Source of the DNA: Methanococcoides sp.
GTDB taxonomy: Archaea > Halobacteriota > Methanosarcinia > Methanosarcinales > Methanosarcinaceae
Reading direction: 5' to 3'
NCBI GenBank assembly: GCA_021108275.1
Contig: JAIORD010000037.1
Coordinates: forward strand, 1 to 64,000
Length of the DNA: 64,000 nucleotides
Shown: piece by piece, positions 1 to 64,000 of the stretch
How positions within the stretch are numbered: position 1 is the first letter of the stretch
How the letters are laid out: each line of letters starts with the position of its first letter
Program-made: the position numbers and the translations under genes
The notes under the pieces: generated by a model
Told to the model about the DNA's origin: nothing
Databases searched by the model: none
Seen by the model: the letters and a program-made list of their open reading frames with translations, nothing else

Positions 1-812
1 TCCTTCTTGACCTCACCTATAAGCTTGATGACATAGCCTTCATCATGGGCAAGAGAAAGAGATTCCAGAGTTACTTTGGTAATTCCGGTAACATCCACAT
101 CCTGATAGGTTGCATCCTGATCGAATATGGAATTTGCAAGAATGACAAGTTTACATGCAGTGTCGATACCTTCCACATCATAGGTAGGGTCGGTCTCAGC
201 AATACCAAGCTCCTGTGACTCCGCAAGCATCTGCTCATAGGAAGCATGCTCTTCCATCATGCGTGTCAGAATGTAGTTACATGTACCGTTAAGGATGCCT
301 TCCACACTGAGTATTTCATTTCCGGCAAGCGTATCCCTCACAAGATTGATGATAGGCATTGCACCGCCGACGGTGGCCTCAAAGAGCAACTTGCGATCAG
401 CTTCCTTCGCAGCTTCGGCAAGCTCCCTATATTTCAACGCAAGAGGGCCTTTATTAGAGGTCACCACATGTCTGCCAAACTCAAAAGCAGCAACCATATT
501 AACAAGGCCGACACCACCGGTCTCTATATCAGTAGGAGTGGTCTCGATCACAATGTCATGGTCCACACTTTTGATGACATCTTCCCCAGTAAGATCATCG
601 ATAGCAACAGTACCGAATTCCCGCTTTCTGCCAAGTGCAGCTTTAAGATCGATACCAGCAAGATTTACCTCAGCACCTTTGGAATCAGCGATGGCCACAA
701 CATCGAGGTCGATACCAAGAGACTTTAATTCATCACCCTTTCTCAGAAGGACCTCTGCAACACCCTGTCCAACCGAACCAAATCCAATAATGGATGCACG
801 TACTTTTCTCAT
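1..812 (-). CDS. hom: Homoserine dehydrogenase (3' end cut by window)
   Basis: Catalyses NAD(P)H-dependent reduction of aspartate semialdehyde to homoserine, on the way to threonine and methionine. The visible 270 residues read without a stop to the window edge. An N-terminal Rossmann motif GFGSVGQG lies at about residues 10-17. NKGPLALKY and the family hallmark [11 protein letters not shown] follow, with GGAMPIINL between them. Family members are usually 330-350 residues, so about 60-80 C-terminal residues lie outside. The ATG at 812 is preceded by AAGGTG. It starts 12 bp after the ACT-domain gene ends, so the two are probably one operon, with the ACT protein as a likely amino-acid sensor. 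Confidence 0.95.
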
Positions 813-824
813 TGAATATCACCT

Positions 825-1331
825 TTATGAAATTTCAGCTTCAATTGGTTCTATGACCAGAAGATCCTTCTTGATCGCGACCTGCCTAAGGACCGATATC
901 GCTTCATGAAGCTCATTCTTGCCCACAGCATCTATCTTTAAGGAAGCAGAAGAACGCATGTCTATCTGCGGCATTGAAAGAGAAATGTTCACGACCTCTG
1001 CAAAGCCGGTATTATCAATAGTATCAATAGTATCCTGTATATCAGTATGAACTATATGACCTATCAGGAGGACAGCACCATGTGCTGTGAAACGATTCTC
1101 ATCAACTCTTGCAACTCCAATTCCATTCTCTTCAAGACGACCTATAAGGACCTCAAGATTGGCTGGTTCAATCTCAAAAACAAGCTGTACCGGAATGGTA
1201 CTTCTTGGAGTTCGTTCTTCATGATGATGCACGATCGATTTCAAGTTCCCTTTTAGCTCCGAAATCGGATCCAAAGCCAGAAGCAATTGTCCTGGAGTGT
1301 CCTTTAATTCAATGTCCATTGAAACTCTCAT
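825..1331 (-). CDS. ACT-domain amino-acid-binding protein upstream of hom
   Basis: A 168-residue protein beginning MRVSMDIELKDTPGQLL, a typical ACT ligand-binding domain start, with a second ACT-like half (about residues 90-165). Such proteins accompany homoserine dehydrogenase in methanogens and probably sense threonine or another aspartate-family product; that role is inferred. An ATG 18 bp upstream (1349) is in frame, but AGAGGGA sits six bases before the ATG at 1331, which favours the shorter form. The gene is co-directional with hom, 12 bp away. Confidence 0.85.
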   Translation of the reverse strand: MRVSMDIELKDTPGQLLLALDPISELKGNLKSIVHHHEERTPRSTIPVQLVFEIEPANLEVLIGRLEENGIGVARVDENRFTAHGAVLLIGHIVHTDIQDTIDTIDNTGFAEVVNISLSMPQIDMRSSASLKIDAVGKNELHEAISVLRQVAIKKDLLVIEPIEAEIS

Positions 1332-1415
1332 GTGTTCCCTCTTAGGCATTCTTCATATAAATGTATTGATAAGCCATACCATTAATTCTTAAAATAGTAC
1401 AGAAGCAAAGTCAAC

Positions 1416-2282
1416 TTACTTCTTATCTTCAGGAATTATAATGATGTTGCCCCGCCCTTTCTTGAACTTATCCACAAGTCCGCGGTTTTCCAGATCAGAG
1501 ACTATCAGACTTACCTTCGCCTCGGAATATCTCAATTTCCCACGCAGGTCCTTTTGGGTTATGCGTCCACCATTTGCAATAACGATGTCCAGAACTTCCT
1601 GAAGGTCATCAGGCAGAACAGGTGGTTCAGCTTTAGTGATAATATCAATGATTTCCGGATCATCGTTAACAGTACCGACCAGACCATTTTCCTTCACATC
1701 AAAGGAGAGGGACCCATCTGGTAAAGCATCATTATCACCCTCTGGTGAAGTGTTGACCAAACCCCCTTCATTCGCCCCTTTCTTATTTGAATACACATAT
1801 GCTGACAAAACAAGTACAAAAATGATCAGCAGAACCGCCACATAGGCCATATATGAGCTTCCCGTATCAGCCTCGATAATAAGAGAATCGGCTTCAAATG
1901 CTTCGCTCAAATTAGCTATTTCAGCATCTTCGAGGTCCTCATTTTCATAGGAAGGAAGGAGAAGAAGGTCGATTATGTAATCCCCATCATCGGTTATTGT
2001 TATTGATTCCTGTGCCGACGCTACGAGACTATTACCAGTATAATAAGTAGCAACTATCACATAGTCACCCGGAGCCAGGTCCAGGGAATAGACACCATAC
2101 TTTGCAACTATGGACTGCGGAGGAGTGGAATTGACCTCAATTAAGACATTCTCAAGAGGTTCAAAGGTGTCCCATTCATAGATAGCACCATGTATCGTTG
2201 CAGTTCCAACAGCCCCCACAGGAACAATAAGCAGTATTAATGTAAGAAATGTGCAAACCCCAAATAATGCCCTGCCTTTCAC
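1416..2282 (-). CDS. Membrane-anchored winged-helix protein with extracellular beta domain
   Basis: 288 residues. A signal or anchor helix at 5-25 is followed by a carboxypeptidase-regulatory-like beta domain (about 28-105; AIYEWDTFEPLENVLIEVNS, then YGVYSLDLAPGDYVIVA). An acidic linker leads to a transmembrane helix at 144-164. A basic winged helix-turn-helix occupies about 225-287 (ITQKDLRGKLRYSEAKVSLI then RGLVDKFKKGRGN). The topology puts the beta domain outside and the DNA-binding domain inside, suggesting a one-component membrane regulator. The ligand and target genes are unknown. It is transcribed divergently from the secreted-protein gene at 2684. Confidence 0.8.
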   Translation of the reverse strand: MKGRALFGVCTFLTLILLIVPVGAVGTATIHGAIYEWDTFEPLENVLIEVNSTPPQSIVAKYGVYSLDLAPGDYVIVATYYTGNSLVASAQESITITDDGDYIIDLLLLPSYENEDLEDAEIANLSEAFEADSLIIEADTGSSYMAYVAVLLIIFVLVLSAYVYSNKKGANEGGLVNTSPEGDNDALPDGSLSFDVKENGLVGTVNDDPEIIDIITKAEPPVLPDDLQEVLDIVIANGGRITQKDLRGKLRYSEAKVSLIVSDLENRGLVDKFKKGRGNIIIIPEDKK

Positions 2283-2683
2283 AGTGTTATATTGCCGGGT
2301 TCTACTTTTATAGTTTTTTATTCAAGAATTATTATTATTGAAGTTAATTGTACCTCTGGAATACTAATAATAGGAACAACGAAAATATTGAATAGCTAAA
2401 CAGTCTAAATATAAAGAGACGGGCATTTCAGATAAAAACGTGGGATCAGAGGTTTATATTGAAAAATGAGCATATTTTGCTTTTTAATAGACAAAATAAA
2501 TCAATATAAAGTATTATAAAGTAAAAAAATGCTTTTAATTCCCCAGATAATACTTTAGATTATCTTAATTATGAGAATCAATTAAAGTAAGCTTATATCC
2601 CACGCATCCAAAGTTGAGCTTGTAAGTTCATTACATCGATAATCAAGATCTTATCACATAATAAACAAAGGAAGGAATCCATT
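2283..2683. promoter_or_regulatory. Divergent intergenic promoter region
   Basis: 400 bp without a supportable gene between divergent genes. On the minus strand a TATA-like CTATAAAAGTA lies near 2306-2316, about 30 bp upstream of the membrane-HTH gene. On the plus strand AGCTTATATCC near 2590-2600 could serve the secreted-protein gene, whose ATG follows AAGGAAGG. The middle is AT-rich and shows nothing else I can name. Confidence 0.5.
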
Positions 2684-4168
2684 ATGAAGAACAGAACAAT
2701 GAAAGGGTTTGCACTGATCGGTGCCATACTGATGATATTAAGTCTTCTTCCTGTGACTGCTTTTGCTGCCAACCAAGGGAACAATGGTGTTGGAGCCATA
2801 GATGCAGACAGGATAAAGTTACAAGAACACAAAGATGAGAAGATCACACCAAAGTTTGCTGCCAATCAAGGGGCTAATGGCGTTGGGGTCATGGATGCAG
2901 ACAGGATAAGATTACAGGAACATAAAGATGAGAACATCACACCTGAAATGATCCAGGAAAAGGAAATGCGAAATGACCGGGCAAGGAGCAAAGTTAAGCT
3001 TTCAAAGGCCGGTTATGATGAACTAAGAGGAAATTTCCAGAACGCTAAGGCATTGCAGGCCAGAGGTGAATTAAATGCCACAGAAGCACTGGATGCAGCA
3101 AAGGAATACCTTACTGGAACCATTGATTACATGGTCACTCGCCTTGAAACGATCAAGGAAGACGGAAGCTATACTGAAGAGGTCAATGCGACAATTGACA
3201 CATACATCGACAGACTTGAAGCACAGAAAGATGATGTTGCTGCTGCAGATACCAGAAAGGACCTCTCCGAAGCAACAAGGGACATAAGGAAGATCTGGAG
3301 TGATGCTCAGAAGGACCTCAACAGGATGAGAGCACAGAGGATCAACAGTGGCCTTGTTAACTACCTTGAGAAAACAGATGGTGTATCAGAAAGACTCCAG
3401 AATGAGATCGACAGTTTGACCGAGGACGGCGAAGATACTGAAGAGCTCCAGGAAATGCTTGACGACTACAATGCGCTTATCGAGGAAGCCAAACAAGCTC
3501 ACGAACGTGCAAGAGAAGCTTACCAGAATGGAGAAGATGACGCTGGCGAACAGCTCCGTAAATCCATAAGGCTGACAAACGAAGCCAACATCAAACTTAG
3601 AGCGCTTATTCAGGAAATGAAAGGATTCAGACATGGCTATGTGACATTGGCAGGTGAAGGTCTGATCGATGCCGAGGGTGATGGAACAATCGTGCTTTCA
3701 GGAGAACTTGAGGTCGAGTTCACCGCAACCAATGCCACAGTTGTTATCAAAGACCTTGCAGGTGATGCAGAAATTAAGCTTGATGGAGATTACGAACAGG
3801 TCAATGAGGACACTACAAGAGACGGAAGCTACGCAGTCGTCTACCATGACTTTACCGGAGAAGCAAAAATTGAAGGGTCCCGCCTCACAGTAATGGTCCG
3901 TGGAGAGGACATTACCATCAAAGCAGAAGGAATAGGCAGCACCTCCCTTTCAGGTGAAGGTTCTTACAAGATCGAAAAAGATAATGAGAGCACTGAGCTT
4001 GAATGGGCTGCTCCAAAGATAAGCGACGATGAAGACTCCGATGACAGTGCTGATGAAAAAGAGAATGAACTTGAAGACAACAGCACAGAAGAAATGGAGG
4101 ATGAAGACTCCGAAGATGATGATAAAGAGGACAGTTCCGATGACGACAACTCAACAGAGGTGGTCTGA
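2684..4168 (+). CDS. Secreted acidic repeat/coiled-coil protein, unknown function
   Basis: 494 residues. A clear signal peptide (MKNRTMKGFALIGAILMI..., cleavage after AFA) precedes two 31-residue direct repeats that start AANQG and contain DADRI(K/R)LQEHKDE. A charged, helical, coiled-coil-like region follows to about residue 300. Then comes a glycine- and threonine-rich beta region (GYVTLAGEGLIDAEGDG...). The C-terminal tail is almost purely Asp/Glu/Ser. I do not recognise a named family. The ATG is preceded by AAGGAAGG. The gene runs two bases into the lipoprotein gene at 4171, so the pair is probably co-expressed at the cell surface. Confidence 0.85.
   Translation: MKNRTMKGFALIGAILMILSLLPVTAFAANQGNNGVGAIDADRIKLQEHKDEKITPKFAANQGANGVGVMDADRIRLQEHKDENITPEMIQEKEMRNDRARSKVKLSKAGYDELRGNFQNAKALQARGELNATEALDAAKEYLTGTIDYMVTRLETIKEDGSYTEEVNATIDTYIDRLEAQKDDVAAADTRKDLSEATRDIRKIWSDAQKDLNRMRAQRINSGLVNYLEKTDGVSERLQNEIDSLTEDGEDTEELQEMLDDYNALIEEAKQAHERAREAYQNGEDDAGEQLRKSIRLTNEANIKLRALIQEMKGFRHGYVTLAGEGLIDAEGDGTIVLSGELEVEFTATNATVVIKDLAGDAEIKLDGDYEQVNEDTTRDGSYAVVYHDFTGEAKIEGSRLTVMVRGEDITIKAEGIGSTSLSGEGSYKIEKDNESTELEWAAPKISDDEDSDDSADEKENELEDNSTEEMEDEDSEDDDKEDSSDDDNSTEVV
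2765..2943 (+). repeat. Two tandem 93-bp coding repeats
   Basis: Positions 2765-2850 and 2858-2943 are near-identical 86-bp blocks with a 93-bp period, encoding the duplicated segment just after the signal peptide of the 494-residue secreted protein. Most differences are synonymous or conservative, pointing to a fairly recent in-frame duplication. Confidence 0.9.
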
Positions 4169-4170
4169 TC

Positions 4171-4425
4171 ATGGTGAGCATTAAACATCTGGGAATTGTT
4201 ACCATCCTTCTCGTCGGACTTGCTCTCTCCGGTTGCGTAGGAGAGCCTGCTGACAATGCTACACAAGAAGATACTGTCACTACCAATGCAGATGAGATAC
4301 TTGCAGAAGAGGGAGTTGAACTGACAGATTCTGAGATAGCAGACCTTGAGAGCGATCTTGAAGAATTCGAAGCTCTGATATCTGAGATAGAAGAAGACAC
4401 AGAACTTATAGTAGAAGAGGTATGA
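4171..4425 (+). CDS. Small acidic lipoprotein
   Basis: 84 residues. The hydrophobic leader ends in a lipobox-like LALSGC with Cys at residue 22, which suggests lipid anchoring outside the membrane. The mature part is strongly acidic (ELTDSEIADLESDLEEFEAL) and predicted helical. No family recognised. It begins two bases after the stop of the secreted 494-residue protein, so it is almost certainly its operon partner. Confidence 0.8.
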   Translation: MVSIKHLGIVTILLVGLALSGCVGEPADNATQEDTVTTNADEILAEEGVELTDSEIADLESDLEEFEALISEIEEDTELIVEEV

Positions 4426-4583
4426 AAGTCGATATATCGGCTTTACATTCTTTTTATTCATTCTTTCTTTTATATCCTACAGTAATTGATCCTACTTCTA
4501 ATAATGTAGCAGGAACAGTATTGCAAGGACTATTATAAGTTACATTAGCTTTCTATCAAACATTCCGAAGATGTATTTTTCGA

Positions 4584-4610
4584 TTGTGCCCTCGGCACCA
4601 TCCTTTTTTT
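4584..4610 (+). terminator. Hairpin plus T-tract terminator
   Basis: TGTGCC and GGCAC arms around a CTC loop (4586-4598), followed by a run of T at 4603-4610. It lies downstream of the secreted-protein/lipoprotein pair. Confidence 0.6.
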
Positions 4611-4683
4611 AGGTGTCATGATGAGAACCATTTCACTCAAAACCGGTATTGCATATAATATATTTGGGTTGCCAATATAAAAT

Positions 4684-4760
4684 TATTTACGCCTCCTTGC
4701 ACCACCCCAACGCATTTATATAGAACTACAAATCAATAGATATGTTAGTAGGCGTAAATA
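4684..4760 (+). promoter_or_regulatory. htpX promoter: TATA box framed by perfect 11-bp inverted repeat
   Basis: A TATA element TTTATATA occupies 4715-4722. It lies between TATTTACGCCT (4684-4694) and its exact inverted copy AGGCGTAAATA (4750-4760). With a start site about 25 bp after the TATA box, the right arm would sit at the transcription start, a plausible repressor position. Regulation, perhaps by heat or envelope stress, is inferred. Confidence 0.6.
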
Positions 4761-4819
4761 TCTAAAATTTACAGATTTTTCAAAGAACAAAAGATACATG
4801 CGCACTACTGAGGTAAAAC

Positions 4820-5677
4820 ATGAAGAACATGCTTAAGACCACATTATTACTTTCATCCTTGACGGGACTGCTGATCATTGTAGGTCGTCTTATCGGCGGA
4901 ACTGGCGGAATGTTCATCGCATTTGCGTTTGCACTTGTGCTGAACTTCGGCAGTTATTGGTACAGTGACAAGATAGTCCTGAAAATGTACAAAGCTAAAG
5001 AAGTGACAGAATCCGAAAGTCCGCAACTTTACGATGTTGTGAGAAATCTTGCAATGCGTGCCCAACTCCCGATGCCTAAGGTTTACATCGTGGAGACATC
5101 AATGCCAAATGCATTCGCCACAGGCAGAGATCCTAAACATGCAGCAGTAGCTGCAACCACGGGGATAATGAACATCCTCACACCAGAAGAGCTTGAAGGC
5201 GTGCTTGCCCATGAACTGGCACATGTGAAGAACAGGGACACACTTATCAGTGCTGTTGCTGCGACAATTGCCGGAGTTATCACAATGCTTGCCACCTGGG
5301 CAAGATGGGCTGCCATCTTTGGAGGTATCGGAGGCAGGGATGATGATGGGGGCGGAAATATTGTTGGCTTCATAGCACTTGCAATAGTGGCACCGCTGGC
5401 AGCAACCGTAATACAGTTTGCAATATCACGTTCACGTGAGTTCGGTGCAGATGCAGAAGGAGCACGCATTTCACAGAAACCCTGGGCGCTTGCCAGTGCA
5501 CTCTCTAAACTTGAATCTGGAGCACAGAACTATCAGCCAAGAAGGAACGATGTTCAGCCATCCCAGAACACAGCACATATGTTCATCGTCAATCCTCTGA
5601 GAGGAAGCTCATTGATGAAGTTGTTCAGGACACATCCGGCCACAGAGGAAAGGATACGCCGCCTGAACGAAATGTGA
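4820..5677 (+). CDS. htpX: HtpX-family membrane zinc metalloprotease (M48)
   Basis: 285 residues, normal length for HtpX. Two N-terminal transmembrane helices (about 7-22 and 28-46) are followed by the zinc motif HELAH at 131-135. Another hydrophobic hairpin (about 144-195) precedes [11 protein letters not shown], which supplies the third zinc ligand (Glu). It degrades damaged membrane proteins at the inner face. The ATG at 4820 follows GAGGTAAAAC, a good ribosome site. It converges with the DUF488 gene only 4 bp away. Confidence 0.93.
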
Positions 5678-5681
5678 AAAA

Positions 5682-6137
5682 TTAGAACCTGAAAAGGTCT
5701 ACCTGGCCAGGATCGGTCAGGTGTATTATTTTTATTCCGGAAGATTCAAGAACCTTTGATAAATGGTATCGATGGCAATCCTTCGGGTTTTTTTCAGCAC
5801 ACATAAGAACGATACCTGAACCCGCTTTATTGACAGCCTCTATTTTATCCACTAAACGGGAGTAATATTTACTGAACTCATCGGTCTTTGTATAATCCAT
5901 ATAGCTTCCGTTCCTAAGACCTCCAAGCCCCGGACAATGAGAATAGACAATATTGTTCTTGGGAAGCACTATCTCGAGGTTCTCCTTATTGAAATCCTCG
6001 TGCACCGAATGCGGATAACTGCGAATATCCACTAAATAGCTGATATTGAAACTTTGCACCATATCAATAAGATATTCAAGAGACCTGTTACCATAGCCTA
6101 TGGTATAGCAGAAACTACCGTCTTCCATTATGGTCAT
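5682..6137 (-). CDS. DUF488 family protein
   Basis: 151 residues with the family signature YTIGYGNRS near the N-terminus, YLVDIRSYPHS in the middle and the Cys-containing CAEKNPKDCHR near the C-terminus. The biochemical role of DUF488 is not established; the conserved Cys/His/Asp pattern suggests a catalytic or nucleic-acid-related function. A second possible start is four codons in (MEDGSF). Convergent with htpX. Confidence 0.88.
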   Translation of the reverse strand: MTIMEDGSFCYTIGYGNRSLEYLIDMVQSFNISYLVDIRSYPHSVHEDFNKENLEIVLPKNNIVYSHCPGLGGLRNGSYMDYTKTDEFSKYYSRLVDKIEAVNKAGSGIVLMCAEKNPKDCHRYHLSKVLESSGIKIIHLTDPGQVDLFRF

Positions 6138-6305
6138 TGAATGGATTGGAAGCTTATTATCTTTTCTGTTTTGAGCTGTTAACCTACGTTTTTTGAACAG
6201 AATTTATAGACATTGGATGCATATCAATGAACATTATTGAACATTGAACAGATACCTATATTACAAGGATAATGCTTATTTAAGTTCATTAGTGGAGAAT
6301 TTATC

Positions 6306-6959
6306 ATGACGCATGATGCTGCAATTGGAAGGATCATAAAAGCCCGGACTATAAGCGATGCATGGTATCGAGGACTCAATGTCATATGGAACCATGGAAG
6401 TGTGATCACAGATGAGCGTGGGAGCCAGATACGCGAATTCATGAACCTTATGGTCGTTATCGAGGACCCATACAGTAATGAGATACCTGAGGATAGCGCC
6501 TGGAACCATGAGAGGCTGGAAGAATATGCAAAACAGCTTATTACAGGCGAAAATGTACAGGATTTCGAATACACCTACGGTCAACGGCTCAGGAACTGGG
6601 ATGGTAAGGTCGACCAGATAGAGTATGTCATCGAAAAACTGACAAACAACAAGACAACACGCAGAGCTACTGCCGTCACATGGGTACCAACGATCGATAC
6701 CGAAGTGGATGAAGTGCCATGCATGATAATTGACGATTTTAAAATACGGGATGAAAAAGTACATCTTACAACATTGTTCAGAAGCCATGATTTTGCCGGC
6801 GCATATCCTGCAAACCTGTATGGGCTTTCAAAACTGCTCGAATATGTTGCAGAGGAAGTAGACCTTGCTCCAGGAACGATAACGACCATGAGTGTTTCCG
6901 CACATATATACGACCATGATTGGGACAAGATCGAGAAGATCATTAAAGGGGTGCAGTAA
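6306..6959 (+). CDS. thyA: Thymidylate synthase, archaeal ThyA type
   Basis: 217 residues, typical for the short archaeal form that methylates dUMP to dTMP. The catalytic cysteine is in DEVPCMIID (Cys139). YTYGQRLRNW and TTRRATAVTW match the substrate-binding core, and FRSHDFAGAYPANLYGL the C-terminal half. In methanogens the methyl donor is expected to be tetrahydrosarcinapterin or methanopterin rather than folate (family knowledge). Its stop TAA is followed directly by the aroA ATG, so the two are likely co-transcribed. Confidence 0.92.
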   Translation: MTHDAAIGRIIKARTISDAWYRGLNVIWNHGSVITDERGSQIREFMNLMVVIEDPYSNEIPEDSAWNHERLEEYAKQLITGENVQDFEYTYGQRLRNWDGKVDQIEYVIEKLTNNKTTRRATAVTWVPTIDTEVDEVPCMIIDDFKIRDEKVHLTTLFRSHDFAGAYPANLYGLSKLLEYVAEEVDLAPGTITTMSVSAHIYDHDWDKIEKIIKGVQ

Positions 6960-8243
6960 ATGAAAGTTACAGTAGGAAGATCAGGAGTGCACGGAGAGAT
7001 CTTTGCACCTCCTTCAAAAAGTTACACTCACAGGGCTATCACAGTTGCAGCCCTCTCAAAAGAATCCATTATCCACAGACCTTTGATCTCAGCAGACACC
7101 CAATCAACGATAAAGGCCTGTGAGATGTTAGGTGCATACATAGAGAAGGATGGAGATAAATTATTGATAAGCGGTATTGACGGAGAACCACAAACTCCTG
7201 ACAACGTTATCGATGTTGGCAATTCCGGAACAACGCTTCGTTTTATGACAGCCGTTTCTGCCCTTGGCCAGGGAACTACTGTTCTTACAGGAGATAATTC
7301 CATAAGATCAAGGCCTAATGGACCACTGCTCAATGTATTGAACGACCTTGGAGTTCAGTCTATCTCAACACGAGGGAATGGGTGTGCACCTATTGTGGTG
7401 ACCGGAGGATTAAAAGGTGCTATCGCAAAGATAGACGGCTCCATAAGTTCACAGTTCATATCCGCACTTCTGCTTGCATGTCCACTAACAAAGAACAGCA
7501 CAACGCTTTCAATAAAGGGAGAACTGAAATCCAGACCTTATATCGACGTCACATTGGACATTCTGGAGAAAGCCGGTGCTGAGATATATCTGGAAGATAA
7601 TCAGAACCTTAAGTTCATAATACCTGGTAGCCAGAAGTACAGGCTCAAGGAATATACAGTACCAGGAGACTTTTCCTCGGCATCATATCTTCTTGCAGCA
7701 GCTGCAATGACAGATACGAAGATCAAGGTCAATAATCTGTACCCATCCATGCAGGGAGATATTGCTATCATAGATATCCTAAAGGAAATGGGTGCCAATG
7801 TCTACTGGAACAAAGAAGAAGGAACCGTGGAAGTAAATGGTGGCAAACTCCACGGCATTACAATGGATGCCGGCGCAACACCTGACCTCGTACCTACAGT
7901 CGCAGTTCTCGGTGCAGTTGCAGAAGGTGAGACTGTCATTACAAATGCCGAACACGTCAGATACAAGGAAACCGACAGGCTTCATGCAATGGCTGTAGAG
8001 CTCAATAAAATGGGAATCTCCACAAGTGAGGAAAAGGACAAGCTCACCATCAAAGGAGGAGAGCTTAAAGGTGCAGATGTTCACGGTTGGCACGATCACC
8101 GCATAGTGATGTCACTGACACTTGCCGGAATGATCGCAGGTGATACGACCATCGATACTGCGGAAGCCATCTTTATCTCATATCCGAACTTCTTCGATTC
8201 AATGCGTTCCATCGGAGCGGATGTGATCCTAAGCGAACAATGA
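6960..8243 (+). CDS. aroA: 3-phosphoshikimate 1-carboxyvinyltransferase (EPSP synthase)
   Basis: 427 residues. It transfers enolpyruvyl from PEP to shikimate-3-phosphate in aromatic amino-acid synthesis. The N-terminal APPSKSYTHRA holds the catalytic Lys and Ser. NSGTTLRFMTA binds PEP, followed by RPNGPLL, a DGSISSQFISALL motif and GDFSSASYLLAAAAM. The C-terminus carries HVRYKETDRLHAMA and HGWHDHRIVMS. Length and motifs are complete. It follows thyA with no gap, and GGGGTG upstream of the ATG serves as ribosome site. Confidence 0.96.
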   Translation: MKVTVGRSGVHGEIFAPPSKSYTHRAITVAALSKESIIHRPLISADTQSTIKACEMLGAYIEKDGDKLLISGIDGEPQTPDNVIDVGNSGTTLRFMTAVSALGQGTTVLTGDNSIRSRPNGPLLNVLNDLGVQSISTRGNGCAPIVVTGGLKGAIAKIDGSISSQFISALLLACPLTKNSTTLSIKGELKSRPYIDVTLDILEKAGAEIYLEDNQNLKFIIPGSQKYRLKEYTVPGDFSSASYLLAAAAMTDTKIKVNNLYPSMQGDIAIIDILKEMGANVYWNKEEGTVEVNGGKLHGITMDAGATPDLVPTVAVLGAVAEGETVITNAEHVRYKETDRLHAMAVELNKMGISTSEEKDKLTIKGGELKGADVHGWHDHRIVMSLTLAGMIAGDTTIDTAEAIFISYPNFFDSMRSIGADVILSEQ

Positions 8244-8277
8244 TGAAGAAGATGTATTTTCTTTAGGCCAGCTTCCC

Positions 8278-9477
8278 ATGATATACGATGTAGTGGTTGT
8301 CGGTGCAGGACCAACTGGCTCTACTGCAGCACGTTATGCAGCAATGGCCGGTGCGAAGGTGCTCATTATCGAAGAGCATGCTTCCATCGGTTCTCCTGTG
8401 GAATGCACAGGATTACTGAGCACACGTGCTGTTTCGGAATGTGATGTACGTCCGGAAGATGATTTCGTATTGAACAGTGTTCGCGGAGCTTTTGTGCATT
8501 CCCCTAACGGAACCTGCCTGCCCATTGATGGAAAACGGACAAAGGCCTATGTCGTTTCCAGAAAGATATTTGACCGCCATCTTGTCTCGCTTGCTGTTGA
8601 TACCGGAGCAGAGCTCATGCTTAAAGGCAGGGTCACAGGGATACAACAAAAGGACGGTATACAACTCCTTTTAGTAATCCACATGGGAAAGATGATAACG
8701 GTCAGATCGAAGGTCGTAATCGGTGCAGATGGTGTCAAAAGCAACGTTGCCAGATATAAAGGCCTTGGGAAAGTTGACAGGGTCCTTTCAGGAGTGCAGA
8801 TCGAAGCTGTTTACAGCTCAAAAGACACTGATTTTGTAGAACTGTTCGTTGGTTCACAGGCACCCGGATTCTTTGCCTGGACAGTACCTGTCAATGAAAG
8901 GATATCAAGGATAGGACTGGCAGTAGAACCAGGAAATGAACACAATGCAATAAACTACCTGAGGAACATTGTGAACAAGAACGAACATCTTGCAGGCAAC
9001 TGCACCAGCAGCATGCTTGACCTTGTTGTCGGAGGGATACCGATCGGTCCGCTTAAGAGGACATATTCGGATGGTATTCTCATTGCAGGCGATGCCGCTG
9101 GACAGGTTAAACCCACATCAGGGGGCGGCATTTATACTGGTGCAGTTTGTGCAAAGATAGCGGGACAGGTTGCAGCTGAAGCTGTCAGTGAGGAGGACTT
9201 TTCGGCAAACCGACTGAAAGAATATGAAAGCAGATGGAAAGCAGCCCTTGGTCGTGAACTTAGAACAGGAATGAGGATACACGATTTTATGGGCGGGCTG
9301 ACCGATAAAGAACTGGATGACCTTATCGGTTCAATGAACAATAATGCGATCCTCGAACTTATCACAAAATACGGAGATATGGACCATCCGTCCATACTTA
9401 TCAGGAAACTACTGAACCCCATGAACTCACGTCATTTGATAGGGGTTTTCAGAGCGTTTGCAAAAGCTGTTCTGTGA
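8278..9477 (+). CDS. Geranylgeranyl reductase family FAD protein (archaeal lipid saturation)
   Basis: 399 residues. The N-terminal dinucleotide motif GAGPTGSTAARYAA is followed by EEHASIGSPVECTG, typical of digeranylgeranylglycerophospholipid reductases. IGADGVKS and GILIAGDAAGQVKPTSGGGI form the second FAD motif. The enzyme reduces double bonds of isoprenoid chains in membrane lipids, so the substrate is most likely geranylgeranyl ether lipid. It sits 34 bp after aroA and may be the last gene of that operon. It converges with the ACT/HTH regulator. Confidence 0.9.
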   Translation: MIYDVVVVGAGPTGSTAARYAAMAGAKVLIIEEHASIGSPVECTGLLSTRAVSECDVRPEDDFVLNSVRGAFVHSPNGTCLPIDGKRTKAYVVSRKIFDRHLVSLAVDTGAELMLKGRVTGIQQKDGIQLLLVIHMGKMITVRSKVVIGADGVKSNVARYKGLGKVDRVLSGVQIEAVYSSKDTDFVELFVGSQAPGFFAWTVPVNERISRIGLAVEPGNEHNAINYLRNIVNKNEHLAGNCTSSMLDLVVGGIPIGPLKRTYSDGILIAGDAAGQVKPTSGGGIYTGAVCAKIAGQVAAEAVSEEDFSANRLKEYESRWKAALGRELRTGMRIHDFMGGLTDKELDDLIGSMNNNAILELITKYGDMDHPSILIRKLLNPMNSRHLIGVFRAFAKAVL

Positions 9478-9482
9478 AAGGA

Positions 9483-9995
9483 TCAATAGATACTTACACC
9501 TTTTACGCCAGGAAGCTGTAAGATCTCACTTACAATATCCCCCGGTACTTTGGAATCTGTGATTATGGTCAACATCGCTTTGCTGTTGAAATATGGGTCC
9601 TCGGATACCGCCTGCCTGATACTGATGTTGTGGTTAGATATCACCTGTGATACGCTGAACAGGATACCAACGTTCGCAGCATCATCAGGAGTTATTATTA
9701 TCACACCAAGACCGAGAGCGGGAGCTACATCACGAAGGAAAGGTATGGACGTGACGTTCTGGAAGATATTCTTCAATAGTTCATCCGAGAGTATGGTTTC
9801 AGTAGTTGCATCTACGACCCTGCGATCCACACCTGCTTCTTTTGCAAGCTGAGTGTGAGGGATCTCTATCGAGCCTGATGTTACCTTGCCATCGCCATTT
9901 ACCTGAAACCCACGTTCGAAGAGTAACTTAATTACCTTCTGCTGGGCAGGGTGCTTTTCGAACTTCTTGAGTACTGTGCTCCACATGATTACCAT
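9483..9995 (-). CDS. HTH plus ACT-domain regulator
   Basis: About 170 residues when started at the ATG at 9995 (MVIMWSTV), which has GGGAA upstream. Another ATG is at 9986. The longer open frame to 10079 encodes Phe/Tyr-rich non-conserved sequence and is unlikely. The first 70 residues contain a helix-turn-helix (IEIPHTQLAKEAGVDRRVVD). The C-terminal 90 form an ACT domain (LGVIIITPDDAANVGILFSV... and PGDIVSEILQLPGVKGV). Probably an amino-acid-responsive transcriptional regulator; ligand unknown. Confidence 0.82.
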   Translation of the reverse strand: MVIMWSTVLKKFEKHPAQQKVIKLLFERGFQVNGDGKVTSGSIEIPHTQLAKEAGVDRRVVDATTETILSDELLKNIFQNVTSIPFLRDVAPALGLGVIIITPDDAANVGILFSVSQVISNHNISIRQAVSEDPYFNSKAMLTIITDSKVPGDIVSEILQLPGVKGVSIY

Positions 9996-10127
9996 CTTGT
10001 TTCCCAAATTATAAAGATTTAAGCTATAATCCATACTAAAAAAGAAATAAATAAATATTCTGTTCATGGATCCTGACACAAAAAGATCAGATCAATACCA
10101 GCCCTTTGAACAAAAAAGATCTTCCCG

Positions 10128-10163
10128 ATTATTTTAAAAAGAAAAAGGCAGATATTTGCTGCC
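10128..10163 (-). terminator. Intrinsic terminator of the Ni/Co transporter operon
   Basis: On the minus strand GGCAG, a seven-base loop and CTGCC (10163-10147) are followed by TTTTTCTTTTT. It lies 65 bp after the cbiO stop and ends the leftward operon. Confidence 0.75.
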
Positions 10164-10177
10164 TCAAATATATATAA

Positions 10178-10232
10178 TGTATGCATTTCTTGAACAGGTC
10201 TCAGTGTATGCACTTTTTTGAACAGGAATCAG
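10178..10232. repeat. Two-copy tandem repeat (27/28 bp)
   Basis: Copy 1 at 10178-10204 and copy 2 at 10205-10232 share TGTATGCA, then TTTTGAACAGG-like and TCAG blocks with a few differences. The second copy runs into the cbiO stop codon. Probably a slippage duplication; no CRISPR-like spacing. Confidence 0.6.
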
Positions 10233-11137
10233 TGCCTGTAGCTTGATATTACATCATTGACCATTTCATGGGTGCTTTCATGTATATGAAGGCTCATTTT
10301 CCCTTCAAGCGCTTCAATTGCTTGTGTCAGTTCTTTAACAGATTCATCTATTGACATAGGAGTTTGATCACAATCCCCTCCAAAACATTTCATTATCTTG
10401 AAAAACTTAAATATATCAGGGGCATCCAGATTGTTTTCTTTTACAAGCACATGATCTGAAAATATATCCCTTGTTGGCCCCTCTGCCACTATAGACCTGT
10501 TCAGGACGTAGACCCTGTCTGCCAGCTCAGAGAGAGCATTGATATCGTGCATTGCTATTACAGTGGTGATACCATGGTTCTTGTTCAGGTCATTGATCAC
10601 TCTTATTAGATCTGCCCTGCTTTTAGGATCAAGGTTCGCTGTAGGCTCATCGAGTACCAAGACCCTTGGCTCCATGGAAAGAACTGCTGCAAGAGCCGCC
10701 TTTTTCTTCTGGCCAAAGCTCATGTGATGAGGTACTTTGTCCTCGAATCCTTCAAGACCGACGGTTGCAAGTGCTTTTTTCACCCTTCTGTCCACCTCTT
10801 CTTCACTAAGTCCCATGTTAAGGGGTCCGAATGCAATATCATCATAGACCGTAGACATGAACAACTGGTCGTCAGGTTCAGCAAAGACAACTCCGACCTC
10901 CCTGATCCTGTCTTCGGTCTTCATGCTCCCGATATTGTTGCCAAATATTTTCACATTGTCCTGCTCAGCGCGGATGACACCATTAAGATGAAGGAAAAGA
11001 GTGGTCTTCCCGGCCCCATTTGGCCCCATTATGACGATCTTTTCACCCTGTTCGACCTCAATATTTACATTATCTAGTGCTTTTGTACCATCAGGATAAG
11101 AATAGTTCAGATCTGTTATACTTATAGCCGTTTTCAT
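10229..11137 (-). CDS. cbiO: Cobalt/nickel ECF transporter ATPase with Cys/His tail
   Basis: 302 residues. ATP-binding subunit of an energy-coupling-factor transporter for Co2+ or Ni2+. Walker A GPNGAGKTTL (about 38-47), signature MSFGQKKKAALA, Walker B VLVLDEPTANLD and the switch histidine in VIAMHDINAL are all present. The last 60 residues go beyond the core and include CFGGDC (251-256) and HIHESTH (284-290), a possible metal-binding tail. The gene overlaps cbiQ by 4 bp. It closes the leftward operon. Confidence 0.93.
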   Translation of the reverse strand: MKTAISITDLNYSYPDGTKALDNVNIEVEQGEKIVIMGPNGAGKTTLFLHLNGVIRAEQDNVKIFGNNIGSMKTEDRIREVGVVFAEPDDQLFMSTVYDDIAFGPLNMGLSEEEVDRRVKKALATVGLEGFEDKVPHHMSFGQKKKAALAAVLSMEPRVLVLDEPTANLDPKSRADLIRVINDLNKNHGITTVIAMHDINALSELADRVYVLNRSIVAEGPTRDIFSDHVLVKENNLDAPDIFKFFKIMKCFGGDCDQTPMSIDESVKELTQAIEALEGKMSLHIHESTHEMVNDVISSYRH

Positions 11138-11898
11138 GATAAGGACATCCCATATATTATAAATATCAAAACAGTACCAATTAAGATCGCTGCCAATCCG
11201 TAATCTGCAGTCTGCATTTTAAATTTAACAATTGTCCTGGACTCTCCGGTGTAACCTTTTGAGGCCATAGAATGATAGACCCTTTCAGCTCTTTCATAGC
11301 TCCTGACAAGGATCATGCCAACTAGATTGCCTATGATGGAAAGGGAATGCTTGTTTGCTTTTACCTTAAACCCTTTGGCTTTCATTGATGTCCACATGCT
11401 AAGGAACTCATCAATAAAAACAAAAATGTACCTATAAGAGAACATCAGCGTCTGGACAAAAGGAGAAGGTACCTTAAGTGAATGAAGTGACTTCATCGTA
11501 GTATCCATTTTCGTTGTCCCAAGCATGATCAGTGTAAGCATGATCGATGTTGCTGCCCTTATAACTACAAGGCTGCCATAATAAAGACCATCATAACTGA
11601 TACTAATTCCGTTATAGGAATAAAGGACATTTCCATCTAATGCAAAAGGCATTACTATCAGAAATGGCATAACAAAGATCAAGCCTGGTTTCATCCTATT
11701 AAAGATAAATCCAAAAGGAATTCTTGATACAAGTAAAATGAAGGATGAAAAAAGCAGGCTTACAAATGCGATCCTTATATCTTCTATAAAAACAAAAGAA
11801 AAAATAAGAAGGGTAAAAGTAATTATTTTTGCCCTCGGGTCAAATCGATGAATAAGAGAATCAAGTTCTGCATATTTATCAATTTCAGGGTATTTCAT
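11134..11898 (-). CDS. cbiQ: Cobalt/nickel ECF transporter transmembrane subunit
   Basis: 254 residues with five or so hydrophobic segments and the coupling motifs typical of CbiQ/EcfT: SYRYIFVFIDEFLSMWTSMKAKG and RSYERAERVYHSMASKGYTG, which contact the ATPase. It couples ATP hydrolysis to the substrate-binding CbiM/NikM. It overlaps cbiO by 4 bp and follows the N-component gene by 17 bp. Confidence 0.92.
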   Translation of the reverse strand: MKYPEIDKYAELDSLIHRFDPRAKIITFTLLIFSFVFIEDIRIAFVSLLFSSFILLVSRIPFGFIFNRMKPGLIFVMPFLIVMPFALDGNVLYSYNGISISYDGLYYGSLVVIRAATSIMLTLIMLGTTKMDTTMKSLHSLKVPSPFVQTLMFSYRYIFVFIDEFLSMWTSMKAKGFKVKANKHSLSIIGNLVGMILVRSYERAERVYHSMASKGYTGESRTIVKFKMQTADYGLAAILIGTVLIFIIYGMSLS

Positions 11899-11915
11899 TT
11901 CAATTACTCCACCAA

Positions 11916-12353
11916 TTAATTATTTCCTTTCTTTGCGGTATAGACCATTGCAATTCCTGCAAGTCCCATAAGGTATCCAAATCCGGTGAAGATCCTCATG
12001 AAAAGAGGAAGTTCAGCTGGCTTGTTGTTGCCACCTGTGGCACTTACTATAGCATCACCTTTGTGACCAAACTGGTCAACGACCACATGGTATTGTATAA
12101 CACCTTCAACCGGTGCAAAACTTAAGAAACCATCTTCATCGGTCTCTCCTTCATAAAGGAGCTCTTCGGTATCTGCATTAAGTATCTGGTACTCTGCCAA
12201 CCCCATTGGTGCATCGCCTTCATAGAAAGCCTTTACAATGATCTCATCACCGCTGAACTGTTCTACGAAACACCTATGTGCAGATGCAGTTGGTATAAGT
12301 GACATACACAGAATTAATAATATTGTTATAGTGAAAATTTTGGTGGATCTCAT
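11916..12353 (-). CDS. Accessory (NikN/NikL-like) component of Ni/Co ECF transporter
   Basis: 145 residues. Signal sequence ending in PTASA, then HRCFVEQF, which exposes a His and Cys at the mature N-terminus. An extracellular beta domain follows (EIIVKAFYEGDAPMGLAEYQ..., EGETDEDGFLSF) and one C-terminal transmembrane helix (LMGLAGIAMVYTA). This matches the additional small membrane component found beside NikM/CbiM in place of CbiN. The exposed His/Cys may help deliver metal (inference). Overlaps cbiM by 4 bp. Confidence 0.8.
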   Translation of the reverse strand: MRSTKIFTITILLILCMSLIPTASAHRCFVEQFSGDEIIVKAFYEGDAPMGLAEYQILNADTEELLYEGETDEDGFLSFAPVEGVIQYHVVVDQFGHKGDAIVSATGGNNKPAELPLFMRIFTGFGYLMGLAGIAMVYTAKKGNN

Positions 12354-12976
12354 TTTTGGTCCTCCTTGTTAAGTGGAAGAAGTTCTGGCTTTACCTTTGC
12401 AAGGTAAGCTACTACTGATGCTGTTACTATTGTTTCAATTACCATTATGAGCATGTGTGGGATCACTACAAGCTTTGCCATCATTTCGAATTGCTCTCCT
12501 GCTGTAATAAGCGTTATAGCTAGGAAGACCGTTGTCAGAAGTATTGCAAGACCTCCACAAATACCGCCAATAGCAGGCTTTGAAAGTCCCATACCCGAAC
12601 CTTTCCTGAATACTGCATAACAGATCAAAGCAGGTGCACCCACATTGAAACTGTTTATTCCTATCGTGGTTATGCCCCCGTGCTGGAACAACAATGCCTG
12701 AAGTACCAGACCAATGAACATTGCAGGATATGCAAGTGCGCCAAGGACAACACCCAACAATCCATTCAGGATAAGATGTACACTTGTAGGTGGTACGTTT
12801 ATGTGAATAAGCGAAGCAACAAAAAAAGCTGCTGTGAATACGGATAGTTTGGGGATCTGTTCTGCAATGCTGCCCTGTTTTTGAGCCATCTTGAAAGCAA
12901 ATGCGATCATGATTATTGAAACGATCCAGCCAAACGCTATAACAGCTGGAGATAGTACCCCGTCTGAAATATGCAT
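12350..12976 (-). CDS. cbiM: Cobalt/nickel ECF transporter substrate-binding subunit
   Basis: The protein begins MHISDGVLSP; in this family the N-terminal Met-His amine/imidazole group directly binds the metal, so the second of two adjacent ATGs (12976, not 12979) is the functional choice. AAGGAGTG is the ribosome site. 208 residues with about six membrane helices and the conserved HINVPPTSVHLILNGLLG. Whether the metal is Ni or Co cannot be decided from sequence alone; the NikN-like partner rather than CbiN hints at nickel. Confidence 0.92.
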   Translation of the reverse strand: MHISDGVLSPAVIAFGWIVSIIMIAFAFKMAQKQGSIAEQIPKLSVFTAAFFVASLIHINVPPTSVHLILNGLLGVVLGALAYPAMFIGLVLQALLFQHGGITTIGINSFNVGAPALICYAVFRKGSGMGLSKPAIGGICGGLAILLTTVFLAITLITAGEQFEMMAKLVVIPHMLIMVIETIVTASVVAYLAKVKPELLPLNKEDQK

Positions 12977-12987
12977 CATATATCACT

Positions 12988-13030
12988 CCTTAAAAATAAA
13001 ATAAAATGAAAGGGGATTTTGAACCCCCTT
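12988..13030 (-). terminator. Hairpin between surface metal-protein gene and cbiM
   Basis: On the minus strand AAGGGG-type arms (13010-13015 against 13025-13030) form a hairpin followed by a T-rich stretch (13008-12988). It may stop or attenuate read-through so that the abundant upstream surface protein is made in excess over the transporter. Confidence 0.6.
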
Positions 13031-13044
13031 CCAATATTAGATAC

Positions 13045-14187
13045 TTATTTCCTTCTAAAAAGACAGATTGCACCAAGGATACCTGCAATTGCAATTGGGA
13101 ATCCAAATCCTGGTACGCTGTTACCTTCAGCTTCTGTTGAAATTTCGGAAGGTTCTGCTGCAACTGCTGCAGGATAGAGGGCATCTTCAAGTTTCTCTGA
13201 CTTCTTCTGGAGCTGTTTTGCTTCATACTCTGCCTTGTGTACAGTGTCGTGTGTTGCACTTGCATGTGTAAGATATGGTTCTTCCAGGTCGAGAATTGCG
13301 TGAACAGCTTCATCGTGGCTCATGAGCTCGTCCATGATCTCCTGTGCACGTTCACCGATCTCACCGATCTTGGCCTTCACAGCAGCTTCATTTGCATCTG
13401 GTTCTGCAGCAAGTGGCTTGAGTTCATCAATGTCCTCAAGGATAGCTTCTGCTGCCTGTTCTACAGTATGGGATGAAAGGTGTACTTCCTCACCATAATC
13501 TCTCCACTGCTGGTCAAGAGCTTCATCATCAGCAATGTACTCCGTCTCATCGTGGATAGTATGGGAAAGCTCCACCATTTCATTTGCAAGCTCTTCCATA
13601 GCTGTTACGTATGTTCCAGCATCGCCTTCAAGTACTACAGCTTCTGCAAAACCAAGGTCTTCCTCTACTTCTGCAGCGTGGCTCTTGATGTGATTTGCAA
13701 TTGAACCTGCCTCTGTAACAGCTTCTTTGATAGCTGTTGCATACTGCTGCTTTGATTCAGGTGCATCGGAAAGGATCTTCTGAATGTCTGCGTCCTTGCT
13801 ATCGATAAGCTCAATTGCTTCATCAGCATGTTCGGTTATCTCACCAAGGGCGATCATGATCTCGTCTTCGTTTGCTTCCGAATCAGCTGCGAGTACTTTA
13901 AGCTCATCAGCGCGTTCCTTTATGTGCTCTCCGATCTGCTCGATCTCATGGGAGGAAAGGTGTACAGATTCTCCTGCAGCCCTTAGATCATCATCAAGAG
14001 CTTCATCATCAGCTATGAACTCGGTCTGATCGTGGATAGTCACGGATATCTCTACAAGTTCCTCTGCATGCTCAATGACCTCATTGATAGCCATATTCTC
14101 ATCCCCGTGAGCGGATGCAGGAAATACGCTTGCTACCATTAGGACAAGTGTTATAATTGCAATTCCAAATATTTTATTAAAATTCAT
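13045..14187 (-). CDS. Duplicated His/Asp/Glu-rich surface protein with PGF-CTERM anchor
   Basis: 380 residues. Signal peptide ending FPASA is followed by HGDE. The body is an exact two-fold duplication with a 160-residue offset: IHDQTEFIADDEALD at 51-65 matches IHDETEYIADDEALD at 211-225, and HLSSH at 76-80 matches HLSSH at 236-240. Predicted all-helical. The C-terminus VPGFGF, hydrophobic helix and FRRK is a PGF-CTERM sorting signal, so the protein is surface-anchored. It heads the Ni/Co transporter operon, so extracellular metal capture is a reasonable inference. The start at 14187 (MNFNKIF) gives a normal signal peptide; the frame extends 30 bp further to 14217. Confidence 0.85.
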   Translation of the reverse strand: MNFNKIFGIAIITLVLMVASVFPASAHGDENMAINEVIEHAEELVEISVTIHDQTEFIADDEALDDDLRAAGESVHLSSHEIEQIGEHIKERADELKVLAADSEANEDEIMIALGEITEHADEAIELIDSKDADIQKILSDAPESKQQYATAIKEAVTEAGSIANHIKSHAAEVEEDLGFAEAVVLEGDAGTYVTAMEELANEMVELSHTIHDETEYIADDEALDQQWRDYGEEVHLSSHTVEQAAEAILEDIDELKPLAAEPDANEAAVKAKIGEIGERAQEIMDELMSHDEAVHAILDLEEPYLTHASATHDTVHKAEYEAKQLQKKSEKLEDALYPAAVAAEPSEISTEAEGNSVPGFGFPIAIAGILGAICLFRRK

Positions 14188-14217
14188 ATATTTCCACCTA
14201 TATTTTAACTCAAACAT

Positions 14218-14709
14218 CCTGATATTTCAAACATCATAACATTCATACTATGTTCTGTGTTACAGACTGTAAAATAGAATCACATATATATATTTTACCT
14301 TGTGGTAACAGTTGTATACATATTGGGTAATAGTTGTTAATTGAAGCCACCCCACATCAAATTTACAATGACAAATAAACGGTAACAGCGTAAACTTTAA
14401 AAAGATAAATAAAAAGATATGGTATATCACACCTGAATAGCCACCGAGTAACAGTGTAAACTTTCGAAGAATAAACTAAGTGATGCGGCACAACCCAGGC
14501 GGCTTGAAAAAGAAAGACATTTTAAGGATAAAGTAATACAGGTGTTAAATCAAAAAGAAAACTCAATTAGATATGATGTTTTTTACAGACAGGTTCCTAT
14601 TCAAAAAAACGGACTGTTCTTAAACCGTTTTGTCACCAAGAAATATAAAGGACCTGTGATGCCTTAAACTACAAAGTTTTACAGTCGTAAACATTCAAGG
14701 AGGTAATTT
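14218..14709. promoter_or_regulatory. Divergent control region with repeated TAACAG/GTAAAC motifs
   Basis: 492 bp between divergent genes. Related motifs occur at 14260-14276 (starting with palindrome TTACAGACTGTAA), 14305-14320, 14382-14398 and 14448-14464 (17 bp, one mismatch between these two), and 14679-14695. A second palindrome TTACCTTGTGGTAA lies at 14295-14308. A TATA-like AAATATAAAG is at 14641-14650 for the plus-strand gene, whose ATG follows AAGGAGG. A start-less open frame runs 14452-14667. Confidence 0.55.
14452..14667 (+). pseudogene. Possible 3' remnant of an unknown gene
   Basis: An open frame of about 70 codons ends in VTKKYKGPVMP and a TAA at 14665-14667. It has no ATG, GTG or TTG start in a plausible place and an in-frame stop just upstream. 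Lys/Glu-rich content could be chance in AT-rich DNA. No family recognised. Confidence 0.3.
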
Positions 14710-15987
14710 ATGAAATTATACAAAACTTATGAAGATCTTCCAAAGATCAAGCTTCCAAAGGGACAGGAAGTAAGCATAAGTGATAGTACCCTACGTGATG
14801 GAGCTCAGATGCCTGGTATTGTATTAAAGGCAGATCACAAAGTGAAGATCTATGAGTATCTGCACAACATCGGAATTGAAAAACTTGAGACATTTGTGTA
14901 TAATGACCGTGACAGAAACGCCATTAGCATGATGTTGGACAGGGGTTATGAGTTCCCAGAGGTCACCGGTTGGGCAAGAGCTGCCACCAGCGACATTGAT
15001 CTGGTACTGGATATCGGTGCTATTGAAGAGACGGGAATATTGATGTCCGTCTCAGATGTACACATTTTTGACAAGATGGGACTGCCAAGCAGGGAAGCTG
15101 CCGAGGAAAAATACCTTGATGCATTACAATATGCGGTAGACCACGGGCTTAGGACACGTGCACATATTGAAGATATGACACGTGCGGATAACACTAATTA
15201 TGTCTATCCAATGATCAAGAAGATCCTTGAGATAGATCCAAAATGCACCATCCGTCTTTGTGACACCATTGGATTCGGAGTTCCATTTGCAGATGTTGAA
15301 GAACCATTCGGCATACCCGAGATGGTCAGACATGTCAAGGAAGAACTAAAAGCTGTCAATATCGAAACCCATTGTCACGATGATTTCGGTCTTGCTGTAG
15401 CAAATTCCATTGCTGGATACTGGCACGGTGCCAACTGGTCAAATGTGACTTTCCTCGGCATCGGCGAACGTGCAGGTAATGCTGAATTGGAGAAGTTGTT
15501 GCTATTCCTCGGAAGGAGGATAGAAGGCTTTGATAAGTACAATCTCGAATCTCTTTTCGAATTTGCTAAATTCATGCAAAGTGAGATAGGCATCAGGATC
15601 CCAAGGAACAAATCCGTTGTAGGGAACAATGTCTTTGCACACGAATCCGGTATTCACACAGCAGGCGTCATCAAGAACCCATTCACCTATGAACCCTATC
15701 CACCGGAAGCCGTTGGAGGAAAGAGGGCTTTCCTTATAGGCGATTCATCAGGCATTGAAGTTCTGCGATTCAAGGTAGAGGATACACTTCATGATCTTCT
15801 GGAAGTCAAGATCAGTGTCGAAAAGAACGATCCACGTCTCAGGGCTATACAGAAGGATATACAGGACCTTTACAACAATGAAAAACGTGTTTCATGCATC
15901 TCAGATGAAGAGATACAGGCATACGTTGAAAAATACTTCCTCTTCGAGCCTATCGTTGAGAAAAGTATGGGAAGAAAGACCCTCTGA
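14710..15987 (+). CDS. DRE-TIM synthase, probable Re-citrate/homocitrate synthase
   Basis: 425 residues. STLRDGAQMPG near residue 26 is the DRE-TIM acyl-CoA/2-oxoacid lyase-synthase signature, followed by ARAHIEDMTRADN-like sequence, LCDTIGFGVPF, the metal motif THCHDDFGLAVANS (Asp where most relatives have Asn) and GIGERAGNAELE. The C-terminal HESGIHTAGVIKNP matches homocitrate-type enzymes. The leucine-feedback LeuA domain is absent. Candidates are Re-citrate synthase or homocitrate (AksA-like) synthase. The nearby isocitrate dehydrogenase locus favours citrate formation for 2-oxoglutarate supply, but this is inference. Confidence 0.8.
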   Translation: MKLYKTYEDLPKIKLPKGQEVSISDSTLRDGAQMPGIVLKADHKVKIYEYLHNIGIEKLETFVYNDRDRNAISMMLDRGYEFPEVTGWARAATSDIDLVLDIGAIEETGILMSVSDVHIFDKMGLPSREAAEEKYLDALQYAVDHGLRTRAHIEDMTRADNTNYVYPMIKKILEIDPKCTIRLCDTIGFGVPFADVEEPFGIPEMVRHVKEELKAVNIETHCHDDFGLAVANSIAGYWHGANWSNVTFLGIGERAGNAELEKLLLFLGRRIEGFDKYNLESLFEFAKFMQSEIGIRIPRNKSVVGNNVFAHESGIHTAGVIKNPFTYEPYPPEAVGGKRAFLIGDSSGIEVLRFKVEDTLHDLLEVKISVEKNDPRLRAIQKDIQDLYNNEKRVSCISDEEIQAYVEKYFLFEPIVEKSMGRKTL

Positions 15988-15989
15988 AA

Positions 15990-16029
15990 GCTTGTCCGCT
16001 AATATGCGGATAAGCAGCATTCTTTTTTT
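15990..16029 (+). terminator. Intrinsic terminator
   Basis: GCTTGTCCGC (15990-15999) pairs with GCGGATAAGC (16006-16015), one G-T pair included, across a short loop and is followed by a T run at 16021-16029. It directly follows the DRE-TIM synthase gene. Confidence 0.85.
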
Positions 16030-16202
16030 AAAATTCGATGATCATCACAGATATTGATCGAACAGTGATAGTTTTAGATTCATCGCTCTATACCATACCA
16101 AAATTGTGAGCTCAATAGTAATTGAACAGACTTTTATAGATAGAATTACAAAATTACTGTTGTTCTTTAATTAGTAAGTTTGGGGTATCGGGGAGAGAAA
16201 GT

Positions 16203-17054
16203 ATGTTATTTGGAGAATATCAACTAACGACCTATACAATAATTGCATTGTTCGTTCTTCTTACAGTATTAAGCTATATTCTCCGGAAAACCAGCATATT
16301 AACCCGGGACAAAATGATAAAACAGATCATACTTTCCGTAGCCACTCTTCTCGGAATTGTTCTGATATTACTCACATTGCCAATATCAGATAATTCAAAA
16401 CAAACCCTTTTGAGCTTTTTAGGAATACTACTGGGTGCCACCATTGCACTGTCATCGACAACATTTGTTGCAAACGGTATGTCAGGCATGATGTTGAACC
16501 TTATCAAACCATTCAAAACAGGTGACTACATAAGAATAGGAGACGAATTTGGGAAGGTCTCGAACATTACAATACTTCATACACAGATACAATCCATTGA
16601 CCGTGATCTGATAAACATCCCAAACCTGAAACTCGTCTCAAATCCACTGGTCACAATAAGCACATCGGGAACAATTATTTCTGCAACTGTTTCATTGGGA
16701 TACGACACGCCATGGAAACATATCGAAAAGGATCTGATAAGAGCAGCAGAGAGAACAGGCCTTGAAAGTCCATTTGTACATGTCACAGAACTAAATGATC
16801 ATGCTGTAACATACAAAGTAGGAGGTCTTCTTCGGGACATATCAGGATTGATCACAAAAAGGTCCGATCTGAAAAAAGCAGTTATTGATGCTCTTCATGA
16901 AGATAGTATTGAGATAGTTTCACCCACATTCATGAACCAGAGAGTGTATGAGAAAAATGCTGTATTCATACCATCCTGCCCGGTATGCGATACGAAGGAA
17001 AATATACCTGCACCCTTGATGAGTATGTACCAAAAATGTCAACTGAAGACATAA
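16203..17054 (+). CDS. MscS-family mechanosensitive channel
   Basis: 283 residues. Three hydrophobic segments (about 8-28, 40-60 and 68-88) precede the pore helix region GATIALSSTTFVANGMSGMM and the MscS beta domain (KPFKTGDYIRIGDEFGKVSN, then INIPNLKLVSNPLV). It is a small, core-type channel that releases solutes on hypo-osmotic shock. The C-terminus adds FIPSCPVCDTKEN, a two-cysteine tail not usual in the family. Its end overlaps the following coiled-coil gene by 19 bp. Confidence 0.9.
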   Translation: MLFGEYQLTTYTIIALFVLLTVLSYILRKTSILTRDKMIKQIILSVATLLGIVLILLTLPISDNSKQTLLSFLGILLGATIALSSTTFVANGMSGMMLNLIKPFKTGDYIRIGDEFGKVSNITILHTQIQSIDRDLINIPNLKLVSNPLVTISTSGTIISATVSLGYDTPWKHIEKDLIRAAERTGLESPFVHVTELNDHAVTYKVGGLLRDISGLITKRSDLKKAVIDALHEDSIEIVSPTFMNQRVYEKNAVFIPSCPVCDTKENIPAPLMSMYQKCQLKT

Positions 17055-17389
17055 TATTTGACAAAGCCATAGGTGCAGAGCTTATCAAGAAGATAGATAT
17101 GACCATGGAAAGTCTTGATAATAAAAGTGCAGACTTCAGATCTCTTTTCAGTGCGACCACAAATACTGATATGTTCGCATCAGAACAAGAAGAGATGGAA
17201 TCCATCGAAGAACAAAAAGTAGAACTGGGAAACTCGTTCAAGACCATGAAGGAAACTTTTGAGAAGGAAGATGATAAAACCCCTGATGCTATAAAACTTA
17301 AAACACTTCAGTATGTTGATTCAAGGGCAGAAGAGCTGGAAAATGAGATAGATAAACTTCTTGAGAAATTGAAAGAAAATATTGACTAA
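17036..17389 (+). CDS. Small coiled-coil protein downstream of MscS
   Basis: 117 residues from the ATG at 17036 (MSTEDIIFDKAIG). The frame is open further upstream to 16985, but that part overlaps the channel gene more deeply. Strongly charged and helical throughout, with heptad-like Glu/Lys/Leu patterns near the end (AEELENEIDKLLEKLKEN). No family recognised. The overlap suggests coupled translation with the channel and possibly a shared role. Confidence 0.65.
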   Translation: MSTEDIIFDKAIGAELIKKIDMTMESLDNKSADFRSLFSATTNTDMFASEQEEMESIEEQKVELGNSFKTMKETFEKEDDKTPDAIKLKTLQYVDSRAEELENEIDKLLEKLKENID

Positions 17390-17395
17390 ATAAAA

Positions 17396-17461
17396 CGATC
17401 TCATTTCGTTAATGGAGATCGAACAATAAAAAGAAGGTGCATAAGGCGTTAAACCTTATGC
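17396..17461. terminator. Paired hairpins between convergent genes
   Basis: CGATCTC/GAGATCG (17396-17402 and 17415-17421) lies just after the plus-strand coiled-coil gene. GCATAAGG/CCTTATGC (17439-17446 and 17454-17461) on the minus strand leads into a T-rich run and would terminate the old isocitrate dehydrogenase gene. Confidence 0.6.
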
Positions 17462-17509
17462 GAAAAAGTCCCATTCTCGCCAGAGCCGGACTTACGTATA
17501 ATTTTTAAA

Positions 17510-17843
17510 TTACAACTTTGCGATGATAGCGTCGGTCATCTCGCTAAGAGCTGCATTTCCACCAAGGTCATAGGTGAGATGCTTGCCTTCTGAAATGACA
17601 TCCTCTGTTGCCTTGAAGATCTGTGCAGCTTTGTCAGCCTCATCAAGATAGTCAAGCATCCATGCGCCTGCAAGAATGGTTGCCACAAGGTTTACCTTGT
17701 CCAGACCTGCATATTTTGGTGCTGAACCGTGTGCGGGTTCGAACATTGCGAAGTTGCCACCGATGTTTGCGGAGTAGATAAGATCGATACTGCCGATAAG
17801 TGCGGAACATTCCTCACTGATGACATCCATGAACAGGTTGGTT
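17510..17843 (-). pseudogene. 3' remnant of native homodimeric isocitrate dehydrogenase
   Basis: The frame encodes the C-terminal ~110 residues of an isocitrate/isopropylmalate dehydrogenase-family protein: TNLFMDVISEECSALIGS, SANIGGNFAMFEPAHGSAPK and NLVATILAGAWMLDY. The N-terminal two thirds, including the substrate-binding Ser/Arg motifs and the metal Asp, are missing. Homology stops near 17843, exactly where an unrelated bacterial-looking frame begins on the other strand. The ATG at 17875 lies in that foreign DNA and is fortuitous. Confidence 0.88.
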
Positions 17844-18230
17844 GAAAATTGGACTACGTCTGAAGATTTAGCCATTAATGGGACTCATTACGGTTATTAT
17901 GATGGATTAGGCGTCTATGAAGCAACATTTACGAATACAACCTTCACCTATGAATATCTAACGCCGGCAGACACCTATTACGGTTCCTTTGATGTATTAT
18001 TTTATGACAACGATGAGGGATTTGTCCTGTTGAGATGCACTGATAACAATGATCCGGAAGAGATCGGCAAATTTCAGAAAATTTTATGGACAGAGAACTC
18101 CGGCAGTTATACGGTCAGTAATACGGAAACGTCCTTTGACGGAATCCACATCACGAAAACTGACGATTTCATGATAGAAGACGCATCTGTCTTCCCAACC
18201 CAAGCAGAAGCGGAAGCTTTAGCTCCCTAA
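17843..18230 (+). pseudogene. 3' fragment of a foreign secreted/beta protein gene
   Basis: The open frame begins inside the junction with native DNA and lacks its own start and signal peptide. It reads ENWTTSEDLAINGTHYGYYD, then alternating Tyr/Thr/Phe strands and ends AEAEALAP. It looks like the C-terminal part of a bacterial lipoprotein or beta-barrel-like protein carried in with the neighbouring dehydrogenase gene, with which it is convergent. No family recognised. Confidence 0.6.
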
Positions 18231-18254
18231 TCACATTGCTTATTTAGATACTAA

Positions 18255-18290
18255 AAAGCCCCGGCCGAAACCGGGGCTTTCCTTTTGTTT
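18255..18290. terminator. Strong bidirectional terminator of bacterial type
   Basis: A perfect 10-bp stem AAAGCCCCGG/CCGGGGCTTT (18255-18264 and 18271-18280) around a CCGAAA loop. T-rich sequence lies on the right and, on the minus strand, after the stem as well. GC-rich Rho-independent style unlike the weaker archaeal terminators in this window. Confidence 0.9.
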
Positions 18291-18301
18291 CCACAATAAA
18301 A

Positions 18302-21046
<2,745 letters not shown>

Positions 21047-22324
21047 ATGGTGGTTGGTATTTTTGTAGTTAATATTTTCGTGGTGGGTGATATTATTAAA
21101 ACATTAAATGTAGATTCCCGATTCATTAGTAACGCTAGTAAACTATTCTATTTCAATTTGAGATCTTGCAGTATCATCGGTATGGCATTACTTTTACTTC
21201 TGCTTGCAACCGCAGGCGCAGCATCAGCGGAAGAACCAAATGTATGCAGAACCCTTCCGGACACTGCTATTCCAGGTGAAACAATAACCGTTATCCTGGA
21301 CATTACAGATGATGGCACAGCAGACAAGACCGGCATCCTGGACACTGTACCTGCAGGATGGGTCGTAAGTAATCCATCTTGGGTTGGATCGATAGCTAAT
21401 ACAAATTCAGTATTCTGGTTCAGTCCTAACGCACCAGATATCACACAGTTGACCTATAATGTCACGATCCCTGTAAATGCAACACCAGGACCATACACAT
21501 TTGTTGGTGAGTTCGATCTGGCAACAGGAGACCTTGATACCTATCCAATTGACTGTGGTGACATGACCATGGATGTCGAAGATGCAACATCGACCATCAT
21601 TGAGGAAACAAAGACCTCAAGTAATGGAGGTAGCAGTTCCTCCGGCAGCAGTGCTGGTGGAAGTGGAGCATCCGGTGAAGCCTTTGAGAACATCGCGTTC
21701 AAAGATGCGAAAACAGAGAACATCATCGGTGGTGCCGTAATTAGCTACACTTTCGATGAAGAACAGAATGATATTGATTACATCAAATTCTCCGCACTGA
21801 AGAACTATGGAGCAGTTTCAACAACGGTCGAAGTCCTTAAAGGTAGGTCTGCAATAGTCAATGAAAGTGCTCCCGGACTTGTATATAGCAACCTTAACAT
21901 TTGGGTTGGTAAAGTGGGATTCGCCACAGAAGATAACATTGCACATCCTGTGATAGGCTTTAGTGTATCCAAAGAATGGCTCACAGAGAATGAGATCAAT
22001 GAAGATGCTATTGCATTGTATCGCCATAGTGAAGGTAAATGGAATAATTTGAATACCATAAAGATAGGGGAGGATGATTCATACATCTATTTTGAAGCAG
22101 AAACTCCCGGATTCTCGCCATTTGCCATTTCAGCGAATACAGAAGAGGATGATACATCGATAGTAAAGGATGTTGAACCAAAATATACAGGATCTGATGC
22201 TGAAGCAGAAACAACAATTGAGGATGAAACTGCCAGTGAACCAAATGAAACCCCGGGAATTTCAGGGATCTTATCAGTGATGCTTCTGGGTTGTGCTTAC
22301 GTATTCAGCAAGAGAAAGAACTGA
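21047..22324 (+). CDS. PGF-pre-PGF domain surface protein
   Basis: 425 residues. The signal peptide is the segment MALLLLLLATAGAASA (Met at about residue 46), so the true start is probably between 21047 and 21182. An N-terminal beta domain (DTAIPGETITVILDITDDG) leads to a Gly/Ser linker near 190-205. A PGF-pre-PGF domain follows (FENIAFKDAKTENIIGGAVI, then YIKFSALKNYG, EGKWNNLNTI and AETPGFSPFAIS). The C-terminus NETPGISG, a hydrophobic helix and KRKN resembles a PGF-CTERM-like anchor. It is exported and probably part of the cell surface; specific function unknown. Confidence 0.85.
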   Translation: MVVGIFVVNIFVVGDIIKTLNVDSRFISNASKLFYFNLRSCSIIGMALLLLLLATAGAASAEEPNVCRTLPDTAIPGETITVILDITDDGTADKTGILDTVPAGWVVSNPSWVGSIANTNSVFWFSPNAPDITQLTYNVTIPVNATPGPYTFVGEFDLATGDLDTYPIDCGDMTMDVEDATSTIIEETKTSSNGGSSSSGSSAGGSGASGEAFENIAFKDAKTENIIGGAVISYTFDEEQNDIDYIKFSALKNYGAVSTTVEVLKGRSAIVNESAPGLVYSNLNIWVGKVGFATEDNIAHPVIGFSVSKEWLTENEINEDAIALYRHSEGKWNNLNTIKIGEDDSYIYFEAETPGFSPFAISANTEEDDTSIVKDVEPKYTGSDAEAETTIEDETASEPNETPGISGILSVMLLGCAYVFSKRKN

Positions 22325-22516
22325 GCTTCTTTCTTTTACTTCTTTTCTTCATACCCTTGAGCCAAGGTTTCTTTGTTTGGACTTTTTCTTTCGGTTTTCC
22401 CTAGAGCCTTTTGCCAACTCTTTCTTTAACAATAAAAAAAAATTAAGAAATGAAATTTTCGAATACGATCAGAACAAACAATAACATTATTCAACCTCCA
22501 ACACATCAATAAATAC

Positions 22517-23365
22517 ATGAACACAATTCCAAAGATCCCCATAACCGATGAACACATGCATATCGACCCACGTGCAAAAGGGCTCAAAGCGGTCAAAGAG
22601 TTCCAGAATGCAGGCGGCACCCACATCATCCTTGTAACAAAACCAACGTGGACCATAGGAGTGGAAGTTACAAGACCGGAAGATTACAAGATAGTGTTCG
22701 ATGAGACCGTTGACCTTGCCAACCAGATCAATGAGACCGGTGTCACAGCATTTCCGGTCCTTGGGGTCCATCCTGCGGAGATAAACAAACTGAACGAACG
22801 CATGGAGCTTGAAAAAGCAGTGGAGCTCATGAAAAGCGGGCTTGAGATAGCATCGGAGTATGTTGAGGAAGGGATTGCAGTGGGACTTAAAAGTGGAAGA
22901 CCACACTACCCGGTGTCGGAAGAGATCTGGGATGCATCCAATGTTATCATGGAACATGGTTTCACACTGGCAAAAGATGCCGGTTGTGCCATTCAGTTAC
23001 ATACTGAAAGTGTTGGGGAACCGGAACTGATAGACATCACTGAAAGAGCAAAGAAGACCGGCATTCAGCTCAATAAAGTGGTCAAGCATTACGCCCCACC
23101 GCTTGTTAATGTCTGTGAAAGGCTTGGCATCTTCCCGGGTGTCTTGGCAGGAAAAGGAGCCATCGAGGAAGCTCTCGAGCAGGGTACTCGCTTCATGATG
23201 GAAACCGATTATATTGATGATCCTCAAAGGCCGGGAACCGTACTTGGACCTAAGACCATTCCCCGAAGGACATTGAAACTGGTAGAAGAGTATGGTGAAG
23301 AGCCTTTCTGGAAAGTTCATAAGGAGAATGTTGAAGAGGTCTATGGCGTAAGCATCGAACTCTAA
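22517..23365 (+). CDS. TatD-family metal-dependent hydrolase
   Basis: 282 residues. TDEHMHIDPR at the N-terminus supplies the first metal histidines, FPVLGVHPAEI, AIQLHTES and VVKHYAPP the next ligands, and MMETDYIDDPQRPG the catalytic/metal Asp. These fit the TatD/amidohydrolase fold used by nucleases and related hydrolases; archaeal members of this subgroup are uncharacterised. It lies 94 bp upstream of uvrA on the same strand, so a DNA-repair role is possible but not shown. Confidence 0.85.
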   Translation: MNTIPKIPITDEHMHIDPRAKGLKAVKEFQNAGGTHIILVTKPTWTIGVEVTRPEDYKIVFDETVDLANQINETGVTAFPVLGVHPAEINKLNERMELEKAVELMKSGLEIASEYVEEGIAVGLKSGRPHYPVSEEIWDASNVIMEHGFTLAKDAGCAIQLHTESVGEPELIDITERAKKTGIQLNKVVKHYAPPLVNVCERLGIFPGVLAGKGAIEEALEQGTRFMMETDYIDDPQRPGTVLGPKTIPRRTLKLVEEYGEEPFWKVHKENVEEVYGVSIEL

Positions 23366-23459
23366 GTCCGGGAACATACTAACCTTGTATTTCAACACAT
23401 ACGCCCTGCACTCACCTCCGGCATATATTTATTCAAATCAACCGTAATTATAACCACAC

Positions 23460-26285
23460 ATGTCCCTTACAAGCATCATCGTAAAAGGTGCTAAAGAGCA
23501 CAATCTCAAGAATGTAGACGTTACATTCCCACGTGATAAACTGATAGTCATAACCGGACTCAGCGGATCAGGAAAATCGTCCCTTGCATTTGATACCATC
23601 TATGCAGAAGGCCAGAGGCGATACGTGGAATCATTGTCCGCTTATGCAAGGCAATTTCTAGGACTCATGGAAAAGCCGGATGTTGAATACATCGAAGGGC
23701 TTTCCCCTGCAATTTCCATAGAACAGAAAACAACCAGCAAGAACCCACGTTCTACGGTCGGTACTGTCACAGAGATATATGATTACCTGAGGTTGCTCTA
23801 TGCGAGGATAGGAATACGCCACTGCCCAAAATGTGGCAAGGCGATCGAACCCCAGAGCGTTGATCAGATAGTCGATAGCATATTGAAGATAAAGGAAGAT
23901 TCTAAGATACACATCCTTGCACCGCTTGTGCGTGAACGCAAGGGAGAATACAAGAAATTGCTCACGGAACTTCGTACAGAAGGGTTTGCACGTGCAAGGG
24001 TCGATGGCGAGATAATAGCCCTTGAGGATGCAGAGACACTTGAGCTGGGACGTTATAACAAACACAATATTGAAGCCGTAGTGGACAGGATCGTAATAAG
24101 GGACGACATTCGGGAAAGAGTGACAGATGCCGTTGAAACCGCACTGGAAAAAAGTGGTGGTACACTGATAGTTCATGTGCTTGACAAAGAGGAAATGGTC
24201 TTCAGTGAAAATCTGGCATGTACTGATTGTGAAATTGGCTTTGAGGATATGGAGCCATCAGCTTTCTCGTTCAACAGCCCTCAGGGAGCATGCGAGGAAT
24301 GTCATGGTCTTGGAACTTCCATGGAGTTCGATCCTGAACTTATCGTACCCGACACCACCCTTTCATTGTATGAAGGAGCCATTGAACATTGGGACAAGAA
24401 GGATGGGTACTACATGCAATCGCTGGAATCCGTTGCAAACCGCTATGGGTTCTCCATGGATGTGCCTTTTGAGGAACTGGCACCTGAACACAAGGAGATC
24501 ATCTTTAACGGTGCCAGCGGACTGATCGATTATGTGCACATTGGTAAGAACGGTGGGATGTGGAAACACAAGGGTAAGTTCAATGGGGTCATCGCCAATA
24601 TATCAAAGATATATAATAGCACAGAATCCGAGAATAGAAAAGATACCCTGAAAAAGTACATCACCAACAACCCATGCACATCCTGCAATGGAGACAGACT
24701 AAAACCCGCAAGTCTTGCAGTTACTATCAATGAACAGAACATTCTCAAAGTCACCCGTATGTCTGTGGAGACTGCCCTATTGTTCTTCGAAGAACTTGAA
24801 ACAAAGCTCACACCACGCGAATATTCTATTGCGAGACTCATACTCAAGGAAATTAAGGCAAGACTGGGATTCCTGATGGATGTGGGACTTGATTATCTTA
24901 CCCTGAGCCGTTCAGCAGCCACCCTTTCGGGCGGAGAAGCCCAAAGGATAAGACTTGCAACTCAGATAGGTTCCAGCCTTATGGGCGTGCTGTACATTCT
25001 TGATGAGCCAAGTATCGGTCTGCATCAGAGAGATAATCTCAGGCTCATTAACACGTTAAAGCATCTGAGAGATATTGGAAATACCGTCATAGTGGTTGAG
25101 CATGATGAAGAGACCATCATGAACTGCGATCATGTTGTTGATATGGGACCAGGGGCAGGCATACACGGCGGAGAGATAGTCGCAGAAGGAACTCCTGAAG
25201 AGATAATGGCCCATCCTGATTCACGTACCGGACAATATATGAGCGGTAAACTTGAGATCGCCATTCCGGAAAAAAGGCGTAAACCTGCAGGGAAACTTGT
25301 TATTGTGGGAGCTTCACAGAACAATCTCAAGGGGATCGATGTAGATTTCCCGCTTGGAGTGATGACCTGTGTTACCGGAGTATCAGGTTCCGGAAAGAGT
25401 ACGCTTATCAATGAGACATTGAACAAGGTCCTGTCACATAAATTGCATCGCTCTCGTGAGAGACCGGGCAAATATAAGGATATAAAAGGTCTTGAACTGG
25501 TGGATAAGGTCATCACCATCGACCAGTCGCCAATAGGACGAACACCACGCTCAAACCCCGCCACATATACCAATCTGTTCACACCCATACGGGAACTGTT
25601 CTCACAGACAAAGATGGCGAAGACACGTGGCTACAAGCCCGGAAGGTTCAGCTTCAATGTTCGTGGCGGCAGATGTGAGACATGTTCAGGTGACGGAACC
25701 ATAACGATCGAGATGCACTTCTTGCCTGATGTTTACGTGCCTTGTGAGGTATGTCATGGAAAAAGGTACAACCATGAGACACTGGAAGTGAATTACAAAG
25801 ACAAAAATATCGCTGATGTCCTTGATATGACCGTTGAGGAAGCCCTGGAATTCTTTGAGAACGTGCCTAAGATCAGGAATAAACTGCAAACCCTTTTCGA
25901 TGTCGGTCTTGGATATATAAAACTGGGACAATCTTCAACAACGTTATCTGGCGGGGAAGCCCAGCGAGTGAAACTTGCGACCGAACTTAGTCGCCGTTCC
26001 ACCGGAAAGACAGTATTTATCCTTGATGAGCCCACCACCGGATTGCATTTTGATGACGTGAACAAACTGCTTGACGTGCTTCAAAGATTAGTGGAAACAG
26101 GGAACACCGTTATTGTGATAGAGCACAATCTTGATGTTATAAAGACCGCTGACTGGGTCATAGACCTTGGACCCGAAGGAGGAGAACGTGGTGGCAAGGT
26201 CATTGCAAAGGGAACTCCAGAGAAGGTTGCGAAGGCAAAAGGCTCCTATACCGGAGAGTTCCTGAAAAAAGCACTCAAGAAATAA
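23460..26285 (+). CDS. uvrA: Excinuclease ABC subunit A
   Basis: 941 residues, full length. DNA damage recognition ATPase of nucleotide excision repair. Two Walker A motifs are present ([10 protein letters not shown] near residue 31 and [10 protein letters not shown] near 640), with two ABC signatures ([10 protein letters not shown] and [10 protein letters not shown]) and Walker B ILDEPS/ILDEPT. Zinc motifs are CPKCG and CEECHGLG in the first half and CETCSGDG...CEVCHGKRY in the second. UvrB/UvrC are not in the window. Bacterial-type UvrABC is common in methanosarcinal genomes. Confidence 0.98.
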
Positions 26286-26319
26286 TGAGAAAAAAGAAAG
26301 GAATGAAGGAAATTTAATT

Positions 26320-26345
26320 GATATCTGACCGTCAGGTCAGATATC
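26320..26345. terminator. Bidirectional hairpin between uvrA and fmdE
   Basis: GATATCTGACC (26320-26330) and its perfect complement GGTCAGATATC (26335-26345) around GTCA. The right arm contains the stop codon of the minus-strand FmdE gene, and the loop lies 35-50 bp after uvrA. Confidence 0.8.
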
Positions 26346-26921
26346 GTGTCCTTCAAAACAGGAAAGGCAGACTATTTTACCTTCCTTTACACGCAGACGT
26401 GTTTCCATGGCTTCATCGCCACATTCCGCACAGGCTATGGAACGATAGACCATTGCTTTTTCCGGCGGTTCTGTTTCAACGTTTTTAACGGTGAACAATT
26501 CCTCATCTGGAATATCAAGGATCGCATAGGCTTTCTCAGCATGTCTTTTTCGGAACTCATCAAGCTCCTCGGGAGTAGCAGTTCCATTTCTCACCTTTGG
26601 GAAAAGTTCGTTGTACTTTTCATCATTGCTCCGTTTGCGGGGATTTACGGATATTCGCAGAGCATTGCGGTCTCCTCTCTTGAAGAAAGTGTAGACATGC
26701 TTGCCAAGGTCCTTAAAAACAAGATTGCCTTTTCCAAAAGTGCAACCATTGATGACCTGTATAGCATCGACACTGCAGGATTTGTTCTCCACGACAACTA
26801 CAAGTTCTTCATCTTCTGAACGGTCCTTGAACTGTTCAGCAGCATATGTACCTACTCTGTAACCGATGACCAGTCCCGGGCAAAGGTGACCGTGGAACTC
26901 TATTGCGTCTTCCAGATCCAT
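26337..26921 (-). CDS. fmdE: FmdE-family protein (formylmethanofuran dehydrogenase subunit E type)
   Basis: 194 residues. FHGHLCPGLVIGYRVG at the N-terminus is the FmdE signature. NKSCSVDAIQVINGCTFGKGN and a C-terminal CAECGD...CLSCFEGHD zinc ribbon complete the family pattern. The fold binds metal at the Cys/His face; members are linked to formylmethanofuran dehydrogenase or tungsten/molybdenum handling, but a precise role is unknown. 9 bp downstream of purB. Confidence 0.88.
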   Translation of the reverse strand: MDLEDAIEFHGHLCPGLVIGYRVGTYAAEQFKDRSEDEELVVVVENKSCSVDAIQVINGCTFGKGNLVFKDLGKHVYTFFKRGDRNALRISVNPRKRSNDEKYNELFPKVRNGTATPEELDEFRKRHAEKAYAILDIPDEELFTVKNVETEPPEKAMVYRSIACAECGDEAMETRLRVKEGKIVCLSCFEGHDI

Positions 26922-26930
26922 TATACCACC

Positions 26931-28271
26931 TTAGAACTGAGCTCTGAGCTTTGCCACAACATTCTCGACCTGAGCTACTGAGGTACCGATGTACATGTCA
27001 GGGTTTAGAAGATCGTTGATCTCGGATTCGTTCAGATACTTTGTAACGTCCGGTCTACTGAGGAGGACATCCTTGAGATGCTTTCCTGATTCGTGAGCTT
27101 CCATTGCGGAACTGCGCACGATCTCGTGGGCTTCCTGCCTGCCAACACCGCGTTTTGCCAGATCGATCATTATAGCTTCACCCATGTTAAGACCACGTAA
27201 GAGGTCGAGGTTCCTGCGTATGTTCTCAGGATAGAATCTCAGATTCTCGATAACGCCTATTGCGAGCTTTAAGAGATGGTCTGTAAGGACACAGCTTTCA
27301 GGGAAAACTATCCTTTCGCAGGAGGAGTTCGTGAGGTCACGTTCATCCCAGAGAGTGTTGTTCAGAAGTTCCGGCTCGACCATTGAACGAACGATACGTG
27401 CTAAGCCACTTATCTGTTCTGATTTGATAGGGTTCCTCTTGTGAGGCATTGTGGATGAACCTACCTGGCCCTTGCGGAAGCTCTCTTCCACTTCTGCGAT
27501 CTCACTTCTCTGGAGGGTGCGTATCTCCACAGCGATCTTGTCAAGGGTGGTTACTGTGTTTGCCATCCACATGACGAATTCTGCGTGGCGGTCGCGCTGG
27601 ATGATCTGATTTGAAACATCAACACTGCCAAGACCGAGATATTCCATTGCGTATTCCTGGATCTCGATACCATCATTACCGAATGCTGCCTGTGTACCCA
27701 CAGCACCTGTCATCTGACCTACCAGAAGACGTGGTGTAAGCTGTGCCAGACGCTCGAGGTGCCTTCCGACCTCACTTGCCCAGATAGCAAATCTCAAGCC
27801 GTATGTGGTCGGTACACCGATTTGACCATGTGTCCTGCCGGCACAAACGGTGTTCTTGTGCTCTTCCGCCTTTGTGAGCAGTACATCGAGAAGGGTTCTT
27901 GTCTTTTCCTCAAGGATAGCCACAGCATCCATCATCTGAAGAGCGGTAGCTGTGTCCAGGATGTCGTTGGAAGTTGCACCAAAGTGTACCCACTTGGCAG
28001 CGTCATCTGTGCATTGCTCAGAGATAGCAATAACAATGGCCATCATATCATGGTGTATCTCATCCTCGATCTCAGCAACTCTCTCGATCTTTACATGAGC
28101 TATGCTTTTCTCGATCTCTGCTGCAGCTTCAGCAGGCACCATACCGATCTTTGCTTCGGCATTTGAGAGTGCTGCTTCGGTCTTCAAGAGCTTTTCAAGG
28201 CGGTTTGCCTCGCTCCAGACATATTTCATTTCGTCAGTACCGTAACGGTATTCGATAGGATGGATTGCCAT
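26931..28271 (-). CDS. purB: Adenylosuccinate lyase
   Basis: 446 residues from the ATG at 28271 (MAIHPIEYRYG), which has AAAGGAGACC upstream; the open frame to 28400 is non-homologous. It cleaves SAICAR and adenylosuccinate in purine synthesis. The fumarase/aspartase signature GSSTMPHKRNPI is complete, with GRTHGQIGVPTTYG and HFGATSNDILDT carrying the catalytic His residues. Length is normal. Confidence 0.96.
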   Translation of the reverse strand: MAIHPIEYRYGTDEMKYVWSEANRLEKLLKTEAALSNAEAKIGMVPAEAAAEIEKSIAHVKIERVAEIEDEIHHDMMAIVIAISEQCTDDAAKWVHFGATSNDILDTATALQMMDAVAILEEKTRTLLDVLLTKAEEHKNTVCAGRTHGQIGVPTTYGLRFAIWASEVGRHLERLAQLTPRLLVGQMTGAVGTQAAFGNDGIEIQEYAMEYLGLGSVDVSNQIIQRDRHAEFVMWMANTVTTLDKIAVEIRTLQRSEIAEVEESFRKGQVGSSTMPHKRNPIKSEQISGLARIVRSMVEPELLNNTLWDERDLTNSSCERIVFPESCVLTDHLLKLAIGVIENLRFYPENIRRNLDLLRGLNMGEAIMIDLAKRGVGRQEAHEIVRSSAMEAHESGKHLKDVLLSRPDVTKYLNESEINDLLNPDMYIGTSVAQVENVVAKLRAQF

Positions 28272-28392
28272 GTCTTTTGGTCTCCTTTGAATTGGAATTG
28301 ATTTACTAATGAAGTATAGTTGGTAGATAAACAACAAACCCATAAATAGACTTTGTTTGTCAAGTTTAAAGCCCAAGACAATACTTTCAAAC

Positions 28393-29202
28393 TCACACAT
28401 CTTCCAGATGGCAAGACATATCAGACGCCATAGTAAACTGTGTTTCCAGAATCTTCTTGAGCTCGTCTATTGATAATAACTGTTTTTTCCTGTGAATCAT
28501 TCGATGACAATTTGAACATAAAGGAACCAGATCAGTCATGGGGTTAACTAATTCTGATTTTTTATATGATGATAATGGAAATATATGGTGAATTTCAATG
28601 TAACCCTCACCATATTTACCATAAATTTCAGAAAAGTTAAAACCACAAACTTTACATGTTGTTCCATGAAGCTTCAAAGCTTTAGCACGCAATTTCGGAT
28701 TTCGTTCATAATAAGTTTGAATTCTGGTTTTTTCTTTTCCTTCTCTAGAATCTTCTTTATCCATCATATCCTGGATTGATCCAATTTCTCCGGAATCTAT
28801 CAAACCTATATCTTTTGCTTGAAGACTGAACATTTTTGGTGCATTGCCCGAGTGAGATATATATTCAAATTTACCCAGATACTTGAAACTATAGTTTGGA
28901 TACTCTAATTTATTATCTCTATAAAATACTAAGAGTTCATTTCCAGCTTCCGAATGTTCAGTTATTTTATAATCAGTTCTACCTTTTGTTTGTCCTTCAA
29001 AGTTCAAGATTTCACCGTCAAAATCATCGTAATAATTGGTTTTATCCGGAGTTTTGTTTTTAGTTACAAATATCCAAATTGAGGAATGACCTTTTGGTTG
29101 AAAAATTCCGTTATTAATTGTTGCATCAGTTATACTAAAGATGTTCTGTAACTCTTTCCTTGAATAAATAGAATTTAATTCAAGTGAATATGAGGATTTC
29201 AT
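28393..29202 (-). CDS. HNH endonuclease with N-terminal recognition-like domain (McrA-type)
   Basis: About 269 residues from the ATG at 29202 (MKSSYSLEL); an upstream Met at 29226 is possible. The first 150 residues contain FTITDATINNGIFQ-like and NFEGQTKGRTDYKITEHSEA, as seen in domains fused to type IV restriction nucleases. The C-terminal HNH domain shows CKVCGFNFSEIYG, YIEIHHIFPLS, DLVPLCSNCHRMIH. The gene is distinctly AT-rich compared with purB and stands alone, which fits an acquired defence gene against modified or phage DNA. No methyltransferase partner is adjacent. Confidence 0.8.
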   Translation of the reverse strand: MKSSYSLELNSIYSRKELQNIFSITDATINNGIFQPKGHSSIWIFVTKNKTPDKTNYYDDFDGEILNFEGQTKGRTDYKITEHSEAGNELLVFYRDNKLEYPNYSFKYLGKFEYISHSGNAPKMFSLQAKDIGLIDSGEIGSIQDMMDKEDSREGKEKTRIQTYYERNPKLRAKALKLHGTTCKVCGFNFSEIYGKYGEGYIEIHHIFPLSSYKKSELVNPMTDLVPLCSNCHRMIHRKKQLLSIDELKKILETQFTMASDMSCHLEDV

Positions 29203-29418
29203 AAGTATGTATAATGTAAATATCATACTTAGATTTTTTTAAGATGTTTGTATAGAATATATGGATGATTAAACTTTAACAAAATACAAATGCTGCTTGC
29301 CAGGACAATATATATCCATTTGCATAACATACCCCCACAAAGTGACTTAATTTACTTACAGGTCGATCTTCAGATATACAAAAAGATAAAAAAAGTGTAA
29401 AGAGTCCGTAGAACGGAC

Positions 29419-29937
29419 TCAGCTCATATCGCCTGTAAAAAGATAATCATTATCTACCTTTGCTGAATGGCAATCGATGCAAGCTGCGACCTTACCCTCA
29501 GTAGCTACCTCACCTTGCGGTGAGTAAACTGCCCAGAACCAGTCGTTATTCTCGGAATCATAATCCTTTACTTTGTACATCACAAGGACCCTTGTAAGTT
29601 CCTCATCCAGATCGTAGCCTTCTTTTAAGATAATGCTACCATCGGGCATTACATCTTCATTATCCTCGATGGCGGTGAAAGCATTATCTGACACATAGAT
29701 GGTTATCAGCTCACCGTGTACGCCTTCGCTTTCATTAAGTTCGCCAAGTCCAGGCCAGAGATCCCATTCTTTGTAATTGTCCTCTTGAGTTATCTGCTCA
29801 TAGAGATCAGCCGCATTGGGTTGAGCTTCTCCACCATTTTCAGGCACTGGTTCCTGATCTCCAGAATCATAACCTGTGCACCCTATGACCGTAAATACAC
29901 TTATCAGTATCAATAAGATCGTAAGTTCTTTTCTCAT
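29419..29937 (-). CDS. Cytochrome P460-like lipoprotein with c-type haem motif
   Basis: 172 residues from the ATG at 29937 (MRKELTIL). The leader ends in VIGC, a lipobox. YKEWDLWPGLGELNESEGVHG, ITIYVSDNAFTAIED and WFWAVYSPQGE match cytochrome P460 domains. One haem c attachment site, CIDCH, lies near the C-terminus. It should be an extracellular membrane-tethered monohaem cytochrome. Redox partner and substrate unknown; P460 relatives handle hydroxylamine/NO or serve in electron transfer. Confidence 0.85.
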   Translation of the reverse strand: MRKELTILLILISVFTVIGCTGYDSGDQEPVPENGGEAQPNAADLYEQITQEDNYKEWDLWPGLGELNESEGVHGELITIYVSDNAFTAIEDNEDVMPDGSIILKEGYDLDEELTRVLVMYKVKDYDSENNDWFWAVYSPQGEVATEGKVAACIDCHSAKVDNDYLFTGDMS

Positions 29938-30062
29938 TATTTGCCCCCACATAATAGATATAGATATTTATGAAAGGGTTTCTTAATAAGTTTTTTCCGT
30001 CAGATGGATCAAGATCCTGGACTTCTATGACACCACCGAAGAACTTGATTCTTTAACTTAAT

Positions 30063-30167
30063 TTATCGTTTCGGGCGCATAGCTAAACGCAATCGATTTA
30101 AGGCGCCGCCCGCTTTAGCGGTGCCCAGATAATCGCTTAAGGATTCGTCAGGGTTATGAATTACAAT
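30063..30167 (-). pseudogene. Short GC-rich coding fragment with hairpin
   Basis: A 34-codon frame reads NPDESLSDYLGTAKAGGALN and then RLRLAMRPKR before TAA. It has no start codon. The base composition is much richer in GC than its surroundings. An 8-bp stem GGCGCCGC/GCGGTGCC (30102-30109, 30118-30125, one G-T pair) lies inside. Family not recognised. Confidence 0.35.
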
Positions 30168-30195
30168 TTAGAAGGACACAACTACTATAACATGT

Positions 30196-30206
30196 AGCTT
30201 ATATAA
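30196..30206 (+). promoter_or_regulatory. TATA element for micro-ORF
   Basis: AGCTTATATAA (TATA core 30199-30206) lies about 235 bp upstream of the 19-residue micro-ORF, predicting a leader of roughly 210 nt that includes the hairpin at 30378-30415. Confidence 0.4.
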
Positions 30207-30377
30207 CTATAAACAAAAATTGTTAAATAATAATAAATTTATTGTTAATTGGTTTTTGGATTCAATGATGAGAATCGATAGGCCCATTCTTAATTTGGGA
30301 AGCTAGCAAATTTACTAACTTCAAAAGAAAAGAACAGAATAGAACAACACAAATAGAAAGAAAAAATAAGCGGTTTA

Positions 30378-30415
30378 TGAAATGACCGTTTGCCATTCAT
30401 TTGGCTATCATTTCA
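30378..30415 (+). promoter_or_regulatory. Leader stem-loop upstream of micro-ORF
   Basis: Outer stem TGAAATGA/TCATTTCA (30378-30385, 30408-30415), inner stem GCCA/TGGC (30392-30395, 30402-30405) and a six-base loop. It ends 13 bases before the Shine-Dalgarno of the micro-ORF at 30441. Confidence 0.6.
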
Positions 30416-30440
30416 ATCTATTAAAAAGGGAGGTGTTGTT

Positions 30441-30500
30441 ATGGCTGAAATCACACTAGTAATTGTTTGTATGACAATAGCAATCGTAGCAATACGATAA
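30441..30500 (+). CDS. 19-residue hydrophobic micro-protein
   Basis: MAEITLVIVCMTIAIVAIR and a TAA. A textbook ribosome site GGGAGGTG lies five bases before the ATG, one of the best in the window. The sequence is long enough to be a short membrane-inserting helix. Function unknown; membrane peptide, toxin-like peptide or leader peptide are all possible. Coding status rests on the ribosome site and on the structured leader. Confidence 0.5.
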   Translation: MAEITLVIVCMTIAIVAIR

Positions 30501-30524
30501 TAGTGTTATTGGATTCAAAAACCA

Positions 30525-30617
30525 TTAAATTGTATGTAAGTTATCTTTTTTTGCTTTAGAACTCAAATCCCCATTCAATATCCTAGCAATATTCGGATCA
30601 TTCTCCACAAGCTCCAT
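30525..30617 (-). pseudogene. Integrase-N-terminus-like 30-codon fragment
   Basis: Reads MELVENDPNIARILNGDLSS then KAKKDNLHTI and TAA. The P.IA..LNG.S..TK pattern is like the start of archaeal tyrosine integrases. The remainder is absent. Same strand as the integrase remnant at 30949-31185. Confidence 0.35.
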
Positions 30618-30701
30618 TTACTTTGAATACTGTCTCCGTAAAAGTTAATTAAGAAGAAGAGAATTTCATAGAGAAAGGTAAAAATAAAGGGCTTGATCAT
30701 A

Positions 30702-30797
30702 ATGAAACTTCAAAATATAACAGTGATTTTTAAAATTATAGCAGTGATCATGTTAGGAATTTATATTGCTTATCATATTAAGATCGCACTAAACTAA
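30702..30797 (+). CDS. 31-residue putative membrane micro-protein
   Basis: Starts MKLQNITVIFKIIAVIMLGI and continues YIAYHIKIALN: one predicted transmembrane helix with a positively charged N-terminus. The ribosome site (AAAGGG, 12-14 bases upstream) is weak. It lies 200 bp after the 19-residue ORF on the same strand. Its last bases overlap a decayed minus-strand frame, so it may be fortuitous. Confidence 0.3.
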   Translation: MKLQNITVIFKIIAVIMLGIYIAYHIKIALN

Positions 30798-30933
30798 CTT
30801 TTGATATCCTGCATATCGAAAGGGAGATCGTAGCCAACACAAAGAGTTTTCAGTTCGAATATTTCATTGTAAAAACCTCATCAATAAACTCATTCAGAGT
30901 ATAGAGTGGGATATCATTTTTGAAGTATATATT
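30794..30933 (-). pseudogene. Decayed exonuclease-like gene fragment
   Basis: Two frames joined by a frameshift read IPLYTLNEFIDEVF and NEIFELKTLCVGYDLPFDMQ. The C(V)GY(N/D)LPFD pattern with preceding FVEEVFYPE-like sequence resembles a 3'-5' exonuclease/RNase H-fold protein family known from bacteria and archaea. Only about 45 codons remain. Confidence 0.4.
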
Positions 30934-30948
30934 TCACAGACCTTTCTT

Positions 30949-31185
30949 TTATTTATACGCACTTTTAGCCAATCTTCTAAGGATCATAAGATAGCCCATA
31001 TATTGCATGTATTGCCCTTTTTTTATTGCCCTGGTTTATCCACACATAGCTATCCGAATCGTCCCTGTGTGGATGTACGTCCAACCATGCAGCAACCTAA
31101 GGACAACTAGAGGTAATTGTATTCATCTCATTCCAGTTTTGCCATCTACCTGGATAGTACCGCCAGCTTGAGAATATGTGATGCC
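30949..31185 (-). pseudogene. Tyrosine integrase remnant with stop and frameshift
   Basis: Minus-strand reading gives VDGKTGMR, a stop, IQLPLVV, then in a second frame AAWLDVHPHRDDSDSYVWIN and QGN, and after another shift QYMGYLMILRRLAKSAYK and stop. This is the central part of an archaeal phage-type integrase (GKTGMRRIRL..SxPYLAxWLxxHPxRxDPDAxxWI). The catalytic C-terminal region with the active Tyr is gone. It lies 510 bp from tRNA-Arg, a usual integration target. Confidence 0.75.
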
Positions 31186-31262
31186 AATAAATCTGTGGAA
31201 AAATAAAGGGAATGTTTATCTACTGATAGGGAACATAAATATTTAGTATAGGGGGAAAAATT

Positions 31263-31670
31263 GTGGAAAAATTAGATGTGTTCTTTAAGAAATTTGACAG
31301 GAATGAGTTTACAAGTCAGGATATAGACCTACTTGTAAAACAGATGACAGATGATGCGAAGCAGGGGATCATTGCACTGACAAAGGAAGACAGGCAATGG
31401 TTTGAGACCTATGCGTTCGGATTGCAGCAATTTGAAGTGCTTTGCAGTAAAGACCCGTCTAAAATGAGAGCAGGCGACTGGAGACAGGCAGTGGATGATT
31501 TTAGCAAGGTCCGGTTCTTTGTGGATGATATGGAAGAGAGGAAGATAGTCAAAAATGTATTCTGGAATGTGGAAGGAATAGTTACCTTCGATATCCCTGA
31601 TAGTGCAGGATACAGGAACTTCATCTATTGCAGGATCAAAAGCTATCTTGAAAAGCTTTATAAATTATAA
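31263..31670 (+). CDS. Hypothetical 135-residue protein beside tRNA-Arg
   Basis: GTG start at 31263 preceded by GGGGGAAAAATT. Charged and partly helical (MEKLDVFFKKFDRNEFTSQD, DAKQGIIALTKEDRQWFETY, RFFVDDMEERKIVKNVFWNV). No signal peptide or membrane segment. No family recognised. It lies between the integrase remnant and tRNA-Arg, where an integrated element would carry cargo. Confidence 0.7.
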   Translation: MEKLDVFFKKFDRNEFTSQDIDLLVKQMTDDAKQGIIALTKEDRQWFETYAFGLQQFEVLCSKDPSKMRAGDWRQAVDDFSKVRFFVDDMEERKIVKNVFWNVEGIVTFDIPDSAGYRNFIYCRIKSYLEKLYKL

Positions 31671-31696
31671 ATTCCGGAAGAAAAAGGACTTGGTAG

Positions 31697-31768
31697 CGGG
31701 CCCGCCGGGAATCGAACCCGGGTTCTAAGCTCCGGAGGCTAAAGTGATATCCACTACACTACGGGCCC
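31697..31768 (-). tRNA. tRNA-Arg (CCG)
   Basis: The complement gives acceptor arms GGGCCCG/CGGGCCC with discriminator G, a D-arm GTGTAGTGGATATCAC, an anticodon loop CTCCGGA (anticodon CCG, codon CGG) and a T-arm CCGGGTTCGATTCCCGG. The anticodon stem has one T-T mismatch. No intron and no encoded CCA. Confidence 0.93.
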
Positions 31769-32111
31769 ATTTGAATGAATTTAGATTATGTGAAATTAAC
31801 TATATTAACTAATAGGTTTAGATGCTGCATGTTCTGAACGAAAATACATCAATTTTTTTTGAAACTGCGGGTTTTCTATCACAGCACATTTATAAAGATG
31901 AAACAAGTAGGCACACAAGGATTTACTTCAGATCAGGAAATAGCTTACCAAGCCAATATTAGTTCATTAATATAATAGTATGATAAAAAACATATTAATA
32001 TAGAATTGTATTAATTGAACATGATGCATTATTATCAGTTTGAGAGATCCATGTATATTAGTATCAATGAAGGAACGATAATAGGTTAAAGTAATAATCA
32101 CGGTAAATAAT
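31769..32111. other. AT-rich intergenic region
   Basis: 343 bp upstream of both the minus-strand tRNA-Arg and the plus-strand kinase. TTAATATAG (minus strand, about 31797-31807) could serve the tRNA. A TATA-like CATTTATAAAG is near 31888-31898 on the plus strand. Nothing else supportable. Confidence 0.4.
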
Positions 32112-33695
32112 ATGGATATCTCAGAGAAGTTAACAGAACTTGAGAATGAGGGTGAAGAACTCAGGACAAAACTCAAACTTGCTAACGAAAAAATAGGAGA
32201 GATAGAAGAGTTCTGTAAATTACACATTGAAAACCTCAATGATGTTATATTCAGCATCGATGAACAAGGCAATTTCACATACATCAGCCCTGCCATTGAA
32301 AATTTTACCGGGTATAGTCCCGAAGAAGTTAAGGGCACCTCTTTTATGCAGTACATCCACCCAGAGGATCTTCCGGGTCTGCTTCAGGATATTGACCTCA
32401 CACTTGAGGGCGAACACAAGCCATATATGTTCAGGATAGTGTCGAAAACAGGCAGTATCACCTATGTCCATACCTCATCAAAAGGCATTGTAAAGGATGG
32501 AAGGGTCGTTGGTATCAATGGCATAATGGTCAATATTGCCCAACTTAAGAGGATAGAGTTAGAGCTTATGAAAGAGAAGGAAAAAGCTCAGCACTATCTG
32601 GATGTGGCCGGAGTTGCGATAATCGTCATTAACAATGATTTCAGGATATCACTGGTGAATAAGAAAGCCTGCGAGCTTCTGGGATATAAAGAGCAGGAGT
32701 TGTTCAATACGAACTGGTTCGAGATGATCATTCCAGAAATGATCCGTGAATCTGTCACTCAATCATTTATGCTTTCCTGTTACGGAGATATTGCATCAAC
32801 TCCATTCGAGTGTGCCATAAATACAAAAGAAGATCTAATCCGATTATGTTCCTGGAAATGTACACAATTAAAGGATGAGAACGGACACAATGCAGGTTGC
32901 ATACTGGCCGGCGAGGATATCACTGAGCGTAAAGAGGCAGAACAGTCTCTTTTAAAAGCTAAGTATATGGCGGAAGATGCAAGTCGGACAAAGAGCGAGT
33001 TCATTGCAAATATGAGCCATGAACTTAGAACTCCTCTTAACGCAGTGATAGGGTTTTCAGAGGTCCTTATTGAAAGAAAGTTCGGGGATGTGAATGAGAA
33101 ACAGGATCAGTATCTGAGAAATATCTCCACAAGTGGAAAGAAACTTCTGGAAATCATCAATTCGATACTCGAGATCTCGAAGATAGAATCAGGAAGTCTT
33201 GACATGGACTATAAGACCATCAGTATTGAAGAACTGATCGAGGTAATTAAAGAGGATATTGAAGAATACCTGCCTGATCAGGCTGAGATGGTATCTTTTG
33301 AAATACTAACAGAGATAAGCTATATTATAGCTGATACAAGGAAGGTCGAAAAGTCCGTATTTCATCTGATAGAGAATGCTATTAAATTCTCAGACAAAAC
33401 CAATACAGTAAAAGTACGTATAGAGTCTGTCGATGAAATGGTAGCATTCAAGGTCACAGATCAAGGGATCGGAATTTCAGAAGAGGACATAGATAAATTA
33501 TTCGAGCCATTCAGTCAGCTGGATCCTTCATCCACACGCATTTACAGTGGATTGGGAGTGGGACTATATCTTATTAAGAAGTTTGCAGAATTACATGGCG
33601 GTTGCCTTGGGATAAAAAGTGAGCTGGAAAAAGGCAGTACATTCACTTTTGCAATTCCAACAAAACCAGCAAAAATAAGGAATGAACAAAGTTAA
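32112..33695 (+). CDS. PAS-PAS sensor histidine kinase
   Basis: 527 residues, no transmembrane helix, so probably cytoplasmic. A short coiled coil (1-40) precedes PAS 1 (about 40-150; FSIDEQGNFTYISPAIENFT) and PAS 2 (about 155-285; GVAIIVINNDFRISLVNKKA). The HisKA H-box is MSHELRTPLNAVIGFS. The ATPase domain has NAIKFS (N box), DQGIGIS (G1), FEPFSQLD (F) and GLGVGLYL (G2). No receiver domain is adjacent; the partner regulator is unknown. The stimulus may be redox or a small ligand bound in PAS. Confidence 0.92.
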   Translation: MDISEKLTELENEGEELRTKLKLANEKIGEIEEFCKLHIENLNDVIFSIDEQGNFTYISPAIENFTGYSPEEVKGTSFMQYIHPEDLPGLLQDIDLTLEGEHKPYMFRIVSKTGSITYVHTSSKGIVKDGRVVGINGIMVNIAQLKRIELELMKEKEKAQHYLDVAGVAIIVINNDFRISLVNKKACELLGYKEQELFNTNWFEMIIPEMIRESVTQSFMLSCYGDIASTPFECAINTKEDLIRLCSWKCTQLKDENGHNAGCILAGEDITERKEAEQSLLKAKYMAEDASRTKSEFIANMSHELRTPLNAVIGFSEVLIERKFGDVNEKQDQYLRNISTSGKKLLEIINSILEISKIESGSLDMDYKTISIEELIEVIKEDIEEYLPDQAEMVSFEILTEISYIIADTRKVEKSVFHLIENAIKFSDKTNTVKVRIESVDEMVAFKVTDQGIGISEEDIDKLFEPFSQLDPSSTRIYSGLGVGLYLIKKFAELHGGCLGIKSELEKGSTFTFAIPTKPAKIRNEQS

Positions 33696-33733
33696 AAAAT
33701 GTTACACAAATGATCGTGTAACATTAATATTTT

Positions 33734-33928
33734 TTAATTTGTGATATCATAATAGCATCTTTTTGGAGAACAAACAAGACCTTTTTTCTTGAGACTGGCG
33801 AGTGATTTACTGACCAGCTTATTGTCAATGCCAGTAGCTTCTGCAACATCACCAGGTCTTAATGGCTCATCGGAATCTTCCAGAACTTTTAAAATCATTT
33901 CTTCATTTGTATCTAAAGCATTGGTCAT
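33734..33928 (-). CDS. Small winged-helix DNA-binding protein
   Basis: 64 residues: a single wHTH (NEEMILKVLEDSDEPLRPGD, VAEATGIDNKLVSKSLASLK, KKGLVCSPKRCYYDITN). GAGAGGTAATTATC precedes the ATG. Similar to minimal MarR/ArsR-like regulators of methanosarcinal genomes. It may act with the convergent histidine kinase, but this is only proximity. Confidence 0.8.
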   Translation of the reverse strand: MTNALDTNEEMILKVLEDSDEPLRPGDVAEATGIDNKLVSKSLASLKKKGLVCSPKRCYYDITN

Positions 33929-34113
33929 GATAATTACCTCTCAAATGCTACAGCATTTGAATATAGAATAACAAATTCCAAATGTTAATTTATAACTATT
34001 ACTATAAAAGTATAAGCTCAAATAAGTAAGAAAAAAAGAGAAGTAAGTAAAGTGGGAGGAGAAATGTTACAGATATATATCTGTAACTAATTCAAGTCGT
34101 TTTTCAATCGTAC

Positions 34114-34425
34114 TCAATTCTGGAGTACGATCTCAATACTGATATCTTTTGGAACCTGAATCCTCATGAGCTGCCTAAGTGCACGCTCATCAGCTGCAAT
34201 GTCAATAAGTCTTTTGTGGACACGCATTTCCCAGTGGTCCCATGTTGCTGTACCGTCGCCACTTGGGCTCTTCCTTACAGGAACTACCAACTTCTTTGTT
34301 GGAAGTGGAACTGGACCGGATATGCTTACTCCAGTGCGGTTTGCAATGGCTTTCACCTGGTCGCAAACACCATCGAGGTTTACAGGACTTGTGCCTGATA
34401 ATCGTATTCTTGCTTTCTGAGCCAT
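34114..34425 (-). CDS. rpsJ: 30S ribosomal protein uS10
   Basis: 103 residues, archaeal length. [20 protein letters not shown] at the N-terminus, [21 protein letters not shown] in the flexible loop and [20 protein letters not shown] in the C-terminal half. Last gene of the information-processing operon, 33 bp after EF-1alpha. Confidence 0.96.
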
Positions 34426-34458
34426 GTTTTTTCCTATAAAAAAAAGAGAGAAAGAGTG

Positions 34459-35727
34459 TTATTTCTTCTGTGTAACACTCATGCACATACCGGCAGCGAT
34501 CGTCATACCCATATCACGGATAGCGAATCTGCCGAGCTGTGGAATCTCACTTACAGGCTCAATACACATTGGCCTTGTTGGCTTGATCGTAACGATAGCT
34601 GCATCCCCAGCCTTGATGTAGGTTGGGTTCTCTTCCTTGACCTGACCGCTCTTTGGATCCAACTTCTTGTTGATGGCCATGAGGGTACATGCAGTCTGAG
34701 CTGTGTGGCAGTGGAATACAGGAGTGTATCCTACTGTGATAGCGGATGGGTGCTGAAGGACAACGATCTGTCCGGTGAACTCTTCAGCTACCGATGGTGG
34801 CTTCTCTGCAGGACCACATACGTCACCTCTTCTGACGTCGTTCTTTCCAATACCTCTTACGTTCCAACCGATGTTGTCACCAGGTACAGCCTGATCCCAT
34901 TCTTCGTGGTGCATCTCAATTGACTTGACCTCACCAGTTGCGCCGCTTGGCATGAAGGTGACCTTCTGGCCTTTCTTCATGATACCGGTCTCTACCCTAC
35001 CTACTGGAACGGTACCGATACCGGAAATGGTGTATGCATCCTGTACTGGGACACGGAGTGGAAGTGTGTCTGGCTTACTTGGCACCGTAAGATTGTTGAG
35101 GCATTCAAGCAATGCAGGACCAGTGTACCATGGAGTGTTCTCGCTTGATTTTGTTATGTTGTCGCCTTCGAATGCGGAGGTTGGAATGAATGGGACATCG
35201 TCTGCCTTGAATCCTACCATACCGAGGAGCTGTGATACTTCTTTCTTGACCTCGTTGTATCTGTCCTCGCTGTAATCTGCTGCGTCCATCTTGTTCACAG
35301 CGACGATAAGCTGGTTGATACCAAGGGTCCTGGAAAGGAAAACGTGCTCCTTAGTCTGTGCCATTACACCATCAGGTGCTGCAACTACAAGAACAGCTGC
35401 ATCTGCCTGGGAAGCACCAGTGATCATGTTCTTTACGAAGTCACGGTGACCTGGACAGTCCACTACTGTAAAGTAGTACTTGTCGGTATCGAATCTCTTG
35501 TGTGAGATATCGATGGTAACTCCTCTCTCACGTTCTTCCTTGAGTGTGTCCATAACCCATGCAAATGCGAAGGATTCCTTACCCTTCTCTTTTGCTTCTG
35601 CCTTATATTTCTCGATAAGGTGTGCAGGTACTGCGCCTGTCTCGAACATCAACCTTCCGACAAATGTTGATTTACCGTGGTCAACGTGTCCGATAACTGC
35701 TAAGTTCATATGTGGTTTCTCAGCCAT
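34459..35727 (-). CDS. tuf: Translation elongation factor EF-1alpha
   Basis: 422 residues. GTPase that delivers aminoacyl-tRNA to the ribosome. G1 [10 protein letters not shown]3 [13 protein letters not shown]4 NKMD and G5-like SAF are present; domains 2 and 3 follow ([31 protein letters not shown]). Full archaeal length. It lies between fusA and rpsJ in the standard order. Confidence 0.98.
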
Positions 35728-35849
35728 GATAATATTCTCCTTTATTTTAAATTGGTATAATTTGTAATTTTGAGCATAATGGTTGTTTCTACTCTTAAAC
35801 CTTTCCAGCGAATAGTCTTAGGTAGAAAAAAGATGGATTTACATCCACC

Positions 35850-38042
35850 TTACATGCTCATAAAGTCTTCTGCCTGTGGCAAAGCTGCCTTGAGTCCTTT
35901 TCGCTTGCGGATACCTGTAACAACTTCGGTCATGAGGCTCATTGGAAGTGGTTCGAAACCTGCGAACTCTGTACTCCACATTGCTCGACCTTCTGTTGCG
36001 GATCTGATATCACCAGCGAATCCGAATAACTCTGAAACTGGTGCTTTGGACTCGATGATGGTTGTGTCACCTTCGGAAGTCATGTCTATAATGACACCGC
36101 GACGACCCTGGATCTCCTTGGTTGCTCCACCCATCTGCTCCTGTGGAACCTGGATGAATACCTTCTGGTATGGTTCAAAGAGAGTATCATCAGCCATAAG
36201 CATTGCAGCCTGGATTGCCTGCCTTGATGCAGGAATTACCTGTGCAGGGCCTCTGTGGACAGCATCCTCGTGGAGTTTTGCATCCATGAGCTTTACTTTG
36301 ACACCCATACATGGTTCCTTGGAAAGTGGTCCAGCCTTCATGACCTCGGCGAATCCCTCAAGGATAAGCTCCATTGTTTCGTTCAGGTACTGAATACCCT
36401 TTGTCATATCGAAGTAAGCATTGCTCTCGAAGATATTTGCGATCTTCTTTGCTTCATCCTTATGCAGACCTGCTGCAATGAGCTTCTCCCTTCTCTCGAC
36501 TTCAGGCATCCTCATGGATATCTCGCCATTGCGTATAAGCTCACGGACTTCTGGCTCCAGTGGCTCGACAATAACATAGAATCTGTTGTGCCTGTTAGGG
36601 GATTTACCTTCCACAGGACCTGCTGTACCTGTGATCGTCTCACGATATACGACAAGTGGAGGTGTTGTTGAGATCTCCACACCTTTGTCACGCTCGATCC
36701 TGTGAGCAATGACCTCAAGGTGAAGTTCACCCATACCAGCCATTAAGTGCTCACCGGTCTCTTCATCAAGAGTGATCTTGAGTGTTGGGTCTTCCTTAGC
36801 GACCTGGCGAAGAACTTCAACGAGCTTTGGAAGGTCCTTCATGTGCTTTGCTTCGACTGCAACAGTAACTACAGGTTCACTTGCGTGCTTGATGCTCTCG
36901 AAAGGCTCCATACCTTCAAGTGTGGTTACTGTAGCACCTACAAATGCATCCCTGAGACCTGTTACCGCTGCAATGTTACCTGCAGGGATAGCATCTACTT
37001 CAAGTCTCTCAGGGCCCATGAAAACACCGACCTGCTGGATTCTGTTCGTTTTTGATGCGCCTGAAACGTAAACTTCCATACCACGGGAAAGTGAACCGCT
37101 GAAAAGTCTACCTGTTGAAACTTCTCCTGCGTGTGGATCCATAGTAATATCAGTTACCATGAAAGCAACATCTCCTGTGGCATCTGCAACAGACATCTGC
37201 TTACCGATACCGGACTCACGGTCACCATGCCAGATAGCTCCGACCCTGCCCTTCTGTGCATCGATAGGACTTGGAAGGAATCTGATAACCATATCGTTAA
37301 CTGCTTCGTGGAGTGGACATTTGTCTGCAAGTGCCTTCATGTCTTCTTCACGGCAGTAATTGAAAACGTCACTAAAGCTTACACCGGTCTTCTTCATCAT
37401 AGGGACACTGATAGCCCAGTTGTAAAGAGCGGAACCAAATGCTACAGTACCCTCAGCTGCATTTACCTTCCAGCCTGCGTTGTAGCGCTCTTCGTTCATA
37501 CCTTTGATAAGCTTGTTTACGTGATCTATGAGCTTTCCGAGCCTGATCTGCATCTCCTGATCATCGACCTGCAACTCGTTGATAAGACGGTCTACCTTGT
37601 TAATGAAAAGTACCGGCCTTACGTGCTCTTTCAGTGCCTGTCTCAGAACGGTCTCGGTCTGAGGCATTGTACCTTCAACAGCATCGATGACAACTACAGC
37701 GCCATCTACTGCACGCATTGCACGGGTTACATCGCCACCAAAGTCAACGTGACCTGGTGTATCAATAAGATTGATAAGATATTCCTTCTCCTCATATTCG
37801 TGCACCATTGACACGTTAGCGGAGTCGATTGTGATACCTCTTTCCTGCTCCTCTGCGTCAGAATCCATGAACAACTGGCGACCTGCGAGCTCCTTAGAGA
37901 TCATCCCAGCGCCTGCGAGGAGGTTATCTGAAAGAGTTGTTTTTCCGTGATCGATGTGAGCTACAATACCGATGTTCCTGATCATTACTGGATTGCTCAT
38001 CAGCGTTGTAACACGCTCAACCATTTTCTTCCTTCGTCCCAT
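35850..38042 (-). CDS. fusA: Translation elongation factor EF-2
   Basis: 730 residues, full length. Ribosome translocase. N-terminal [15 protein letters not shown] is typical of archaeal EF-2; G1 is [11 protein letters not shown]3 [10 protein letters not shown] and G4 NKVDR. The domain IV tip contains [13 protein letters not shown], where the His is the diphthamide site. 47 bp after rpsG. Confidence 0.98.
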
Positions 38043-38089
38043 GATAAAACCTACAATTGAATATTATATAAAATAAAAAAGGAACACGA

Positions 38090-38650
38090 TTAACGTGCTG
38101 CCTTTGCGACTCTTTCCTTTCCATCCTTTCTGTTGATGGAGAAGCACTTTGCATCACGGTTAGAAGCTGCGATGAGCTCGGATGCAAGACATTCTGCTGC
38201 AGAGCGCTTTGATTTGAAAGCTGTCTGATTAGAACCTATTGAGATATTTCTCAATGCATGGTCAACACGCCTCTGTGGAGCTGTGTCAACTGCCTTTGGT
38301 ACGGAGATACCACCGTATTTAAGTCTGACAACTTCTTCCCTTGGACCTGCATTTGAAATAGCTTCTACGAGAACCTGAACAGGATTCTTCTTTGTCTTCG
38401 AGTTAACGATGTCAAAAGCCTCATCCACGATACGAAGAGCGATCTGCTTCTTACCAGTGTTCTGTGCATTACGCATTACATTGTTCACAAGACGCTCGAC
38501 GATCGTAATGTCGGACTTGTTGAACTGCTGTCTTGCGTGTTTACCTGATGTATGTGGCACGATAACAGGATCGAGGTTGACGTATCTCTTGATACCAGCA
38601 TCAGCGACTTCGACCTCTGTAAGGTCCCACTTTCCGAATAACTTGTACAT
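38090..38650 (-). CDS. rpsG: 30S ribosomal protein uS7
   Basis: 186 residues from the ATG at 38650 ([15 protein letters not shown]), with AAGGAGATAATTCC as ribosome site; the open frame to 38683 overlaps rpsL and is not the start. [20 protein letters not shown] and [20 protein letters not shown] are conserved, and the C-terminal [13 protein letters not shown] is the archaeal ending. It begins 4 bp after rpsL ends. Confidence 0.96.
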
Positions 38651-38654
38651 GGAA

Positions 38655-39083
38655 TTATCTCCTTGGTTTTTCCTTTCTGCCAATGACCATTTCTCTCAAT
38701 GATACATTGTTCACAGCAATGACCTTGAAGCGCACGCCAGGAATATCACCCATTGCACCACCCATACGGCCACCTATTCTTTCTACGGTCACTTCATCGT
38801 GCTCATCAATAAAATTGATAGCACCATCACCAGGACAGAAAGCTGTTGCCTGACGACCGTTTTTGATCAACTGGATCCTAACACATTTCCTGATAGCGGA
38901 GTTAGGCTGTTTTGCCTCGACACCCACCTTCTCAAGAACTATTCCACGACCCTGTGGCGCACCACTTAAAGGGTCAGATTTAATGTCCAGACCTAAGGTA
39001 CGCCTGCTGTAGTTGGTGTCTTTCCACCTAGCATCTTTGCGAACCTGCTGAAGTCTGTGAGCTGCATACTTTCCATTTGGCAT
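38655..39083 (-). CDS. rpsL: 30S ribosomal protein uS12
   Basis: 142 residues, archaeal/eukaryal type. [20 protein letters not shown] then [17 protein letters not shown] is the decoding-centre signature, followed by [17 protein letters not shown]. First of the ribosomal pair in this operon, 77 bp downstream of nusA. Confidence 0.97.
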
Positions 39084-39160
39084 ATATTATCCTCCCAATT
39101 AGTTTTCCGTAAATTTTCGTAAATAAATCAGTTGAATTAGATTATTGTGTGAACAAAAGT

Positions 39161-39586
39161 TCACTGTAAGATAACATCATCGACATAGTGATGGCGACCT
39201 ACCACCCTTTTTATCTTATCGATATTGCTTCCGTTACGCCCTATAGCAAGCCCTTTTTCATTTGCTGCCACATCCACATAGGCAATTTTCTGATCGCCTT
39301 TACTGGATATCCTGACGGACTTAACAGACACAGTACCGAAAGCATTCTTTATAAATGTAACCGGTTCGGCCGAATATTCGATGAGTTCAATGTGTTTGTC
39401 AACGGATTTTTTCACCCGATTGAGATTATCCCCACATTTCCCAATAGCTGCACCCATGTCACCAGTATTTACGACATAGATGATCCTATCATCATCGACA
39501 ATGCAATCCTTAATAGAAGCGTGAGTCACACTTTCAAACAGTGCAATGTATCTGATACATTCTGTTGAAAGTCTGATCTCGCCCAA
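39161..39586 (-). CDS. nusA: NusA-like transcription termination/antitermination factor
   Basis: About 141 residues: two KH domains only, as in archaeal NusA (GAAIGKCGDNLNRVKKSVD; GLAIGRNGSNIDKIKRVVG). I place the start at TTG 39586 (LGEIRLSTEC...), nine bases after GGAG; an in-frame TTG three codons earlier (39595) is too close to the ribosome site. Position between rpl30e and rpsL is the archaeal norm. Confidence 0.92.
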   Translation of the reverse strand: MGEIRLSTECIRYIALFESVTHASIKDCIVDDDRIIYVVNTGDMGAAIGKCGDNLNRVKKSVDKHIELIEYSAEPVTFIKNAFGTVSVKSVRISSKGDQKIAYVDVAANEKGLAIGRNGSNIDKIKRVVGRHHYVDDVILQ

Positions 39587-39603
39587 ATAATACAACTCCT
39601 GAA

Positions 39604-39891
39604 TTAGATCCCTGCAAGTATATCGGATTCGCCTGCATCCATGATCGCCATGGTAGCAATGGTAAATGGCTTACCACATGCAGGACCGAGATCGACACCG
39701 GTACCAGCATAATCTAAAATAGGTACGCTGGTTGCCTCGATCTGTTCTCTTATTTTTGCAGGGCAGTTGGATGCAAGAACTACCATCTTTGCTTCGTTTT
39801 TAACTGCTGCCTCAATAGTGCGGTTCGCGCCCATGATGACAGTACCTGTCCTGATAACTTTGATAAGTGCTTTATCAATATTAATATCCAT
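39604..39891 (-). CDS. rpl30e: 50S ribosomal protein eL30
   Basis: 95 residues. L7Ae/L30e fold: [40 protein letters not shown] and [23 protein letters not shown]-binding protein characteristic of archaea and eukaryotes, encoded between RNA polymerase A'' and NusA. 17 bp before nusA. Confidence 0.95.
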
Positions 39892-39981
39892 TTTACATCA
39901 ACCCATCTATATTGTCAATTTGAGATTTGTATTCTAATATCTGAATCCTTATATCTACTTTCTGGTTGCAACCTAATGTTC

Positions 39982-41142
39982 TTAAAGGTCTTTGAGAGGA
40001 TTTCTTGCAACCAGGTGAACATCACCAGTACCGAGCTTGATCGGCTGACCGACGATAATGTTCTCAGTAACACCATTAAGCTCATCGATATCACCGCGCA
40101 TACCGGCATCAAGCAAGTGATTAACAGTAACCTCGAACGCTGCACGGGCAAACACACTGGCCTTCTCACCGGAAATACCGTGACGACCGATCTGCTTTAC
40201 CTCTCCATCACAGGTCATGATGTCCGACACAAGCATGAGGTGGCGGATATCCACAGTAAGACCCTGCTCACGCAGAGTGTCACTGGCTTCCTTAATGATG
40301 GCAAAACGAGCAGCCTCAATACCGAACACTTCATAGATCTCACCAATATTGTTAGTAGAGGTCCTTGAAAGGTCTATACCTTCGACATCGAGAATTTCCT
40401 TAAGCATTGAGCCTTCAGTATAAAGAGTGTATTCTTCGCCATCCTTTCTGATAACGACCCTCTTGATACCCTCAATACCTTTCAAAGTGATACCATGAAT
40501 GTTCTTGGCAAGCTGGAGCAGATCCCTGTATAAAGGTTCTTTCGGGATCACAATTATCTGATTTGCAACCTCACTGGGGATCTTTACATCTACTTTAAGA
40601 CCCTCTGCGAGTTTCTCAGCAATGGCATCAACATCAATGCCCCTTTGCAAAAGCATCTTCTCATTAAGATCGAGGATCAGGTTCATGTTAGCAAGATCGG
40701 TAGTAACGTCCGCCAGATGCTCGATATGAGTAGCTTCGATCTCCCATGCGACCTTCCTTGCGAATTCCCTGTCTGCAGCATGCTCTTTGACAAGAGCAAC
40801 GGTCATCATAGGAGTACTTGGAGTCTTCCTTGCATCCACGATCTCGATAAGACGTGGCAAACCCAACGTAACGTTGATCTCAGCCACACCAGCGTAGTGG
40901 AAAGTACGCATGGTCATCTGAGTACCAGGTTCACCAATGGACTGTGCAGAGACCACACCTACCGCTTCACAGGGCTCAACACATGCATATTCATAGTCTG
41001 CCATGACACGTTCGATGATCACTTCCATTTCTTTTTTCGTGACACCGACATCCACTACATCCTTTCTTAACGTAGCAAGTGTCGTCTTTGGAAGCGGAAG
41101 ACCGCTTATCATAGAATCGATAGTAGCTTCACTGATGGACAT
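39982..41142 (-). CDS. rpoA2: DNA-directed RNA polymerase subunit A''
   Basis: 386 residues: the C-terminal third of the largest subunit. [20 protein letters not shown] followed by [20 protein letters not shown] is the trigger-loop region; [20 protein letters not shown] and [19 protein letters not shown] are the conserved C-terminal motifs. Its ATG overlaps the rpoA' stop (TAATG). Confidence 0.98.
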
Positions 41143-43793
41143 TATGCCACCTCCTTACCTGTAACAGATCTGACAACACGGTGTATTGCCTCCGGTTTAC
41201 TGTAATCACTCTTTGTGGAGTCGATACCATCTTCACCGTATTTGAATTGTACAATAACACCTCTCGTCTCACGCACAGAACCATCATACTGGACCTCAAG
41301 GTCCTGCAGCGCATTCACAAGACGCCTCTGAAGGTAACCTGATTGGGAAGTACGAACCGCAGTATCCACAAGACCTTCACGGCCACCAATTGCGTGGAAG
41401 AAATACTCTGTAGGATTCAATCCGCTCTTATAACTTGCCTTCACGAAACCGTGAGCATCTGCACCAAGGTCACCCTTATCAAAGTGAGGGAGGGTCCTAT
41501 CTGCATATCCTCTCCTTATACGCTCACCACGAACCGCCTGCTGACCTACACAAGCCGCCATCTGAGTCAAGTTCAAAATAGAACCACGAGCACCAGACCT
41601 TGCCATTATAACCGCAGAGTTCTCAAGACCAAGACTCTTATCAGCCATTCCACCAGTATCATCCCTGGCTTTACCCAGAGTCTGCATGATCCTCATTTCA
41701 ATGGTCTCATCAAGGGTCCTGCCCGGCAAAGCTTCAAGTTCCTTGGCCTCATACGCCTGAACAAGTTCAGCGACCTCGTTTTCAGCATCCTTTAGCCTTA
41801 CAGCAATGCCTTCCTTGGCCTCTAACGGAATATCCTCATCACTTATACCAAAGCTCAGACCTGTGTGCATAACACCTCTGATAGCAAGCCTTGTGAAATC
41901 ATCTACGAACTGTGCACCTGCAGTGGTACCGAATTCTTTAACGACCTTATCAAGAACACGTCCTTTGAACGCACCGATTGCCTGCTCATCGATAGTACCT
42001 TTGATAAGTTCACCATCTTCGATGACAACATAGGCATCGTACTCACAGTCCCCTTTCTTACAGGTATCACACTTGAAACATACCTGTGCAGGGAACTCTA
42101 CATAAAGTCCCTTAGGAAGGATCTGACTGAAGATCTGCTTACCGTCCCAATAAGGGTCACCATCTTCAAGATGTCCCCTAGGCTCTGGAAGCTCACGCAA
42201 TTCAGACTTACGGAGAAGCTCCAATGCATCGTTCTTACTAATGAAATTTTGAGTCCTTGTCAAAAGGAACAGACCGGAAATGTGATCGTGGATACCACCG
42301 ATGATAGGACCACCAAAACGCGGGGAAAGGATGTTTTCCTGAACCTGCATAAGGATACTGGCCTCTGCACGTGACTCTTCTGTCTGAAGAACGTGCATGT
42401 TCATCTCATCACCGTCAAAATCAGCATTATATGGCGGACACACAGCAGGATTGAGCTTGAATGTCTTATTAGGGAGTACCTTTACGCGATGAGCCATGAT
42501 ACTCATCTTGTGCAGTGAAGGCTGCCTGTTGAACAGCACGATATCTCCATCCTGCATCTGCCTTTCAATGGTCCATCCAGGCTCGAGCTTCTCAAGAAGT
42601 TCTTCTTTGTTGATATCGGTGACCTTGATACGACGTTCATCATCACGGATAACATAATTCGCACCCGGATGAACTTCGCGTCCACGGCGAACATATTCCC
42701 GAACAAGATCAAGGTTCTTTGAAATGACCCTTACAGGAATAGTCATATGTTGTGCAATAGAAAGGGGAACACCAACTTCATTGATACTAAGGTTTGGATC
42801 AGGAGATACCACAGTACGTGCAGAGAAGTTCACACGCTTACCTGACAGACTTCCTCTGAAACGTCCTTCCTTACCCTTAAGACGCTGGGTCAAGGTCTTC
42901 AGCGGCCTTCCTGACCTGTGCCTGGCAGGAGGTACACCTGAAACCTCATTATCGAAATAAGTTGTAAGGTGATATTGCAAAAGCTCCCAAAGGTCCTCAA
43001 TGATAAGCTGAGGAGCACCAGCATCCCTATTCTCCTGGAAACGCTGGTTGATACGAATGATATCCACAAGCTTGTGGGTCAGATCATCCTCACTGCGCTG
43101 ACCGGATTCAAGAGTGATGGATGGCCTCACAGTGACCGGAGGTACCGGAAGAACTGTAAGGATCATCCATTCAGGACGGGCGGTATCAGGGTTCATCCCC
43201 ATTACACGGATATCATCATCTGAGATGTTCTCGAACCTGTCCCTTATCTCGGTAGGGGTCAGCTTATGACCATTCTCAATGTACTCACTTGGCTTCTCGA
43301 ACTTTATATCGAGCTGCTCCTCATTACAGTAAGGGCAGGTCTTTGACTTCCTTGCTTCCTTGAAGACATTATTGATAACATCATCAGGAAGGTGACCCAT
43401 ATCCTTCTGCTTGGACAGCTGTTCAAGGAAGTCCCTCTTCTTACCTTCCTCAAGCAGAAGGGAACTGCACTTGCAACAGACCGAACGTAAGATCTTACGA
43501 AGGATCTTATTGAAACCAACGTGGATAACAGGTGCCACAAGTTCGATATGCCCGAAGTGACCAGGGCATTCACCAGCACGGCTTCCACAGGACTTACATT
43601 TAAGTCCAGGATCGATCACACCAAGACGCAGGTCCATAAGACCCATGTCTATCGGATAACCGTCATCATCATAGGTATCCGCAGTTATGATCGATGTAAC
43701 GCTCATTTTACGTACTTCGCGCGGAGAGATCAAACCGAATTTGATCGCACCGATCCTCTTTGGTATTGAAGGTACCATATTGTCCATCTGCAT
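41142..43793 (-). CDS. rpoA1: DNA-directed RNA polymerase subunit A'
   Basis: About 883 residues from ATG 43793 ([15 protein letters not shown]), with GGTGTGAT seven bases upstream; an in-frame GTG at 43802 overlaps the rpoB' stop. Clamp zinc site [20 protein letters not shown], second zinc pair CPYCNEEQ, the catalytic metal loop [12 protein letters not shown] and the bridge-helix region [19 protein letters not shown] are present. Catalytic core subunit. Confidence 0.98.
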
Positions 43794-43798
43794 TATTA

Positions 43799-45613
43799 TC
43801 ACACCGCATCATCAAGTCTAAGTCTTGGAGCAACCCCAAGGGATTTGATCTCATCAAGAAGCAACTTGAACGCATAGCTCATTTCCACCGGGTGAATGTC
43901 CGTTTCAGCACCACAGTTCGAACAGTATCTGATATTACGTGTCCTGTCAAAGGTTGCCACCATACCACAGTGTCCACATACGAGTTCTACGACCTTATCA
44001 GACTCATCTAGAAGTCTTTCCTTCAAGGTCATCGCAGCACCGTGTCCGATCAGTACATCTCTTTCCATTTCACCAAACCTAAGACCTCCTTCACGAGCAC
44101 GTCCCTCAGTTGGCTGACGGGTCAATACCTGCACAGGACCTCTGGACCTTGCATGGATCTTTGATGCAACCATGTGGTGGAGCTTCTGGTAAAGGATAAC
44201 ACCAACGAAAACATCTGCCTGGATCTTCTTACCGGTAACCCCATCACAGAATACCTCTTTTCCTGTGTGCGAGAAACCATTTTTCTGAAGCCCTGCACGG
44301 ATACCATCCTCCTTATCACCGGAGAATGCAGTACCCCTCATACGCTGACCTTCAATAGAACCAAGTTTCCCACCGATCATTTCCAGAACGTGGGCAACGG
44401 TCATACGTGAAGGGATAGCGTGAGGATTGATAACAAGATCAGGGACCATACCCAGTTCTGTAAATGGCATATCATGATATGGAACTATCAAACCGATAAC
44501 TCCCTTCTGACCGTGCCTTGATGCGAACTTGTCACCGATCTCAGGGATCCTTTCATCCCTTATCTTCACCTTTGCAAGCCTTGTACCATTGATAGACTCA
44601 GTAAGAATAACAGTATCAACGATACCTTTCTCGTTCGAGCGCATCGTAATTGCACTTTCCCTGCGCTGTTCAATAGTTATACCAAAGTCAGACTGTTCTT
44701 CAAGGAACCTTGGAGGACTTGTCTTGCCGATAAGCACATCATTTGGACCTACAACGGTTTCCGGGTTCACAAGACCATCAATATCGAGGTTTGCATATGC
44801 ATCTGCACTGCGGGCACCTCTGAACTCAGAATCAGGAATCTCGAACTTGTCTTCCTGACCACCAGGATAACGGCGTTCTTCACCTTCAAAGGTTCTCAGG
44901 AAGTGGCTTCTTCCAAGACCCCTCTCAATGGAACCTTTATTGAAAACCAGTGCATCCTCAATATTATGCCCTTCGTAGGACATGACAGCGACAACGAAGT
45001 TCTGTCCAGCCGGACGGTCATCGAAATGGATAGCATCACAGGTCTGAGTACGCGTCATTGCCTTCTGCGGATAGTGAAGTACATGTGCACGTGTATCAGG
45101 CCTGAGTTTCAGGTTGGATGAAGAAACCCCGATACACTGCTTGATCATAGCTGCACCCATGGTGTTCCTCGGAGAAGCATTGTGCTCCGGATATGGGACC
45201 ATACCAGTACAGATACCAAGCATTAGGGAGGGGTCTATCTCAAGATGTGTGTGTTTAAGAGTAAGGTCCTTTTCATAAAGACCAATGAACACATTCTCTT
45301 CCTCCTCAGCATCCAGATATTCAACAAAACCCATATTCAAGATATCACGGAACGATATCTCGCCATCCCGGAGCTTTTCGATATGTTCCTCAGTGATCAG
45401 CGGAACACCATCTTCAACAACAAGGGCAGGCCTTCTTGCACGACCCATATCAGAGCTTAAGATTACTTCGTGAATATCCTCATAAAGAGTTACATTCAAC
45501 TGATCCGGCAACATACCACTGCGGCGCTGCCCCCTTATACTCTCGACAAGCTCTACCGGATCATCGTGAGTTCCGATAAATTCCCCATCGAGGAAGACTT
45601 TTGCTTCAGTCAT
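43799..45613 (-). CDS. rpoB1: DNA-directed RNA polymerase subunit B'
   Basis: 604 residues: C-terminal two thirds of the second-largest subunit. [34 protein letters not shown] and [19 protein letters not shown] are conserved active-site and flap motifs; the clamp zinc site is CGHCGM...CSNCG near the C-terminus. It overlaps B'' by 4 bp (ATGA). Confidence 0.98.
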
Positions 45614-47295
45614 TCTTGCACCTCCGTCTCATCGCCGCCCACGGGATCGGCATTTTCATCCATGTACTTATGATAATCAACAACGTTGGGCTCAGACTCT
45701 GCCTTGGCTTCAACCTTTACAGCAGGTACTTCGCCCTCATCATGAGGAGTCAATTCCAGGTCTTCCTCATAATCAACATCGGCAGCCAATTCCAAGATAA
45801 TTTCCGGAACGTAGATTTCCACAGGAGCTACACCAAGTCCGTAAATGATATTCTTAACAACTTCCTTATCCTCTATACCAGTAGAAAGCTCGACCATCTG
45901 GGCAAAGTTCTTCACCAGACCACAATTTGGACCTTCGGGAGTCTCTGAAGGACAAAGGCGTCCCCATTGAGTGGGATGCAGATCACGAGCCTCAAAGTGA
46001 GGCTGAGCCCTTGAAAGTGGAGAAATTACACGTCTTAAGTGAGAAAGGGTTGAGATGTAATCCGTACGGTCAAGCAATTGAGATACACCACTTCTTCCGC
46101 CTACCCAGTTACCCGTAGCAAGAGGGTGCTGAAGACGGTCAGTAAGAACATCCGCACGCACAAGTGTCGCTACGTTCAATTCCCTGTTCCTCATGTTAGC
46201 CCTTTCAAGCTGGTATTTTACATCTCGTGCAAGACGGTTGAAAGCTACCCTGAAAAGATCCTCCATCAGGTCACCGGTCAACTTGAGCCTCTTGTTGGAG
46301 TAGTGGTCCTTATCATCATCTGAGCGCCTCTTAAGAGCAAGCTCGAAACATGACTCTGCCATCCTACCAAGGAAATGTGCCTTTGGTATTCTGTCAGCAG
46401 GATCGTTGCCAAGGTGCGGAAGAAGATAACGGTCGATCACATAGTTCGCACGCTTCATCTGATATTCCCTTGCCTGCCCGGAAGCCACGCGACCACCGAT
46501 CTTCTCAATAGCATCTTCTATTGTGAAGACCTCTGCCTCTTCGAGGTTCTCGAACATGAACTTCATGATCTCAGGATCAGTCGAAACGATCTTTGCGACA
46601 TCTTCATCGGTCTCAACACCCAGAGCACGCATCAATGTAATGAAGTTGACACGTCCGGAGATAGATGGGAATGAGATCTCCAAAAGGGATTTCCTGCCTC
46701 TTTCCACAACTACCAGTGCCCTGTAGCCTCTCCTCTGAGAGAACACCTTTGAAACTTCGATGGAGTCACCGTAACGCTCACCGAGCTCAGTAAGGATCTT
46801 GTTAGGGGCAAGGTCCTCAAGTGTCATCACGACACGTTCAGTACCATTTACAATAAAATATCCCCCAGGATCAAGCGGATCCTCACCATGTTGGATCATT
46901 TCGGCATCGCTTATGCCAACAAGGTTACAGATCTCCGATTTGATCATTACAGGAAGCTGGCCGACCTTTGCCTCCCTTGGCTCTCCTTCCTCACCATTCT
47001 GTACAACAGACATTTCCAGGAAAAGAGGAGCAGAATAAGAAAGGTTACGCAACCTTGCCTCGTTTGGATACAATTTCTCAATTGCACCATCTGCTTCCTT
47101 TACTACTGGATGTTCCACCCTTATCTTACCAAGTTTGACATAGATATCCTCGAGATCGGTCTCGATTATACCTTGTTCATTAATGATCTTCTGAAGACCA
47201 TGTTTGACAAACTTGTTATAAGAGTCAATGTGATGCTGCACAATCTTGTCCTTTGTGAAATAGGCTTCTGATAATACGCTCGTGTCTAACGCGAT
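45610..47295 (-). CDS. rpoB2: DNA-directed RNA polymerase subunit B'' (start codon anomalous)
   Basis: N-terminal part of the second-largest subunit. Conserved coding continues upstream of the first GTG (47241) as [17 protein letters not shown], so the real start must be near 47295. There the codon is ATC, correctly spaced five bases after GAGGGTG, with ATC again at 47298, and an in-frame TAA eight codons upstream of 47295. No ATG, GTG or TTG exists in between. Otherwise normal: [40 protein letters not shown] and [20 protein letters not shown]. Without an unusual start the protein would lose 17 conserved residues. Confidence 0.93.
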
Positions 47296-47481
47296 GATAG
47301 CACCCTCTTTTAATTAATTGAATTTTAGAAAGAAAAATTAGTGGAATTAACGGTCACTGCGACCATATAGGCAGTCACAGTATCAACTCGGTCGAATGCA
47401 CCCTCGAAACAATGCATTAAAAAGCAACCAAAATAAGTGGATAAAGAATAAACAAGATATTTCAAATATTAAAACCTCGTT

Positions 47482-47718
47482 TCACTCTATTACATATCTG
47501 TAATACAGTGCTTCACCTGCAGTCTGGCTTTTGCGAATAACCTTCACAACATTACCAGGCTCCGCACCAATTTCAAGTGCGATAGGATCTGTTACTTTCA
47601 ACTTAGGTAACTGTTCCCTTTCAACATTATAATGTGCCAGGACAGTTTTCAGATCATCCTCATCCATAACTTCATGATGGGGGATTAATTCGTGGTCAAG
47701 CAGGCTGAACTTACTCAA
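47482..47718 (-). CDS. rpoH: DNA-directed RNA polymerase subunit H
   Basis: 78 residues from TTG 47718 (LSKFSLLDHELIPHHEVM), preceded by GGAGGAG; an upstream ATG at 47757 would add 13 non-conserved hydrophobic residues and overlap the ribosome site. RpoH (Rpb5 C-terminal part) sits at the jaw. KVTDPIALEIGAEPGNVVKV and the terminal YYRYVIE are conserved. First gene of the RNA polymerase operon. Confidence 0.95.
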   Translation of the reverse strand: MSKFSLLDHELIPHHEVMDEDDLKTVLAHYNVEREQLPKLKVTDPIALEIGAEPGNVVKVIRKSQTAGEALYYRYVIE

Positions 47719-47767
47719 ATTTACTCCTCCTAAAAAATATGCAAGCAATATATTCATGGATTGCTGG

Positions 47768-47841
<74 letters not shown>

Positions 47842-47903
47842 ACGGCGACTACTGCACCGGCACCATAAATGCCACGTCATACAGCGAGGTAACAAGGGAA
47901 CAC

Positions 47904-47916
47904 TAGTATATAAGCG
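47904..47916 (-). promoter_or_regulatory. TATA box of tRNA-Lys (and possibly the RNA polymerase operon)
   Basis: On the minus strand CGCTTATATACTA (core TTATATA) lies 66 bp before the tRNA. This predicts a 5' leader of about 40 nt, compatible with RNase P processing. Confidence 0.5.
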
Positions 47917-48129
47917 TTCCTATTGTGCATTGTGCATATTTTTGGAATGTATATGCCAGACCCACACTCACAAAATACATCTTGAAATATAAATGAAAGA
48001 GGTATGAAATTGTCAATACATATTTATAGGATTGTTTTTACTTTTTACAAAGTTAAACCTTTTTTGACATTAAATTATTGAACATACCGCCCTTATCAAG
48101 ATCAAGCGTATTTATCAGACCGATAACGC

Positions 48130-48212
48130 ACTAACCAGATCTTTGCGAAGCAATATTCAGCCTGAATAACAACTTAGAGAAAGTTGTACCAATTGTCGCA
48201 AAGAGAGTTAGT
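48130..48212. ncRNA. Candidate structured RNA/DNA element (three-way junction)
   Basis: ACTAAC/GTTAGT (48130-48135, 48207-48212) and TCTTTGCGA/TCGCAAAGA (48140-48148, 48196-48204) form a long outer stem with a small internal loop. Inside are two hairpins: TATTC/GAATA with loop AGCCT (48154-48168) and CAACTT/AAGTTG with loop AGAGA (48170-48186). The strand cannot be fixed. It does not match a family I know; it might be a small RNA or the fold-back of a miniature mobile element. Confidence 0.45.
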
Positions 48213-48389
48213 TATTGCATCCTCGGGAATTCCATTATATGCCTCTCTTTATATAAGCTTTGACCCCAACAATCACCCACAAATGACTTGAAGGTATCAA
48301 AAAAGAAGAAATATACTAAAATTTTGAATTAAAACGACACGACCAAAACCTAAAAAGAAAAACAATTAAAAAAAATAATTACAGGACAA

Positions 48390-49625
48390 TTATGTCCCGC
48401 ACTCCCACCCTTCCATATATTCGGTCTGATGAGGTTCAAGTTCATCAATTTCAATGCCCATTGATTTCAATTTCAATTCAGCAACATACATATCAAGATC
48501 ATGAGGCACAGGATGTACACCATTCTCAAGTTTGGTCTCAGCAATATATTTGACACAAAGCGCCTGATTTGCAAAGCTCATATCCATGACCTCTGCAGGA
48601 TGACCATCGCCTGCTGCAAGATTTACAAGTCTGCCATCTGCAAGAACGTTAATTCTCTTACCCGCAACATTGTACTCCTTGATATTCTTCCTGACAGTCC
48701 GTACGGAACTCGCCATGGCAGTCAGCTCTTCAAGATTGATCTCCACATTAAAGTGGCCTGAATTTGCAAGAATTGCACCATCTTTCATGACCTCAAAGTG
48801 CTTCTTTGAAAGGATATCGACATTACCCGTAGTCGTAACGAATATATCACCATACTTTGCAGCCTCGGCCATGGACATGACACGGTGGCCATCCATACGA
48901 GCCTCAAGTGCACGTATAGGGTCGATCTCTGTCACAATTACATCGGCACCAAGGCCTGAAGCACGAAGGGAAGCGCCCTTACCACACCAGCCGTATCCGC
49001 CGATAACAACGGTCTTTCCAGCAACCAAGAGATTGGTGGTCCTCATGATACCATCCCATGATGACTGACCTGTACCGTACCTATTATCGAAAAGGAATTT
49101 TGTCATTGCATCGTTCACCGCAACAACGGGCATCTTCAGTGCCCCGTCTTTCTCCATTGCCTTGAGTCTGTGAATACCGGTAGTGGTCTCCTCACAGCCA
49201 CCAAGGAGCCCAGAGAGCAGATCTGTGCGCTCGGTATGAAGCTTGAAGATAAGGTCTGCACCGTCATCAATAGTGATATCAGGCTTCATATCAAGCACTT
49301 TGTCGATAGCCTCATAATATTCATCACTGCAGCAATCATACTTTGCATAGCAGTTGATATTATCACGCGTATTGAGAGCTGCTGAAACATCATCCTGTGT
49401 GCTCAACGGATTGCAACCTGTAATAGCCACTTCAGCACCACCGATGGCAAGTGCCTCCACAAGAGCAGCTGTCTTTGCTTCAACATGTAACGCCATTGCG
49501 ATCTTATGTCCTTTCAAAGGCTGTTCACGTTCGAAGTTCTCACGAATGATAGAAAGTACAGGCATGTGACTGCGCACCCACCCGATCTTCATATCACCAG
49601 ATTCTATCAAATCTTTATCACTCAT
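48390..49625 (-). CDS. ahcY: S-adenosylhomocysteine hydrolase (adenosylhomocysteinase)
   Basis: 411 residues. Splits or processes SAH after methyl transfer (some methanogens use S-inosylhomocysteine instead). VAITGCNPLSTQDDVSAAL, KPDITIDDGADLIFKLH, and VAVNDAMTKFLFDNRYGTGQ with SSWDGIMRTTNLL are the substrate/NAD region; VVIGGYGWCGKGASLRASGL is the NAD Rossmann motif. It lies just downstream of the SAH/MTA-type deaminase gene, in line with the SAH-to-SIH route. Confidence 0.96.
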   Translation of the reverse strand: MSDKDLIESGDMKIGWVRSHMPVLSIIRENFEREQPLKGHKIAMALHVEAKTAALVEALAIGGAEVAITGCNPLSTQDDVSAALNTRDNINCYAKYDCCSDEYYEAIDKVLDMKPDITIDDGADLIFKLHTERTDLLSGLLGGCEETTTGIHRLKAMEKDGALKMPVVAVNDAMTKFLFDNRYGTGQSSWDGIMRTTNLLVAGKTVVIGGYGWCGKGASLRASGLGADVIVTEIDPIRALEARMDGHRVMSMAEAAKYGDIFVTTTGNVDILSKKHFEVMKDGAILANSGHFNVEINLEELTAMASSVRTVRKNIKEYNVAGKRINVLADGRLVNLAAGDGHPAEVMDMSFANQALCVKYIAETKLENGVHPVPHDLDMYVAELKLKSMGIEIDELEPHQTEYMEGWECGT

Positions 49626-49676
49626 ATTTATATCTCCAGTATAAATTCAAATATTGTATAACAAAACGGACCCGCA

Positions 49677-50981
49677 TCAATTCTTGGCATCGACCCTTGA
49701 CACCAGATTGGAAGCCGCCTCTTTAGCATCATCGATGATCTTCTGCTCGTCCATGCAAAGCATCTTATGATCATCCATAAGAACCTTACCATTAACAATA
49801 GAAGTCCTCACGTCACTCCCACCTGCCGAATATACCAATTGTGAAGGTACATCGAACAACGGAGTCAGGTGTGATCGGTTCATGTCAACAATTATAACAT
49901 CTGCATTATAACCTTTCCTCAACATCCCACTCTTAATATCAAGTGCATTTGCTCCACTGACAGTGGCCATCTCAAGTACTTTCTTTGCAGGAAGTGCAGT
50001 TGGGTCCATTGTATCCACCTTTTGCAACAATGTGGCAGTTTTCATCTCATCGAACATATCGAGATTATTATTGGAAGCACAACCATCAGTACCAAGACAG
50101 ACATTTGCACCCCTATCAAGTAGCTTCGTCACCGGTGCGACACCTGATGCCAGCTTCATATTGCTCACCGGATTATGTGAGATATTGACATTATTGTTGG
50201 CCAGGATGTCCATGTCCCCATCGGAAAGCCAGACACAATGTGCTGCAAGAACATCAGGCCCAAAAAAATCGATACTATCCAGCATATTAACAGAACACAT
50301 TCCGTACTGTCCCTTCATCTGGTTCAGTTCAGCCTCGGTCTCAAGCACATGAATATGTATCTTCGCATTGTCTGCGACAGCCTGTTCTTTTACTTTGATC
50401 AGGAATTCCTTTGAACAGGTATTGGGTGCATGCGGACCATACATTGCAGAGATCCTTCCGTCCGCCTCCCCATTCCACTCGTTCACAAACCCCTTACCTT
50501 TCTTAAGTTCGCTCTTCCCCTTTTCAGCATCCCCCAGTTCGATCATGCCGTAGGAAAGAGCAGCCCTTAGGCCTGAAGACTCCACGACCTTACCGACCTC
50601 TTCCATGAAGAAGTACATATCCGCAAAGGCCACGGTTCCGCTTTTGATCATTTCCAGACATGCAAGGTTCGTACCCGCGACCACGTCTGATGCAGTAAGC
50701 TCAGCTTCTGCCGGCCAGATGTGGTCCTGAAGCCAGGATTCAAGCGGAAGATCGTCTGCATAACCCCTGAAAAGCGTCATACCTGCATGAGTATGCGTAT
50801 TAACGAAACCCGGCATAACAACGCCGCCTTGTGCATCGATAACAGTATCTGCTGTCGCTTCAGTTGACTCAGCAACCTCGACTATACTGCCATCATCTAT
50901 AACCACAACCCCATTTTTAAGGTCCCCTAACTCAGGGTCCATTGTCAGAACATAACCGTTCTTAATTATAATATCTGCCAT
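49677..50981 (-). CDS. mtaD: SAH/MTA/5'-deoxyadenosine deaminase
   Basis: 434 residues from ATG 50981 (MADIIIKNGYVL). Amidohydrolase metal site: VNTHTHAGMTLFRGYADDLP, HVLETEAELNQMKGQYG, HCVWLSDGDMDIL and LGTDGCASNNNLDMFDEMK. Methanogen relatives (DadD) deaminate 5'-deoxyadenosine, SAH and MTA. With ahcY directly downstream it suggests recycling of SAM by-products through inosyl derivatives. Substrate preference is inferred from the family. Confidence 0.92.
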   Translation of the reverse strand: MADIIIKNGYVLTMDPELGDLKNGVVVIDDGSIVEVAESTEATADTVIDAQGGVVMPGFVNTHTHAGMTLFRGYADDLPLESWLQDHIWPAEAELTASDVVAGTNLACLEMIKSGTVAFADMYFFMEEVGKVVESSGLRAALSYGMIELGDAEKGKSELKKGKGFVNEWNGEADGRISAMYGPHAPNTCSKEFLIKVKEQAVADNAKIHIHVLETEAELNQMKGQYGMCSVNMLDSIDFFGPDVLAAHCVWLSDGDMDILANNNVNISHNPVSNMKLASGVAPVTKLLDRGANVCLGTDGCASNNNLDMFDEMKTATLLQKVDTMDPTALPAKKVLEMATVSGANALDIKSGMLRKGYNADVIIVDMNRSHLTPLFDVPSQLVYSAGGSDVRTSIVNGKVLMDDHKMLCMDEQKIIDDAKEAASNLVSRVDAKN

Positions 50982-50997
50982 ATGATCACTATACCTG

Positions 50998-51636
50998 TTA
51001 CTTGTTCGATGTTTCAACCTCAAGTGCATCAAGGTATTGATGCATTATCCTGAGCCTGTCCGCTGCAATCCTCTTTGCAGTCGTAGTGTTTAAGCCACCC
51101 ATTATTTTAAAAGGTTTCATTTCCATATATTCAGCAAAGCCATCCAGAGGATCTGCTGCATAAGCATTTCTTGATGAACTTTTCTCGATCCCACTGGAAT
51201 ATTTCAAGCTACGCAGAGCACCCATTGACATTACCGCCCTGAATATCCCGATAGCCCCAAGAGCATCGATACGATCGGCATCCTGCAATATCTGCCCTTC
51301 GAGCGATCCTGCCTTGTGCCCCCGACTGAACCGGTGCGTACGGATGCAGGAAACGACATGATCGATAACCGAAGACTCAACACCTTCCTTCATGAGAAGA
51401 TCATACGCCATCTCAGCACTATGGACAGCATGGTCGCCACCTTCACGATGCTCTTTCACCACACCTACATCATGGAGCAAAGCTGCAAGACGTATGACCT
51501 GAAGGTCACCACCTTCCTCACCCTGTATCGCCATACATGTGGATTCCACACGTTCAATGTGAGACATCTCATGAGAACTTGGCTCATCGGCAAGCACATC
51601 CGCAACGAACTTACGCGTTCTTTCAATAATGACCAT
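50998..51636 (-). CDS. HD-domain phosphohydrolase
   Basis: 212 residues. SHEMSHIERVESTCMAIQGE, LAALLHDVGVVKEHREGG and ILQDADRIDALGAIGIFRAV supply the H...HD...D metal site. Related to the YedJ/PA-type HD proteins acting on nucleotides or phosphoesters; substrate unknown. It is followed 17 bp later by the deaminase gene and overlaps nothing. Same operon direction as the CoA genes. Confidence 0.88.
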   Translation of the reverse strand: MVIIERTRKFVADVLADEPSSHEMSHIERVESTCMAIQGEEGGDLQVIRLAALLHDVGVVKEHREGGDHAVHSAEMAYDLLMKEGVESSVIDHVVSCIRTHRFSRGHKAGSLEGQILQDADRIDALGAIGIFRAVMSMGALRSLKYSSGIEKSSSRNAYAADPLDGFAEYMEMKPFKIMGGLNTTTAKRIAADRLRIMHQYLDALEVETSNK

Positions 51637-51643
51637 ACAAACC

Positions 51644-52399
51644 TCACATATCAGTGATCATACCATCAAGCATGTCACGTATCTCACGAACAGATTCTGA
51701 CAATATCCTGCCATTGTCATACTCATCAACAATTTTCTGAAGTTCAACGGGATCAAGCTTTTTCAGTTCGATCGCAAGCCCGGCCATATTTGCAAGCGCC
51801 CTGACGACATTATCAACAATGGTCACACTTGCGGTTCGGGATGTACGGGACATCGGATTCAGGTCTATGGCAATAACGGTCTTGCCCATATCAACAAGTT
51901 TCTGGCACCTGTCACCATCCTCAAGAGGTACAAGCACGACATCCGCCTTGTAAATGCCATCCGAGTCCACGATCGCTCTGCCATGTTCAAGGGAAAGCCT
52001 TGCATCCCCCTTTCCACCAAGCACCTCAGAAGCACCCTTTTGTTTAAGATGAGAGATTATACGCTCCACGCGTTCATCACTGCGGTGGAACAGATTAACT
52101 TCAAGCGGAGCATCAACCAGTTCAGAAAGCTCCACAAGGAACTCCGGCACAAGGGCCGCAGCATTTCCATTGACAGAAAGAATAGGACGCTCAGCAAGAA
52201 GCAGCATACAGACAGCTACTTTCTCTGCCAAAAAAGCAGAAGTGGTGGTTATCTCACCAACAAGATAATCGAAACACTCACCTCTGCCCTGTGCAACCAG
52301 TCCCTGCTGACTGGTAATTCCAATATCCACACCCTCGACTATCCGCTCCCTTGTCATAAGGGAAGCGTAGCGAGGGTGATCTTTAGGAATATCACTCAT
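51644..52399 (-). CDS. 4-phosphopantoate--beta-alanine ligase (phosphopantothenate synthetase)
   Basis: 251 residues from ATG 52399 (MSDIPKDHPRYASL). Archaea-specific CoA enzyme joining phosphopantoate to beta-alanine. ITSQQGLVAQGRGECFDYLV, ERPILSVNGNAAALVPE, LVPLEDGDRCQKLVDMGKTV and AIDLNPMSRTSRTASVTIVD are family hallmarks. Its substrate is made by the pantoate kinase encoded upstream in the same operon. Confidence 0.93.
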   Translation of the reverse strand: MSDIPKDHPRYASLMTRERIVEGVDIGITSQQGLVAQGRGECFDYLVGEITTTSAFLAEKVAVCMLLLAERPILSVNGNAAALVPEFLVELSELVDAPLEVNLFHRSDERVERIISHLKQKGASEVLGGKGDARLSLEHGRAIVDSDGIYKADVVLVPLEDGDRCQKLVDMGKTVIAIDLNPMSRTSRTASVTIVDNVVRALANMAGLAIELKKLDPVELQKIVDEYDNGRILSESVREIRDMLDGMITDM

Positions 52400-52413
52400 A
52401 CTTACCACAGATC

Positions 52414-53364
52414 TTACGCGGTAGCATCAAGGATAATTCCCTGATCAGAAGGCACTATCAAAGTCTGCACTTCCTGACTCTCAAGCATCTGGATGTACTT
52501 GTAGTTGATAAGCTTCGGGTTCTTTGAAAATTCTACATTGACCAGACGCAGAGCTTCGGCCTCACCTGTTGCCTGAACGATCGTAGCATTGGCAATACCA
52601 TTAGCTTCGATGATCCTTCTTTCAGCTTCGAGCTGCTCTTTCTGTTTCACGAAGATCATCCTCTGAGCATCCTGATCCGCCTGAAGCTTGGATTCAATAG
52701 CATCAGCGATCTTTGTTGGAAGTTGGACATTCCTGAGCAGAACTTCTTCAACGATTATACCATCGGCAACGAGAGCCTTTTCCATCTCCACCTGCATTTC
52801 AGTAGCTACAAGGTCCCTTTGCTCACCATATATGGCCATGGCAGTGTGACCGGAAACAACTTCTCTTATAACTGATTTGATAGTAGGTCTGATGATCTTC
52901 TGTGCATAAGCGGTACCAAGTTTTGTATGAACAACGCTTGCATCATCTGAAACAAGCCTGTACCTGACAGAGATATCAAGCCCAAGTGTCAAGCCCTCAT
53001 TAGTCAATGCATTTATCTGGTCATCTCCGACAACTTCGCCTTCTGCAGCTTTGGCGCTCATTGTGTACATCTCGCTCCTGACAGAATACTTTGTAACACT
53101 TACCCAGGGAGGTACAATATGCAAACCTTCACCAAGTTCATCCTCCATTACACCACCGAACTGACTGAACTTCACTCCGACCTGTCCTGCACCAACTGAA
53201 ACGAATATAGATCCGAACACTGCTGAAAAGATAAGCAATATCACAAGAACTATTGCACCACCACGAAGGATGTTTGCCACCATTGGAGGGATATTTATCT
53301 CCGGCATCTGTGGGTCTTTAGTACTTTTTGGGCCTTTGGGATCCCAATCATCTTCCATTACCAT
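52414..53364 (-). CDS. SPFH/prohibitin-family membrane protein (stomatin/HflC type)
   Basis: 316 residues. One N-terminal transmembrane helix (about 32-53; GGAIVLVILLIFSAVFGSIF), then an SPFH domain (GAGQVGVKFSQFGGVMEDEL, GEGLHIVPPWVSVTKYSV) and a helical region ending in EKALVADGIIVEEVLLRNV, QKEQLEAERRIIEANGIANA. It probably organises membrane microdomains or binds a protease. It lies within the CoA operon, 14 bp from the ligase gene, a notable but unexplained placement. Confidence 0.9.
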   Translation of the reverse strand: MVMEDDWDPKGPKSTKDPQMPEINIPPMVANILRGGAIVLVILLIFSAVFGSIFVSVGAGQVGVKFSQFGGVMEDELGEGLHIVPPWVSVTKYSVRSEMYTMSAKAAEGEVVGDDQINALTNEGLTLGLDISVRYRLVSDDASVVHTKLGTAYAQKIIRPTIKSVIREVVSGHTAMAIYGEQRDLVATEMQVEMEKALVADGIIVEEVLLRNVQLPTKIADAIESKLQADQDAQRMIFVKQKEQLEAERRIIEANGIANATIVQATGEAEALRLVNVEFSKNPKLINYKYIQMLESQEVQTLIVPSDQGIILDATA

Positions 53365-53461
53365 AATCTTTGCTCCTTTTTTATAAAATCAAACTGAATT
53401 CTAATATATACTGCGATAGTCGTTAGGTCTTCTTCAATGTTGCGTACAAAATGGCCTGAGA

Positions 53462-54343
53462 TCAAACATCCAAATGAAGGAGATTACAAGAACCAACATT
53501 GTAGGTAATGACATCACCGAACTCCTTAAGGGATAACATAACATCCCCCTTCGAAGCAGCTCCTGAAACCGCAAAAATAGTGTCCCCCAGCATTGCCTGT
53601 GAGGACATACCACCAATAGCACTCACAGCCTCGATGGCATCCAACAAGCAGTCACTGAAAAGCCCGCATCTTAATGTGAACTGTTTAGAGAGTTCCATGA
53701 AATTATCCAGCGTAGGCCTTGAAAGCAACGAAGTTAAAGCTTCCCTGCCGGCAGAATTAATCTCACGCATAATAACACTGTCCTCAAGAATAGAACCGGT
53801 GGAAAGTTCACCCAGCACAACACAGAATATCTCGAAAGGAGGGGATGGGACCCTGTCAAGCCTACCATAGGGAGGACAGCCCGCAGACAGGCGGATGGGA
53901 ATCCCACCCTGGGACTGCCCTTCAACATCACCCATCCCACTTCCATTCATGACCTCTGCAATATGAGCAGCCTCTAACAACTGATTGGAAGTAAGATCCA
54001 GAGAAAAGGCTTCGTTCAATGCATAGGCCACGCTCAACGCACCTGCAGCGGAAGCACCAAAACCACACCCGACCGGAATGGAGGAAGTGCAACTGACCTT
54101 GACCGGGAAATCAATTAATTGTTCCACAACTGCCCTCGTGGTCTCTGCTAAAACAGGGATACCATCAAGGATGATTTCCGTCCTATCCGCGCATTCAGAA
54201 ACGGTGGTCTCAATACCCCCATCAAGAACAAGACCACATCCCGTAGAACCTCTCTTTTGAGGCAGAGGGTCATCGTGGATCTCAAAAAAACCGGTAATAT
54301 GTCCCGGAGCAAAAGCCCTTCCAACAGGACCCTCAGTGGACAT
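53462..54343 (-). CDS. Pantoate kinase (archaeal GHMP kinase)
   Basis: 293 residues. PGHITGFFEIHDDPLPQKRG is characteristic of archaeal pantoate kinase, and SSIPVGCGFGASAAGALSVA is the GHMP phosphate-binding loop. It phosphorylates pantoate, replacing the bacterial PanK route. It overlaps coaBC by 11 bp. Confidence 0.93.
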   Translation of the reverse strand: MSTEGPVGRAFAPGHITGFFEIHDDPLPQKRGSTGCGLVLDGGIETTVSECADRTEIILDGIPVLAETTRAVVEQLIDFPVKVSCTSSIPVGCGFGASAAGALSVAYALNEAFSLDLTSNQLLEAAHIAEVMNGSGMGDVEGQSQGGIPIRLSAGCPPYGRLDRVPSPPFEIFCVVLGELSTGSILEDSVIMREINSAGREALTSLLSRPTLDNFMELSKQFTLRCGLFSDCLLDAIEAVSAIGGMSSQAMLGDTIFAVSGAASKGDVMLSLKEFGDVITYNVGSCNLLHLDV

Positions 54344-55577
54344 TTAATTCCCTTTTAGTCAACATGTATTCTATATTATCCGCCAATGCTCCAGCGATAA
54401 GTCTTTTGTTCCCACTGATATGAGTGATCTCACCATTCTCACCAGGTATTATGTAGACATCGTTCTCAATTGTACCCATGCCGCTGCTACCGACCTCATT
54501 GGCCACGACAATATCCAGATCCGCATCCTTCATCGAATCTTTTGCGCGGACAATGAGCTCATCTTCAGAAATGTATGCCTCTGCCTTGAACCCAATTACA
54601 GAGAGGTCCGGATAAGCATCACGTACCTCACGTATAAGTTTACGGGTGCTTCTGAACTTCAATGACAGATCACCACCAGACTTGATCTTATCATCCCTGG
54701 CATCAATGGTATAATCAGAGATCGCTGCCGCACTGATAAGCATATCATACCCGTACTCAAGTTCCTTTAATGTAGCATCCACCATCTGACCGGCATTCTC
54801 CACTAGTATCTCACTGATACCATCAAACTCGAGATTGCCCCTATGGACCACGGTAACATCTGCACCCCTTCGATAGAATTCCAGTGCGATCTCTCTGCCA
54901 GTGGCACCTGAAGAACGGTTGGTGATAATTCTGATAGGATCAATGGATTCTGCGGTCGCCCCACTCGTAATGAGCACTTTTTTACCGGAAAGGACACTAT
55001 CCCCAAGAACACGCTCCACAGCAAGTACTATCTGGTCGTTAGATGCGATCTTCGCGATACCCTCACTGAGATGAGGGCCAACAAATGAAATATCCCAGCT
55101 CTTCAACTTATCGATATTTTCAATCACTGCCGGATGTTCATACATGGAATTATGCATAGCAGGCACAACTATTACCGGAATACCGGAACCTATGGCAGTA
55201 GTTGCAAAAGTAGTTACAGGAGTGTCATCAACCCCAACTGCCATCTTACCAATAGTGTTAGCAGTTGCCGGTGCTATCAGTAGAAGATCAGCACAACCTT
55301 CAGCACCACAGAACTTAACATGTTCTACTTCGCCAGCAAGGTCAGTTATAACTTCGTTGCCTGTTGCATAGTGCAGCGCATCCTTATGGATTATGTGCTG
55401 TGCAGCCTCGCTCATCACGCCATAGACATCTGCACCATTTCGAATAAGTTCACGTGCAAGTTCTATGACCCTTACTGCACCTATACTGCCTGTTACTGCA
55501 AGAACTATCGTCTTTCCGGAAAGAGAGGCACTTTTCTGCCCCTTTATCCACATGGTAGGATGGCGTGAGGTATTCAT
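54333..55577 (-). CDS. coaBC: Bifunctional phosphopantothenoylcysteine synthetase/decarboxylase
   Basis: 414 residues. N-terminal flavin decarboxylase CoaC (LAVTGSIGAVRVIELARELI, PATANTIGKMAVGVDDTPVT, VVPAMHNSMYEHP) fused to CoaB (VLITSGATAESIDPIRIITN, NRSSGATGREIA, VIGFKAEA). Third and fourth steps of 4'-phosphopantetheine synthesis. First gene of the leftward CoA operon. A shorter start at 55553 is possible. Confidence 0.96.
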   Translation of the reverse strand: MNTSRHPTMWIKGQKSASLSGKTIVLAVTGSIGAVRVIELARELIRNGADVYGVMSEAAQHIIHKDALHYATGNEVITDLAGEVEHVKFCGAEGCADLLLIAPATANTIGKMAVGVDDTPVTTFATTAIGSGIPVIVVPAMHNSMYEHPAVIENIDKLKSWDISFVGPHLSEGIAKIASNDQIVLAVERVLGDSVLSGKKVLITSGATAESIDPIRIITNRSSGATGREIALEFYRRGADVTVVHRGNLEFDGISEILVENAGQMVDATLKELEYGYDMLISAAAISDYTIDARDDKIKSGGDLSLKFRSTRKLIREVRDAYPDLSVIGFKAEAYISEDELIVRAKDSMKDADLDIVVANEVGSSGMGTIENDVYIIPGENGEITHISGNKRLIAGALADNIEYMLTKRELNVH

Positions 55578-55663
55578 CAGACAGGATTTGTATCCTAGTA
55601 ATAAGTACCTTACTGAATGTTTTAAGGATATATGACAGATTTTTTATTTATGGAGAACTTAAC

Positions 55664-56683
55664 TTGAGTCAAATGGATGATAAGAAAAAAGTGGTGGAGA
55701 ACCTGAACTCCCTTTTCAGCCGGTATTCAGGAAAAGAGAAGTTGGAGAATGAGATAGAGAAGCTACAGTCACATCTACTTGAAATGGAGATAGACAAAAA
55801 GCGACTCGAAAAGAACGAAACCAACACTAAAAAGGCCATTGCTGCAAAACAGGAAGCTGAGCAGAAGCTGAATGAGGCTGATGTACGTATAGAAACACTT
55901 ACATACGAACTTGAAGAGCTCAGGAACAAAGGAACGAATGAGAACTCATTTTCCCTTATTGAAGAGATAGCACCATCGTCTTTCGACCCTTACATCGAAA
56001 GGTTAGCATCCATAACTTCAGGCAACGATTCGTTCATCACTGCTTACATGACATATGAACAGATGCAGGCCAACGAGATACAAGGAAAACTCGCAAAACA
56101 TCTCGACCAGGATACATTGCAGTTGGTCAAAAAGATAAATTCCAATACGGGATATGTGCTATTTTATGACAATATGAAGATGGTATGCGAGGTAATAGTA
56201 CCGCCCATACCCATAACAGAAAGCTCATTGGAGATAGCCGGTTCGTTCAATACAGGACCACTCACAAAGCTGTTGGAACAGGAAATGACCGTCTGTGTAC
56301 TTGCGACCCATGCAGGGGAATCGCTCATAGGAATAACATCAGATAAGACATTCTTTGATGAGGACATGGTCATAAGAAGCAGCGTCAAGGCAAAACACAC
56401 AAAAGGCGGATTTAGCCAGAGACGGTTTGAGAGGCTTCGGGATGAAGATATTGCACACCACGCAGATAAAGTAAGAAGTGCACTGAAAGATCTACTTGCA
56501 AGCTCGATGATCGACATCGATATGATGTTCCTCTGTGGCGATATTGTCCTTGCCGACCATATAGTGGATGGGATGAATATCGAGATACCGCTGATGGAAA
56601 GGAACATTGACGCAAGGATAGAAAAACATGACACTGGCAATATTCTGAGAAGCATATTTAGTTGCCGTCGTTATAGATTATGA
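55664..56683 (+). CDS. Vms1-like release factor family protein (VLRF1-type)
   Basis: About 339 residues from TTG 55664 (LSQMDDKKKVVENL), with GGAG eight bases before; ATG 55673 is the alternative. An N-terminal coiled coil (20-95) precedes an eRF1-like fold: SFITAYMTYEQM and VLATHAGESLIGI. The loop AKHTKGGFSQRRFERLRDED corresponds to the catalytic region of Vms1/ANKZF1 and VLRF1 proteins, in which a GGQ-like loop hydrolyses peptidyl-tRNA on stalled large subunits. The archaeal version probably works in ribosome rescue (inference from the motif). Translationally coupled (ATGA) to the next gene. Confidence 0.75.
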   Translation: MSQMDDKKKVVENLNSLFSRYSGKEKLENEIEKLQSHLLEMEIDKKRLEKNETNTKKAIAAKQEAEQKLNEADVRIETLTYELEELRNKGTNENSFSLIEEIAPSSFDPYIERLASITSGNDSFITAYMTYEQMQANEIQGKLAKHLDQDTLQLVKKINSNTGYVLFYDNMKMVCEVIVPPIPITESSLEIAGSFNTGPLTKLLEQEMTVCVLATHAGESLIGITSDKTFFDEDMVIRSSVKAKHTKGGFSQRRFERLRDEDIAHHADKVRSALKDLLASSMIDIDMMFLCGDIVLADHIVDGMNIEIPLMERNIDARIEKHDTGNILRSIFSCRRYRL

Positions 56684-57468
56684 GAGATGGTCACATGATA
56701 GAGCCAGAAGAACTCGAAGGGATCGTAGGTGCCCTTGGTGCAGCAACTCATGAAGAAGTGATCAATGTTGTGAAAGAGCTTGCCTATGAAAGGGATGAAG
56801 ATGAGCCTTTGCATGAAGAAATTGAGAAGATGTGTGAAAAGGCTGTTTTAGAACATCTTCTTGAGACCATCACTTCAGAAGAACTAATTGAAGAATGTGA
56901 CAAAAGTGAAGAGGACGTGGAGTTCTATATCCTTGGGCCTAATGCATTTCCTGAGTATCCGTTCGAACTCAGCGAAGTATTAGATATACTGAAACTTGAC
57001 AAGCGCGAAATTGATTCGGAAAAGCTCATTCAGAGATATTCCGAAAGGCTAAAAGCAAGACTCTCAGAACTCAGGCACAATATAGACAGATATTCGAAAA
57101 ATGTGGAAAAGGACAGGGAATTCTATATCCTTGGACCGAATCCATTTCCTGAACATCCATTCGAACTCAGCGAAGTAATAGCCATACTGAAACCGGACAG
57201 GTGCGAAGTTTATTCGGAAAAGCTCACGCGAAAGAATTCCGAAAGACTAAAAGCAAGGTTCACGAAACTCAAGCACAATATAGACAAATGTTCAGAGAAT
57301 GTGGAAGGTAGTCTGGACATTCCGACACTTGAACGTCAATACAGCGAGCTTCTGAATGTTTACTACGATTATGATTCATGGCTCGAAGGCGGTATTGCAG
57401 ATATGGAGAACGATATATTAGCTCTTAGCAAACAGATCGATTCCCTTGGTACAGCACAAGATATTTGA
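56680..57468 (+). CDS. Repeat-containing acidic helical protein, unknown function
   Basis: 262 residues (ATG 56680; another ATG at 56695 has no better site). The stop/start overlap ATGA ties it to the VLRF1-like gene. An acidic N-terminal region (EEVINVVKELAYERDEDEPL) is followed by two 66-residue repeats beginning EFYILGPN(A/P)FPE(Y/H)PFELSEV and ending in a Lys/Arg-rich helix, then a coiled-coil end. No family recognised. The next gene, rlmE, follows 30 bp later. Confidence 0.75.
   Translation: MRDGHMIEPEELEGIVGALGAATHEEVINVVKELAYERDEDEPLHEEIEKMCEKAVLEHLLETITSEELIEECDKSEEDVEFYILGPNAFPEYPFELSEVLDILKLDKREIDSEKLIQRYSERLKARLSELRHNIDRYSKNVEKDREFYILGPNPFPEHPFELSEVIAILKPDRCEVYSEKLTRKNSERLKARFTKLKHNIDKCSENVEGSLDIPTLERQYSELLNVYYDYDSWLEGGIADMENDILALSKQIDSLGTAQDI
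56920..57306 (+). repeat. Two 189-bp tandem coding repeats (198-bp period)
   Basis: Positions 56920-57108 and 57118-57306 code for the duplicated ILGPN.FPE.PFELSEV units. Conservation at the DNA level is high, including TTCTATATCCTTGG and CGAACTCAGCGAAGTA blocks, so the duplication is recent or under gene conversion. Confidence 0.85.
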
Positions 57469-57498
57469 TGTTTGCATGCGATGAGAGGTCAGATAGAC

Positions 57499-58302
57499 AT
57501 GGCAAGGGATAGAAGAGATACCTATTATTGGAGAGCAAAGGATGAAGGCTACCGCTCAAGGGCAGCCTACAAGCTTTTCCAGATCAATGAAAAACATGAA
57601 GTGATCAAAGAAGGCGATACTATCGTGGACCTGGGTGCCGCCCCAGGAGGATGGTTGGAAGTCGCCAAGAAGATCTCCGGCGGAAAGATAGTAGGAGTTG
57701 ACCTTCGCCGCATAAAGGAGATTGAAGGCGTGGAGACCATCAAAGGGGATATCACATCTGATGAAACGATCAAAAAGATAATAGAAATGGTAGGTGAAGG
57801 AGGCGCTGATGTAGTTATATGTGATGCTGCACCAAACCTTTCAGGTAACTGGAGCCTTGACCATGCACGTTCCATCGACCTTACCACATCTGCCCTTGAA
57901 TGTGCAAAGAAGATCCTTAAACCAAAGGGACATTTTATTGTGAAAGTATTTCAGGGTGATATGTTCAAAGAGTATATGGACAAAGTCCGCGAAAGTTTCA
58001 CGTTCACCCGTGCGTTCTCACCAAAAGCCTCGAGGCAAGAGAGTGCAGAGATCTATGTCATCGGTAAGAAATTGCTAACAGCACCCTTGAAGATCGATGA
58101 CAAGTTCGATGTCACTATCAAAAAGATAGGATCTAAAGGAAATGGTATAGCCTTTGTTGAAGACTTTGTCGTTTTTATGCAGGACGAAGTTAAAAAAGGA
58201 GAGAACGTCCGTATAAAGATAGTAGACGTTAAACCGGAATTTGCTTTTGCAATTGTCATTGGACGTTATGATGAAGAGTTAAAAGAAAATAATGAAGAAT
58301 AA
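57499..58302 (+). CDS. rlmE: rRNA 2'-O-methyltransferase RlmE (FtsJ) with TRAM domain
   Basis: 267 residues from ATG 57499 (MARDRRDTYYWRAKDEGYRS), with GAGAGGTC seven bases upstream; the frame opens at 57472. SAM motif VDLGAAPGGWLEVAKKI and the K-D-K-E methyltransferase residues (SRAAYKL, CDAAPN, FIVKVFQGD, KASRQESAE). A C-terminal TRAM RNA-binding domain (about 200-260; KIDDKFDVTIKKIGSKGNGI) is typical of archaea. Methylates the A-loop uridine of 23S rRNA. Confidence 0.93.
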   Translation: MARDRRDTYYWRAKDEGYRSRAAYKLFQINEKHEVIKEGDTIVDLGAAPGGWLEVAKKISGGKIVGVDLRRIKEIEGVETIKGDITSDETIKKIIEMVGEGGADVVICDAAPNLSGNWSLDHARSIDLTTSALECAKKILKPKGHFIVKVFQGDMFKEYMDKVRESFTFTRAFSPKASRQESAEIYVIGKKLLTAPLKIDDKFDVTIKKIGSKGNGIAFVEDFVVFMQDEVKKGENVRIKIVDVKPEFAFAIVIGRYDEELKENNEE

Positions 58303-58313
58303 GGTGATATCCT

Positions 58314-58604
58314 TCAGCGATCCTGAAGGGTTTCCACTTCTTCAACAAGGAGCGAGCCGGCAGCGACCTCATCTATGCTGTGAATGACCGCTCCAAGTTT
58401 TTCGATCTCCTGTTTTATCACTTCATATTCAATACCATCACCTTCAATGGTGATCTTGATGTTCTCTGTTCTCTGGTCAACCTCATACAGACCGATGTTC
58501 ACACCCGTAACACCATCAACACCACTCAACTTTCCAGCCAGTTCGATAGTAGAGGGATGATGGGGTTTCAATACATCCAGAACCAATCTTCGAATTCTTG
58601 TCAA
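58314..58604 (-). CDS. DUF211 family protein
   Basis: About 96 residues from TTG 58604 ([20 protein letters not shown]); a TTG at 58622 is another option. [32 protein letters not shown] and [20 protein letters not shown] cover the family. Ferredoxin-like fold proteins of unknown function in archaea. Convergent with rlmE. Confidence 0.88.
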
Positions 58605-58813
58605 TTTGTTCAGCCTTCCCAAAAACTTCAGGTCAATTCGGAGAGTAATAGAAATATAGATAATTATCTGATAATTAACAATTTAAGTTTTGTCAGCAAA
58701 CCTTATATAAACATTGATAAGAATACTGTTCGTACACAAACGATTAATGTGAACAGGACATTAAAAACAAAAATTAATTCATAATTTATACAATACCAAT
58801 CTCAGGTGAGTAC

Positions 58814-59452
58814 ATGATCGACCTACACACACACACCGTTTTCAGTGACGGAGAACTTATTCCAAGTGAACTTGTACGAAGAGCTGTTACTTTTGGATAC
58901 AGAGGTATCGGGCTTACAGACCATGCTGATCTTACCAACGTGGAACACATCCTCTCATGCATCAAGAAAGCAAAATACATGGAAGAGGTCATGGACATCA
59001 GAATAATCCCCGGAGTTGAGATAACACACGTACACCCTGACAAGATAGCGTCCCTTGCAAAGATGGCAAGGGAACTTGGAGCAGAGATAGTTGTCGTTCA
59101 CGGAGAGAGCCCAGTGGAACCTGTTGCACCTGGTACGAACGCTGCAGCAATTGCCTGTGAGGATGTTGATATTCTTGCACACCCTGGTTTCATAACCGAA
59201 GAAGAAGCACAGATGGCTGCCGACAATGGGACCTGCCTCGAGATAACCGCAAGGAACGGTCACAACAGAACGAACGGACACGTTGCAAGGCTCGGAACAG
59301 AAGTTGGTGCGACCATGGTAGTCAATACGGACACCCACAGTCCGGAAAATCTCATCACAAAAGAGACTGCACTCAAGATAGCCATGGGTGCAGGACTAAC
59401 TGAGTCACAGGCAAAGAAAGTACTTGAGAACTCTGTGCGTTTTATCGAGTAA
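58814..59452 (+). CDS. PHP-domain phosphoesterase (histidinol-phosphatase type)
   Basis: 212 residues. Metal motifs IDLHTHTVFSDGE, GLTDHADLTN, IIPGVEITHVHP, IVVVHGESPVEPVAPGTN, DILAHPGFI and VVNTDTHSPENL. Probably hydrolyses a phosphate ester such as histidinol phosphate; methanogen relatives are annotated this way but not proven. AGGTGAG precedes the ATG. Confidence 0.88.
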   Translation: MIDLHTHTVFSDGELIPSELVRRAVTFGYRGIGLTDHADLTNVEHILSCIKKAKYMEEVMDIRIIPGVEITHVHPDKIASLAKMARELGAEIVVVHGESPVEPVAPGTNAAAIACEDVDILAHPGFITEEEAQMAADNGTCLEITARNGHNRTNGHVARLGTEVGATMVVNTDTHSPENLITKETALKIAMGAGLTESQAKKVLENSVRFIE

Positions 59453-59460
59453 AACGGTTT

Positions 59461-60063
59461 TTAAAAATGGCTGAGGGTGTATTTGCCCTCACCCTCTACG
59501 AACACAAGTTCAAATACGAATTCTCCTGAGATCGGACCTTCGAGCACGACACCCTTGTCATGACCTAAAGCAGAGCCGTCATCATCAATGACCCAAACAT
59601 CTCCGCCATTGGAGATCCCTTTCCTGAACTCTATCGTGTCACCATCGATATGAACACGTGTTTTGAAACCTTCGGAATAGCTACAAAGAATGTTATTATT
59701 TTCCACAGCCCATTCCGTATTCGTCAGATTACCATCCATATCCGGATCGGGATCGACACCGAATGAGACATAATCCACATGTTCTGGCAATGAAAGGTCA
59801 AGGACACCCATACTGCCTTCAACATCATTACTTGAGATGTCCCTGGCATATCCATTCTGAATAGATGATATCCCAAGTGCAACATCCTCGAGTTGTTTGT
59901 CCACGTGAGCATCATCGACCACAGGAGAAATGTTGTTCCACGAAAACGCGGTCATCAGGATTATCATGCTTGCAATTGAGAGATAGAACACCATCTTCAA
60001 TGGTATAGTGTCAACACCCCGAGTGTCAGCTAAGAACCGTTGAAGAGAGTTCATATCATCCAC
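59461..60063 (-). CDS. Membrane-anchored extracellular protein, unknown
   Basis: 200 residues. RGVDTIPLKMVFYLSIASMIILMTAF-type N-terminus: a basic stretch then one membrane helix at about 22-42, resembling archaeal pilin-like leaders but without a clear prepilin cleavage motif. The extracellular part (FGVDPDPDMDGNLTNTEWAV, GNDGGDVWVIDDDGSALG-like) is acidic and beta-rich. No family recognised. It ends convergently with the PHP gene. Confidence 0.7.
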   Translation of the reverse strand: MDDMNSLQRFLADTRGVDTIPLKMVFYLSIASMIILMTAFSWNNISPVVDDAHVDKQLEDVALGISSIQNGYARDISSNDVEGSMGVLDLSLPEHVDYVSFGVDPDPDMDGNLTNTEWAVENNNILCSYSEGFKTRVHIDGDTIEFRKGISNGGDVWVIDDDGSALGHDKGVVLEGPISGEFVFELVFVEGEGKYTLSHF

Positions 60064-60086
60064 CTAACAATTGCAGTATCTTGTGT

Positions 60087-60632
60087 TCAGTCAAGCCAGG
60101 CGAAGAACTTATCCAGTGCATTTCGGCGATGTGACATTTTATTTTTCACCTCGGTACCAAGCTCACCGAATGTCTTTCCATTATATTCGAAGATAGGATC
60201 GTATCCAAATCCCCCACTTCCACGCTCTTCGTAGGCGATCTCACCTTCGACAGTGCCAGTAAAGGTTACAGGTTCTCCCCCGGGTTCGCAATAGCCGATG
60301 ACCGACTTAAAAACAGCGCTCCGGTCAGACTCATCTTCCATGAGCTTTAAGATCCTCTGGTTACCAAGATTTTCTTCCACGAATGCGGAATAAGGACCCG
60401 GAAAGCCATTCAGTGCGTTGATGAAAAGACCCGAATCATCCACCATCACAGGATGTTTTAACTTTTCAGCACAGTATTTTGCACCATATGCAGCTATAGG
60501 TTCAAGTTCATCTTCCTGAAGTTCAGGATATCCATCCTTATTCTGTATAAGTTCAATATCCTTGGCTGCAAGTATCTCTTTTGCCTCACCGAATTTACCT
60601 TTATTTCCTGTCACAAATACCATTTCACGCAT
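60087..60632 (-). CDS. rdgB: XTP/dITP pyrophosphatase (RdgB/HAM1)
   Basis: 181 residues from ATG 60632 (MREMVFVTGNKGKFGEA); GAGGGGTC is the ribosome site, and the open frame to 60689 lies inside bud32. VTGNKGKFGEAKEIL, PVMVDDSGLFINALNGFPGP, GGFGYDPIFEYNGKTFGEL and SHRNALDKFF are family motifs. Removes deaminated purine nucleotides. It overlaps bud32 by 8 bp. Confidence 0.95.
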   Translation of the reverse strand: MREMVFVTGNKGKFGEAKEILAAKDIELIQNKDGYPELQEDELEPIAAYGAKYCAEKLKHPVMVDDSGLFINALNGFPGPYSAFVEENLGNQRILKLMEDESDRSAVFKSVIGYCEPGGEPVTFTGTVEGEIAYEERGSGGFGYDPIFEYNGKTFGELGTEVKNKMSHRRNALDKFFAWLD

Positions 60633-61200
60633 AACGACCCCTCTTTTCAATCTCTTTAACTCTATCAAGCACTTCATCCGCCATATCAAGGGTTATCCTG
60701 TAACCACGACTGAAGGCTTTTATCAATTCTTCATGATCCTTATGTGTGCTCTCAAGTGTCTGGAACAGAACATGGATATCAACACCTCTCGACTCCACCG
60801 AACCATCCACATATGCAAGCCCGAAATCGATCAGGTAGATACGATCATCACTGTAGATCATATTGGAAGTTGTCAGATCACCATGGATTATACCACCACT
60901 GTGAAGCCTTCCGATAAGCTTGCCCATAAGCTTACACATCGTTTCATCAATAACATATTTTACAGGCTTGCCATCGATATATTCCATTTCGATGGTAAAA
61001 TCATAAATATCATGTATTATAGGTGTGGCCACCCCACAACGCCTTGCATCTGACATCAACCGGGCTTCTGCACGCGTCCTTTCCTTGCGTATCCTCTCGT
61101 CCAGTTCCGCAACCCGGTATCTTTTAGGGATTCGGTCCTTGATGACATAACCGTCTTTAAGGGAAACCACCGCTTCAGCCCCGCTTTGAAGATACATCAC
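60625..61200 (-). CDS. bud32: KEOPS kinase/ATPase Bud32
   Basis: 191 residues. RIO-like kinase: GAEAVVSLKDGYVIKDRIPK (Lys motif), IIHGDLTTSNMIY (catalytic loop) and YLIDFGLAYVDGSVESRGVD (DFG). Part of the tRNA t6A-forming KEOPS complex. In several archaea fused to Kae1; here split but with a 4-bp overlap with kae1. Confidence 0.95.
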   Translation of the reverse strand: MMYLQSGAEAVVSLKDGYVIKDRIPKRYRVAELDERIRKERTRAEARLMSDARRCGVATPIIHDIYDFTIEMEYIDGKPVKYVIDETMCKLMGKLIGRLHSGGIIHGDLTTSNMIYSDDRIYLIDFGLAYVDGSVESRGVDIHVLFQTLESTHKDHEELIKAFSRGYRITLDMADEVLDRVKEIEKRGRYA

Positions 61201-62204
61201 AGAACCTCCTTTTCATCGATTATCCAGGTAACATCGACAGTATCCGGCCTGAAGCTCGGGTCCACATGAGAACTTTCGATCGGTAAAGTGGTCCCTGAAT
61301 TGAACATCAACAGACCTGTATAAGCTATCATGGCACCATTGTCACCCATGAAACGTTTTTCAGGCACGTAGAAGCTTGCACCTCTGTCCTCACACATGAC
61401 ATTGAGCATTTCGCGAAGCCGCATGTTCGCACCCACACCTCCTGCAAGAAGCACTTCACTCTTACCGGTATGGGCCAATGCACGCTCGGTAACCTCCACA
61501 AGCATTGCAAAAGCATTCTCCTGGAAAGAATAACAGACATCTTCAAGAGAGTTGTCCTTCAAAGAATCCGTTGCAGCAGTGGATAGCCCTGAAAATGAGA
61601 AATCCATACCCTTTACAACATATGGCATTTTCACATAATTCGTAGCTTTCCTGGCATACTCTTCCACCTTGGGACCTCCCGGATGGGTCAGCCCTGCACC
61701 CCTTGCAAATTTATCAAGGGCATTACCTATGCCGATATCAAGGGTTTCCCCGAATATCCTATACTTTCCAGCCCTGTGAGCAAGCACCTGCGAATTCCCG
61801 CCACTGACATAAAGCACCACAGGATCAACTGCCGGTGTTTTCCATCGACCGATCTCAACATGCCCGATACAGTGGTTCACACCCACAAGCGGAACATCCA
61901 GTGACAATGCCAGTGCCCTTGCCGATGTCGCAACCGTCCTCAGACATGCCCCCAATCCAGGTCCCTGTGAGAATGCAATAGCATCTATATTTTCAGGAGA
62001 ATGACCTTTATCCCGATATTCCTTCAGTAATCTTTCAATAACATTGGATGCATGCAAAGCATGATGCTGTGCAGCTTCCCTTGGATGAATACCTCCGGTC
62101 TTTGGCCGATATGTCTCAGTCACCTCTGCGATAACATCATCTTCGTCAACAATTGCTGCGCTTAAATTCCAGGCTGTGCCTTCTATACCGAGAACAGTTG
62201 TCAA
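61197..62204 (-). CDS. kae1: KEOPS subunit Kae1, tRNA N6-threonylcarbamoyladenosine synthase
   Basis: 335 residues. ASKHA ATPase: VLGIEGTAWNLSAAIVDEDD, QHHALHASNVIERLL, NHCIGHVEIG (metal His pair), VLYVSGGNSQVLAHR, GLTHPGGPKVEEYARK and MGDNGAMIAYTGL. Transfers threonylcarbamoyl to A37 of ANN-decoding tRNAs. Overlaps bud32, with rdgB next. Confidence 0.96.
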   Translation of the reverse strand: MTTVLGIEGTAWNLSAAIVDEDDVIAEVTETYRPKTGGIHPREAAQHHALHASNVIERLLKEYRDKGHSPENIDAIAFSQGPGLGACLRTVATSARALALSLDVPLVGVNHCIGHVEIGRWKTPAVDPVVLYVSGGNSQVLAHRAGKYRIFGETLDIGIGNALDKFARGAGLTHPGGPKVEEYARKATNYVKMPYVVKGMDFSFSGLSTAATDSLKDNSLEDVCYSFQENAFAMLVEVTERALAHTGKSEVLLAGGVGANMRLREMLNVMCEDRGASFYVPEKRFMGDNGAMIAYTGLLMFNSGTTLPIESSHVDPSFRPDTVDVTWIIDEKEVL

Positions 62205-62320
62205 TAAGTTAGTCTCCTTTTGGGAATAATGGTTTTTGTGTGTATTAGATTTAATGGATTACATATAACTTGTCATCCCATTGAGAAACGTTTTAGTACT
62301 TAGCAAACCAATCCACACTC

Positions 62321-62584
62321 ATGGAAGAAAAGGAATCAACAGCAAAAAACCCTGATATCAAAACCAAGGAAATGCTCCACAATGTCGGGGAAACGAGCTT
62401 TGGACTTCACACACCACCATCCTTAAGCAATGAGCTACCTGCCCTTGATGGTATCGAGTATATGCCACACAAATCAGCAGGATTACAGTCCGCTTCTGAT
62501 ATGTGGATAGACAAAGCAAGGATGACAGACGGTCTTCAGAACAAGCCGGTCATAGAGAAGATCCTGAAAGGCAGGACACTCTAA
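62321..62584 (+). CDS. Small hypothetical protein
   Basis: 87 residues (MEEKESTAKNPDIKTKEMLH ... GLHTPPSLSNELPALDGIEY ... ILKGRTL). No signal peptide or known motif. It stands alone on the plus strand between kae1 and a minus-strand remnant; coding potential is supported by balanced composition but the ribosome site is not obvious. Confidence 0.6.
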   Translation: MEEKESTAKNPDIKTKEMLHNVGETSFGLHTPPSLSNELPALDGIEYMPHKSAGLQSASDMWIDKARMTDGLQNKPVIEKILKGRTL

Positions 62585-62745
62585 CACCTCTACTTTTTTC
62601 TGATACATTATTTGTTACATCTTTTTAAGGGAAACTCACGCGGTCATAGTACCGACAGAATAAGTTAACCCCTACTGATCAGCATATATAGATGAAATAT
62701 AACTGGATGAAAACATATAATTTCATCCTGTTAATATTACATCGA

Positions 62746-63195
62746 TCAGATAATCTCCAGAAGTTCGTCCAAAGTAAGGGATCTAGCGAACTGAGTAACT
62801 CGTCCATTATCTGTCAGCGTAAATTTGCCCTGTGAAGCACCAGTGACCACAAAGTGTTCCGGACCAAAGTCTTTGGTATCAGCCCATGTGTCATTATTCA
62901 GATAAAGGAAAACCCTTTCTCCGGGAGAAAAGGAAGATTCATCCTCCACATCTATGGAAACATAATCGTCACTGCCACCCTGTATCCTAACTATAACTTC
63001 TTTTTCGGGCAATGGATTTTTGAGATAGCCATCCACACTGATTATGACATCAGTATAGAGAACATCATGCCAACCCAGATCATAGATATCATCGGTTGGC
63101 CTCGTTCCGTCAGCAGTGTTCCATTTACTTGGAAATATCCCCTTGACCGTACCTATTAGAATTATATCAGACCGATCTCTCAGATCTTCATAGCT
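62746..63195 (-). pseudogene. 5'-truncated secreted-protein gene
   Basis: Coding starts just after the stop of the neighbouring lipoprotein gene and reads SYEDLRDRSDIILIGTVKGI, FPSKWNTADGTRPTDD, HDVLYTDVIISVDGYLKNP and on to SLTLDELLEII. The frame has no ATG in the upstream part; the first GTG, at 63036, lies within conserved sequence. A full copy of this type would have a signal peptide and start about 40 residues earlier. I read it as a gene that lost its 5' end through a deletion joining it to the lipoprotein gene. Confidence 0.6.
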
Positions 63196-63813
63196 TCAGA
63201 ATTCAAGTTCGCCACTTACAGCAATATTTATTTTTCCTGTAGCACTATCGACATCTTCAACTGCCAATTTAATGGGATCTTCCCCATTTACGACATCTAT
63301 GGTGAAGTTATTGGATTCTGCCATGCCAATCCAATATGGTTTTGTAATTGAGTCACCCATTGAAGTGTGATATACGGCATTGAGTATATACTCACCATTA
63401 CCCAGATTCCAACACTTTGAATTAAAGGTAGCATTAAGAGATTGACCAGGATGGAGTTCAACAAGATCATCATTATTTAAATGCACTCTTGAAATTACTC
63501 CACATTCATAGGGTACTTTTGAACCATTTGGAAATAAGAAATTAATATCATAGCTCACTTGTTCTTCCATCTTCCACACATTGATAGTTTTGTTACCAAC
63601 GTTTGTTAACATCAAGTGAATGTTGAAAGTTTCACCTTCCTGCACCCGTGTCTTTTCAGGCACCAGAATAAAATTCAATTCACCGATCTGCTGATTGGGT
63701 TCTTTTGAATCGATACATCCCCCTACAAACAGCATCGAGCTAATTAGGAACAGTACTAGTATTATTTTGAAAAATTCTATATTGCTGAGATTTTTGATGT
63801 ATTTAATGTTCAT
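63196..63813 (-). CDS. Putative lipoprotein, beta-rich
   Basis: 205 residues from ATG 63813 (MNIKYIKNLSNIEFFKII), with AGGTGGGG upstream. A hydrophobic leader ends in the lipobox FVGGC. The mature part, NFILVPEKTRVQEGETFNIH and MLTNVGNKTINVW, is like an Ig/BsuPI-type beta sandwich (intracellular proteinase inhibitor-like), with Asn-rich loops. Function unknown. Its 3' end abuts the truncated gene. Confidence 0.75.
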   Translation of the reverse strand: MNIKYIKNLSNIEFFKIILVLFLISSMLFVGGCIDSKEPNQQIGELNFILVPEKTRVQEGETFNIHLMLTNVGNKTINVWKMEEQVSYDINFLFPNGSKVPYECGVISRVHLNNDDLVELHPGQSLNATFNSKCWNLGNGEYILNAVYHTSMGDSITKPYWIGMAESNNFTIDVVNGEDPIKLAVEDVDSATGKINIAVSGELEF

Positions 63814-64000
63814 CCCCACCTAAGCAATAAATTAGGCATATTTGATATATTCTTTTCCCAGTTCGCCGTTTTCTGTATTGATACACAAAATTGACAAGTA
63901 TGTCAAAATTGTGTTTTAGTAAATTTGAGGAAAATCACATACCTAATTATTTAAAAAAAAGTGTGAGAGGATCATATAATATCCATCTCACTCAACCTGT

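Follow-up and report, generated by a model that had tools for sequence, protein, structure and literature searches.

The window, i.e. the whole stretch of 64,000 nucleotides that was analysed, is contig C2 of a Methanococcoides genome of 2.67 Mb, and close relatives of the locus are found in Methanococcoides alaskense and M. seepicolus. Five genes on the same strand form a tight operon in which neighbours overlap or are separated by gaps of at most 68 bp. The gene under study, hereafter the target gene, is the first of them, in agreement with the initial annotation. The features of the locus are as follows.

14218..14500, minus strand: upstream region with repeated GTTTAC..TGTTAC boxes (direct repeat D4), putative operators, partly conserved in same-genus relatives
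13045..14187, minus strand: target gene, operon head, encoding a predicted secreted, duplicated, His-rich helical protein of 380 aa with a PGF-CTERM anchor (ORF, TIGR04126, repeat register, homologues in the same slot)
14110..14187, minus strand: signal-peptide-like segment, residues 1-26 (ASA|HGDEN), from sequence reading and a crude cleavage scan
13657..14100, minus strand: repeat 1, residues 30-177, predicted four-helix bundle retaining H52, H76 and H80, with the His of helices C and D lost (AlphaFold2 model, conservation)
13177..13626, minus strand: repeat 2, residues 188-337, predicted four-helix bundle retaining H212, H236, H240, H296, H313 and H317 (AlphaFold2 models, pLDDT 97.4; conservation)
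13048..13123, minus strand: PGF-CTERM sorting/anchor segment, residues 355-380 (NCBIfam TIGR04126, E 6.3e-08, 32.1 bits against a cut-off of 24.5)
12350..12976, minus strand: NikM/CbiM, substrate-specific component of an ECF importer (Pfam PF01891, E 4.5e-53), starting with MHISDG
11916..12353, minus strand: NikL-like small extracytoplasmic subunit (NCBIfam NF058648, E 9.8e-15, below cut-off)
11134..11898, minus strand: CbiQ/NikQ transmembrane coupling component (TIGR02454, above cut-off)
10229..11137, minus strand: CbiO/NikO ATPase (ABC_tran and ECF ATPase models)

The 380-aa reading frame starts with the ATG at 14187, and an alternative in-frame ATG lies 30 nt upstream. The gene order cbiM-N-Q-O that had been assigned to the importer genes was not upheld. 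The third gene of the operon has no CbiN match in Pfam, and its sole NCBIfam match is to the NikL model NF058648, at 55 bits against a cut-off of 100. The true CbiN of this genome resides in a CbiMNQO operon on another contig (C15), adjoining genes that by inspection resemble CbiD and CbiE. Besides the target-headed operon the genome carries one NikK-headed sister operon (C4), in which NikK, with a PGF-CTERM tail of its own, occupies the same slot. The upstream boxes of the target gene lie at 14382-14497, and TGTTA-N10/11-TAACA palindromes occur upstream of the loci L041 and L043 and of a NikK operon (L057). A common regulator site was sought across the loci; boxes or palindromes were present in some only, and none was established. 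The NikR gene of the genome is located on C10. Elsewhere in the window, an ORF of 121 aa at 17510-17875 on the minus strand covers the C-terminal part of a dimeric isocitrate/isopropylmalate dehydrogenase (PF00180, profile positions 234-348 of 348). With a monomeric isocitrate dehydrogenase encoded nearby (18302-20527), it has the look of a leftover from an enzyme that was displaced; in M. seepicolus (L038), a 121-aa ORF likewise adjoins a 741-aa ORF.

The target protein appears to be anchored at the cell surface, as judged from predicted sorting signals. The PGF-CTERM segment that had been proposed at its C terminus is confirmed by the above-cut-off match to TIGR04126, and the genome encodes an archaeosortase (TIGR04125, 296.5 bits against a cut-off of 75). 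Cleavage at ASA|HGDEN would expose His27, as the initial annotation had supposed. This residue is not conserved among homologues, and we therefore gave up the idea that an N-terminal His is needed as a ligand. The mature region is acidic, with a predicted pI of 4.2, which could help to raise the metal concentration at NikM. Acidic composition is, however, usual in salt-adapted archaea.

The mature protein contains two repeats in a register of exactly 160 residues, and the paired motifs described earlier are in place: IHD at 51-53 and 211-213, HLSSH at 76-80 and 236-240. The duplication had been called exact, which holds for the register only; with 59 of 160 residues identical without gaps (37%) and 65 of 151 in a local alignment (43%), the repeats have diverged too far to be an exact copy. 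The alignment score of 278 compares with a mean of 52 for shuffled sequences (sd 8.5, maximum 85), and from these sequence comparisons we conclude that the duplication is real but old. Within the family the number of repeats varies, being one in a Methanohalobium MAG (L067), three in a Methanosalsum MAG (L068) and two in the target. The E-values of the repeat profile behind these counts are circular, since its members had helped to build it. A separate profile seeded with one repeat recovered the homologues and no other match among 1,745 ORFs. The weak matches of a phylum-wide search were mostly no more than PGF-CTERM tails, and those we disregarded. A single copy of the domain was found in the window genome, the second match of that search being such a tail alone.

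The target gene is under purifying selection (dN/dS 0.15-0.28). The M. seepicolus copy (L038, 8035-9189) is a mosaic in which one block has just 64% DNA identity to the window, and its dS of 0.39 compares with 0.03-0.05 for NikM-NikL-CbiQ-CbiO. Since dS itself exceeds that of the neighbouring genes about tenfold, we rejected fast adaptive evolution; the pattern of substitutions indicates that this divergence is an allele exchange in a surface gene.

AlphaFold2 on an alignment of 11 rows predicted two four-helix bundles with pLDDT mostly above 90, and repeat 2 alone, modelled on 23 rows, reached a pLDDT of 97.4 and a pTM of 0.89. Conservation is concentrated on histidines. Counted over dereplicated repeats of the family, the HLSSH residues His76 and His80 are among the best conserved positions, each being His in 32 of 33 repeats, followed by His52 (23/33), a His on helix C (22/32) and three on helix D (20/29, 20/31 and 20/31). 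Repeat 2 of the window keeps every conserved His but one (Tyr305). Repeat 1 lacks those of helices C and D, which are replaced by Q136, K146, K154 and T158, and some repeats of the family have lost His. The suggestion that His52/76/80 and 212/236/240 form metal clusters gains from this conservation and from the helix ends of the models, which put these residues on about one level, close to an end of each predicted bundle, rather than scattering them. It is weakened by the helical wheel, on which the HxxxH pair seems to point to the outward side of helix B; for this reason a metal site would more likely be exposed on the surface than form a buried di-metal centre. Distances between His residues derived from an idealised bundle were not relied on, as the outcome depends on the assumed handedness.

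Curated families (Pfam, NCBIfam) and PDB sequences gave matches to the anchor or to low-complexity helices only, and no family covers the repeat domain. A Foldseek search of the PDB returned no significant relative (E <= 0.001). The best full-length match, with long helices over about 260 residues and a probability of 1.0, was 3d19 from Bacillus cereus, titled a conserved metalloprotein; it was rejected as a relative at E 0.0095 and a TM score of about 0.3. Designed bundles, among them haem-binding ones with a weak fold similarity to the target, were likewise rejected as their matches were not significant. Matches to predicted viral structures were also not significant, and a scan of viral contigs confirmed no relative.

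Homologues with 23-97% identity lie directly before nikM/cbiM in many genera, including Methanococcoides, Methanolobus vulcani, the Methanohalobium and Methanosalsum MAGs and several others, some of them from other families of the phylum. The predicted co-occurrence with nikM/cbiM was thereby borne out: a NikM-type gene was present in all 19 domain-bearing genomes among 100 relatives surveyed (Fisher 5e-08, phylogeny ignored), and NikM/CbiM operons contain homologues with as little as about 23% identity. Within Methanococcoides, the target protein occurs in 5/5 genomes with the orthologous NikM and is absent from 6/6 without it. No importer was found near the homologues at L047, L049, L051 and L060.

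What the first reading had overlooked is that the target takes the operon slot of NikK. Among the 100 relatives, the NikM-type operons were headed by a DUF4198/NikK protein in 33 cases (two of which are possibly one locus assembled twice), and by a target-type protein in 16; none contained both, an exclusion with a Fisher value of at most 4e-08, uncorrected for phylogeny. The remaining NikM loci of this survey were contig ends, orphan NikM genes and other layouts. In 20 of the NikK-headed operons NikK directly precedes NikM and in 13 the order is NikK-NikL-NikM; in one further operon (L053) a target-type protein is located between NikL and CbiQ. A complete NikK operon adjoins the target-type operon in G080, and NikK and NikL genes directly precede it in Methanolobus vulcani. 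There, the stretch that separates the target-type gene from the NikK-NikL pair (L063, about 7550-8000) resembles by eye a decayed NikM gene. In L123, a different secreted protein of 337 aa without a Pfam match (4597-5610) stands before a second NikM-NikL pair and is perhaps a third type of operon head.

We consider it rather probable that the target is a surface metal-capturing protein standing in for NikK beside an ECF nickel/cobalt importer. Because it is usually encoded with such an importer, in the slot of the unrelated NikK, its probable task is to trap scarce metal ions that the importer then takes up. Secreted and anchored by its PGF-CTERM tail, as predicted, the protein would expose two acidic four-helix bundles on the outer face of the membrane and would take the position held in the sister operon by NikK, an unrelated DUF4198 protein. 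Its His clusters would consist of the HxxxH pair of helix B and the His of helix A; in repeat 2, helices C and D would contribute a comparable group. They may reversibly bind divalent metal ions and thereby concentrate them next to NikM. The outward-facing metal site of NikM is its N-terminal Met-His site, and the captured ion might be handed over to this site for ATP-driven import. For the operon in the window, nickel is more likely than cobalt because the genome has a CbiMNQO system with a true CbiN on C15 and because K/L-type systems are linked to nickel, with some cobalt cases (PMC2667541).

Other partners of the domain widen the range of candidate metals. A relative of 1,518 aa (L046) has CbiX and FmdE domains as fusion partners, along with a dockerin, and copies in Ca. 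Methanolliviera have a long C-terminal part that by inspection is a propeller-like repeat. A close relative of this propeller fusion is found on a contig labelled candidate division WOR-3 (L070), probably a binning error. In G433 (L122) the target-type operon directly follows CbiD and tetrapyrrole-methylase genes, and LarA genes together with a sodium:solute symporter gene lie near L039, L040 and L049, the LarA of L040 being assigned above cut-off to the nickel-dependent malate racemase LarAH6. The symporter gene recurs beside a target-type gene or NikM in L039, L040, L049, L169 and L170, often with LarA racemase genes. Given these varied partners (CbiX/FmdE, FeoAB, CbiD, LarA), the metal could be nickel, cobalt or iron depending on the locus.

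The FeoAB case bears most directly on specificity. Proteins 61-66% identical to the NikM-linked L050 protein are encoded in FeoA-FeoB operons of two genera of one family, and in a third genus of this family a protein 77% identical to L050 is found in a NikM operon (L129). Since such near relatives sit in FeoAB operons, the nickel/cobalt specificity ascribed to the target in the initial annotation was not established, and together with the CbiX fusion they suggest that the domain may serve divalent metals generally. The protein might then be a general recruiter or buffer of divalent metals on the archaeal surface without a preference for nickel or cobalt, specificity residing solely in the paired importer, be it NikM or FeoB. 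To this we give serious weight, though slightly less than would make it probable, as by far the most of the homologues found belong to NikM/CbiM operons and Feo-type links turned up in a single family. With comparable reserve, we think it possible that the target belongs to an undescribed archaeal family of anchored His-rich four-helix-bundle domains whose members recruit divalent metals at the surface, both as parts of extracellular CbiX-type proteins and on behalf of importers that are unrelated to each other (ECF NikMLQO, FeoB). Such a family would have displaced the non-homologous NikK from many operons of methanogens.

The duplicated, rigid bundles and their anchor, together with outward conserved residues that could form a contact surface, would also suit a scaffold that positions NikL/NikM or spaces the importer from the S-layer without any role as metal ligand. 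The exclusion of NikK fits a structural slot equally well. We regard this as unlikely, because it is His on which conservation is concentrated and because the CbiX fusion and the FeoAB neighbours point to metal. A His-rich, acidic protein predicted to be surface-anchored might instead sequester excess metal and shield the surface rather than feed the importer; its place as first gene of an importer operon in nearly every case, and not with efflux genes, makes this very improbable. That the target binds a tetrapyrrole (haem, corrinoid or a precursor) is least credible of all: the CbiX/FmdE fusion, the cbi genes that adjoin the operon at L122 and L123 and the likeness to designed haem-binding bundles are outweighed by partner importers that carry bare ions, HxxxH pairs on the outer helix face instead of in the bundle core, and non-significant fold matches.

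Capture of metal for the importer remains our preferred reading. Operon position, exclusion of NikK, the anchor, conserved His, the CbiX/FmdE fusion and the FeoAB neighbours suggest a metal role; counting against it are the apparently outward HxxxH, the absence of a significant match to a metal-binding fold, an acidity usual for salt-adapted archaea, some homologues without a nearby importer and some repeats that have lost His. The earlier term 'metallophore-like' is misleading, because the target is an anchored protein. In our view it is genuine and, it appears, has not been described before: an accessory protein with a putative biochemical role in a transporter class that is itself known. 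Its gene neighbourhood supports this assignment well.

Methanogens need much nickel and cobalt. The route of nickel uptake in archaeal methanogens was stated to be unknown (PMC10617489), and no description of the target protein was found in the open-access literature, subscription papers lying outside this search. Alternating one for one with NikK beside the importers, the target offers a concrete candidate, open to experiment, for the protein that first captures the metal.

ECF importers normally use no separate binding protein. Like periplasmic substrate-binding proteins of the NikA type, the target would capture metal outside the membrane for an ABC-type importer, but it matches no substrate-binding-protein family in Pfam or NCBIfam and consists of four-helix bundles instead. 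With PGF-CTERM surface proteins (TIGR04126) it shares the C-terminal PGF motif, transmembrane segment and basic end, above cut-off; this anchor is all they have in common and is uninformative on function. The small subunits NikL, NikN and CbiN are, like the target, extracytoplasmic accessory parts encoded with NikM/CbiM. The target is, however, a separate gene in an operon that has its own NikL-like gene besides. NikK and NikL were described as additional components acting when NikN is absent, and in archaea only NikMN1QO and NikMN2QO had been found (PMC2667541). NikK (DUF4198, PF10670) of the NikKMLQO systems is the closest counterpart, being in these archaea likewise secreted, PGF-CTERM-anchored and encoded at the head of a NikM-NikL-NikQ-NikO operon. 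In contrast to NikK, the target has no PF10670 match and is built of all-helical repeats, and in a profile comparison only the 42-column anchor aligned, with no homology detectable outside it. The role of NikK itself is thus also touched by our findings, as the slot is conserved and the fold is not.

Follow-up and report, generated by a model that had tools for sequence, protein, structure and literature searches.

Translation of the archaeal RNA polymerase gene rpoB'' probably begins at a near-cognate AUH codon across the Methanosarcinaceae

The gene for RNA polymerase subunit B'' (rpoB'') in a Methanococcoides genome is predicted to begin at AUC, the second of two adjacent ATC codons, and comparison with relatives suggests that AUC, AUA or AUU (AUH; ATH in DNA) has been kept at this site throughout the family Methanosarcinaceae. 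We put the probability of this reading at about 0.85; that methionine is inserted at the codon, and that the codon acts as a throttle, is what we infer from it. This start is the most likely of those considered.

In the window, the 64,000-nucleotide stretch of DNA that was analysed, rpoB'' with its proposed start occupies positions 45610..47295 of the minus strand and comprises 561 codons and a stop. The product scores 861.5 bits against the B'' equivalog model NCBIfam NF007175 (cut-off 355), with a match beginning at residue 4 of the proposed protein, and the gene sits in an rpoH-B''-B'-A'-A'' cluster; both features identify it as archaeal subunit B''. The closest named loci are those of Methanococcoides alaskense and M. 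seepicolus, with 100% identity over the best segment of the part compared. The preceding gene, rpoH (47482..47718, minus strand; NCBIfam NF007129), has a TTG start behind GGAGG and lies just downstream of a tRNA gene (47768-47841, minus strand; Rfam). On the other side, and also on the minus strand, are rpoB' (43799..45613), whose ATG overlaps the rpoB'' stop as ATGA, rpoA' (41142..43802), whose start region overlaps the rpoB' stop, and rpoA'' (39982..41142). These are followed on the same strand by genes for L30e, a protein that we take from its sequence to be NusA-like, S12, S7, EF-2 and EF-1alpha (34459..39891).

The first-pass annotation had described an rpoB'' gene without ATG, GTG or TTG start, in which an ATC stands 5 nt from GAGGGTG, preceded by another ATC and by an in-frame stop; all of these details proved exact when the minus strand was read again. 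From the stop (TAA, 47314..47316, minus strand) the frame runs TAA TTA AAA GAG GGT GCT ATC ATC GCG TTA GAC ACG AGC GTA TTA and continues TCA GAA GCC TAT TTC ACA AAG GAC AAG ATT GTG CAG. There is no in-frame ATG, GTG or TTG between TAA 47316-47314 and the GTG at 47241 (47239..47241, minus strand), a Val codon that is the first acceptable to usual gene finding. The Shine-Dalgarno-like GAGGGTG is at 47301..47307 (minus strand). The first ATC (47296..47298, minus strand), which we read as spacer and not as start, begins only 2 nt after GGTG. The second (47293..47295, minus strand), the proposed start, lies 5 nt past GAGGGTG and 54 nt upstream of GTG 47241, and codon 2 is GCG (47290..47292, minus strand). 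Across 864 kb of the window's genome, the spacing from GGTG to canonical starts has its mode at 5 nt (52/189), followed by 6 nt (38/189), and the Shine-Dalgarno site thus stands at the right distance from the AUH codon. A structured leader was also sought: the 222 nt at 47260-47481 fold no better than shuffled sequences (z -0.24), and an Rfam search of 46800-48300 returned no family apart from the tRNA further up.

The arrangement is shared by relatives. Among named genomes, 34 loci were found, 31 from Methanosarcinaceae (Methanococcoides, Methanohalophilus, Methanolobus, ANME-3 and unclassified members) and three from more distant organisms. At the site, 30 of the 31 have ATC, ATA or ATT in the same arrangement and none of the 31 has ATG; the exception is locus L030. 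The conserved N-terminal codons that had been noted over 54 bp upstream of the first GTG are thus found in 30 of 31 named loci and in the family as a whole. Of 111 genomes searched in the GTDB family, 108 matched, and the 5' end could be read in 107 (in G002 the match covered only the C-terminal part). At 47295-47293, exactly 54 nt above the 47241 position, 62 of these have ATC, 33 ATA, 11 ATT and one CCA, and none has ATG; the counts take in six genomes of genus g11 (presumably Methanomethylovorans) in which the start has moved and two of g8 (presumably Methanosalsum) with GTG as the next codon. A comparison with close relatives had been proposed as a check on the first-pass reading, and with ATH in 106 of 107 genomes it points to an old family-wide trait and not to an oddity of one genome. 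GGTG lies exactly 5 nt before ATH in 99 of the 107, and GAGGGTG is invariant in 30 genomes of g13 (presumably Methanosarcina), with only GAA/GAG variation in g10 (Methanolobus). An apparent insertion in G098 and G099 turned out to be only an assembly gap of N. The genome with CCA, G105, is by sequence the same assembly as L030, an ANME-3 bin; here a 2-nt deletion removes ATH and brings the GTG of GGTG into frame, which is either an assembly error or a start-codon switch that arose naturally.

As expected of a near-cognate start, 75 of the 107 genomes lack any ATG, GTG or TTG from the upstream stop to IVQHH; in the remaining 32, that stretch contains a Leu TTG or a codon specific to the lineage. 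Some of these in-frame alternatives count against the AUH reading: TTG at codon 3 in all eight genomes of g9 (Methanohalophilus), GTG just upstream of ATH in three of five g6 genomes, G026 and G105, and GTG as the codon after ATH in g8. Further canonical alternatives occur in g11, in two g12 genomes (TTG at codon 5) and in G064 (an upstream TTG), and Leu TTG codons are also present at +7 in some genomes.

Coding constraint begins at the AUH codon. The 15 nt GAGGGTGCTATCATH vary at no position among 30 g13 genomes and at one among 26 g10 genomes, compared with 37 (g13) and 43 (g10) variable positions in the 48 nt before them. Within genera, variable sites fall in the third codon position in 60 of 100 cases over codons +1 to +16 (p=4e-8 vs one third), in 53 of 60 over codons +17 to +26, and in 125 of 370 upstream of the proposed start. 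The pattern of change is that of coding sequence after the proposed start but not before it. As a control, the 15-nt start region of rpoH varies at 11/15 positions in g10 and at 2/15 in g13. The extreme conservation of the rpoB'' start region is therefore clear in g10, and it is also distinctive in g9, but it is not distinctive in g13, where the rpoH region itself varies at so few positions. The match to the B'' model (from residue 4 of the proposed protein) and the alignments to archaeal RNA polymerase chains of solved structure (from residue 6 or 8) both begin upstream of GTG 47241. An earlier suggestion that the conserved stretch might be untranslated is contradicted by this third-position bias, by the solved chains and by homology to outgroup N-termini. 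Codon 2 encodes Ala, Thr or Val in every family genome outside g11, and any of these as residue 2 fits removal of the initiator methionine.

Other families of the order have an ATG or GTG start followed by Leu/Ile-Asp/Asn, with a single TTG (f2, G116). In f6, which we take for Methanotrichaceae, the start is TTG followed mostly by Leu-Asp, and in f7 it is ATG; loci L160, L171 and L178-L180 gave no reading. These canonical starts align without gaps with the codon after ATH, and the Methanosarcinaceae start consequently lies one codon further upstream. In a 55-protein tree that excluded the N-terminal columns, the Methanosarcinaceae form one clade (SH-aLRT 97), and three changes between the ATH and canonical states are needed. 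Most simply, ATH was gained once and lost in g8 and g11. The AUH codon, one codon upstream of the ancestral ATG, GTG or TTG, would then date back to the last common ancestor of the family and persist in its descendants except for two lineages, probably Methanomethylovorans and Methanosalsum, in which GTG took over as the start. In g11 the GTG has its own SD-like site and lies seven codons on, and the old ATC ATC is still visible upstream. In the wider set of loci, contigs titled Chloroflexota or Chloroflexi (L033, L034) are probably mis-binned: the B'' they encode is of archaeal type and similar to the one in a Diapherotrites bin (L035).

Several other starts can be proposed for rpoB'' and all are improbable to differing degrees. 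The one conventional choice in the window, GTG 47241, would make the protein 18 residues shorter and the conserved stretch before it a leader. It is the first canonical codon, and GTG is found at its place in 60 of 107 genomes, but GTA, GTC or GTT stands there in the other 47, so that this start is untenable across the family. Among g10 genomes, 17 of 26 offer their next canonical codon only 29 to more than 58 codons past ATH, and six of eight g9 genomes only 94 codons past it. The supposed leader has a coding signature, is homologous to outgroup N-termini and aligns with solved polymerase chains, and ahead of the GTG there is only a weak AAGGA, inside the coding stretch. We consider a start here highly unlikely. 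Initiation one codon above the proposed site, at the first ATC (47298), is also very unlikely. It shares the frame, and ATC is present there in most genomes. However, that codon varies (ATC, ATT, AGC, AGT, ACC, ACT, ACG, AAC), being AGC, AGT, ACC, AAC, ACT or ACG in g4, g6, g8, g9 and g12, and it would require a GGTG spacing of 2 nt, which is uncommon (14/189). On the tree (40 rows, without g11 and G105), 7 changes fall on its second position and none on positions 1 and 2 of the proposed start codon. The third position of the proposed start changes 6 times among C, T and A. That none of these changes is to G has a chance of about (2/3)^6=0.09, and taken alone this is only suggestive of avoidance of ATG.

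The GTG inside GGTG, in the +1 frame, could also be imagined as a start, followed by a frameshift or by the end of a mini-ORF and a restart. Of the 107 genomes, 99 have it, in 92 of these it opens a mini-ORF of 1 to 5 codons, and in G105 the deletion puts it in frame. Pairing with the anti-SD sequence accounts for GGTG, though, and no suitably spaced SD precedes the mini-ORF itself. The position of its stop is not constant (mostly 3 or 5 codons), in seven genomes it stays open for at least 32 codons, and in G011 and G013 the GTG is absent altogether. This mechanism has very little probability, as has initiation at the RCN codon (GCG/ACG), which occupies the place of the outgroups' ATG, GTG or TTG. 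The RCN codon is the positional homologue of the ancestral start, and ACG stands at the start position of one other gene here, but the place is occupied by GCG, GCA, GCT, GTA, GTT, ACG, ACA or ACT, as expected of an Ala/Thr/Val codon 2, and its spacing of 8 from GGTG is less common (21/189 vs 52/189). Finally, the first-pass annotation had allowed that a native ATG was mutated or misread. Nothing speaks for a sequencing or assembly error beyond the rarity of such starts; the same state recurs, as three different codons, in independent assemblies of about 100 species (30 of 31 named loci, 106 of 107 genomes), which refutes such an error and leaves it a negligible probability.

Initiation at the AUH codon could work as follows. 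The GAGGGTG site would position the ribosome on AUC at 47295-47293, where the ordinary initiator Met-tRNA most likely pairs with two of the three bases and presumably inserts methionine. A weak codon behind a conserved SD site, at the head of the overlapping rpoB''-rpoB'-rpoA' block, could lower initiation of several subunits together. The overlap of the rpoB'' stop with the rpoB' start was seen by eye in all 29 loci whose junction is intact, and rpoB' and rpoA' overlap in the window. The weak codon may have been retained to hold polymerase synthesis below that of the downstream same-strand ribosomal-protein and elongation-factor genes, which would themselves be unaffected; AUH would thus act as a throttle on translation of the coupled RNA polymerase genes. 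The 84 family genomes in which the rpoH start was read all have TTG or GTG there and none has ATG (the gene was not found in 23), in keeping with low initiation in the RNA polymerase cluster. Because this neighbour also has weak TTG/GTG starts, weak initiation need not require AUH. To our knowledge, archaea lack IF3, and aIF1 is its nearest archaeal counterpart. A more far-reaching version, which we offer tentatively and consider less likely than not, is that AUH is a selected throttle, with AUG actively excluded and a low, perhaps growth-sensitive and aIF1-dependent rate of initiation, on a transcript shared with highly expressed translation genes, and that near-cognate starts (AUA, AUC, AUU, CUG and ACG) form a regular if minor class of about 1% of Methanosarcinaceae genes that gene finders mis-start.

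Other genes in this genome may use similar starts. In 864 kb of the window's genome, which is 32% of it, 667 gene-like ORFs were scanned for an SD site and near-cognate codon ahead of the first canonical one. There were 27 such genes, and six besides rpoB'' were compared with relatives (mtrA-like, kamA-like, CimA-like, TPR-type, lipoprotein and UspA-like). Several candidates were set aside by eye as apparent chance occurrences or broken genes, e.g. C1:98490-99246. The mtrA-like gene (Pfam MtrA, MtrH; L243:3-1127, G000 contig C1, minus strand) has ATA at its putative start in 9/9 Methanococcoides loci, and three loci of other genera have TTG in its position with unchanged spacing (2/14 loci gave no reading); it is a MtrA-MtrH fusion-like gene, fused in three Methanococcoides genomes and split in others. 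ATA is also found in 7/7 Methanococcoides loci of a gene that we take from its sequence to be kamA-like (L299:3858-5165, minus strand). A gene presumably of TPR type, as judged from its sequence (L300:18500-19645, minus strand), has CTG in 5/5 loci and TTG in one Methanolobus locus (three not read). The lipoprotein gene (L292:2-655, minus strand) has CTG in five of 11 genomes and TTG, ATG or GTG in six (L402 by eye from another frame), and the UspA-like gene (L290:2029-2556, plus strand) has ACG in three of 11 and ATG in eight. Most of 29 loci of the CimA/LeuA-like gene (L303:11416-12891, minus strand), from relatives within the order, have no canonical start, and the gene shares ATH-RYN-TTA with rpoB''; ATG occurs at the ATH place in f5 locus L360, and TTG two codons on in Methanococcoides L341. 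Within the window itself, the coding signal of an ORF at 62748-63195 (minus strand) extends upstream of the first canonical codon, and a GTC stands behind AGGT. Taken together, these sequences suggest that Methanococcoides tolerates near-cognate starts and that rpoB'' is an old, fixed case.

Initiation outside AUG, GUG and UUG is thought to be exceptional, and the well-studied cases, infC and sigR, are bacterial. An essential gene would here have kept AUH across about 100 species, including, by inference, the genetically tractable Methanosarcina. This makes two ideas testable: that weakness of a start codon is a regulatory device in archaea, and that aIF1 polices starts as IF3 does. Gene models restricted to ATG, GTG and TTG would truncate RpoB'' in Methanosarcinaceae or move its start, software that allows only these codons would place the start too far downstream, and other genes would be affected too.

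The consulted parts of the literature give archaeal start codons as AUG, GUG and UUG (PMC7531240), with AUG normally favoured (PMC5622118). In the accessible portion of the open-licence PMC literature we found no report of a non-AUG rpoB start in Methanosarcinaceae, nor does the available text of the Methanosarcina mazei Ribo-seq paper (PMC11456600) or of the Methanolobus TSS paper report the rpoB'' start. According to the former, 5% of unannotated small ORFs in M. mazei begin with CTG (PMC11456600). This is non-canonical initiation in the same family, but in small ORFs, unlike rpoB'', and the portion seen mentions neither ATC nor an rpoB'' start. The closest archaeal precedent in the excerpts consulted is the ribosomal protein L12ae gene of Staphylothermus marinus, for which an ATC start was proposed from an alignment (PMC2678158). 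It too is a probably essential archaeal gene without a valid start, but it concerns one gene in one genome of a distant phylum, whereas the rpoB'' site is conserved family-wide. Among the open papers searched there was no precedent for an archaeal AUH start that is shared by a whole family and was fixed long ago on a gene of the core RNA polymerase, although near-cognate starts as such are known. Known near-cognate starts include infC, which encodes IF3 (ATT in Escherichia coli, ATC in Streptomyces), and Streptomyces sigR (GTC), where the GTC start sets the ratio to the translationally coupled rsrA, as described in the part of the source available (PMC5472188). Autoregulation of the infC type does not apply to rpoB'', whose product is an RNA polymerase subunit and no initiation factor. 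Both systems are bacterial, and IF3 represses such starts there, whereas regulation of rpoB'' is putative. In both, as here, a near-cognate codon is fixed on one gene, and sigR is in addition coupled to the next gene, which by analogy may make Streptomyces sigR the best parallel to the proposed rpoB'' throttle.
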